This document shows, in pieces, positions 1-29,108 of a stretch of DNA of 29,108 nt (position 1 is its first letter; every line of letters begins with the position of its first letter). This DNA is from a virus. The position numbers and the translations under genes are program-made. The stretch is from positions 1-29,108 of the IMG/VR virus record IMGVR_UViG_3300022591_000050; one strand, 5' to 3'. The notes below the pieces were generated by a model. The model was given only the letters and a program-made list of their open reading frames with translations. It was not told where the DNA came from and did not search any database.

Positions 1-11
1 GTAATCTTCAC
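1..11 (-). CDS. Start of a truncated early gene
   Basis: Only the first codons are in the window. A GTG start at position 11 reads M-K-I and then leaves the window. It follows AGGAGA with 6 nt spacing and a consensus promoter at 35-63. The ATG two bases earlier is followed at once by TGA, so GTG is the likely start. The product cannot be judged. Confidence 0.45.
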
Positions 12-34
12 ATCGCTCTCCTTACTATGTGTTA

Positions 35-63
35 ATTATAGCACGGAGAGCCCAAACTGTCAA
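35..63 (-). promoter_or_regulatory. Sigma70-type promoter, TTGACA-N17-TATAAT
   Basis: On the minus strand the -35 is at 63-58, the -10 at 40-35, and the spacer is exactly 17 bp. It drives the gene leaving the left edge. The TGA stop of the neighbouring gene (60-62) lies inside the -35 hexamer. Confidence 0.8.
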
Positions 64-245
64 GCGCCGAAGTAATGCTCCTGTGGCTTTTCTGCCACAT
101 CTTCATCAGCATCAATACCATTTGTTTCTAGCCAATCGTAGACCATCTCTACTGGGATATCCAGGGTCTTGGCTATGTTCTTCTCTGTCAACCCTTCGAT
201 GAACAGTTGCTCAATGTCGTATGCTATTTCGGATAATTTACTCAT
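60..245 (-). CDS. Small protein with a helix-turn-helix-like segment
   Basis: A protein of about 61 residues. Its centre (I-E-Q-L-F-I-E-G-L-T-E-K-N-I-A and the following 15 residues) has the pattern of a helix-turn-helix: helix, turn with a glycine, then a recognition-like helix ending M-V-Y-D-W-L-E. The tail is acidic. The start at 245 is preferred over 248 because AGGAGG lies 6 nt before it. It overlaps the stop of the gene at 238-453, so translation is probably coupled. I recognise it as a type common in T4-like aquatic phages. DNA binding is an inference. Confidence 0.75.
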   Translation of the reverse strand: MSKLSEIAYDIEQLFIEGLTEKNIAKTLDIPVEMVYDWLETNGIDADEDVAEKPQEHYFGA

Positions 246-453
246 CATAGGCCTCCTCGCCCATTTCAGTTACTCGTTCTTCTACCACACCCAAGTCAAC
301 GATGCGGGCTGTTTGATCCTCATTGCTTACACCCTGAAACGCTGTACGGAATGACTGGAACTCAGCTAGGAAGTCAAACACATCCTCGCGCTCCCAGTTA
401 TCAGGTACCTCAAGCTCTTGTGTCAATAGTGTTTCAACTCTAACTGTTTTCAT
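238..453 (-). CDS. Conserved small phage protein, function unknown
   Basis: A protein of 71 residues beginning M-K-T-V-R-V-E, rich in acidic and aromatic residues (D-V-F-D-F-L-A-E-F-Q-S-F). The start at 453 has a strong AAGGAGC site 5 nt upstream. An in-frame ATG at 510 would overlap the stop of the upstream gene as ATGA and give 90 residues, so the start is uncertain. No catalytic motif is visible. Confidence 0.7.
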   Translation of the reverse strand: MKTVRVETLLTQELEVPDNWEREDVFDFLAEFQSFRTAFQGVSNEDQTARIVDLGVVEERVTEMGEEAYDE

Positions 454-506
454 ACCAGCTCCTTGTAGTTTAGCAAGGGCCGAAGCCCTCTTTGATTGAA
501 ACCCGC

Positions 507-995
507 TCATCCTGCGCACTCTTCTGGGTTGAGCTTCTTAATAGCTGGGGCAAGCTTCTTCCAGCGTCCACCTGCTTGCTTGTAGAACCACTCGCCTGAC
601 TGATAGTCGTCTGCTTTTGAGTACTTGAAGCAGTAGTAATAGTCACTCCATGTGTAGTGATCCTCTGCTTCTTTAAGTGTAGGGAACACTTTGAACTCCA
701 CACCTGTCTCGCCTCGGTCACGAGCGTAGTAGGTAGTCATATCACCGTAGAGCTTGTCGTAAGCCTCGTCGTCCATTGGCGTTTCAAGTCGACTAAAGGC
801 GTGCTTCTCACCAATCTCAGGACGGAGCGAGCTAATGTCGCCCAGTGCAATCAAGTTGTTGACTTTAGGGCTTGCAGAGTAGTGCTTCTGCAGAATAGCG
901 CCGTTGTGCTCCAAGTAACCGTCCCAATGACAATAGACTGCGCGAACTGTCTTATTGTGTGGGTTTTGAATAGCGATCATTGAACGTGTACCCAT
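507..995 (-). CDS. Conserved phage protein beginning MGTRS
   Basis: A protein of 162 residues starting M-G-T-R-S-M-I-A-I-Q. It contains W-D-G-Y near residue 25 and an aromatic-rich C-terminal half (W-S-D-Y-Y-Y-C-F-K-Y). The MGTRS opening followed by a C-H-W-D-G-Y segment is a recurring uncharacterised family in phages. It is the first gene of its unit, with an AGGAGC ribosome site and the promoter at 1028-1056. No catalytic site can be named. Confidence 0.85.
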   Translation of the reverse strand: MGTRSMIAIQNPHNKTVRAVYCHWDGYLEHNGAILQKHYSASPKVNNLIALGDISSLRPEIGEKHAFSRLETPMDDEAYDKLYGDMTTYYARDRGETGVEFKVFPTLKEAEDHYTWSDYYYCFKYSKADDYQSGEWFYKQAGGRWKKLAPAIKKLNPEECAG

Positions 996-1027
996 TTGCT
1001 CTGCTCCTTTTGTTTAACTTAGCCTAT

Positions 1028-1056
1028 AGTATAGCACCGTTTGGGCTATGCGTCAA
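1028..1056 (-). promoter_or_regulatory. Sigma70-type promoter, TTGACG-N17-TATACT
   Basis: Minus-strand -35 at 1056-1051 and -10 at 1033-1028 with a 17-bp spacer. It serves the 507-995 gene and the genes after it. The TGA stop of the gene at 1053-1268 is inside the -35 box. Confidence 0.75.
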
Positions 1057-1268
1057 CCTATTAGCCAACAATCCCTGGCTAGCTCTGTGGTTATTGTTTC
1101 CCCACCTATGTAGCCACCTTCAAATCCGTACTTGCTTTCAAGCGTTAGGCTCATACCAGCATAGGTTTTCTTAATGTCTACAATCACACCGCTTTGTTCG
1201 ATGTCACATTTAAAGCAGACAACATCACCGATTGTAACGGTCTGCCCTTCTACAGTAGCGATTTTCAT
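1053..1268 (-). CDS. Small beta-rich protein, function unknown
   Basis: A protein of 71 residues beginning M-K-I-A-T-V-E-G-Q. The alternating hydrophobic pattern (V-T-I-G-D-V-V-C-F) suggests a small beta-barrel like those of KOW/SH3-like folds; this is an inference only. The start at 1268 overlaps the TAA of the upstream gene by one base (TAATG) and has GAGGA upstream, so it is translationally coupled to the gene at 1268-1591. An in-frame start at 1289 is less likely. Confidence 0.75.
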   Translation of the reverse strand: MKIATVEGQTVTIGDVVCFKCDIEQSGVIVDIKKTYAGMSLTLESKYGFEGGYIGGETITTELARDCWLIG

Positions 1269-1591
1269 TATGCGTCCTCGCTTTCGCACTCGCCATCAAA
1301 CTCCATAAGGCATTCAATAGCATCTGCAACGCGGCTGTGATCCGCAGAGTAGAAAGTAAACTCGCCCAATGTAGTGCGACCGTCACCCTCTTTAATGTAT
1401 TCAAAGCCACCGTAGTAGTCCAAGCGTGAGCCTGTGTATGCAACGATGCAGTCTTCGTCTACATACAACATACCGCAACGGTCATCCAAGCCCAAACGGC
1501 TAGCTGGCTCTTTACGCATACCCTGCACATGACGTGCAACCATATCGTTTACTTCGTCTAGTAGATCTAGTGCTGATGTAAAGTCTCGCAT
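1268..1591 (-). CDS. Small acidic phage protein, function unknown
   Basis: A protein of 107 residues, acidic at both ends, with a helical N-terminus (S-A-L-D-L-L-D-E-V-N-D-M-V) and an aromatic middle (Y-Y-G-G-F-E-Y). It is the first gene of a two-gene unit with the gene at 1053-1268, read from the promoter at 1621-1649 with an AGGAGCG site. I do not recognise the family. Confidence 0.8.
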   Translation of the reverse strand: MRDFTSALDLLDEVNDMVARHVQGMRKEPASRLGLDDRCGMLYVDEDCIVAYTGSRLDYYGGFEYIKEGDGRTTLGEFTFYSADHSRVADAIECLMEFDGECESEDA

Positions 1592-1620
1592 AGTTCGCTC
1601 CTTTGTTTAACTTAGCCTAT

Positions 1621-1649
1621 AGTATACTACAATTGGACCCAGCTGTCAA
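1621..1649 (-). promoter_or_regulatory. Sigma70-type promoter, TTGACA-N17-TATACT
   Basis: Minus-strand -35 at 1649-1644 and -10 at 1626-1621 with a 17-bp spacer. It drives 1268-1591 and 1053-1268. The stop codon of the gene at 1646-1870 overlaps the -35 box. Confidence 0.8.
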
Positions 1650-1870
1650 CCTAGTGTATGCAATAACCCTCCAATGCATACTAGTATTCCAGCCATGTTA
1701 ACAATCATCTGTTGTTTATTAGCCACACGCATACTCCATGTAAAGTATAGCAAGCCCCCACCCAGCCCCAGCATTAATTGTAGTACGTGCAACTCGCTAA
1801 AGTAGCTCATCACAACGTACATACCAATTAAACAAGCTGTCCCCAGCCATTGTAAAGTACTGTTAATCAT
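1646..1870 (-). CDS. Small three-helix membrane protein
   Basis: A protein of 74 residues with about three hydrophobic segments (residues 8-25, 31-46 and 55-72). The middle one ends L-L-Y-F-T-W-S and is followed by a polar loop N-K-Q-Q. The layout resembles small CBU_0592/PnuC-like membrane domains, but that is only a shape resemblance. It is the last gene of the unit that starts at 2401, coupled to its neighbour by ATGA at 1867-1870. An inner-membrane location is expected. Confidence 0.75.
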   Translation of the reverse strand: MINSTLQWLGTACLIGMYVVMSYFSELHVLQLMLGLGGGLLYFTWSMRVANKQQMIVNMAGILVCIGGLLHTLG

Positions 1871-2199
1871 TCCATACTCGCCATGCCGTTATCCTGCATA
1901 CCCTGTTCTGTAAAAAACACAGTATAGCCTAGTAGCTCACTAATAGCTTCTTCAAAGCCGCTGTCTGTGTACATACGCCAGCTGTCTTCTACTTCCGTAC
2001 CCTCTTCACCGTCTACGTCGTAGTATACGTTAATGCTTTTGTAGTCTTCAAATTCTGTAACACAAATGTCTGTTACAGTTACCTCTGTAAGTGTACAGTC
2101 CCAAATGCTGTCGCCTGCTAGCACCACTCGCTCATTGCAAGTGTAGTGCGTAGTAGTGCTGTCGTCATCGCGTGTTGTTTCTTTTAGTGTTAAAGCCAT
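1867..2199 (-). CDS. Acidic small phage protein, function unknown
   Basis: A protein of 110 residues, strongly acidic and Thr/Tyr rich, with two Cys in the first half and a helical C-terminus. It begins one base after the stop of the gene at 2201-2401 and overlaps the next start as ATGA, so it is the middle gene of a three-gene unit. No family is recognised. Confidence 0.8.
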   Translation of the reverse strand: MALTLKETTRDDDSTTTHYTCNERVVLAGDSIWDCTLTEVTVTDICVTEFEDYKSINVYYDVDGEEGTEVEDSWRMYTDSGFEEAISELLGYTVFFTEQGMQDNGMASME

Positions 2200-2200
2200 A

Positions 2201-2401
2201 TTATACTACCTCCAACGTGTCAAACTCATGTTTACTAAACACTTCCATATCGCATAGTATACACTCGTCTAGCAAGCGTACCTCACCTGTTTTAGTGTCC
2301 TCAATGTAATAGTTCATACAAGTATGTCCGTTATAGCTAGTATTTTCTCCAGCTTCATTTACGTACAATTCCTGTGCTACAACTTTAAAACGCTTTTGCA
2401 T
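2201..2401 (-). CDS. Small phage protein, function unknown
   Basis: A protein of 66 residues starting M-Q-K-R-F-K-V-V. The start at 2401 is chosen because CAGGAGCG lies directly upstream; the in-frame ATG at 2419 lacks such a site. The second half has D-T-K-T-G-E and two Cys in C-I-L-C, a possible but unproven metal site. It is the first gene of the 2401-to-1646 unit. Confidence 0.75.
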   Translation of the reverse strand: MQKRFKVVAQELYVNEAGENTSYNGHTCMNYYIEDTKTGEVRLLDECILCDMEVFSKHEFDTLEVV

Positions 2402-2431
2402 AGTTTCGCTCCTGTGCATTGTTAAAAATTA

Positions 2432-2460
2432 ATTATACTACACTTTAGCCAAAATGTCAA
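2432..2460 (-). promoter_or_regulatory. Sigma70-type promoter, TTGACA-N17-TATAAT
   Basis: Minus-strand -35 at 2460-2455 and -10 at 2437-2432, with a perfect 17-bp spacer. It drives the three-gene unit 2401-1646. The TGA stop of the gene at 2457-2642 is inside the -35 hexamer. Confidence 0.85.
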
Positions 2461-2642
2461 GCGTCTACTGTAATAACTTCAATGTCTGTTTCCACGTCCG
2501 TTAAGCCGTCTTCATGTGCATCCGCTATTAATACGTGCATAGCATCCTCTGCTAGTTCGCGTGTACTATGTGCGCTAATGTTATACATAGCGTTTTCGTC
2601 GTCACCCCAACCTCGTGCTTGTACAATGTATACTTTTTGCAT
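2457..2642 (-). CDS. Small phage protein, function unknown
   Basis: A protein of 61 residues starting M-Q-K-V-Y-I-V-Q-A-R-G-W. A beta strand is followed by a helix rich in Ala/Glu and an acidic C-terminus. It is a single-gene unit with a CAGGAGCG ribosome site and the promoter at 2672-2700. No function is assigned. Confidence 0.75.
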   Translation of the reverse strand: MQKVYIVQARGWGDDENAMYNISAHSTRELAEDAMHVLIADAHEDGLTDVETDIEVITVDA

Positions 2643-2671
2643 GTTCGCTCCTGCTTGTTAACTAAAAACAT

Positions 2672-2700
2672 AGTATAGCACAGCTAGCCCAAAATGTCAA
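2672..2700 (-). promoter_or_regulatory. Sigma70-type promoter, TTGACA-N17-TATACT
   Basis: Minus-strand -35 at 2700-2695 and -10 at 2677-2672 with a 17-bp spacer, upstream of the gene at 2457-2642. Confidence 0.8.
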
Positions 2701-2724
2701 CTAGCTGTGCAATAACCCTACACG

Positions 2725-2949
2725 TTACTCTACTATTACAATGTTGTTTGTACGCAATGTCTGTTTAGCTGTTACAATAACACGCTGTAAATCTGTGCTT
2801 AAAGTTTCAGCACACAAATCTCCGCTTACAAAGCTAGCATTGCGCTGTGTAATACTTTCGTTATCGTTTACAAATGCTACAATTAATTTGTATGTGTTAA
2901 GTTTTTTGTTAAGTTGCAATTTTGCTTTAGCTACGCACTGTGTAAACAT
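2725..2949 (-). CDS. Small basic phage protein, function unknown
   Basis: A protein of 74 residues beginning M-F-T-Q-C-V-A-K-A-K. The start at 2949 has AAAGGACT upstream. The longer frame back to 3009 runs through the promoter and is rejected. The protein is basic at its N-terminus, with beta-type alternation in V-I-V-T-A-K and N-I-V-I-V-E. It is a single-gene unit behind the promoter at 2978-3006. Family unknown. Confidence 0.7.
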   Translation of the reverse strand: MFTQCVAKAKLQLNKKLNTYKLIVAFVNDNESITQRNASFVSGDLCAETLSTDLQRVIVTAKQTLRTNNIVIVE

Positions 2950-2977
2950 GTTAGTCCTTTTGTTTGTGTATGTGCTT

Positions 2978-3006
2978 ATTATACAGCATTTTGGACTTAG
3001 CGTCAA
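2978..3006 (-). promoter_or_regulatory. Sigma70-type promoter, TTGACG-N17-TATAAT
   Basis: Minus-strand -35 at 3006-3001 and -10 at 2983-2978 with a 17-bp spacer, driving 2725-2949. A hairpin (3008-3028) sits immediately upstream. Confidence 0.8.
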
Positions 3007-3007
3007 C

Positions 3008-3028
3008 AACCCTACAGGGCGTAGGGTT
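3008..3028 (-). terminator. Perfect 8-bp hairpin after the 3036-3299 gene
   Basis: AACCCTAC and GTAGGGTT are perfect inverted arms around a 5-nt loop, just after the stop of 3036-3299 on the minus strand and just before the -35 of the next unit. There is no long T-run behind it, so termination efficiency is uncertain. It could instead insulate the next promoter. Confidence 0.5.
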
Positions 3029-3035
3029 ATTGTGT

Positions 3036-3299
3036 TTACATGCTCCAGTAGGATTCGCTAGCAGGGCTACAGTAGTAGGGTGTGTCGTAGCGTTCCTTAA
3101 ACTCACCCCCACCCATAAGGTTCTTTTTGGTTACATAGGTCTCATGGATAGCATAGCGAAAGCCCTGCGATGCCCTCCATGTGTGCTTGACTGTATGCTC
3201 CAACATAGATAGGTTGCCTGTATCATAGTCTACCTTTGAATACAGGCGCTCGCCCGCCTTAGTACGAGCATCCTTCTTATAGATCTCTACTGTATACAT
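3036..3299 (-). CDS. Small basic phage protein, function unknown
   Basis: A protein of 87 residues starting M-Y-T-V-E-I-Y-K-K-D-A-R. It is basic, with several Tyr and a final S-Y-W-S-M. The start at 3299 has AAGGAGCAGG upstream; the extension to 3422 lies inside the preceding gene in another frame. It is the second gene of a pair with 3310-3573, and a hairpin follows its stop. No function is assigned. Confidence 0.75.
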   Translation of the reverse strand: MYTVEIYKKDARTKAGERLYSKVDYDTGNLSMLEHTVKHTWRASQGFRYAIHETYVTKKNLMGGGEFKERYDTPYYCSPASESYWSM

Positions 3300-3309
3300 A
3301 CCCTGCTCC

Positions 3310-3573
3310 TTAATAAAAGTCTGCAAATACAACGTTAGGATCAATGCTGACCAATTCTGCGGCCGCACGGTTAAGGAATGCTGCCTTCTTCTGCAGAGCT
3401 GCCCCACGGATCTCACCATCACAAGTAAGGTTCTCTGGGCTCATGTCCGCATCCAAACAGCTGGCAAGTTCCTGACGATCAACAGCACTCAACAGGCTCA
3501 ATGCTGGACGGCTAAAGATCTTACGGAATGCATTCTTGTTGTCTACATACTGCTCAATAGTACTAGTGTTCAT
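3310..3573 (-). CDS. Small helical phage protein, function unknown
   Basis: A protein of 87 residues, mainly alpha-helical by pattern, with a conserved-looking centre (R-Q-E-L-A-S-C-L-D-A-D-M-S-P-E-N-L-T-C-D-G-E) followed by an Ala-rich helix. The spacing suits a short helical adaptor fold, but nothing catalytic is visible. It is the first gene of its unit, with a CAGGAGCG site and the promoter at 3602-3630. Confidence 0.8.
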   Translation of the reverse strand: MNTSTIEQYVDNKNAFRKIFSRPALSLLSAVDRQELASCLDADMSPENLTCDGEIRGAALQKKAAFLNRAAAELVSIDPNVVFADFY

Positions 3574-3601
3574 ATTCGCTCCTGTGTGTAGTTAAGTTAG
3601 T

Positions 3602-3630
3602 ATTATAGCAGACCTACCCTGGGCTGTCAA
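3602..3630 (-). promoter_or_regulatory. Sigma70-type promoter, TTGACA-N17-TATAAT
   Basis: Minus-strand -35 at 3630-3625 and -10 at 3607-3602 with a 17-bp spacer, driving 3310-3573 and 3036-3299. Confidence 0.85.
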
Positions 3631-3658
3631 CCTAGCGTAGATCTGTATACAGCGGGGC

Positions 3659-3982
3659 CTACATGTACTGATCGTTAAGTGATGGCCCAAACAACTTTAC
3701 CAGCTCACGCTCGTATGCGTAGGCTTCTGCACGCCCGCGAATCACCGTGATGACCTTGTGTTCCCAATCGGTCCAGTTGCCCGCCCGCATATAGTTGTAG
3801 ATCACCCAATCACGATCCTCATTACGAGCACGTGATACATGCTTACGCCAACGTTCCTTGACGGCCTTGTTGACTGTAGTAGAGCCCTTACGAGTCAATC
3901 CAATGTAGTCCTCACCGTTATGAGTAGCTACATAGATCACATAGTTAGAGTCCTTACGGGCTGTGCGCTTTGTTTTCATCAT
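3659..3982 (-). CDS. Stand-alone GIY-YIG endonuclease
   Basis: A protein of 107 residues that is almost entirely a GIY-YIG domain. V-I-Y (about residues 15-17) pairs with D-Y-I-G (about 25-28). An arginine-bearing helix E-R-W-R-K-H, a late glutamate in Y-E-R-E and an asparagine in S-L-N-D complete the usual catalytic set. In phages such small nucleases are homing (Seg-like) or DNA-processing enzymes; no separate DNA-binding domain is present apart from a basic N-terminus. The start lies 6 nt after the -10 box of the promoter at 3989-4017, so the mRNA is predicted to be leaderless. Confidence 0.85.
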   Translation of the reverse strand: MMKTKRTARKDSNYVIYVATHNGEDYIGLTRKGSTTVNKAVKERWRKHVSRARNEDRDWVIYNYMRAGNWTDWEHKVITVIRGRAEAYAYERELVKLFGPSLNDQYM

Positions 3983-3988
3983 GTCATA

Positions 3989-4017
3989 ATTATAGTGCCA
4001 AACGCTTCCCGTGTCAA
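3989..4017 (-). promoter_or_regulatory. Sigma70-type promoter placed for a leaderless transcript
   Basis: TTGACA (4017-4012), a 17-bp spacer and TATAAT (3994-3989) on the minus strand. Six bases later comes the ATG at 3982, the expected +1. No Shine-Dalgarno sequence can fit. Confidence 0.8.
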
Positions 4018-4040
4018 TAACCCTACAAGCACTAGGGCAT

Positions 4041-4069
4041 TTGACAGGCTAGCCCAAACCTAGTATAAT
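4041..4069 (+). promoter_or_regulatory. Orphan sigma70-type promoter, TTGACA-N17-TATAAT
   Basis: Perfect -35 and -10 hexamers with a 17-bp spacer, pointing right and diverging from the promoter at 3989-4017. No plus-strand gene starts within 700 bp, so the transcript may be non-coding or a long leader. Confidence 0.75.
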
Positions 4070-4187
4070 TAAGGGGTCGAACAGAGGGGGGTGGACGCGA
4101 CCGCTGCCTGCTATTTTGATCCAAAAAAATACCCTGGTTGACACAAGGGTTATAGATGATTTAGGTTATTTTGAAATGGTTTCTGGA
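4070..4187 (+). other. Possible untranslated RNA downstream of an orphan promoter
   Basis: The predicted RNA would start near 4076. It is G-rich (GAGGGGGGTGGACGCG) and contains GGTCG and CGACC arms around a 19-nt loop, then an A-run near 4124-4130. No credible reading frame is present on either strand. It ends tail-to-tail with the small minus-strand gene at 4188-4409 and could run antisense to it. Confidence 0.3.
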
Positions 4188-4409
4188 CTACACAGATCCC
4201 AATACATGTTCCAAATACTCACATGCTTCCTCATAAACATCAAAGATCTCATATTCACACTGTACTGAGTCCTCACTATACTTGAATATATGCAAGCGTC
4301 TATTACTCATATTCATAGTGACACTTACAGTATAGTTACGATCACGTACATATACATGAGCAATACTAACCATAGGATTGATGTTTTCCATATAGTATTT
4401 AACAGTCAT
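4188..4409 (-). CDS. Small phage protein, function unknown
   Basis: A protein of 73 residues starting M-T-V-K-Y-Y-M-E. It shows alternating beta-type residues (H-V-Y-V-R-D-R-N-Y-T-V-S-V-T) and then an acidic helix with Y-E-E-A-C-E-Y-L-E. The frame is open back to 4679, but that upstream part crosses a perfect inverted repeat and tandem repeats and reads as low-complexity Ser/Thr/Pro/Tyr, so I place the start at 4409. No good ribosome site is visible, which keeps confidence moderate. Confidence 0.5.
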   Translation of the reverse strand: MTVKYYMENINPMVSIAHVYVRDRNYTVSVTMNMSNRRLHIFKYSEDSVQCEYEIFDVYEEACEYLEHVLGSV

Positions 4410-4459
4410 CGAGTATATACAGGCGGTTAGGCTACTTGGTACTGTACTGTATAGTGAGG

Positions 4460-4511
4460 GGGGTGATCTATCTTGTGGCATTGTGTAATATTGTGTGAAA
4501 TAGATCACCCC
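4460..4511. repeat. Perfect 12-bp inverted repeat with TTGTG-rich loop
   Basis: GGGGTGATCTAT (4460-4471) and ATAGATCACCCC (4500-4511) are exact inverted copies around a 28-nt loop carrying three TTGTG words. Such arms suit a protein operator, a replication-origin hairpin or an RNA stem. It lies in the gene-poor junction. Confidence 0.75.
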
Positions 4512-4552
4512 ACCTTGCTTATACGGTTCATACGCGGGGCCAATGTGGCTAA

Positions 4553-4589
4553 AAAGTGTAGAAAAGTGTGGCAAAGTGCAATAAAGTGT
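4553..4589 (+). repeat. Four AAAGTG(T/C) repeats at exactly 10-bp intervals
   Basis: AAAGTGT starts at 4553, 4563 and 4583, and AAAGTGC at 4573. A 10-bp period places every copy on nearly the same face of the helix, as in iteron or activator-binding arrays. The last copy touches the -35 of a plus-strand promoter (4588-4616). Confidence 0.75.
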
Positions 4590-4616
4590 GACAGAATCTA
4601 GATAATAAGTCATAAT
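4588..4616 (+). promoter_or_regulatory. Weak promoter abutting the 10-bp repeat array
   Basis: GTGACA (4588-4593), a 17-bp spacer and CATAAT (4611-4616). The hexamers are one base off consensus each. The adjacent phased repeats suggest activator control. The transcript would lead towards the gene at 4799. Confidence 0.5.
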
Positions 4617-4760
4617 CAAGGGTGGGGCCATGGTTCTATAGGGTGTAGAAACGGTTCGGCTCGTGGTCGAGACAGGCATAGTTTAAATGAATACTCAGTA
4701 TAGCCACTAGTCAAACCCTTAACAGCGGGGCCTACTGTGTAAATACAGTTGTTATACTAC

Positions 4761-4785
4761 AAGAGGAAGCGCAAGCTTCTTCCTA
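4761..4785 (+). promoter_or_regulatory. Leader hairpin with GCAA loop before 4799 gene
   Basis: GAAGC and GCTTC form a stem closed by a GCAA (GNRA-type) tetraloop, extended outward by GG/CC pairing with a one-base bulge. It lies 10-15 nt before the GGGAGCG ribosome site of the 4799 gene and could stabilise or gate the mRNA. Confidence 0.4.
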
Positions 4786-4798
4786 CGGGAGCGAACCT

Positions 4799-4999
4799 AT
4801 GTATATACGTTGCTATAAGTCACGAGCTGACTCAGCAGTAAAAGAACAATTATGGAATCTAATCAAACAGGGCGAGCAAGGCTGGCATGCTGATCATATA
4901 GCTTATGCACTATTCTGGATGCCCGAACGACTAGCCACACTAGCGTTTTTAATTGATTCCGGTCTAGAACCCTACCCAAAAGAAGACTATATTGTATAA
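4799..4999 (+). CDS. Small helical phage protein, function unknown
   Basis: A protein of 66 residues starting M-Y-I-R-C-Y-K-S-R. It is mostly helical, with W-N-L-I-K-Q-G-E-Q-G-W-H-A-D-H-I-A-Y-A-L-F-W-M as its most distinctive part. A GGGAGCG site precedes the ATG, with a structured leader upstream. It is one of the few genes in the junction region. No family can be named. Confidence 0.65.
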   Translation: MYIRCYKSRADSAVKEQLWNLIKQGEQGWHADHIAYALFWMPERLATLAFLIDSGLEPYPKEDYIV

Positions 5000-5034
5000 C
5001 GTGCGATCACGTACAGCGGGGCCATACATATACA

Positions 5035-5142
5035 CTATACTGCACTATGTATAGCACGTATGATTATATATTCTACTGTGCCCAATACTACTAGTGCTAG
5101 ATATACTTTGACTATAAGCCAATGTTCTTTATTCATCTTCAT
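5035..5142 (-). CDS. Tiny single-helix membrane protein
   Basis: A protein of 35 residues starting M-K-M-N-K-E-H-W. A basic/polar N-terminus is followed by one hydrophobic segment (L-I-V-K-V-Y-L-A-L-V-V-L-G-T-V) and a short polar tail. The start lies 5 nt after TATATA of a TTGAGC-N17-TATATA promoter (5148-5176), the same leaderless geometry as other genes here. Expected in the inner membrane. Support is compositional plus promoter position only. Confidence 0.4.
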   Translation of the reverse strand: MKMNKEHWLIVKVYLALVVLGTVEYIIIRAIHSAV

Positions 5143-5147
5143 ATGCT

Positions 5148-5176
5148 TATATAGCGTAGTCTTTAGAGACGCTCAA
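5148..5176 (-). promoter_or_regulatory. Sigma70-type promoter, TTGAGC-N17-TATATA
   Basis: Minus-strand -35 at 5176-5171 and -10 at 5153-5148 with a 17-bp spacer. The ATG of the tiny membrane gene begins 5 nt later. It diverges from the promoter at 5182-5210. Confidence 0.5.
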
Positions 5177-5181
5177 ACTCA

Positions 5182-5210
5182 TTGACTTGACGCTCGTGCT
5201 ACTGTATAGT
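5182..5210 (+). promoter_or_regulatory. Sigma70-type promoter, TTGACT-N17-TATAGT
   Basis: The -35 is at 5182-5187 and the -10 at 5205-5210 with a 17-bp spacer. A second, overlapping TTGACG lies at 5187. The predicted start site falls within the palindrome at 5215-5228. It likely drives the small-gene run 5293-5729. Confidence 0.6.
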
Positions 5211-5214
5211 ATTG

Positions 5215-5228
5215 TGTGTATATACACA
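5215..5228. promoter_or_regulatory. 14-bp perfect palindrome at a predicted start site
   Basis: TGTGTATATACACA is its own reverse complement and covers the expected +1 of the 5182-5210 promoter. This position suits a repressor operator. Confidence 0.5.
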
Positions 5229-5292
5229 TATCCAGTACGGTTCCTTATATGGACTAACCAATGCGGCTTATTGTATATAAGGATAGATTATT

Positions 5293-5391
5293 ATGCTCAC
5301 TACTATGACTACTCATGCACACGTTGTACTCACTATACTTGTTGTTACTAGTGTTGTTATAGTCAATTGGCTTATTGTATATCGGAGATAA
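5293..5391 (+). CDS. Tiny membrane protein
   Basis: A protein of 32 residues. A Thr-rich start (M-L-T-T-M-T-T-H-A-H) is followed by one hydrophobic stretch (V-V-L-T-I-L-V-V-T-S-V-V-I-V) and a basic Y-R-R end, the pattern of a single-span membrane protein. AAGGA lies 9 nt upstream. Its stop is one base before the start of the next gene, whose ribosome site overlaps its last codons, so they form one unit. Confidence 0.45.
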   Translation: MLTTMTTHAHVVLTILVVTSVVIVNWLIVYRR

Positions 5392-5392
5392 C

Positions 5393-5587
5393 ATGACTAG
5401 CTATACTGTACACAAGGTACTTACACATAATAGTATGCAATTACTGTTAGTACAAGGACGCGAAGGCAACTCAATGGAACTGTGTGTATACAATGAGCAC
5501 ACGGGTAATACTGCCATGAGATTATGCTCGCCCACAATAGAAGAATTTGAACGAGCCATTGAGCTGATTAAACGTGGACAGGATTAA
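5393..5587 (+). CDS. Small phage protein, function unknown
   Basis: A protein of 64 residues starting M-T-S-Y-T-V-H-K-V-L. The start at 5393 follows CGGAG by 5-6 nt; a TTG at 5375 is rejected because it lies before that site. The N-terminus is beta-rich, followed by a C-terminal helix (E-E-F-E-R-A-I-E-L-I-K-R). It sits between two tiny membrane-protein genes, which suggests a shared job, but the function is unknown. Confidence 0.7.
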   Translation: MTSYTVHKVLTHNSMQLLLVQGREGNSMELCVYNEHTGNTAMRLCSPTIEEFERAIELIKRGQD

Positions 5588-5729
5588 TCGTTTTTTTAGG
5601 GCTTGGTATCAACCCGAGTATCATATGGCCCGTGAAGACTGGCTGTACTGTGGAGCATTACTACTGGGTAGCGTTATAGCTTTTGGGCTAGGGCTTGTTT
5701 TGGGCTTGCTGTGGACTAGGTTTATCTGA
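5574..5729 (+). CDS. Small single-span membrane protein
   Basis: A protein of 51 residues from a GTG that overlaps the previous gene, or 34 residues from ATG 5625. A basic/aromatic stretch (R-I-N-R-F-F-R-A-W-Y) is followed by a long hydrophobic helix (L-L-L-G-S-V-I-A-F-G-L-G-L-V-L-G-L-L-W) and a final T-R-F-I. The coding quality of the basic stretch favours the longer form, but no strong ribosome site is seen. It overlaps tail-to-tail with the minus-strand gene ending at 5688. Confidence 0.45.
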   Translation: MDRINRFFRAWYQPEYHMAREDWLYCGALLLGSVIAFGLGLVLGLLWTRFI

Positions 5730-5867
5730 ATACACGCTATAGTGTACACGACAGTAAGCAGAGAATAAGGGTTTCTTATCCGAACGATATGAGCCCAACC
5801 ATTGTGTAAAATGCCCACATCCTTGACGGGCGCATAGTTGAACTGATTGTGGGATTAGCTTGCTCAT
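5688..5867 (-). CDS. Small Cys-containing protein, late-type leaderless gene
   Basis: A protein of 59 residues starting M-S-K-L-I-P-Q-S-V-Q-L. It contains C-A-R-Q-G-C-G-H (Cys/His spacing compatible with a metal site), aromatic F-T-Q-W-L-G-S-Y and a Pro/Gln-rich tail. A perfect TATAAATA octamer ends 5 nt before the ATG, exactly where a T4-type late transcript would start. No ribosome site is possible. Its end overlaps the small membrane gene on the other strand by about 40 bp. Confidence 0.45.
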   Translation of the reverse strand: MSKLIPQSVQLCARQGCGHFTQWLGSYRSDKKPLFSAYCRVHYSVYSDKPSPQQAQNKP

Positions 5868-6011
5868 ATGTGTATTTATAGACGTCTCGAAGTTAGTCTG
5901 ACGGCGCTACGGCGGACTAACCTGAGCAGAACAGGCGCACCCTCGCTACAAAAATTTTTTCGCGCACCGCTTCGCGGCTCTATTGGCATATCGCGCTCGC
6001 ATTTTGGGCTA
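5868..6011. other. GC-richer non-coding stretch with a hairpin
   Basis: No credible gene lies between the late octamer and the promoter at 6012. It contains a 7-bp inverted repeat, GTTAGTC (5892-5898) with GACTAAC (5915-5921), and a short CCGC-TTC-GCGG hairpin near 5967. The base composition is clearly more GC-rich than its flanks. The open frame on the plus strand through this stretch is a chance extension of the 6069 gene. Confidence 0.4.
5873..5880 (-). promoter_or_regulatory. T4-type late promoter, perfect TATAAATA
   Basis: The minus-strand octamer TATAAATA matches the T4 late consensus exactly and lies 5 nt before the ATG at 5867. Confidence 0.6.
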
Positions 6012-6040
6012 TTGACAAGTGCCAATATTAGTGTTATAAT
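6012..6040 (+). promoter_or_regulatory. Perfect sigma70 promoter, TTGACA-N17-TATAAT
   Basis: Consensus -35 (6012-6017) and -10 (6035-6040) with a 17-bp spacer, giving a leader of about 20 nt before the 6069 gene. Confidence 0.9.
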
Positions 6041-6068
6041 ACTCTTATACACTTACACAGGAGTCATT

Positions 6069-6422
6069 ATGCAGGCTATCGTTGAAACTACTGGGGGCTT
6101 GTTTCCCGCACACACTTATCTAGTAGATGGCAATAATCTTGTTGCTTATATACGTGTAGGCACTACCAAACCATTTTTCTTTAAACAGCCTATCAAAGGC
6201 TTTGATCGGCGTGGGCGTAAGTTTGAACCGACAACGGCTAGCCCATTTAATAATTGGGCCAAGTTGCTTAAGGCGCATATTGATGTTGCCGAGCCAATAG
6301 CTGTCACTAGACAAGTAGTGGGCTCTAAGGGTGAGATATATACTGTAGACCTCGATGCTAAGACCTGTACTTGTGCAGGATTTACATTTAGGGGGTCTTG
6401 TAAACACACTAAGGACTTGTAA
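6069..6422 (+). CDS. SWIM zinc-finger protein
   Basis: A protein of 117 residues starting M-Q-A-I-V-E-T. The C-terminus carries C100-x-C102-x8-C111-x-H113 (C-T-C-A-G-F-T-F-R-G-S-C-K-H), the SWIM zinc-finger pattern, preceded by the usual beta strand (I-Y-T-V-D-L). SWIM domains bind DNA or protein partners. The first 80 residues are unassigned. The start at 6069 is set by AGGAG and the consensus promoter at 6012. The next gene follows the stop with no gap. Confidence 0.85.
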   Translation: MQAIVETTGGLFPAHTYLVDGNNLVAYIRVGTTKPFFFKQPIKGFDRRGRKFEPTTASPFNNWAKLLKAHIDVAEPIAVTRQVVGSKGEIYTVDLDAKTCTCAGFTFRGSCKHTKDL

Positions 6423-6719
6423 ATGAGTAATGGTATACATTCACATAAGGTTACTGCGGTACGTCCCGGCGATGTAATGCGCCACGCAGAGCTAGATCAA
6501 ACTGTGGACGTTATTGGAGTTAAGGGCAACTGGGTAGAGTTTGTAGATCGTCAAGCGTTCAATAGCCTACGCTATCTAGAAGAAGACGTGTTTGTCGAAG
6601 CGTTTCGCTGGGTACGTAATAGCCCGGTTATCTACAGCACGTGGGCTGACAAGCGTGGGGATATGCTAGCCGAAGCTAGACAACAGGGTATTATGGTACC
6701 TAGAGAGTTTAGTGCTTAA
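6423..6719 (+). CDS. Small phage protein, function unknown
   Basis: A protein of 98 residues starting M-S-N-G-I-H-S-H-K-V. The first half is beta-rich (V-D-V-I-G-V-K-G-N-W-V-E-F-V) and the C-terminus helical (A-D-K-R-G-D-M-L-A-E-A-R). It begins immediately after the stop of the SWIM gene and is probably translated with it. No function is recognised. Confidence 0.75.
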   Translation: MSNGIHSHKVTAVRPGDVMRHAELDQTVDVIGVKGNWVEFVDRQAFNSLRYLEEDVFVEAFRWVRNSPVIYSTWADKRGDMLAEARQQGIMVPREFSA

Positions 6720-6824
6720 CATACTACGAGCTGGCTATGTTATGAAAGGCCGGCATGAGTGGTATGGTGCAGACACCCTGGCCCTGTTAGTCTAGACAAC
6801 TGGGCTCATTTAATACGTGGGAAA

Positions 6825-7037
6825 TTATAAAGTTCGAACGTGGCCAGCTTCAACAGCTTCAATTAGGCCAGTCCAATCATTAGCACCCTGAAAGTTAGAT
6901 TCAGATAAGCGTCGAGCAAAGCTGTTGGCCAGCTGTTGTGCTTCATGAGCATTAGAAGGCTGTGCGCCCATTAACTGTAGTTCACGTTGAGTTATATTAG
7001 CTGTGATGCTGTGGGCTTTGATAATGTATTCTTCCAT
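6825..7037 (-). CDS. Small helical phage protein, late-type promoter
   Basis: A protein of 70 residues, helical, with M-G-A-Q-P-S-N-A-H-E-A-Q-Q-L-A-N-S-F-A-R-R-L and an acidic C-terminal helix. CAGGAG precedes the ATG. A GATAAATA octamer at 7061-7054 would give a 10-nt leader carrying that site, so it is probably a late gene set against the early-type genes around it. The 105 bp between 6720 and 6824 hold no feature I can support. Confidence 0.75.
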   Translation of the reverse strand: MEEYIIKAHSITANITQRELQLMGAQPSNAHEAQQLANSFARRLSESNFQGANDWTGLIEAVEAGHVRTL

Positions 7038-7053
7038 GATTGCTCCTGTAGAG

Positions 7054-7061
7054 TATTTATC
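7054..7061 (-). promoter_or_regulatory. T4-type late promoter, GATAAATA
   Basis: A minus-strand octamer one base from TATAAATA, 16 nt before the start of 6825-7037. It lies back to back with the plus-strand promoter at 7072. Confidence 0.55.
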
Positions 7062-7071
7062 GCCATACTAG

Positions 7072-7100
7072 TTGACTTTGCAGTCTGCGAGCCACATAAT
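7072..7100 (+). promoter_or_regulatory. Sigma70-type promoter, TTGACT-N17-CATAAT
   Basis: The -35 (7072-7077) and -10 (7095-7100) are each one base from consensus, with a 17-bp spacer, upstream of the 7119 gene. Confidence 0.65.
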
Positions 7101-7118
7101 ACACTATCGGAGATTACT

Positions 7119-7493
7119 ATGATTAAAGGATTACAAGGCGTTACTGGTATAACAGTATCGGGCGGCAACACTAGTTTACCTTACGTTGGCCCAAACTCAA
7201 GCAACCCTATGACGGGTATGATACGTATCAACAACACTGAACTAGAAGTGTTTAACGGATCAAATTGGCAAATGATATCTAGCAGTTACGCAACAGTAAG
7301 TCTAGATCAAGATGTCCTGGACGTAATACAGTGGGCACGTAAAGAGCGTGATCGACACTCAAAACGCCAAGCTCTAATTAAAGACAATCCAGCCCTACAA
7401 AAAGCCCTAGAGTCTATTGAACGAGCAGAAGCCAACTTTGATATCCTAGCTAAGTTTGTGGAAAACGATCGTGTCACAGTCTCCGGAACCTAA
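7119..7493 (+). CDS. Phage protein with tail-fibre-like N-terminal repeat unit
   Basis: A protein of 124 residues. Residues 1-50 (G-L-Q-G-V-T-G-I-T-V-S-G-G, later G-M-I-R-I-N-N-T-E-L-E-V-F-N-G-S-N-W-Q) follow the short beta unit found in phage fibre and appendage proteins. Residues 60-124 form a charged helical region (A-R-K-E-R-D-R-H-S-K-R-Q-A). The start at 7119 has CGGAG 6 nt upstream. It is the first gene of the long plus-strand run. A structural role is inferred. Confidence 0.75.
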   Translation: MIKGLQGVTGITVSGGNTSLPYVGPNSSNPMTGMIRINNTELEVFNGSNWQMISSSYATVSLDQDVLDVIQWARKERDRHSKRQALIKDNPALQKALESIERAEANFDILAKFVENDRVTVSGT

Positions 7494-7749
7494 TGTACCC
7501 AAACTGATACGAGAGTATTTGGACGGGTTTCACGGGCATTATAAAATTCCACGTCATTGTCCAGAAGAAGAAGATGTAAAGGAATGGCTCAAACAAACCG
7601 GAGCCCAATTTAGATATTGGATCTATTACAAAGGGCATGTTAGTGACAGCTACGGTGTAGTCAATATCAAAGATCCCAAGTGGTGTACACTATTTGAGCT
7701 ACGTTGGGCACATTTGGTTATCGGCACAGTTGACAGACCTAGATCGTGA
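7471..7749 (+). CDS. Small protein of the F-x-L-R-W family
   Basis: A protein of 92 residues from a GTG start that overlaps the previous gene; a TTG at 7456 is the alternative. It has V-K-E-W-L-K-Q-T-G-A-Q-F-R-Y-W and then C-T-L-F-E-L-R-W, the signature repeated by several proteins at 10446-12975. Here the signature is followed by 13 extra residues. The role is unknown. Confidence 0.65.
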   Translation: MSQSPEPNVPKLIREYLDGFHGHYKIPRHCPEEEDVKEWLKQTGAQFRYWIYYKGHVSDSYGVVNIKDPKWCTLFELRWAHLVIGTVDRPRS

Positions 7750-7758
7750 GTGTAAACT
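7730..7758 (+). promoter_or_regulatory. Possible internal promoter, TTGACA-N17-TAAACT
   Basis: A perfect -35 at 7730 and a weaker -10 at 7753 with a 17-bp spacer, inside the end of 7471-7749 and ahead of the 7784 gene. Confidence 0.45.
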
Positions 7759-7783
7759 GTTAACTAAACAACTTCTGGAATCT

Positions 7784-7951
7784 ATGATGAACTTTAGACA
7801 TTGGCTGTCGGAAATGTGGCTCAACCACAAAGACGAGTATATCGATATTGGACAAGCGGTTCCAGAAGCTGACCTCGCCCAATACTTTCAGAAATACAAG
7901 TATTGGCTCAAACGTGAATATAGACATCAACAAGGATCTAACAATGGATAA
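7784..7951 (+). CDS. Small basic phage protein, function unknown
   Basis: A protein of 55 residues starting M-M-N-F-R-H-W-L-S-E-M-W. It is rich in Trp, Tyr and Lys, with Y-F-Q-K-Y-K-Y-W-L-K-R-E-Y. The type recurs among T4-like aquatic phages. The ATG pair at 7784/7787 is preferred over far-upstream rare starts. Its end overlaps the start of the next gene. Confidence 0.6.
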   Translation: MMNFRHWLSEMWLNHKDEYIDIGQAVPEADLAQYFQKYKYWLKREYRHQQGSNNG

Positions 7952-8120
7952 GTTTATCAACTGGTATCGCGATTACTACACTGAGATTACATGGTTTGTA
8001 ATCGGCATTTTGTTTATCAACTTTTTGGAAGATATGGCTCGAGAAAACTTCTCAGGAGCTCTGCTCAATGCAGTCTTAATTGCTGTAAACTATATGTTCT
8101 GGAAGCAGGATAATGTTTGA
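7944..8120 (+). CDS. Small two-helix membrane protein
   Basis: A protein of 58 residues. M-D-K-F-I-N-W-Y-R-D-Y is followed by a hydrophobic helix (W-F-V-I-G-I-L-F-I-N-F-L) and a second one (A-L-L-N-A-V-L-I-A-V-N-Y-M-F-W). AGGA lies 8 nt before ATG 7944; the longer open frame from 7848 lacks a site. It precedes and overlaps another membrane-protein gene. Confidence 0.7.
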   Translation: MDKFINWYRDYYTEITWFVIGILFINFLEDMARENFSGALLNAVLIAVNYMFWKQDNV

Positions 8121-8481
8121 TAGTATCTACATATTACTAGCCGCACTATTTGTCAAACACTGGTACATTGACTTTGTTAACCAAAGCTCAGAGGAAGTAG
8201 CAGGCAAAGGCATTTACGGCAATGCATACGGATTGATGCATTCAATCAAACACGGTGTTGCCACCTTCCTGATCATGTGGTACTTTCTAGCTAATTGGCC
8301 TTTGGCTGTTATTGTTGGCTTCATTGACTTTGTCTTACACTATCATATTGATTGGGCTAAGATGAACATCAACAAGCGTTGGGGTTATACTGTAGAACAG
8401 CCTGCTTTCTGGGCTTGGCTAGGTGCTGATCAATTGGCACACTCATTAACATATCTTGCATTGGTTTGGTTAGTTGTATGA
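8113..8481 (+). CDS. DUF3307-type membrane protein
   Basis: A protein of 122 residues with several hydrophobic helices and the spaced charged residues typical of DUF3307 proteins: K-H-W-Y-I-D-F near the N-terminus, L-M-H-S-I-K-H in the middle, L-H-Y-H-I-D-W-A-K later and D-Q-L-A-H near the end. The family is common in phages and bacteria, with unknown chemistry; the conserved H/D/K set suggests a membrane enzyme. It overlaps both neighbours (ATGA type). Confidence 0.75.
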   Translation: MFDSIYILLAALFVKHWYIDFVNQSSEEVAGKGIYGNAYGLMHSIKHGVATFLIMWYFLANWPLAVIVGFIDFVLHYHIDWAKMNINKRWGYTVEQPAFWAWLGADQLAHSLTYLALVWLVV

Positions 8482-8786
8482 AGATGTATATTTGTATTAA
8501 AGACACAACACCCGTTGGTATGGCTATGAATGCCGCGGCCCATGCTGGGTTGATGTGCCACTTGAACTTTAGTGAAGATGAAGAATATCGTACTTGGCTA
8601 GATAATTCATTTAAAAAAGTTACTTGCTCGGTTACACCTGCAGAGTTTGCCATGTGCAAGACTGTAGATGAGCATGTGATTGTAACAGAAAGCCGCATGG
8701 ACAATGCTGAATTGGCTATCGTTCTTAAGCCTCGTGCAGACCAAGACTGGCCTGAGTTTATCAACCTACTGAAGCTGTGGAAATGA
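8478..8786 (+). CDS. Phage protein with weak PTH2-like pattern
   Basis: A protein of 102 residues starting M-K-M-Y-I-C-I-K-D-T-T-P-V-G-M-A. The order of elements (N-terminal strand, A-A-A-H-A-G helix, W-L-D-N-S-F-K-K-V-T-C, then E-S-R-M-D-N-A-E-L-A-I-V-L-K-P-R) loosely follows the peptidyl-tRNA hydrolase 2 fold. This is a tentative fold guess, not an assignment. The start overlaps the previous stop as ATGA. Confidence 0.7.
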   Translation: MKMYICIKDTTPVGMAMNAAAHAGLMCHLNFSEDEEYRTWLDNSFKKVTCSVTPAEFAMCKTVDEHVIVTESRMDNAELAIVLKPRADQDWPEFINLLKLWK

Positions 8787-8968
8787 ACGAGCGCATTAAA
8801 GAACTAATGCGGGAAGCAGACTATCCTGCTCCCGAGATTGCTAAACGAGCACAGGTTTTATGTGATTTGATTATCAAGGACAATATCCAAACATTAATCA
8901 ATAACGGCTATGATGATGCGGCTAAATGCTTGCACGATGTACACTTTGGAATGGACGATGCAGTATGA
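8783..8968 (+). CDS. Small helical phage protein, function unknown
   Basis: A protein of 61 residues starting M-N-E-R-I-K-E-L, a common opening in T4-like phages. Two helices carry A-K-R-A-Q-V-L-C-D-L-I-I-K and D-D-A-A-K-C-L-H-D-V-H. It is coupled by ATGA to the gene before and overlaps the next. Confidence 0.75.
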   Translation: MNERIKELMREADYPAPEIAKRAQVLCDLIIKDNIQTLINNGYDDAAKCLHDVHFGMDDAV

Positions 8969-9222
8969 CAGCAGTAAAGAAGGACCCGCCAGAGCATAAA
9001 GATAAGCTAGGGCGTAATATTAGTGTAGGTGACTTTGTTGCTTACCCTATTCGCAATAGTCTCGAGTTTGGCAAGGTGATGAAGCTGAACAACAAGATGG
9101 TAGGGGTGGTTCCAGCAGTTAGCAAGTACAAAATTTATGGCAACACCAACAAGTATCCACAGGATCTAGTTCGATTAGAAGCACAGGATATGACTTGGTA
9201 CATTTTAAAGAACTCAGCATGA
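8965..9222 (+). CDS. Conserved small phage protein with KDKLGR motif
   Basis: A protein of 85 residues. D-P-P-E-H-K-D-K-L-G-R then a beta-barrel-like stretch (I-S-V-G-D-F-V-A-Y-P and L-E-F-G-K-V-M-K-L) suggests a KOW/SH3-like small barrel. This opening is recurrent in T4-like aquatic phages. The start at 8965 overlaps the preceding stop. Function unknown. Confidence 0.75.
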   Translation: MTAVKKDPPEHKDKLGRNISVGDFVAYPIRNSLEFGKVMKLNNKMVGVVPAVSKYKIYGNTNKYPQDLVRLEAQDMTWYILKNSA

Positions 9223-9386
9223 AAATTAAATTTGATAAAGATACAATGCCCGATGAGCTATACAATGCTCTCCTGCAACACTTTGTTAATGAAGCAGTTG
9301 GATTAGGTGTAGAAGTTAATAAGTTTACACAGTTTGAAAATTGGGTAGTTGAATGCGACGTTGACGCTAAGGCATCAGTACACTAA
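9219..9386 (+). CDS. Small acidic phage protein, function unknown
   Basis: A protein of 55 residues starting M-K-I-K-F-D-K-D-T-M-P-D-E-L-Y-N-A-L. An N-terminal strand, a helix and a C-terminal strand (W-V-V-E-C-D-V) are visible. It is coupled by ATGA to the gene before and TAATG to the one after. Confidence 0.7.
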   Translation: MKIKFDKDTMPDELYNALLQHFVNEAVGLGVEVNKFTQFENWVVECDVDAKASVH

Positions 9387-9562
9387 TGAATCCTAAATAC
9401 CTTTACACAATCCGTTGGACACAGCCGTATGCTACCCAACACCTACGCCCATACTTGCGACAACTACAAGAGCAAATGGAAATGGTAATTGACAAGTATC
9501 TGGAAGAATCTACTAACTATCCAGAAGCCAAAGCTATTATTGATAAGATTAAATCATTATGA
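9386..9562 (+). CDS. Small helical protein missed by length cut-offs
   Basis: A protein of 58 residues starting M-N-P-K-Y-L-Y-T-I-R-W-T-Q-P-Y. A long helix follows (L-R-P-Y-L-R-Q-L-Q-E-Q-M-E-M-V-I-D-K). It exactly fills the space between two coupled genes: its start shares a base with the preceding TAA and its TGA overlaps the next ATG. That fit is the main evidence that it is real. Confidence 0.7.
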   Translation: MNPKYLYTIRWTQPYATQHLRPYLRQLQEQMEMVIDKYLEESTNYPEAKAIIDKIKSL

Positions 9563-9837
9563 TTAACTTTAATTTTAGCCTACGTAATCCATTTAGTCAG
9601 CAGTTTAAGAACTTATGGAGTTATTGTTCTAGCACTCCATTCGAATATAAGTTTATAGAGTTGCAATTATATAAAGACTCTAGTATAATTGCTGTAGACT
9701 TTATGTGGACTATACGACAAAGTCATTCGGGTTTAAGATTTGAACTTGGACTATTTGGTTACTGTTGTGAATTTAATTTTTATGACAGTCGCCATTGGGA
9801 TTATACTACAAATGCCTATCAACACTACAAAGATTAA
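9559..9837 (+). CDS. Conserved phage protein (W-T-I-R-Q-S-H family)
   Basis: A protein of 92 residues, beta-rich and aromatic, with S-L-R-N-P-F-S near the N-terminus, F-M-W-T-I-R-Q-S-H-S-G-L in the middle and F-N-F-Y-D-S-R-H-W-D-Y at the end. I recognise this pattern from many phages and prophages; no function is known to me. The C-terminus overlaps the next gene by 26 bp. Confidence 0.8.
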   Translation: MINFNFSLRNPFSQQFKNLWSYCSSTPFEYKFIELQLYKDSSIIAVDFMWTIRQSHSGLRFELGLFGYCCEFNFYDSRHWDYTTNAYQHYKD

Positions 9838-10036
9838 AGAGATATCCGAACAGGCTAAGAAACAAGTGCCACACGGGCTTGGCGTAGACAAGTGGATTGA
9901 CACATACAATGAGTTGTTCGCCGAGTTGATTGTAAAAGAATGTATGGAACTTGTTGAAGATTATCAAAAGCAAAGAACACACACTACTTGGTACAATGCG
10001 GCTGAACAGATTAAACAAAACTTTGGAGTTGAATAA
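9812..10036 (+). CDS. Conserved small helical phage protein
   Basis: A protein of 74 residues starting M-P-I-N-T-T-K-I-K-E-I-S and ending I-K-Q-N-F-G-V-E. It is helical, with F-A-E-L-I-V-K-E-C-M-E-L-V-E-D-Y. The C-terminal A-A-E-Q-I-K-x-x-F-G-V-E is frequent in small T4-like phage proteins. The start at 9812 avoids a long hydrophobic extension in the overlapping gene. Its TAATG overlaps the SGNH hydrolase start. Confidence 0.75.
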   Translation: MPINTTKIKEISEQAKKQVPHGLGVDKWIDTYNELFAELIVKECMELVEDYQKQRTHTTWYNAAEQIKQNFGVE

Positions 10037-10446
10037 TGTTAGAATGTCTAATACTTGGAGATAGTATTGCAGTTGGAGTAGGGCAAGTCCGTACGGAATG
10101 TGTTACCTATGCTAAGAATGGCATTAACAGTTACAACTATGTCAATCGGCATGTGCTACACACTAACGGCAATACACAGGCTAAGACTGTAATCATCAGC
10201 TTGGGTAGTAATGATACCAAAGACCTTGATACTTATGAAGAATTGAATACCTTACGGCAATTGGTTAAAGCTGATCGTGTATATTGGATCATGCCTAATA
10301 TTAAAGAGTCAAAGCGTAGAGCTGTATGGATGGTAGCACAAGATTATGATGATCATGTTATTGATGCACGTAAACATGAGCACAGTCCAGATGGTGTACA
10401 TCCAACCTACAAAGGTTATAAGTCAATAGCACAAGAAACAAAGTAA
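10036..10446 (+). CDS. SGNH/GDSL-type hydrolase
   Basis: A protein of 136 residues. It has G-D-S10-I near the N-terminus, S-L-G-S-N59-D as the third block and P-D119-G-V-H122-P at the end, which supplies the Ser, Asn and Asp/His of an SGNH hydrolase. The second-block glycine may be G30. At 136 residues it is near the minimum for the fold. Such enzymes remove acyl groups from sugars or lipids; in a phage it could trim host surface polysaccharide, but with no signal peptide it would act in the cytoplasm or virion. It lies among coupled small genes. Confidence 0.8.
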   Translation: MLECLILGDSIAVGVGQVRTECVTYAKNGINSYNYVNRHVLHTNGNTQAKTVIISLGSNDTKDLDTYEELNTLRQLVKADRVYWIMPNIKESKRRAVWMVAQDYDDHVIDARKHEHSPDGVHPTYKGYKSIAQETK

Positions 10447-10667
10447 TGGAACACGTTAAAGTAGGCATGTTTAATTTGCCCGGCCTAAAGTTTGAAAAAG
10501 GAAAGTTGTCTGTTGAGTTGCTCAACGAGATGGAACAATGGGCCCAACAGAATCATTGCGGTTATCGTATGAATGATTGGTTATGGTCCTTTAAATCTGA
10601 AGCACAGCGTGATTGGTTTATCCTGCGTTGGAGTGATGCTATACCCAAAGAGGATGTAGAGCAATGA
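10446..10667 (+). CDS. W-F-x-L-R-W family protein 1
   Basis: A protein of 73 residues. E-M-E-Q-W-A-Q-Q-N, then a short strand with W-L-W-S-F-K, then R-D-W-F-I-L-R-W-S. This helix-strand-signature order is shared by the proteins that follow up to 12975. A ten-residue tail follows the signature. The start overlaps the hydrolase stop (TAATG) and the end overlaps the next start by 4 bp. Confidence 0.8.
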   Translation: MEHVKVGMFNLPGLKFEKGKLSVELLNEMEQWAQQNHCGYRMNDWLWSFKSEAQRDWFILRWSDAIPKEDVEQ

Positions 10668-11050
10668 CAACTCCTTACAAGTTTAAAGGTCGTGGTACTA
10701 TACAGATTACTGGACGTCAAACTGGTAAAAGCATACTGAACAACATGTTTAGTGGGCAGGCATTGCAACGGATTGTAGACGATATTATGGAACGCCCTGT
10801 TGAAGATCTAGTGCTAAGTCGAGGTACAGTTTATGGCGCACGATATTATACTGTAGAGCCAATAGGCGGTAACTGGAAGGATATGGAAGAATGGTGCGGG
10901 GAAACGTTCGGCCCAGGTAGCACTCAGGTGTGGCAACACGATATAGCAAAGGCCCCTGCACCTGAGCTACGTTGGTATATGAATAATCGTAAGTTTTGGT
11001 TCCGTAATGAAAAAGATCGTGATTGGTTTATCCTAAGGTGGCGCTCATGA
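10664..11050 (+). CDS. W-F-x-L-R-W family protein 2
   Basis: A protein of 128 residues. The N-terminus has F-K-G-R-G-T-I-Q-I-T-G-R-Q-T-G-K-S. The second half has M-E-E-W-C-G-E-T-F-G-P-G, a strand with K-F-W-F-R, and R-D-W-F-I-L-R-W at the very end, the fullest form of the family pattern. The G-R-Q-T-G-K-S piece is one residue short of a Walker A loop, so I do not call it an ATPase. ATGA overlaps on both sides. Confidence 0.8.
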   Translation: MTTPYKFKGRGTIQITGRQTGKSILNNMFSGQALQRIVDDIMERPVEDLVLSRGTVYGARYYTVEPIGGNWKDMEEWCGETFGPGSTQVWQHDIAKAPAPELRWYMNNRKFWFRNEKDRDWFILRWRS

Positions 11051-11298
11051 AAGTATGGGAAGATAAAGTTACAATTGATTGCTGGCATAATGAACACCTT
11101 GAACGGCGTTGTCACCCTGCTTGGATGAAGATGGTAGATAGTATTGATGAGAGCTTGCCACACGACGGATATGAGCGTGAAGTGAATAAAATACTAAAAA
11201 AATATAAGGCTAAGATGATTCGCCCTAGTACCTATCCGCATTACATGCGATTTCCTAACGAGAAGATGGCTACTTGGTTCCTATTGGAATGGTCATGA
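11047..11298 (+). CDS. W-F-x-L-R-W family protein 3 (divergent)
   Basis: A protein of 83 residues starting M-K-V-W-E-D-K-V-T. It ends with M-R-F-P-N-E-K-M-A-T-W-F-L-L-E-W-S, the family signature with Glu in place of Arg. The first part has W-H-N-E-H-L-E-R-R-C-H, a possible Cys/His metal site not seen in its neighbours. Translation is coupled through ATGA. Confidence 0.75.
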   Translation: MKVWEDKVTIDCWHNEHLERRCHPAWMKMVDSIDESLPHDGYEREVNKILKKYKAKMIRPSTYPHYMRFPNEKMATWFLLEWS

Positions 11299-11576
11299 CA
11301 CTACGAGCAGTTAAGGGCGGATGGATTAACGTAGACCTAGAAGGGCAGACTATGGTTACACAAGAACGCAAGAGCAAATACAAGCATAAGGTTATCTTTA
11401 GCCCTATGCAGATTGATGACGAGCATTGTGAAATCCAGGAATGGTGTACACAAATGTTTGGCCCAGGCGGCCGCAGTAAGAAACTACGCTGGCGCTACGG
11501 CTGGACTGAAAAGGCCAACATCTACTACTTTAAAAGTGGCAAAGATGCTATGATGTTTACATTGAGGTGGTCATGA
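11295..11576 (+). CDS. W-F-x-L-R-W family protein 4
   Basis: A protein of 93 residues starting M-T-L-R-A-V-K-G-G-W. It has I-Q-E-W-C-T-Q-M-F-G-P-G-G-R, a basic W-R-Y-G-W stretch, Y-Y-F-K-S-G-K-D-A-M and a final F-T-L-R-W-S. This version, with Y-F-K-S-x-x-D-A-M-M-F, is the form I associate with small T4-like phage proteins. Function unknown. Confidence 0.8.
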   Translation: MTLRAVKGGWINVDLEGQTMVTQERKSKYKHKVIFSPMQIDDEHCEIQEWCTQMFGPGGRSKKLRWRYGWTEKANIYYFKSGKDAMMFTLRWS

Positions 11577-11950
11577 TTAGAAACGAGCAAGAATTCTTTA
11601 ACACATTTGACATGCAAGTCCAATTGAGTCGTCGTAGACTACGCAGGATAGATCGTGCTAGTCTTAAAGTAAACGCATGGGACTATAATATTAGTGATGC
11701 GGCTATGTATCAATCTACAGCTACACACTCTATCGAAGAAGTAGAATGTGTTGATGTCCTGATGCCCAAAGATAGACTAGCACACTTGATAGCCTATGTA
11801 CAAGAGACTGAAGCTAGGAATGTTCAGCACGAGACTGATAGACAATTAATAGCTCAGTATGAAAGAGATAGGGTTGTTAGACTAAAGTATCCTGCGGTAG
11901 AGAAGGCATATCAAAAGTATGTGACTATGCTGGAGCTTTGTCGCAAATGA
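11573..11950 (+). CDS. Helical phage protein, function unknown
   Basis: A protein of 125 residues starting M-I-R-N-E-Q-E-F-F-N-T-F. It has a basic patch (L-S-R-R-R-L-R-R-I-D-R), then an acidic centre and a long C-terminal helix (A-V-E-K-A-Y-Q-K-Y-V-T-M-L-E-L). It lacks the W-F-x-L-R-W signature although it sits inside that run. It is ATGA-coupled on both sides. Confidence 0.75.
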   Translation: MIRNEQEFFNTFDMQVQLSRRRLRRIDRASLKVNAWDYNISDAAMYQSTATHSIEEVECVDVLMPKDRLAHLIAYVQETEARNVQHETDRQLIAQYERDRVVRLKYPAVEKAYQKYVTMLELCRK

Positions 11951-12177
11951 CTAAAGAGCAACGTAACCAATACTGGGGAGCTCTACATGCTGTCCGTAGC
12001 GAATACAGAGAAGCGGTAGGTGATAATATAGGTGTAACAGGTCCTACATTGCCACACTGGGTAGAAGAGAAATATGGCTTGCGTATGGGATTAGACGGGC
12101 AAGGTAACTACACACAACAGTATTATGTAGTTGATCCAAAAAGATTTATGCTCTTTCAAATTAAATATTATAAATGA
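11947..12177 (+). CDS. Small protein related to the L-R-W run
   Basis: A protein of 76 residues starting M-T-K-E-Q-R-N-Q-Y-W. It ends Y-Y-V-V-D-P-K-R-F-M-L-F-Q-I-K-Y-Y-K, which aligns with the family ending as F-x-I-K-Y in place of F-x-L-R-W. A helix with L-P-H-W-V-E-E-K-Y-G-L lies before it. I treat it as a divergent member. ATGA overlaps on both sides. Confidence 0.7.
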   Translation: MTKEQRNQYWGALHAVRSEYREAVGDNIGVTGPTLPHWVEEKYGLRMGLDGQGNYTQQYYVVDPKRFMLFQIKYYK

Positions 12178-12428
12178 ATATACAAGATCAAATAATAAAC
12201 GATATGGGCAAAGCAATGTCCGATGAAATAGACTTTCAAATACTATCAGACATGTTAGTTGGAATAGGTTGGCGTAAGGTCGTCCTTAGCCCAATGTCTT
12301 GGGAAGATGGCGCCGAAGTAGACCTATGGTGCGAAACTAATGTCAAAGGTAACTTTGAAACAATGGGCCTTGTATGGGTCTTTGAAGATGAAGAAGATGC
12401 TAACTGGTTTGCATTGAGATGGTTATGA
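12174..12428 (+). CDS. W-F-x-L-R-W family protein 5
   Basis: A protein of 84 residues. V-V-L-S-P-M-S-W-E-D-G-A-E-V-D-L-W-C-E-T-N, then V-W-V-F-E-D-E-E-D-A-N-W-F-A-L-R-W-L at the C-terminus. The S-P-M opening of the domain matches member 4 (F-S-P-M). It is more acidic than the others. It overlaps the next start as ATGA. Confidence 0.8.
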   Translation: MNIQDQIINDMGKAMSDEIDFQILSDMLVGIGWRKVVLSPMSWEDGAEVDLWCETNVKGNFETMGLVWVFEDEEDANWFALRWL

Positions 12429-12613
12429 TGCCACTACACAGCGATTTATTAATCGAGCATGAGTATTATGTCGTTGAAGTTAACGATGTTCGAATTGTCT
12501 ATGAATGGCTAGTTGAAGCATTTGGGCCTGCAGGCAAGCGTTGGTTTAGTAGTGATAATAAGATATACTTTAGAGATGAACGAGATTACATTTGGTTTGA
12601 GCTTGGGACATAA
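12425..12613 (+). CDS. W-F-x-L family protein 6
   Basis: A protein of 62 residues, the shortest member. V-Y-E-W-L-V-E-A-F-G-P-A-G-K-R-W-F, then I-Y-F-R-D-E-R-D-Y-I-W-F-E-L-G-T. The final R-W is replaced by G-T and the protein stops, so the signature is truncated. TAATG leads into the next gene. Confidence 0.75.
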   Translation: MMPLHSDLLIEHEYYVVEVNDVRIVYEWLVEAFGPAGKRWFSSDNKIYFRDERDYIWFELGT

Positions 12614-12975
12614 TGGCATTTAGACAACCACCTGACAATGGCCCTGTAGCCGTCCCATTCAAACCTACGATTGAAAACAAGTATATTGTTATCAATGATA
12701 AGGTACATGAAATCAAAAAAGTTATTGTACATCAATTCATAATGGGCGATGTAGATGATCCAGACCTATATGCCTCTCAACCAATTTATGAATGGCAACA
12801 AAGTGAAATGGGTAAATGGGTAATGGAACGTGCTGTAGATACCCCTGAATGGCACAGGCATATTGATCATACTACATACGGATATCGATATGCTATTGTT
12901 GCCAAAATGAAAGACATTGACTATACCTTTTGGCAACTCAAGTGGAGCAATCAAGTTGACAGGGGTCGTGCATAG
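12613..12975 (+). CDS. W-x-L-K-W family protein 7
   Basis: A protein of 120 residues with a Pro-rich start (P-P-D-N-G-P-V-A-V-P-F-K-P). The second half has I-Y-E-W-Q-Q-S-E-M-G-K-W, then D-I-D-Y-T-F-W-Q-L-K-W-S, a conservative form of the signature, and a short basic tail. It ends the coupled run; the promoter of the next unit is embedded in its last codons. Confidence 0.75.
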   Translation: MAFRQPPDNGPVAVPFKPTIENKYIVINDKVHEIKKVIVHQFIMGDVDDPDLYASQPIYEWQQSEMGKWVMERAVDTPEWHRHIDHTTYGYRYAIVAKMKDIDYTFWQLKWSNQVDRGRA

Positions 12976-12984
12976 CTGTATAAT
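12956..12984 (+). promoter_or_regulatory. Perfect sigma70 promoter, leaderless geometry
   Basis: TTGACA (12956-12961), 17 bp, TATAAT (12979-12984); the ATG of the next gene is at 12990, five bases later. TAGCT (12973-12977) and AGCTA (12986-12990) form a short inverted repeat around the -10. Confidence 0.85.
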
Positions 12985-12989
12985 AAGCT

Positions 12990-13463
12990 ATGACAGAAAC
13001 GATCTTCTACATCAAAAAAGGCCGCAGGTACATTCCGCACAGTTCATACAGTCCGGAGTTCTGCGATAGCTTTCCAAAAGGTACACACTTAGTACAATCG
13101 TATCCTGGCGGCAGTAGACGTAGATACAATATTGATCCTGCGTATGCTCCTATGATTGCCGCCGGTCGGGTTGCCGAAGATGTTATCAGTCGTAAGATCA
13201 TGGATGCTACATCAATGCGTCCAAAACAAACTCCGTTATCGCAAGAGCAAAAAGATGCATGGGAACATTTGATTAATGTGTTTGGAGACCAAGCTCGTTG
13301 CCTTGAATGGCCTAGCGCCAGAGAAGCTGCCGAAGCCGCAGTAGAAGCAATGACACATGAAGCAGAACATTTGTTGGAAAACCCAACGGTGCGTAAAGCA
13401 TACGAGAAGTTTTTATTTGTAGCAGAACTAACTAAGGAACACAAAAATGCAAGTGAGAGTTAA
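12990..13463 (+). CDS. Conserved phage protein, function unknown
   Basis: A protein of 157 residues starting M-T-E-T-I-F-Y-I-K-K-G-R-R-Y-I-P. It has Y-P-G-G-S-R-R-R-Y-N-I-D-P-A-Y-A-P-M-I-A-A-G near residues 38-60 and a helical Ala/Glu-rich C-terminus. I recognise the first half from T4-like aquatic phages without a known function. The start codon coincides with the predicted transcription start, so the mRNA is probably leaderless. Confidence 0.85.
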   Translation: MTETIFYIKKGRRYIPHSSYSPEFCDSFPKGTHLVQSYPGGSRRRYNIDPAYAPMIAAGRVAEDVISRKIMDATSMRPKQTPLSQEQKDAWEHLINVFGDQARCLEWPSAREAAEAAVEAMTHEAEHLLENPTVRKAYEKFLFVAELTKEHKNASES

Positions 13464-13650
13464 AGAAGATGCCAGCGAGTTTGGCAAGTGTGGTTGTGGC
13501 CGCAGTCCAACTGGTAAGTGCATAGGTTGGCATGGCTTTACAGAAGAACAATTAGCAGAAGCTAAACGAGTTTGGGATTTAGATCAATATATGAAACAAG
13601 CACAGGATCTTTGGTCCGATAGCTGTACAACTCCAAGAAAGGAAAACTAA
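13447..13650 (+). CDS. CDGSH-like Cys/His protein 1
   Basis: A protein of 67 residues. C-G-C-G-R-S-P-T-G-K-C-I-G-W-H near residues 15-29 gives C-x-C-x2-S-x4-C-x-G-x-H, which is the CDGSH iron-sulphur signature shortened by one residue and lacking its Asp. A [2Fe-2S] cluster or zinc is plausible. The following helix (E-E-Q-L-A-E-A-K-R-V-W) is unassigned. It overlaps the previous gene by 17 bp and is directly followed by a paralogue. Confidence 0.75.
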   Translation: MQVRVKEDASEFGKCGCGRSPTGKCIGWHGFTEEQLAEAKRVWDLDQYMKQAQDLWSDSCTTPRKEN

Positions 13651-13651
13651 A

Positions 13652-13834
13652 ATGGAAACAAATGAAAACACAGTAGTTGAATGTGGCTGTGGTCGCAGTC
13701 CAACTGGCAAGTGTATTGGATTGCACTCATTAGATGAGCAAACATGGGTTGAAGGTAAAACCCAAATCCTTGCTAACATTGCAATGGGCCGAGGGAAGAT
13801 TGGCATTGAAAAGCCAGTTGGAGAACCTGAATGA
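13652..13834 (+). CDS. CDGSH-like Cys/His protein 2
   Basis: A protein of 60 residues. The motif C-G-C-G-R-S-P-T-G-K-C-I-G-L-H is identical to that of the preceding gene except Leu for Trp. The rest has diverged (D-E-Q-T-W-V-E-G-K and a Gly/Pro-rich end). An AAAGGAAA-type site precedes it. Tandem duplication followed by divergence is the simplest reading. Confidence 0.75.
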   Translation: METNENTVVECGCGRSPTGKCIGLHSLDEQTWVEGKTQILANIAMGRGKIGIEKPVGEPE

Positions 13835-14163
13835 AATGGCTAGACACTTGGCTATATACCAAAGTACGTGACATGTGGGACAACCGCGACAAATATGAAG
13901 CGGATCGAGATTACAAAGAATCAAGGGCAATGAAAATGAGTTTAGTAGGCGCACAAACAGCAATGACAATCGATCGTGGACGCCCAGAAGGCGAAGATCG
14001 TATTACATTTGAACTTACATCCGCAGTTGGCGGTCGCATTCTTAATGTACGCAGATATGATCAACGTAAAGACTATCACGATGCTACAACCTATGTTATC
14101 CCTAGTGGAGAAGATGTAGGTGCAAGAGTAGCGAAAATTTTGAACTTAGAATTGCTTAAATAA
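13831..14163 (+). CDS. Phage protein, function unknown
   Basis: A protein of 110 residues starting M-K-W-L-D-T-W-L-Y-T-K-V-R-D-M-W. A charged helix is followed by a beta-rich part with I-T-F-E-L-T-S-A-V-G-G-R-I-L-N-V-R-R-Y-D and a last helix (G-A-R-V-A-K-I-L-N-L-E). It is coupled by ATGA to the gene before. No family is assigned. Confidence 0.75.
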   Translation: MKWLDTWLYTKVRDMWDNRDKYEADRDYKESRAMKMSLVGAQTAMTIDRGRPEGEDRITFELTSAVGGRILNVRRYDQRKDYHDATTYVIPSGEDVGARVAKILNLELLK

Positions 14164-14183
14164 ACTATCCAACGGAGAATCTT

Positions 14184-14552
14184 ATGGACTATATCATCTA
14201 TATCGTTTTAGGCGTAGTAGCATTTTGGTTGGGCTGGCATGCCCGTGCTATTGTCTTTATGGCTAATCTTAGCATTGATCCAGATAGGACAATCAAAATG
14301 TTGGAAAAGATTAGAGAGATTAATGCGGCCAAAACCGAAGAAGAATTGGATAGTATTGTTTCAAACCAAATGAATGCTGTTGAAGTTGAACCCGAGCAAG
14401 TCAAAGGTGTGTGGTACGCTTATGCCAAACCGACTGGACAGTTCCTTGGACAAGGTTCAAGTTTGGAGGAAGCACTCACACAGGCTGCAAACCGTTTTCC
14501 TGATAAGAAATTTTGGTGTAAAACAATCGAGCAGGTTAGCCAGACTGCTTGA
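14184..14552 (+). CDS. Membrane-anchored small protein
   Basis: A protein of 122 residues. The N-terminal segment I-I-Y-I-V-L-G-V-V-A-F-W-L-G-W is a membrane anchor. A helical linker (M-L-E-K-I-R-E-I-N-A-A-K-T-E-E-E-L) leads to a C-terminal domain with G-V-W-Y-A-Y-A-K-P-T-G-Q-F-L-G-Q-G-S-S-L and F-P-D-K-K-F-W-C. ACGGAG lies upstream. Function unknown; it faces the cytoplasm or periplasm from the inner membrane. Confidence 0.75.
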   Translation: MDYIIYIVLGVVAFWLGWHARAIVFMANLSIDPDRTIKMLEKIREINAAKTEEELDSIVSNQMNAVEVEPEQVKGVWYAYAKPTGQFLGQGSSLEEALTQAANRFPDKKFWCKTIEQVSQTA

Positions 14553-14577
14553 TTTATCAGCACAGTTGTATTACAAT
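14549..14577 (+). promoter_or_regulatory. Sigma70-type promoter, TTGATT-N17-TACAAT
   Basis: The -35 (14549-14554) overlaps the stop of the previous gene; the -10 is at 14572-14577 with a 17-bp spacer. A leader of about 40 nt follows before the 14625 gene. Confidence 0.6.
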
Positions 14578-14624
14578 AGTAACACGTTGGTGATACGCAC
14601 CGACAAAATTACAAAGGAAACAAT

Positions 14625-14897
14625 ATGAAATTTTTCAATCCAGAAACTAAGACTTATAAGATTTTTAACGCATTGTACAATGGCGACACATTGACAGCTT
14701 CACAAGCTGAAAAGCGTTTTGGTGTTAAGAACATCAGCGCAGAAGTTAGCCGCATCCGTTCAAGCGGTTATGCTGTTTACGCTAACTCACGTAAAGCAGG
14801 TAACGGTGTTCAAGTAACTGAATACGTTATGGGCAAGCCATCACGTGAAATCGTAGCATTAGGCTACAAAGCTAAGGCAATGGGTATCACTCTTTAA
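14625..14897 (+). CDS. Winged-helix-like DNA-binding protein
   Basis: A protein of 90 residues. L-T-A-S-Q-A-E-K-R-F-G-V-K-N-I-S-A-E-V-S-R-I-R-S-S-G-Y has the helix-turn-helix plus wing order, followed by a basic wing (A-N-S-R-K-A-G-N-G-V). It is likely a small transcription factor. It has its own promoter, an AAAGGAAA site and a strong terminator, making it a monocistronic unit, and its codon choice suggests high expression. Similar small proteins occur in T4-like cyanophages. Confidence 0.85.
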   Translation: MKFFNPETKTYKIFNALYNGDTLTASQAEKRFGVKNISAEVSRIRSSGYAVYANSRKAGNGVQVTEYVMGKPSREIVALGYKAKAMGITL

Positions 14898-14914
14898 TTA
14901 GAGCTTACTTAGTC

Positions 14915-14946
14915 AAAAGCCCCTATACGGGGCTTTTTCTTTTTAT
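14915..14946 (+). terminator. Rho-independent terminator
   Basis: AAAAGCCCC and GGGGCTTTT form a perfect 9-bp stem with a 5-nt loop, followed by a T-rich tract. It ends the 14625 transcript. Confidence 0.95.
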
Positions 14947-14951
14947 AAGTA
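14944..14951 (+). promoter_or_regulatory. Late-like octamer TATAAGTA
   Basis: One base off TATAAATA, ending 4 nt before the ATG at 14956. It fits a leaderless late transcript, but the match is imperfect and it overlaps the terminator tail. Confidence 0.35.
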
Positions 14952-14955
14952 CACA

Positions 14956-15249
14956 ATGATAGATACACTTTTTAAACCTACCCTCGAATGGATCAAAGAT
15001 GATTGGCGCAGTAACAAATTCCGTTTTTTACTTGAAGTATTGGCTTGGGCAATCTCAATTGGCTGTAGCCTCACTATGGCTATCACTGTCCCCAATCCGC
15101 CTTTGCTTGCTCTTTACCCTGTTTGGATTTCTGGTTGCGCTATCTATGCTTGGTGCGCTTATACTAGGAAATCATTTGGCATGCTGGCTAACTACATCTT
15201 GCTAACATCTATTGATACCGTTGGACTTATAAGGATGATACTGCAATGA
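14956..15249 (+). CDS. Three-helix membrane protein of T4-like phages
   Basis: A protein of 97 residues. After a charged start (W-I-K-D-D-W-R-S-N-K-F-R-F) come hydrophobic helices at about residues 23-43, 48-66 and 76-92. P-N-P-P-L-L-A-L-Y and the T-R-K-S-F-G-M-L-A-N-Y-I-L-L-T-S-I-D motif are typical of a small membrane protein seen in several T4-like phages. No ribosome site is visible. ATGA links it to the next gene. Confidence 0.8.
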   Translation: MIDTLFKPTLEWIKDDWRSNKFRFLLEVLAWAISIGCSLTMAITVPNPPLLALYPVWISGCAIYAWCAYTRKSFGMLANYILLTSIDTVGLIRMILQ

Positions 15250-15440
15250 GACCAAAAAATATAAACGAGCCATACATTGGACAACAATGGACTACCCCAG
15301 AAAGTACCAAATTTGAAGTTGTCGATTTAATTATTCAAGAAGACGATGCTTGGATAGAGTATGAAAACACCCAAACCAAAAATCGCTATAGTTGCCGTTT
15401 GGAAGCCTTTAGACATAGGTTTACTCCAATCGCCGAGTAA
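15246..15440 (+). CDS. Small phage protein, function unknown
   Basis: A protein of 64 residues with a beta-rich core (F-E-V-V-D-L-I-I-Q-E-D-D-A-W-I-E-Y) and C-R-L-E-A-F-R-H-R-F near the end; the pattern suits a small beta barrel. It is coupled to the membrane-protein gene before it. Confidence 0.75.
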   Translation: MRPKNINEPYIGQQWTTPESTKFEVVDLIIQEDDAWIEYENTQTKNRYSCRLEAFRHRFTPIAE

Positions 15441-15441
15441 C

Positions 15442-15470
15442 TTGACCTAGTCGCATATATGTAGTATAAT
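15442..15470 (+). promoter_or_regulatory. Sigma70-type promoter, TTGACC-N17-TATAAT
   Basis: The -35 is at 15442-15447 and the -10 at 15465-15470 with a 17-bp spacer. The ATG of the lipoprotein gene at 15477 falls on the expected start site. The -10 sits inside the loop of a 13-bp inverted repeat. Confidence 0.85.
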
Positions 15471-15483
15471 ACATATATGCGAC
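15450..15483. promoter_or_regulatory. 13-bp perfect inverted repeat around a -10 box
   Basis: GTCGCATATATGT (15450-15462) and ACATATATGCGAC (15471-15483) flank an 8-bp centre that contains TATAAT. The right arm includes the start codon. It is probably a repressor operator controlling the lipoprotein gene and perhaps the nuclease-helicase after it. Confidence 0.75.
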
Positions 15484-15692
15484 TAATTGTCATATTGTTT
15501 ACACTAAATGCATTATCGGGCTGTGCCGCTTATACAGTGGCCAGTATCGGTACCTTTGCGGCTACTGGAAAAAGTATTGGAGACCACGGAGCAAGTTTGG
15601 CTTCAGGTGGAGATTGCAATAGCATTAAACATTTGATAAATGGACAATACTATTGTGAAATGCCAGTAGTGTATAATCGAAACCCGTTCTAA
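15477..15692 (+). CDS. Small lipoprotein
   Basis: A protein of 71 residues. A short signal peptide ends in the lipobox L-S-G-C16, so the mature protein (about 56 residues) would be lipid-anchored in the periplasm. The mature part has G-K-S-I-G-D-H-G-A-S-L-A-S-G-G-D-C and a C-terminal Y-Y-C-E, a pattern I recognise from small lipoproteins of Gram-negative bacteria and their phages. The two later Cys may form a disulphide. A role in superinfection exclusion or the cell envelope is possible. The transcript appears leaderless. Confidence 0.8.
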   Translation: MRLIVILFTLNALSGCAAYTVASIGTFAATGKSIGDHGASLASGGDCNSIKHLINGQYYCEMPVVYNRNPF

Positions 15693-15707
15693 CAAAGAAA
15701 GTATATA

Positions 15708-17918
15708 ATGATTAATCTTTACGCATACAGTTACCCGGCCGCAATTAAAAAGTTTTCAGACGACGGCTATACATTGCTCAAATTAGGCGATAGTCATCGT
15801 GACATCGAAGTTCGAATTAACGAGCAAGGTAACTCTGCTGAGTGGGAAGAAAAGATTATTATCGGGTCTTGGAATAACTTACAAAAGATTAAACGTGATC
15901 ACGATGTTCATGAAGTATTAACTAAGCGTGGCTTATGGCACTCGGGTAAGCACAAAGGTACTGAGTGGTTTAAAATTCCAGGTAATAGTGTCGAAGAAGC
16001 CTACATATATTTGGATGCGTTGATCGCAGAGTTTGAAGGTAAACGTATCCGTAAGTCAGTTAAACTTCGATCACTACAACAAAAAGCTCTAAACAAAGCA
16101 ATGTCATATATCGACAACGGCGGTTTTGATGTTAGTATTATTGCTAACCTTTGTCCACGTTTTGGTAAAACATTGTGGGCATTATCATTGTTTAATGCAA
16201 TACACCAAAAGTACGGTAACCGAATTATGTTGTTGCCAGCCTATTGGCTTAGTGTACATAGCTCATTTGTAAGTGAGTTAACCGAATATGACGACTTCCT
16301 AGATATTGTTCAAATTGATGTATCTGCTGACGATGCTCGTGAACGTGCTATTGATGCTATCAGTGCCGGCCAGCGTATTCTAATCCCAATGAGTTTGCAC
16401 GGTGACTTAGAAGAATGGAAAACTAAACATGCCTGGATTGCATCCATTCCAAATGCAGATGGCTTCTCGTTTGCAGATGAAGGCGACTTTGGAACACATA
16501 CAGAAAACCAAGTAGCTAAACTAGACTACATTTTTAAAACACAGTCTGATCCTGTACAAGGTCGTAAATTTGTTCGAGTTTATGCTAGTGGTACTAACGT
16601 ACAACGCCTTGCTCGTTGCTCCCCAGATATTAACGGTGTTATCTATACCGCCTACAGCGAGTTAGAACAAACTGAGCCTGGCATTATTCGCCGTAAGTTT
16701 TTCTGTACACAAGTAGACTCTCTTAAACAAGAAGTAGAAGCACTGGATGAAAAGATTCAGCCTAGCTGGATTAAGATTTGGGACCGTCCGCTATCTAATA
16801 AAGCATTTGTTGGTAAATTGCTACAGGCACTGACAGGTGAGGATTCATTGCGCCCAGAAATTAATCTAAGCGAAATGACTGGAGAAACTATTGATTGTTT
16901 CATGTTGTTGGTTAGTGCTAACAATAAAGAAATGAAACAAATTTATGAAATTGCTGAACGTGAAATTCCAGAATGGCATGTAAAGGTACTCAACGGTGAG
17001 TTTACCAGCAATCGCAACGCTGAGTTTGAAACTAAACGTGAAATCAACGAGGCCCGCATTGCAGGTAAGAAAGGTGTAGTAATTATCGCTAATCAAATGG
17101 GTTCACGTAGTTATAGTATTCCTGAGATCCAAGCTACTGTTATTGCATATGATCGCGGTAGTGTTGATGCTACAGTTCAAAAGGTTAGCCGTTGCCTGAC
17201 ACCGGGCAATACTTATAGTGGAGAAGTTAAGACACACGGGTATATTGTAGATTTGAGTTTTGATCCTAACCGTGCTGAGAATATTGAACGTTTGATTTTA
17301 GAAGAAGCTATCCAAGTACAGCGCAGTGACGATATTGATTTTACTAGTGCTGTTCGATATGTGTTAACTAGTATTGACTTGTTTAAAATAAACGAGTTTG
17401 GTTATGCTGAGGAAATAACAGAAGAAGATATGTTTAGGATCCTTGGCGATAATGAAAACTTGTTGCGTGTCGCAGATGTTGCTGTAGATGTAGTAGCGGC
17501 AGTCCAGTCTGGATTATTTGATATTCTTGCAAATGTAAACGCATCAGGTAAGCTCAGTAACTCTAAAAAAGAAGTTGTTGGTGCTGATGTAATCAATGCA
17601 GTTACTAAAGGTGGTAGCTTAGATAATAATACACTTACGGATAAAGATAAAAAGAATATTGAAAAGATTATCAACGATGCTATTCGATCATTAAACATGA
17701 GTGCGACTAGCGTATATGATCTAGCCAATGATGGGCATAGTTATCGAGAGTGTTTAAAAGTAATTGATTCAAACTCAGATTTAAACAATGAATTCCAATC
17801 GCTGTTTGGTATCAGCGCAGGTGATGCAATTACCTTAGTTGATAATCGTGCGTTGAATGAAGCTATATTAGACGTTATCGTCCAAAATAGTAAAACGATT
17901 GACAACATCTTTGCTTGA
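15708..17918 (+). CDS. T5orf172/GIY-YIG nuclease fused to SF2 helicase
   Basis: A protein of 736 residues. Residues 1-105 follow the T5orf172 branch of GIY-YIG nucleases: L-Y-A-Y (4-7), L-K-L-G-D-S (24-29), R-D-I-E-V-R (31-36), D-V-H-E (66-69) and G-T-E-W-F (84-88). Residues about 120-500 carry helicase motifs: R-F-G-K-T (151-155), D-E-G-D (257-260), A-S-G-T (293-296) and Q-K-V-S-R (491-495). The last 200 residues are unassigned. Nuclease plus translocase is the layout of a restriction subunit, and an adenine methyltransferase follows. It could alternatively be a recombination or repair helicase. Confidence 0.85.
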   Translation: MINLYAYSYPAAIKKFSDDGYTLLKLGDSHRDIEVRINEQGNSAEWEEKIIIGSWNNLQKIKRDHDVHEVLTKRGLWHSGKHKGTEWFKIPGNSVEEAYIYLDALIAEFEGKRIRKSVKLRSLQQKALNKAMSYIDNGGFDVSIIANLCPRFGKTLWALSLFNAIHQKYGNRIMLLPAYWLSVHSSFVSELTEYDDFLDIVQIDVSADDARERAIDAISAGQRILIPMSLHGDLEEWKTKHAWIASIPNADGFSFADEGDFGTHTENQVAKLDYIFKTQSDPVQGRKFVRVYASGTNVQRLARCSPDINGVIYTAYSELEQTEPGIIRRKFFCTQVDSLKQEVEALDEKIQPSWIKIWDRPLSNKAFVGKLLQALTGEDSLRPEINLSEMTGETIDCFMLLVSANNKEMKQIYEIAEREIPEWHVKVLNGEFTSNRNAEFETKREINEARIAGKKGVVIIANQMGSRSYSIPEIQATVIAYDRGSVDATVQKVSRCLTPGNTYSGEVKTHGYIVDLSFDPNRAENIERLILEEAIQVQRSDDIDFTSAVRYVLTSIDLFKINEFGYAEEITEEDMFRILGDNENLLRVADVAVDVVAAVQSGLFDILANVNASGKLSNSKKEVVGADVINAVTKGGSLDNNTLTDKDKKNIEKIINDAIRSLNMSATSVYDLANDGHSYRECLKVIDSNSDLNNEFQSLFGISAGDAITLVDNRALNEAILDVIVQNSKTIDNIFA

Positions 17919-17927
17919 TGTTATAAT
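17899..17927 (+). promoter_or_regulatory. Perfect sigma70 promoter for the methyltransferase
   Basis: TTGACA (17899-17904), 17 bp, TATAAT (17922-17927). It lies in the last codons of the helicase gene and lets the methyltransferase be transcribed separately. Confidence 0.9.
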
Positions 17928-17956
17928 AATTATATTACAGTAAATCGGAGAACGTG

Positions 17957-19186
17957 TTGTCAAACGCAATGAAATTTGTTACGGACTTATCCAAAGGCAT
18001 CTTAGGTGTTTCGGATAACGAGTCTATGTGGGCAGATATTGTTGCTCATATTCCAGATAATATACTGTTAGATCCTACTAAACTCATTTTAAATATTTGT
18101 TGTGGCCATGGTACTGAAGCTGATGTAATTGTTAAAAAGATGAGTGCATTGGGCGTTAGCGATGTTGAGATACAGCGTCGATTATATTTGTTAGACAAGT
18201 ACAATGTCTTTACAAACAGGGCCAAGCGAAAAGGTTACACTAATGTAATCACTGCTGATTTAGTAGAATGGACTCCGCCTGTAAAATTTGATGTAGTAAT
18301 AGGAAATCCCCCATACCAAGATGCTGACGACTCGGGCGGTGCATTGTGGGCAACCATTGTGACTAAAGTATTTGATGAGCTAGTTAACGATGGCGGGTAT
18401 GTTGCTATGATACATCCTCCTACCTTTATTGGTAAACATCTTGCATCGGGCCGTGGCAAAAGTGATTACACTTGTTTTGCTAAGAATCAAATTCATTACT
18501 TACATTTGTTTGACACTCTTGAAAAAAACAAATACTTCCCTGGAGTAGGTACTCGAGTCTGTTGGTATGTTGCATCTAAACAAACCCCGACAGCACCAAC
18601 TACCATTGTAGGATACGATCAAGATACTACATTTGAATTTGATGTAGACTTTAAAACAACTCAAACTTTACCAACTGTAATTAATAAGTTGTCTATGAGC
18701 ATACATAATAAACTGCTTGCTAGTCAAAGTTTAAATTTTAAACAGCGTCGCGAACTGCATTATCATACTATGAAAATAAGAAACTTAGTTAGTGATAATG
18801 AAACTAAAACTCATTTGTATAAAAGTTATTTTAGTCACAAAATTATTAGGTATGCTAGTTTTCAATTTAGCGACTACAAAGCAATCAAACTTATGGTTCC
18901 GCAAACATCTACAATTGACAAGTCGTTTGTAGAAGCAAACTGTAATGTCAGTGAAGACTTATTTTATATTATTTGTAAAACACAAAAAGAAGCGGTTGCT
19001 CTACAGCAATTTTTAAAATCAGATCTTGTAAAATATATTGGTAAACTTTATCGTCCTGGTAGAAACTTAGGTGCCCTATTAGGTGCAGGTATTATTCCAG
19101 AACCTACAGTAACTATCAAATGGACACAAGAAGAAATTGATTATATAAATTCTATTGCCAATCCAAGCCTCATAAATACCCAGTGA
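17957..19186 (+). CDS. N6-adenine DNA methyltransferase
   Basis: A protein of about 409 residues. The SAM-binding motif is N-I-C-C-G-H-G-T-E (46-54), and the catalytic motif N-P-P-Y (117-120) is preceded by F-D-V-V-I-G, as in gamma-type N6-adenine methylases (Eco57I/TaqI-like). Y-F-P-G-V-G-T-R-V-C-W-Y-V-A and the C-terminal G-R-N-L-G-A-L-L-G are consistent with a target-recognition region. A TTG at 17957 has the best distance from CGGAG; GTG 17954 and ATG 17969 are alternatives. It could protect phage DNA or partner the nuclease-helicase. Confidence 0.88.
   Translation: MSNAMKFVTDLSKGILGVSDNESMWADIVAHIPDNILLDPTKLILNICCGHGTEADVIVKKMSALGVSDVEIQRRLYLLDKYNVFTNRAKRKGYTNVITADLVEWTPPVKFDVVIGNPPYQDADDSGGALWATIVTKVFDELVNDGGYVAMIHPPTFIGKHLASGRGKSDYTCFAKNQIHYLHLFDTLEKNKYFPGVGTRVCWYVASKQTPTAPTTIVGYDQDTTFEFDVDFKTTQTLPTVINKLSMSIHNKLLASQSLNFKQRRELHYHTMKIRNLVSDNETKTHLYKSYFSHKIIRYASFQFSDYKAIKLMVPQTSTIDKSFVEANCNVSEDLFYIICKTQKEAVALQQFLKSDLVKYIGKLYRPGRNLGALLGAGIIPEPTVTIKWTQEEIDYINSIANPSLINTQ
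19171..19178 (+). promoter_or_regulatory. Late promoter, CATAAATA
   Basis: One base from TATAAATA, inside the end of the methyltransferase gene and 15 nt before the epimerase ATG. Confidence 0.55.
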
Positions 19187-19193
19187 GGTAGCT

Positions 19194-20012
19194 ATGAAAA
19201 TACTAATAACAGGCCATGAAGGATTCATTGGCCGCAATATGCTTGCCTGGTGTGCCGCTGAAGAAGGATGGCATGTAGATGGATATGAATGGCATCCTAT
19301 ACATCGTCCTGATGTAAGTTCTTATGATTGGGTAATACATTTAGGTGCTATTGCCGATATGACTTGCACTGATGTTGAAGCTATAATGAAACAGAATTTA
19401 GAGTTCAGTCAGTGGCTATTCAACGAGTGCAATATTCACGGTGTAAACTTACAATATGCTAGCTCAAGCTCTGTGTATGGCGATACTAAAGATTTTAGTG
19501 AACTTGCACCTTGCCAACCACAGACTCCTTATGCGTGGAGTAAGTATCTATTTGATCGTTGGGTATTCCAACAACCTGTAAACATCTATGTACAAGGGTT
19601 CCGCTATTTTAATGTATATGGTAAATGGATGCACCTCCGCGGTAGTCGTGCTAATGCTATTGTCAAATGGCGTAAACAAGCACAAAAAGAAGGCAAGATT
19701 ACAGTATGGGAAAATGCTGAACATATCTACCGCGACTGGACATGGGTAGGTGATGTTTGCCGTTTACATATAGACTTTATTAAAACTGTTAATGGTTCAG
19801 GAATCTGGAACTGTGGAGCAGGTCTTGCCCATAGTTTCTTAGATATTGCAGAAGAAATAGCAGAACAAGAAGATGTGGAAATAGAATACATTCCTATGCC
19901 TGATGTTGAAAAACAACGTATGCGGCACAAAACTAAGGCTGATTTAGCACATCTTAAAGAAACTGTAGGTAAACGCAAGTGGTTAAATGTATTTGAATTC
20001 CTAGCACAGTAG
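19194..20012 (+). CDS. Heptose-epimerase-like NAD(P)-dependent SDR
   Basis: A protein of 272 residues, an extended SDR. The nucleotide-binding loop is T-G-H-E-G-F-I-G (6-13), the catalytic residues S-S-S (91-93) and Y113-x3-K117. F-R-Y-F-N-V-Y-G, L-R-G-S, Y-R-D-W-T-W-V-G-D-V and I-E-Y-I-P-M-P follow the order of ADP-L-glycero-D-manno-heptose 6-epimerase (HldD), which supplies the LPS inner-core heptose. It is about 40 residues shorter than HldD. It may alter host surface sugars during late infection; other NDP-sugar epimerases remain possible. Confidence 0.85.
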   Translation: MKILITGHEGFIGRNMLAWCAAEEGWHVDGYEWHPIHRPDVSSYDWVIHLGAIADMTCTDVEAIMKQNLEFSQWLFNECNIHGVNLQYASSSSVYGDTKDFSELAPCQPQTPYAWSKYLFDRWVFQQPVNIYVQGFRYFNVYGKWMHLRGSRANAIVKWRKQAQKEGKITVWENAEHIYRDWTWVGDVCRLHIDFIKTVNGSGIWNCGAGLAHSFLDIAEEIAEQEDVEIEYIPMPDVEKQRMRHKTKADLAHLKETVGKRKWLNVFEFLAQ

Positions 20013-20019
20013 CGTTAAG

Positions 20020-20027
20020 AATAAATA
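20020..20027 (+). promoter_or_regulatory. Late promoter, AATAAATA
   Basis: The octamer ends 7 nt before the ATG at 20035, so the transcript would be leaderless or nearly so. Confidence 0.6.
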
Positions 20028-20034
20028 CTTAACT

Positions 20035-20307
20035 ATGAGATTACATGAATTTGAAGAACAATTTTGCAAAGATTGTGGCGGCAGTTTAGCCGAACACGGC
20101 AAAGCTAGTCGCGCATTATGTTTAAGTCGCAAGCCAGACGATGATTTAGGTGCAAGTATGCTTGCATCATGCAAGTCTCAAGGACTACGTGCCCGCGATG
20201 GCGAGAAAAGCCATAAGCTAGGCAAAACAAAAAAGAGTCGCATTAAAGTAGGCGGACATAAGATTAAGGGCAACAAATACGGCGGCCCATTACCGGATTG
20301 GAGTTAA
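20035..20307 (+). CDS. Virion-type small basic Cys protein
   Basis: A protein of 90 residues starting M-R-L-H-E-F-E-E. It has C-K-D-C-G-G, a later C-L-S-R-K-P-D-D-D-L-G-A-S-M-L-A-S-C-K-S-Q-G and a basic C-terminus ending K-Y-G-G-P-L-P-D-W-S. That ending and the G-A-S-M-L-A-S-C-K-S block recur in T4-like aquatic phages. The N-terminus resembles a capsid-targeting peptide, so packaging in the virion is plausible. It is followed one base later by the tail-lysozyme gene. Confidence 0.8.
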   Translation: MRLHEFEEQFCKDCGGSLAEHGKASRALCLSRKPDDDLGASMLASCKSQGLRARDGEKSHKLGKTKKSRIKVGGHKIKGNKYGGPLPDWS

Positions 20308-20308
20308 T

Positions 20309-20995
20309 ATGCGTTTTAAAGAATTTATAACAATTAATGAGGCTGTTGACTTTGATGTAATGTCTTTACAAAGAGAACTGCTAGCCAAAGGTGCAGACTT
20401 AGGGCCGTTTGGTCCTAAAGGTGACGGCATTGATGGATTGCTTGGCCCGTATACTAGACGTGCCGCAGAGAAGTTTCCAGAAATTGCTAAGAAATATAAA
20501 GATGCCCTAGCTCAACCAGATGCTCCAAGCGCCGCTAAGGTTGGATCTGGTGGCCCTATTGTAGGCAAACAAGAAAGCGGAAAGTATTACGTTGACCCTA
20601 AAGAAATAGTACACTACTTGCACAGCCAAGGACTTGATAAAAATTCAATCGCAGGCTTGTTAGCAAATGCAAAAGCTGAAAGCAGTTTTAACGCTGGAGT
20701 ATATGTAGCTAACGATGTTAACGGTCCAGGCGGTGGCCTATTTGGATTCCATGATACATTTGATGGCCGAGTACATAATTTTACCGATATGGTTAAAGCA
20801 TGTGGCGGCGAAGACAAGTGGCAACAAAACTGGAAGGGACAATTAGATTACGCATTATCTGCATCTAAGTATCCCAAGAAAGGATTTGCATCTCCAAGTG
20901 AAGCCGCTAACTGGTTTGTTAGAAACTACGAGCGTCCTGCTAAGGTAGATATACAAGCCGCAATCAGAAGCCGTGACGCAGAACGATACGCCTAA
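20309..20995 (+). CDS. Peptidoglycan-binding plus tail-lysozyme protein
   Basis: A protein of 228 residues. M-R-F-K-E-F-I-T-I-N-E-A is a T4-like capsid-targeting start with an I-N-E/A cleavage-type site at 9-12. Residues 17-60 (L-Q-R-E-L-L, G-D-G-I-D-G-L-L-G-P-Y-T-R-R-A) match a peptidoglycan-binding repeat. Residues 95-228 match the phage tail-lysozyme family, with the catalytic Glu probably E124 in A-K-A-E-S-S-F. It likely cuts peptidoglycan during DNA entry. Its TAA lies inside the next late promoter. Confidence 0.85.
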   Translation: MRFKEFITINEAVDFDVMSLQRELLAKGADLGPFGPKGDGIDGLLGPYTRRAAEKFPEIAKKYKDALAQPDAPSAAKVGSGGPIVGKQESGKYYVDPKEIVHYLHSQGLDKNSIAGLLANAKAESSFNAGVYVANDVNGPGGGLFGFHDTFDGRVHNFTDMVKACGGEDKWQQNWKGQLDYALSASKYPKKGFASPSEAANWFVRNYERPAKVDIQAAIRSRDAERYA

Positions 20996-21001
20996 TAAAT
21001 A
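20994..21001 (+). promoter_or_regulatory. Late promoter, AATAAATA
   Basis: The octamer ends 5 nt before the YqgE-gene ATG, exactly the T4 late +1, and overlaps the TAA stop of the lysozyme gene. Confidence 0.65.
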
Positions 21002-21006
21002 TCTGC

Positions 21007-21555
21007 ATGAACTTAATAGGCAATTTATTAATCGCTCCACCAGCGGTCAAAGGTAACTTCTGGCATAAAACAGTTATCATGGTCACCGAACATCACACTC
21101 AAGGTAGTGTAGGCATTGTAATAAACAAACGCAGTGAGATGAGTATTAAAGAGTTTGGTGAACAGCTAGGCTTTGATTTAGATATTCCAGGCTTTGTATA
21201 CTTAGGTGGCCCTATAAATGTTAAGAGTTTAAGTTTCTTACACAGCAATGACTGGGGTTGTAAGAACACAATGCGTATCAATGAGAACTTTAGTTTAAGC
21301 TCTGCAGATGATATATTACCTAGGCTAGCAATGGGCGATCATCCAGAACATTGGAGATTGTTTTTAGGTATGGCAGGTTGGGCGCAAGGACAACTGGCTA
21401 ATGAAATGAAAGGGACTCCTCCATTTTCACATACTAACAGTTGGCTAACAAGTACAGCCGATATTGATCTAGTTTTTGGCAATGATAACAAAGAACAATG
21501 GTGCAATGCTATTGATCGTTCAGGCCAAGAGTTTGCTCAAAACATGTTGGCATAA
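21007..21555 (+). CDS. yqgE: YqgE/AlgH-family (UPF0301) protein
   Basis: A protein of 182 residues of full family length. G-N-L-L-I-A-P-P (5-12), F-W-H-K-T-V-I-M-V-T-E-H, G-S-V-G-I-V-I-N-K, V-Y-L-G-G-P-I and L-G-M-A-G-W-A-Q-G-Q-L-A-N-E-M follow the YqgE pattern throughout. The bacterial protein has no settled biochemical role, and its link to gene regulation is unproven. The start codon coincides with the predicted late +1, so the mRNA is predicted to be leaderless. Probably captured from a bacterial host. Confidence 0.92.
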   Translation: MNLIGNLLIAPPAVKGNFWHKTVIMVTEHHTQGSVGIVINKRSEMSIKEFGEQLGFDLDIPGFVYLGGPINVKSLSFLHSNDWGCKNTMRINENFSLSSADDILPRLAMGDHPEHWRLFLGMAGWAQGQLANEMKGTPPFSHTNSWLTSTADIDLVFGNDNKEQWCNAIDRSGQEFAQNMLA

Positions 21556-21558
21556 ATA
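21551..21558 (+). promoter_or_regulatory. Late promoter, CATAAATA
   Basis: One base from consensus. It overlaps the stop of the YqgE gene and would give a leader of about 60 nt to the HNH gene. A TATAAT at 21570 without a clear -35 lies just downstream. Confidence 0.5.
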
Positions 21559-21622
21559 GAATTTGAGTGTATAATATATACTTCATAGGTTGGGTCTGTA
21601 ACACAACTAAAAGAGGTTAAAA

Positions 21623-22141
21623 GTGTCAGCTACTCTACTGCTAAACGCAGACGGCATGCCCGTTTCATACATGCCGCTATCAACCCTTACTTGGGAAGAT
21701 GCTATCAAATATATGGTTTTGGACAAAGCGGATGTCCTGGCTTATCACGACAATTGGATAGTCCATTCAGCTAACTGGGAAACAGCCGTTCCCTCAGTTA
21801 TGATGCTTCGCGAGTACATGAAACCTAAAATGTCAGTTCGCTTTTCAAGAGCGAATGTATACCTACGCGACGATAGCACTTGCCAATACTGTGGTGATCA
21901 TGTTGAAGCTAGGCATGCTACCCTTGACCATGTGTTACCTGTGTCTAAAGGCGGCAAAACCACTTGGGAAAACACCTGCACAGCATGTGGCCCATGCAAC
22001 TCTGGTAAAGCTGATAAAACTAAAGGCTGGAAACCTAAAACCAAACCTTACAAGCCAGACTACTACGACTTAGTAAATAAGCGTAAGAAGCTAGGCTTCG
22101 ATAACGTAAGGTTTAAAGAATGGTTACAATACATAGTTTAA
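21623..22141 (+). CDS. HNH endonuclease
   Basis: A protein of 172 residues from a GTG start with AGAGG upstream. Residues 1-60 (L-L-L-N-A-D-G-M-P-V-S-Y-M-P-L) match the N-terminal domain of a widespread bacterial HNH family. The nuclease part has C87-Q-Y-C90, L-D-H103-V-L-P, N117 and C122-G-P-C125-N-S-G, giving both the zinc knuckles and the catalytic His/Asn. It may process phage or host DNA. It overlaps the next gene by 22 bp. Confidence 0.9.
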   Translation: MSATLLLNADGMPVSYMPLSTLTWEDAIKYMVLDKADVLAYHDNWIVHSANWETAVPSVMMLREYMKPKMSVRFSRANVYLRDDSTCQYCGDHVEARHATLDHVLPVSKGGKTTWENTCTACGPCNSGKADKTKGWKPKTKPYKPDYYDLVNKRKKLGFDNVRFKEWLQYIV

Positions 22142-22557
22142 AGAAAGTACTTTGGAAGTTATTAGGGTTTGCTAGTTTAGGCATGGCTTATGTTGGCCTT
22201 GTTACACCTGGCATTCCTTATAGTTGTTTTGTAGTCTTTGCCGCCTATTGTTTTGCTAAAGGGTCGCCAAAGATGCATGCCTGGTTATACAATCATAAGA
22301 TATTTGGGCCGTTCCTAACCAATTGGAATGAGAAACGTGTATTCCCACATAAGATGAAGTTCTTCATGCTAGCCATGATGAGCTCCAGCTTGATCATTAT
22401 GTTCTTTACAGGTGTTAAACCAATAGGCATATTAAGCACAGCTATATTCATGGCGTGTGTAGCAACTTGGGCATGGCGCTTTCCAGGAAGTGTAGAGGAG
22501 TACGACAAGCGCATTGCTGAGGGCAGGAAAATAGGCTGGTTCAACAATTCATTTTAA
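22120..22557 (+). CDS. DUF454 (YbaN-like) inner-membrane protein
   Basis: A protein of 145 residues. G-M-A-Y-V-G-L-V-T-P-G-I-P-Y-S-C-F-V-V-F-A-A-Y-C-F-A-K-G-S-P-K and the following H-K-I-F-G-P-F-L-T-N-W follow the DUF454 pattern, with further hydrophobic helices near residues 82-100 and 104-122. Bacterial homologues are small inner-membrane proteins of unknown function. Its TAA overlaps the late octamer at 22557. Confidence 0.85.
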   Translation: MVTIHSLKKVLWKLLGFASLGMAYVGLVTPGIPYSCFVVFAAYCFAKGSPKMHAWLYNHKIFGPFLTNWNEKRVFPHKMKFFMLAMMSSSLIIMFFTGVKPIGILSTAIFMACVATWAWRFPGSVEEYDKRIAEGRKIGWFNNSF

Positions 22558-22564
22558 ATAAATA
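22557..22564 (+). promoter_or_regulatory. Late promoter, AATAAATA
   Basis: The octamer lies 26 nt before the secreted-nuclease gene, leaving room for an AAGGA ribosome site. It overlaps the previous stop codon. Confidence 0.55.
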
Positions 22565-22590
22565 AGAGTACTTAAACAAGGACTCTTATT

Positions 22591-23421
22591 ATGAAGAAGA
22601 TACTAGCAGGGCTATTCTTAGCTCTAACAGCGTTAGCTAGCACACAAGTATTTGCATGGAACCAACGTGCTCCATTCCCAGTAGATCAGTGCAAAGCACA
22701 CGCACCGTACGGATTTCCACAAACAGCAGGTGTTGCACCTCTTTGCCAACAAGCATATCTAGTTGGGTATGATGCTGCCGCTAAATTACCAAAGTTTGTA
22801 ACATATACACTATTGCCACAAAATGCACTAGGCTGTGTTGCTCGTACTAATGCGTTTGTAGCTAATCAATTTGTTCCAGGTGGCGCACGTCCAGATGACT
22901 ACGCTGGTACAGGTTACGACAAAGGGCACATGAGTCCAGATGGTGACTTGTCATGGGATGTACAAGTTGAGTATGAATCATTCCTAATGACTAATATGAG
23001 CCCACAAGCAGGTTCATTGAATCGCGGCATTTGGAAACTATTAGAAACATCAGTACGCGGTTGGGCAGTACAACGCAATCAAAGCTACACAATTTATGTA
23101 GGTGGTGTGTATAATGCTAGCGACAAGAAAATTGGTCAAGGTGTAGTTGTTCCACACGGTTTCTACAAAATTGTTATCAACAATCAAACTAAAGAAATTG
23201 CTGGATGGGCATTTCCACACGTTGCTCCATATCCTAACCTAGGTAATGACTTGACTAAATTCCGTTTGCCAATCGCACAGATTGAACAAACAGCAGGTGT
23301 TAAGTTTGCTTACCCACAAGGTGCAGTTGAACTACAACCAGGTAAAGAATGGACAGTAGACTTTGGAGCTTTGACAAATGCTAAACGTGCTAAATGCGGT
23401 GCAAACGCAAGTGCAGACTAA
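22591..23421 (+). CDS. Secreted NUC1-type DNA/RNA endonuclease
   Basis: A protein of 276 residues. A signal peptide (K-K-I-L-A-G-L-F-L-A-L-T-A-L-A) ends Q-V-F-A/W at about residue 22. The catalytic block D110-K-G-H113-M-S-P corresponds to D-R-G-H of non-specific nucleases, with T-N-M-S-P-Q and the metal-binding N144 in S-L-N-R-G-I-W. Four or more Cys suit disulphides. It would degrade nucleic acid in the periplasm or outside, perhaps clearing released DNA, supplying nucleotides or blocking incoming phage DNA. Codon choice is very regular, hinting at high expression. Confidence 0.92.
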   Translation: MKKILAGLFLALTALASTQVFAWNQRAPFPVDQCKAHAPYGFPQTAGVAPLCQQAYLVGYDAAAKLPKFVTYTLLPQNALGCVARTNAFVANQFVPGGARPDDYAGTGYDKGHMSPDGDLSWDVQVEYESFLMTNMSPQAGSLNRGIWKLLETSVRGWAVQRNQSYTIYVGGVYNASDKKIGQGVVVPHGFYKIVINNQTKEIAGWAFPHVAPYPNLGNDLTKFRLPIAQIEQTAGVKFAYPQGAVELQPGKEWTVDFGALTNAKRAKCGANASAD

Positions 23422-23426
23422 TCCAA

Positions 23427-23549
23427 ATGACTACCCAGTCTATCCAGAAGACGATGGTTACGATCGCTTTCGCAATCCTTACAGCCCTGTATGAAGGGCT
23501 AGTAAGGTTTGGTTGTGGGATAGGAGGAATACCGTATGAAGAGTCTTGA
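23427..23549 (+). CDS. Possible tiny membrane protein
   Basis: A protein of 40 residues starting M-T-T-Q-S-I-Q-K-T. One hydrophobic stretch (M-V-T-I-A-F-A-I-L-T-A-L-Y) is followed by R-F-G-C-G-I-G-G and an acidic end. It overlaps the start of the next gene by 14 bp. A competing frame from GTG 23411 gives a 27-residue acidic/Tyr-rich peptide over the same DNA, so the assignment is weak. Confidence 0.3.
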   Translation: MTTQSIQKTMVTIAFAILTALYEGLVRFGCGIGGIPYEES

Positions 23550-24369
23550 TCAACAATTATTAGAATCATTTAATAATCAGCTTACAACATTGTTGGATGA
23601 TTGGAACAAAGTCAATCATCACGACAAAACTAATGGGCTAAGTCAAAAAGCTGTTAATGCTTATCGTCATGAGCATCCAGGTAGTAAACTACAAACGGCA
23701 GTTACAACTAAACCCTCTAAACTAAAAGCAGGAAGCAAAGCGGCCAAACGCCGTAAGAGCTTCTGTGCTCGCATGAGTGGCAACAAAGGCCCAATGAAGA
23801 AGCCTAATGGAAAACCTACTCCTAAAGCTCTAGCTCTACGCCGTTGGAACTGTGAAAGCGTTGAAGAAATGCAACAGATGATCTTAGAAGGCGAGAAGAT
23901 GATTGCTGAGATCAAGAAAGGTGCCAAAGATAGCAATGGTTACACTCGTTGCTGGCCAGGTAAACATGCCGAAGGCACCAAGAAGGGCAAAAACGGTGGA
24001 CAAGTACGCAACTGTGTGCCCAACGAAAGTGTGGCAGAAGGCCATGCAGATCAACAACGTAAAGTGTTTAAGAAGAATGGTACCCCAGTGGGCGAAGTTG
24101 GCATTGACCGTGAATCAAGTCCTGGTACTGGTCAGTACTATATGAAACATTATACTTCAGGCAAAGATCTAGCTGGATATGATTCCTTTGAGGAAGCTGT
24201 AGCAGAATTAAAGCATTGTATGAAGCAAGGTGTGGCGGAGGCAGGAGTTGATCCTAACGCACCGTTTGATTATGATGCTTGGGCTAAGTCTGGCAAGAAG
24301 CCTCGCCAACCCGGCAAAGCCGTTAAACAATTAGCACAACAAACTCGTGACGCTCAAAAGAAAAAATGA
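23536..24369 (+). CDS. DUF6321-like virion protein
   Basis: A protein of 277 residues. M-K-S-L-D-Q-Q-L-L-E-S carries a prohead-protease-type L-L-E/S site at residues 8-11. G-L-S-Q-K-A-V-N-A-Y-R, then K-L-Q-T-A-V-T-T-K-P-S-K-L and a basic C-A-R-M segment with R-R-W-N-C match DUF6321 phage proteins. Further V-A-E/G and V-A-E/A sites lie at about residues 163 and 232. It is strongly basic, as internal head proteins are. TAGGAGG precedes the start. Confidence 0.8.
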   Translation: MKSLDQQLLESFNNQLTTLLDDWNKVNHHDKTNGLSQKAVNAYRHEHPGSKLQTAVTTKPSKLKAGSKAAKRRKSFCARMSGNKGPMKKPNGKPTPKALALRRWNCESVEEMQQMILEGEKMIAEIKKGAKDSNGYTRCWPGKHAEGTKKGKNGGQVRNCVPNESVAEGHADQQRKVFKKNGTPVGEVGIDRESSPGTGQYYMKHYTSGKDLAGYDSFEEAVAELKHCMKQGVAEAGVDPNAPFDYDAWAKSGKKPRQPGKAVKQLAQQTRDAQKKK

Positions 24370-25013
24370 AAGCCTCTGATTTTGAAATACGCAACTACGA
24401 GAAACTAGATAGGATATTATCTAAATTATGTGCGTTAGTAGTTGAAGGGCAAAAGACAAGACCTGAGTATTTTGGTAAAGTTGCCGCGGCAGTATTAGAT
24501 CCAGATAACAATTTAGTAGCACGATTAAACTATCCTTCAGATAACGGTAGAGTTCACGCAGAACGAGCCGCTATGGAAGCCTATGAAGAACAGTACGGTG
24601 ACATACCAGAAGGCAGTATTATTTTAACAACACTAAGTCCCTGTAGTGAACATATGGATGAGCGTGACGGTCCTAGTTGTACAAATTACATTAACAATAG
24701 TATAGTTAAGAAAGTATATTGTGGTTATGATGATCCTACACAAGATGAAGACCAACGTGAGTTTAATATATTAGAAACTAAAGACGATGATATAAGAGAG
24801 CTATGCAAAACATTTGCTGAAACTTTTATACATGATGTTAATGAAAACTTTGCCGACGGAAAGAATCCCCAAGACAAAGGCGATAGCAAACGTTACCATG
24901 TTCCAACTAAGGGTAGCGTCAGTAGTTTACGTAAGTTTGCTAAAGGACATAGTGGTCGTGCCGCACAGTTAGCACATTGGATGGCTAACATGAAATCTGG
25001 TCACAAAAAATGA
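24366..25013 (+). CDS. Cytidine-deaminase-fold protein with virion-type C-terminus
   Basis: A protein of 215 residues. H64-A-E66 and P-C93 are the zinc and catalytic residues of the CDA/RibD deaminase fold, but the second Cys is C105, eleven residues on, instead of the usual two. Residues 170-215 (D-S-K-R-Y-H-V-P-T-K-G-S-V, Q-L-A-H-W-M-A-N-M-K-S-G) form a module that recurs in T4-like phage virion proteins. Substrate unknown; dCMP, guanine or pyrimidine intermediates are possible. It is coupled by ATGA to both neighbours. Confidence 0.8.
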   Translation: MKASDFEIRNYEKLDRILSKLCALVVEGQKTRPEYFGKVAAAVLDPDNNLVARLNYPSDNGRVHAERAAMEAYEEQYGDIPEGSIILTTLSPCSEHMDERDGPSCTNYINNSIVKKVYCGYDDPTQDEDQREFNILETKDDDIRELCKTFAETFIHDVNENFADGKNPQDKGDSKRYHVPTKGSVSSLRKFAKGHSGRAAQLAHWMANMKSGHKK

Positions 25014-25762
25014 AACTCCGCGAGCTGTTTGAAACTAATGATCCATTAGGACAGATGCTAGGACAAAAAGGTCTAGCACCTATGCCTACTGGACCTTCTG
25101 AAATTGATCAAGCCAAGCTCGATCAAATTATTCAAAGACTCACCGCCGCTGAGACAGAACCTACTCCCGAACCTGCCACTACAACTCCAGTAGTCGATCC
25201 TAAGATAGCATCAAAGCCCGTAGCACCAATTGCTACTAAAACAGCACCTAAACAAACACAGCAAGCCGCCAAACCTAAAGTATATGTTCCAGTAACTGAT
25301 AGCCCATTTGAAATATCAATACGTAAAGCGGCAATGGGTGCTAAGTTAGCTGGTGCAGAGCTTGCTGCCTTCTTAGGTCAATGTGCTCATGAAAGTGCTA
25401 AGTTTACGACTACTAAAGAGTTTGCAGACGGTAGTCAGTACGAAGGGCGTAAAGACTTAGGCAATGTTAATCCAGGCGATGGCCCTAGATACAAAGGCAG
25501 AGGCTTTATTCAAATAACGGGTCGTGCAAATTATACACAGGCCGCAAAAGATTTAGGTATTGACTTAGTTAATCATCCAGAGCTAGCAGAACGCCCAGAT
25601 GTTGCTACTAAGGTTAGTTTATGGTATTGGAAGACTAGAGTACAACCTAAAATCAGTAACTTTAATAATACAACAGCAGTAACTAAAAAGGTCAACGGTG
25701 GCCTGCGTGGATTACAAAAACGCGAGAAGTACACACAAAGTTTTAAGGTAGCTAACAAATGA
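25010..25762 (+). CDS. GH19-type muramidase/chitinase with targeting start
   Basis: A protein of 250 residues. M-K-L-R-E-L-F-E/T looks like a capsid-targeting start with an L-F-E cleavage site. Residues 45-95 are a Thr/Pro/Ala-rich linker. The catalytic domain (about 98-250) has Q-C-A-H-E128-S with the general-acid Glu, a second acidic residue near E137, Y-E-G-R-x-D-L-G-N and Y-K-G-R-G-F-I-Q-I-T-G-R, all GH19 hallmarks. In phages GH19 enzymes cut peptidoglycan. It may be an endolysin or a virion lysin; the lipoprotein gene overlapping its stop favours a lysis link. Confidence 0.88.
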   Translation: MKLRELFETNDPLGQMLGQKGLAPMPTGPSEIDQAKLDQIIQRLTAAETEPTPEPATTTPVVDPKIASKPVAPIATKTAPKQTQQAAKPKVYVPVTDSPFEISIRKAAMGAKLAGAELAAFLGQCAHESAKFTTTKEFADGSQYEGRKDLGNVNPGDGPRYKGRGFIQITGRANYTQAAKDLGIDLVNHPELAERPDVATKVSLWYWKTRVQPKISNFNNTTAVTKKVNGGLRGLQKREKYTQSFKVANK

Positions 25763-26142
25763 AAAAATTAATTGCAATTTTAACACTAGTAGTATTATCA
25801 GGTTGCAGTACAATATTAGATTATATTCCAAGTGGATGGGATGCTAACCAAGCTAAGGTAATTACAGATATACAGTTAGAAGTTAAACACTTTGATTGTA
25901 AGGCAGATCTAAAGCCACAAGTGGATCAATTAGCTCGAGATGTAGAATGGTTTGATATCTATGCTAAGACTAAGCCTACACGTGATATTGCTAAACTAAC
26001 TGGTACTATTACTAATACAGTTAAAGAATTACAAGACCGCGTTGCTAAAGGACCAGTAAGTCCAATGTATTGCGACCTTAAGAAAAAGATTTTACAGCAA
26101 CAAGCTGACATCCTTGCAGGTTCAGTACAGGGTAGATTTTAA
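25759..26142 (+). CDS. Lipoprotein next to the GH19 lysin
   Basis: A protein of 127 residues. A short signal peptide ends in L-S-G-C16, a clear lipobox. The mature part is helical (L-K-P-Q-V-D-Q-L-A-R-D-V-E-W-F-D-I-Y, then K-E-L-Q-D-R-V) with two further Cys. It could be an outer-membrane spanin-like partner in lysis, but it is long for a classical o-spanin and no i-spanin gene is visible, so this is speculative. ATGA couples it to the GH19 gene. Confidence 0.8.
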   Translation: MKKLIAILTLVVLSGCSTILDYIPSGWDANQAKVITDIQLEVKHFDCKADLKPQVDQLARDVEWFDIYAKTKPTRDIAKLTGTITNTVKELQDRVAKGPVSPMYCDLKKKILQQQADILAGSVQGRF

Positions 26143-26164
26143 ATTTTTTACCTAGGAGATATAA

Positions 26165-27145
26165 ATGGCTTTTTATATTTGGAATGGAAAAGAACACACT
26201 ACTGAATTTAGTTGGATGCAAAATCCAGATGGGCCAGGGCTAGTCGCAATTCCACATGAAGACCATCGAACTATAGAGGAAGAAATTGTGAATCAAGATA
26301 CTATATTAAAATATTACGAAACATTAACACCTAGTGATAGACAAGCATTAGTTGCCGCACTACGCACAGACGAGACTGCTGTCCAAGCACGTGAGCGAGC
26401 AGAACGAACAGCACGTAACAAAGCCTTAGGTGTACACACTGGCAAGACTATAGATGAATACAGCACTAGTGCTTGGCAGATCAAACAAGACTATCCAGAT
26501 AGTGAAGATGGCCTATACTGGATACAAAATGACTCTATCAACAACGGTGATCCGTTTCAAATCTACTGTGATATGACTACACTAGGCGGTGGATGGACAT
26601 TGATTGTACAAAATTCAGCTTGCGAGTGGCAAACTAATCAAGTCTTTTTACTTAATGAAACAAGTGCTCCTTCACAGTTAGTAGGATATGATGTACAATC
26701 AACTGACTATAACTACAGCATCTTAAGTTGGGCTGATACTATTAAAAGTGCAGAGTCAGGATTTGATTTTATGATCACTGCTCGCGAACACGGATCATTA
26801 GGCGGTGCGTGGACTGCTAATGAACCATACTCATTTGTACAGACTCTTGAAGGTGGCGCTGACATGGGTGACGCACAGTTAGGCACACCGGGCTGGCGTA
26901 AGAACATTACAGAACTAGCTCGTTGGGGTTATAACGGCAATACATGGAACTACGATGACAATGCTATGGAAGCACGTATGCCTTGGGTAGGCATTGGTAT
27001 CAACTACGGTTGGTTAACTACAGATGGATTCCGTGGCGGATGGTGGGGTACATTAATCACCGGTGGTGGTTGGAATCCAGCACCTTGGTTAAGTACTATT
27101 GAAGGTGGCGACCGTCCAGGTGCTATCTGGTATTGGGTAAGATAA
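26165..27145 (+). CDS. Fibrinogen-like (FReD) adhesin
   Basis: A protein of 326 residues. Residues 1-90 form a phage-specific N-terminus with a helical, charged part (A-R-E-R-A-E-R-T-A-R-N). From about residue 95 there is a fibrinogen/intelectin-like domain: G-L-Y-W-I, D-P-F-Q-I-Y-C-D-M-T-T-L-G-G-G-W-T-L-I-V-Q, then Gly/Trp-rich segments to the end. Such domains bind acetyl groups or glycans. It is likely a tail-tip or fibre receptor-binding protein. AGGAG lies upstream. Confidence 0.85.
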   Translation: MAFYIWNGKEHTTEFSWMQNPDGPGLVAIPHEDHRTIEEEIVNQDTILKYYETLTPSDRQALVAALRTDETAVQARERAERTARNKALGVHTGKTIDEYSTSAWQIKQDYPDSEDGLYWIQNDSINNGDPFQIYCDMTTLGGGWTLIVQNSACEWQTNQVFLLNETSAPSQLVGYDVQSTDYNYSILSWADTIKSAESGFDFMITAREHGSLGGAWTANEPYSFVQTLEGGADMGDAQLGTPGWRKNITELARWGYNGNTWNYDDNAMEARMPWVGIGINYGWLTTDGFRGGWWGTLITGGGWNPAPWLSTIEGGDRPGAIWYWVR

Positions 27146-27155
27146 GGAAAATAAA

Positions 27156-27392
27156 ATGAGTCAGGTACTAACAGAAATAATGAGCAGTGGTCATCCATGG
27201 TTTGCTGAACGTGCTCAGTATGCATTACAAGTAGGGCAAGCTGTACAGAATGGTGAGATGAGTGCTGATGAAGCTAGAGAAATACTTGCTGATTTGATTA
27301 GTACTGAGAAACTACAAGAAGCAGCCGCTGACCAACAGGCAGTTGCCGCTCTTGTGTTTGGTGTTACTCAACTTGCTGGAATGCTAGCTTAA
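27156..27392 (+). CDS. Small helical phage protein
   Basis: A protein of 78 residues. Two or three helices are visible, with [26 protein letters not shown] in the centre and an Ala/Val-rich end ([15 protein letters not shown]). I recognise the G-E-M-S-x-D-E-A pattern from T4-like phages; function unknown. It follows the adhesin by 10 bp, and its end overlaps the opposite-strand 5-aminolevulinate synthase gene by 29 bp. Confidence 0.8.
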
Positions 27393-28566
27393 GAGCTTCT
27401 ACTAGGTCTTCAATCATTCCATCATCGTGGAATGGACTTGGAGCAAAACGTAATCGTTCTGTTCCTACATCAACTGTAGGATAGTTAATTGGCTGGACAT
27501 AAATTCCATGTTCAGCTAATAGGTAATCACTCATCTTCTTACACTTCTTAGCATCGCCCACTAGCACAGGTACAATATGTTCTGTGGCACAATCCATAAC
27601 TGTGATACCAGCTTTGCCTAAACGATGCTTTAACTTACGAGCACGTTCTTGATGCTTTTCACGTACTTCATTGTGCTCACGTAGATACTTAACAGCGGCC
27701 ATAGCACCTGCACAACTAACCGGACTCATTGATGTTGTAAAGATAAATCCAGCTGCCACTGAACGGATACAATCTACTATATCTGCATCGGCAGCAATAT
27801 AGCCACCTTGGACTCCAAACGCTTTGCCAAGTGTTCCATTGACTATGTCTACTTGATCTTGTAAGCCTAATTCTTCTAGTTTGCCGGCACCTTCAGCACC
27901 GTAAAGCCCTACCGCATGTACTTCATCAATATATGTGATTGCTTTATACTTCTTAGCCAGCTTGCATATCTCTGCAATAGGGCTAACGTCTCCGTCCATT
28001 GAGTAAACGCTTTCAAATACTACACAAGGAGTCTTTCCACGAGCAAAACTAACTTTGAGTTTCTGTTCTAGATCTTCTAAGTTGTTGTGTTCAAAGACAA
28101 CTTTATCCGCACGGCTATGATTAATGCCTACAATAATTGAGTTGTGATTTTTGCTATCGCTAATAAATTCAATATTAGGAATGATCTTAGCTAGAGCAAT
28201 TAATGTCCATTCATTAGCTACATAAGCAGAGCTGAACAGCAATGCTCGCTCTTTCTTGTGTAAACTAGCAAGTTCCCATTCAAGAGCTTTATGATAGTGA
28301 CTAGACCCGCCAATATTACGTGTACCGCCCGAACCAGACCCTGTATGATCCAGGGCTGTGTGCATAGCATCTAGCACAACTTTGTGCTGGCCCATGCCAA
28401 GGTAATCGTTCGAACACCAGTTAACTATGTTCTTAATGTTATACGGTCCGTACCAAATAGCTGTAGGAAATTTGCCTGCTTCGCGCACAATGTCGTTAAA
28501 CACGCGGTATTTTCCGTTATCTTTTAGCTCTTGTAGTAGTTTTTTGAAGGGTTCTTTGTTTATCAT
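27364..28566 (-). CDS. hemA: 5-aminolevulinate synthase (C4 pathway)
   Basis: A protein of 400 residues. It condenses glycine with succinyl-CoA to 5-aminolevulinate, the first step of haem and tetrapyrrole synthesis in alphaproteobacteria, using [22 protein letters not shown]214-E-V-H217, G-T-L-G-K248 (PLP lysine), F-I-F-T-T-S-M-S-P and [10 protein letters not shown]-x-x-G-T-E-R-L-R are all present; the last block distinguishes it from KBL, BioF and SPT. The start at 28566 sits 8 nt after a late-type TAAATA; an upstream frame to 28605 is rejected. It appears intact and functional. Confidence 0.93.
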
Positions 28567-28574
28567 AGTGCAAG

Positions 28575-28589
28575 TATTTACGCTAAATA
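28575..28589. promoter_or_regulatory. Back-to-back late promoters (TATTTA-CGC-TAAATA)
   Basis: TAAATA elements point left (28580-28575) and right (28584-28589), separated by 3 bp. Leftward, the octamer CGTAAATA serves the 5-aminolevulinate synthase gene; rightward, GCTAAATA serves 28609. Each matches the late consensus at 6 of 8 bases. Confidence 0.55.
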
Positions 28590-28608
28590 CACACAGAGGA
28601 TTCAAATA

Positions 28609-28956
28609 ATGGCCGCCAACGGAATATCAACACTATCTACAAAACAAGCAAAACAAAAGGCAAAACTTGATTTAGCCAAGCTCAAGCGTCAGGGCTATAC
28701 ACTTGACGCGGCTGGAAACATTGTCAGCGGCCCAGATACAACTAAAGCATTTTATCGTGCTCGCAATGATTACGATCTTACAGAATTACCAACGCAATAC
28801 AACGGCAATGGAATAACTGATAATCCTAATGTAGGCGGACTCGTAATAGGTCGTCCTTGGATTGTTCCAGTGGTTGTATTAGCAGGGAATATTATAATGG
28901 AAACCGGTGATGATTTACTGTTAGAAACCGGTGATCAAATTTATACAGAAGCATAA
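28609..28956 (+). CDS. Fibre-type structural protein
   Basis: A protein of 115 residues. A helical, basic start ([19 protein letters not shown]) carries T-L-D-A-A-G-N-I-V, then a beta-rich end with [21 protein letters not shown], a near-repeat of M-E-T-G-D / L-E-T-G-D as seen in phage fibre and appendage proteins. AGAGGA lies upstream. A small tail or baseplate appendage component is inferred. Confidence 0.75.
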
Positions 28957-28974
28957 AAACAGGAATATATTATT

Positions 28975-29108
28975 ATGGCAGGAACCAAAATATCAGCGTT
29001 ATCGAGTTTATCAACACTAGCAGACGCAACAGTAGTCCCAGTAGTATCTAGTGGTACTAACTATAAGATGGCAGGCAGTGTTATTAAAACATCAATCAGC
29101 CAACTGAC
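28975..29108 (+). CDS. Fibre-type structural protein, 5' part only
   Basis: The first 44 residues, starting M-A-G-T-K-I-S-A-L-S-S-L-S-T-L-A-D, then V-V-P-V-V-S-S-G-T-N-Y-K. The K-I-S-x-L followed by D-x-T-x-V-P-V-V pattern is typical of the N-terminus of phage tail-fibre/appendage proteins. CAGGAA lies upstream. It is cut by the right edge of the window, so length and C-terminal domains are unknown. Confidence 0.7.
   Translation, partial: MAGTKISALSSLSTLADATVVPVVSSGTNYKMAGSVIKTSISQL

Follow-up and report, generated by a model that had tools for sequence, protein, structure and literature searches.

A 5-aminolevulinate synthase gene of T4-like phages with a conserved paired late promoter and a predicted near-leaderless messenger

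An intact 5-aminolevulinate synthase (ALAS) gene, valaS, was found in the window, which is an entire 29-kb IMG/VR record (29,108 nucleotides) and a fragment of a phage genome. Sequence comparison makes it likely that this intact phage gene is read from a paired late promoter as a near-leaderless mRNA, with the resulting ALA sustaining the tetrapyrrole supply. The viral 5-ALA synthase valaS was reported in 2024 in aquatic T4-like phages, either standalone or with hemO and pcyA/X (Wegner et al., PMC11480375), and ALA formation and complementation were demonstrated for the enzyme of phage CB_2 (PMC11480375), which is different from the valaS of the window. An earlier note on this DNA did not know an ALAS gene as a standard part of T4-like genomes; phage alaS had already been described and biochemically tested (PMC11480375). 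What goes beyond Wegner et al. is the conserved paired late promoter, the predicted near-leaderless start, the association of valaS with DUF454 and the finding of a further copy in a louse symbiont. Neither a promoter nor an mRNA leader gave a match in the searchable text of PMC11480375. The features of the window are shown in Table 1.

Table 1. Features of the valaS region and of the DUF454 gene in the window
Feature	Position	Strand	Remarks
valaS, 5-aminolevulinate synthase (ALAS)	27364..28566	minus	400 aa, ATG at 28566, complete to stop
TAAATA late element of valaS	28575..28580	minus	ends 8 nt from ATG
TAAATA late element of divergent gene	28584..28589	plus	19 nt from own ATG (28609)
Back-to-back late promoter TATTTA-CGC-TAAATA	28575..28589	both	specific to valaS start
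Shine-Dalgarno-like AGAGGA of divergent gene	28596..28601	plus	none at valaS
Convergent gene, 78 aa	27156..27392	plus	3' end overlaps valaS 3' end by 29 bp
Divergent late gene, 115 aa	28609..28956	plus	long-protein family beside valaS in relatives
DUF454 (YbaN-type) membrane protein	22120..22557	plus	PF04304, 99.6 bits

Phage context of valaS

Homologues of 44 of the 60 non-overlapping window ORFs were found in the nearest relative, G001 (147 kb), with nearly all of the gene order kept. The G001 genome contained T4-type major capsid, tail sheath, large terminase, gp32-like and UvsY-like proteins, and its capsid shared 69-72% identity with the capsids of jumbo T4-like phages (Phosso, Vibrio 2.275.O, GAP32 and their kin). 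A scan of viral contigs, a search that the earlier note had proposed, revealed 74 related viral loci carrying valaS at 74-92% identity. In most of these loci valaS was a single gene inverted within an opposite-strand operon, with its 3' end overlapping or nearly touching a convergent gene and its 5' end approximately 40-45 nt from a divergent gene of variable identity. The family of the 78-aa convergent gene was found at the same position in 15 loci. The divergent gene at 28609-28956, described earlier as a virion-type gene, is probably virion-associated; that description is plausible for a member of a long-protein family adjoining valaS, and the PHROG search produced no match for it.

PHROGs contained no family for valaS, and no isolated phage with a close ALAS was found; the 19 matches obtained were all below 60% identity, and several of them were glycine C-acetyltransferase (KBL) or BioF genes in records resembling bacterial DNA. 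Such KBL/BioF genes were present in OR845451, OR850917, MG065691 and some other phage entries, which may hold host DNA contamination. The valaS of the window comes from a metagenomic contig, and it could in principle be bacterial DNA misassembled onto phage DNA, or a decaying copy. This is hardly conceivable, since the same gene with the same promoter occurred in 74 viral loci, the window was co-linear with G001, and the dN/dS of valaS was below 0.1. The viral relatives, the synteny with G001 and the conserved inverted placement of valaS show that the window is not a chimera, which settles the worry raised in the earlier note in favour of phage DNA. One stretch of the window (15708-19186), holding a 736-aa ORF with no family match and a DNA methyltransferase, was missing from the otherwise co-linear G001; the two genes form an inserted pair, perhaps one of restriction-modification.

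Identity and conservation of the valaS protein

The valaS protein scored 569 bits against TIGR01821 (ALAS equivalog, EC 2.3.1.37), which is 230 bits above the curated equivalog cut-off of 338.55 bits. Models for KBL, BioF, serine palmitoyltransferase and the autoinducer synthase CqsA each remained below their own cut-offs on the same protein. The nearest solved structures were the ALAS entries 7x98 and 2bwn, both full-length homologues. With Rhodobacter capsulatus ALAS (PDB 2bwn) the valaS protein had in common the family, a full-length alignment and the active-site residues: the PLP lysine and 15 further active-site columns agreed, one of them as T for S, and the identical positions were R21, N54, T83, N85, I86, S137, H142, E185, S189, D214, V216, H217, T245, K248 and R374. 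The active-site columns were invariant over 75 viral sequences, cut contigs excepted. The haem-feedback axial pair His342/Cys400 of R. capsulatus ALAS was absent, with Lys in place of His342 and a shorter Cys400 region having no C-terminal Cys.

ALAS, KBL, BioF and serine palmitoyltransferase belong to one fold family, and the models of the last three match valaS with lower scores. It is nevertheless very improbable that valaS is one of these related alpha-oxoamine synthases and not ALAS, because their models fall under the curated cut-offs while the ALAS model lies 230 bits over its own, and because the tree puts valaS beside SAR11 ALAS. Function as an ALAS is nearly certain from the profile, residue and tree comparisons. 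The earlier description of an intact ALAS with its specific blocks and PLP lysine, distinct from KBL and BioF, was borne out by the TIGR01821 score, the active-site columns, the profile cut-offs and the phylogeny.

The dN/dS of valaS was 0.06-0.09 against the measurable close relatives, with dS of approximately 1 or more; the gene is under strong purifying selection. Judged from the alignments, the ATG call is sound: the N-terminus MINKEPFK was conserved, and an in-frame stop lay shortly upstream in many relatives. Of the interval 27364-28589 first assigned to the gene, the boundary at 27364 stood, and the ORF was found to reach as far as its ATG at 28566, the remainder up to 28589 including the promoter region.

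Paired late promoter at the valaS start

The paired element TATTTA-N1-6-TAAATA occurred a single time in the window, where 0.05 matches were expected. The viral loci, the 147-kb and 280-kb relatives included, had one copy apiece, at valaS, and the element is near-exclusive to valaS in these phages, occurring almost nowhere else. A TAAATA ending 5-8 nt before the valaS ATG, with TATTTA behind it, was present in 43 of 46 distinct 40-nt upstream regions, and 3 distinct contexts were without the element. A Shine-Dalgarno (SD)-like string was seen at valaS in 2 of the 46 regions, and the base 5 or 6 nt past the TAAATA was an A in nearly all contexts. The divergent partner mostly had its ATG 18-20 nt from its own TAAATA, with an SD in 36 of 40 contexts. 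The spacing of 8 nt at valaS and the back-to-back arrangement with the neighbour, both noticed earlier, proved exact (28580..28575 on the minus strand, with the plus-strand copy serving the gene at 28609).

The TAAATA corresponds to the last 6 bases of the 8-bp T4 late box, at the -10 place, and is a TATA-box variant of the kind found in T4 late promoters (gp55/gp33/gp45; PMC2988020), whose box covers positions -13 to -6, as derived from the notation 'A(-13)' (PMC2988020). A box in this position would put +1 on the A of AUG at a spacing of 5, or on the first A of ACUAUG at a spacing of 7-8. The valaS leaders are predicted to be 0-3 nt long across the relatives, and the valaS mRNA of the window is predicted to start as 5'-ACUAUG at 28569, with a leader of 3 nt. 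No sigma-70 site near valaS was better than chance, and a search for a terminator at the gene gave none. The late sigma factor gp55 was found in the 280-kb relative G035, beside gp46/47 (small profile, E 4e-43). The profile gave no convincing match in G001, gp55 was not found in the window, which is only 29 kb, and BLAST with the gp55 proteins of GAP32, HTVC008M and S-PM2 produced no match in the relatives. The late divergent promoter put forward in the earlier note was upheld as T4-type, with the element kept in relatives and gp55 encoded by G035.

The TAAATA might instead be an RNA operator or a part of the partner's promoter, with the valaS mRNA beginning upstream, inside the divergent gene; the 5' ends given here are predictions from sequence, and the 3 distinct contexts lacking the element would fit this. 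It is unlikely, as the element holds a fixed distance both to the valaS ATG and to an A at nucleotide 5-6, the region upstream on the valaS strand has no sigma-70 site better than chance, and many late genes unrelated to valaS show these spacing classes as well. A late promoter lying on the valaS start codon is the preferred reading. In L057 (215-775), and also in L040, a SegE-type GIY-YIG/NUMOD3 gene occupied precisely the place between valaS and its paired promoter; it takes the predicted leaderless start, and its stop overlaps the valaS ATG.

Predicted leaderless late genes beyond valaS

The spacing from TAAATA to ATG was surveyed over 2226 distinct ATG contexts from 75 loci. The distance was 4-8 nt in 137 contexts, 9-15 nt in 8 and 16-28 nt in 119, and SD-like strings were found in 4 of 131 contexts of the near class against 76 of 117 of the far (leadered) class. 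The near class comprised approximately 38 families, including the terminase in G001 and G035. Elsewhere in the window, TAAATA elements lay 5-7 nt from ATGs without SD at 20996-21009, 20022-20037 and 12162-12176; the genes concerned, an AlgH-type gene (21007), ORF 20035 and ORF 12174, have a near-leaderless layout like that of valaS.

No TAAATA 4-8 nt from an ATG was found in T4, GAP32, Vibrio 2.275.O, phiM12 or S-PM2 (approximately 50 kb each), while the valaS phages have many, without SD. One near-ATG element each was found in P-SSM2 and Phosso (approximately 50 kb sampled). The whole genome of the pelagiphage HTVC008M (L206, L208, L209) contained 15 TAAATA elements 4-8 nt from ATGs, with an SD at 1 of the 15; their spacing was mostly 5, whereas the near class of the valaS phages showed 4, 5, 7 and 8. 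No ALAS gene was noticed in the HTVC008M annotation. We lean towards placing valaS in a late-gene class of these T4-like phages and HTVC008M, in which gp55-type promoters would lie on the start codon and support a second, SD-free programme of leaderless translation beside the leadered one, the bidirectional promoter yielding one product of each kind. No description of leaderless late mRNAs in T4-like phages was found in the open-access literature, and the paired start-codon promoter with a near-leaderless messenger has, as far as found, not been described before.

Phylogeny of valaS and the host question

Two ALAS trees, of 86 and 69 proteins, were generated. The valaS of the window was sister to L002 (100/97) and belonged to a phage ALAS clade of 38 rows (100/96). 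Contigs binned as Neomarinimicrobiota and Flavobacteriales, and a sponge Rhodobacteraceae bin, were the first to join this clade, followed by two Pelagibacteraceae MAGs (100/99) and then by other alphaproteobacteria. The phage valaS is sister to SAR11 ALAS and comes from a SAR11-like lineage. The Neomarinimicrobiota- and Flavobacteriales-binned contigs look like mis-binned phage because they carry TAAATA at valaS. The sponge-bin ALAS copies had no TAAATA at their starts; this one sponge-water Rhodobacteraceae bin held three different ALAS genes (L090 705, L094 5001 and L145 5001), each followed by DUF454.

Reading the host from the tree was not accepted: SAR11-like ancestry dates the origin of the gene and not the host of the phage, and the GC content of the window (41%) was well above that of HTVC008M (33%). 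The hint of host identity in the earlier note is weak, since the ancestry is SAR11-like, yet the published valaS phages include some assigned to alphaproteobacterial hosts and others assigned to gammaproteobacterial ones (PMC11480375).

A phage-type ALAS in a louse symbiont

The louse Polyplax serrata has a symbiont, Neisseriaceae bacterium PsAf (PMC9376444), whose ALAS also fell within the phage clade. The PsAf gene (L088 5001-6188) was 70% identical, lay between bacterial genes and had an SD. A phage-only grouping excluding it was rejected (p-AU 0.018, to be read with caution on account of a long branch). No other ALAS of this kind was found among 83 genomes of the family. In PsAf, HemA and HemL gave no match above the cut-off and HemB was present; HemA was present in 9 of 11 other genomes tested, and genome G115 was missing all three first-step genes. 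A phage-type ALAS has apparently replaced the C5 route in PsAf, pointing to a metabolic gene of phage origin that now serves the cell itself as the first step of haem synthesis.

DUF454 beside valaS

In 11 loci a DUF454 gene lay no more than 50 nt from valaS, and in one more the distance was 365 nt; the two genes were on the same strand in basal contigs and convergent in others. The gene context makes DUF454 a possible functional partner of valaS in tetrapyrrole handling. The literature on DUF454 and haem yielded only an up-regulation under iron starvation in Avibacterium. The copies beside valaS include those in L089 (6191-6631) and L091 (6182-6610). L089, a 335-kb contig binned as Neomarinimicrobiota, is probably a marine phage, and it also contained an alternative oxidase (7656-8249; PF01786, E 2e-76) 1.5 kb from valaS.

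Proposed role in infection

Late in infection, a gp55-type RNA polymerase would start from both arms of the paired element. Transcripts running into the virion operon would have a normal leader, and those running into valaS would start at the AUG or 3 nt before it, giving a leaderless or near-leaderless mRNA read without an SD. The extra ALA would sustain the supply of a tetrapyrrole, most simply haem, while host genes are shut off. The ALAS route would need one gene and spare glutamyl-tRNA. We infer, as the earlier note did, that the phage boosts haem or another tetrapyrrole late in infection.

The ALA could serve a product other than host haem, namely B12, bilins made by a haem oxygenase and a bilin reductase of the phage, or a glycine/succinyl-CoA sink. 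Among 48 valaS records, 11 had a haem oxygenase gene and 10 a bilin reductase gene, and the three-gene cassette has been published (PMC11480375). This is possible and less probable than a supply of haem: both bilin genes were missing from most valaS records, including the 147-kb G001, and from the window, itself a fragment. In the records compared, haem oxygenase and bilin reductase lay tens of kb from valaS. A 'putative ferrochelatase' of HTVC008M was considered as a link to haem and rejected, its translated ORF being oxygenase-like and matching such ORFs in G001.

The catalytic residues of the valaS proteins of Wegner et al. are intact and the haem-inhibition residues often missing, as in the window; the loss was claimed to favour the phage (PMC11480375). 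Most alphaproteobacterial ALAS likewise do not have these residues (PMC6154995). The loss need not be a phage adaptation, since bacterial relatives are without them too, and that interpretation is weakened.

The gene bears out and extends the recent finding that phages carry the first step of tetrapyrrole synthesis, and its promoter control is the part worth following. If the reading is true, a conserved promoter placed at the start codon implies leaderless late mRNAs throughout a large, uncultivated phage group, and HTVC008M with SAR11 HTCC1062 is a cultured phage-host pair that would share this prediction.
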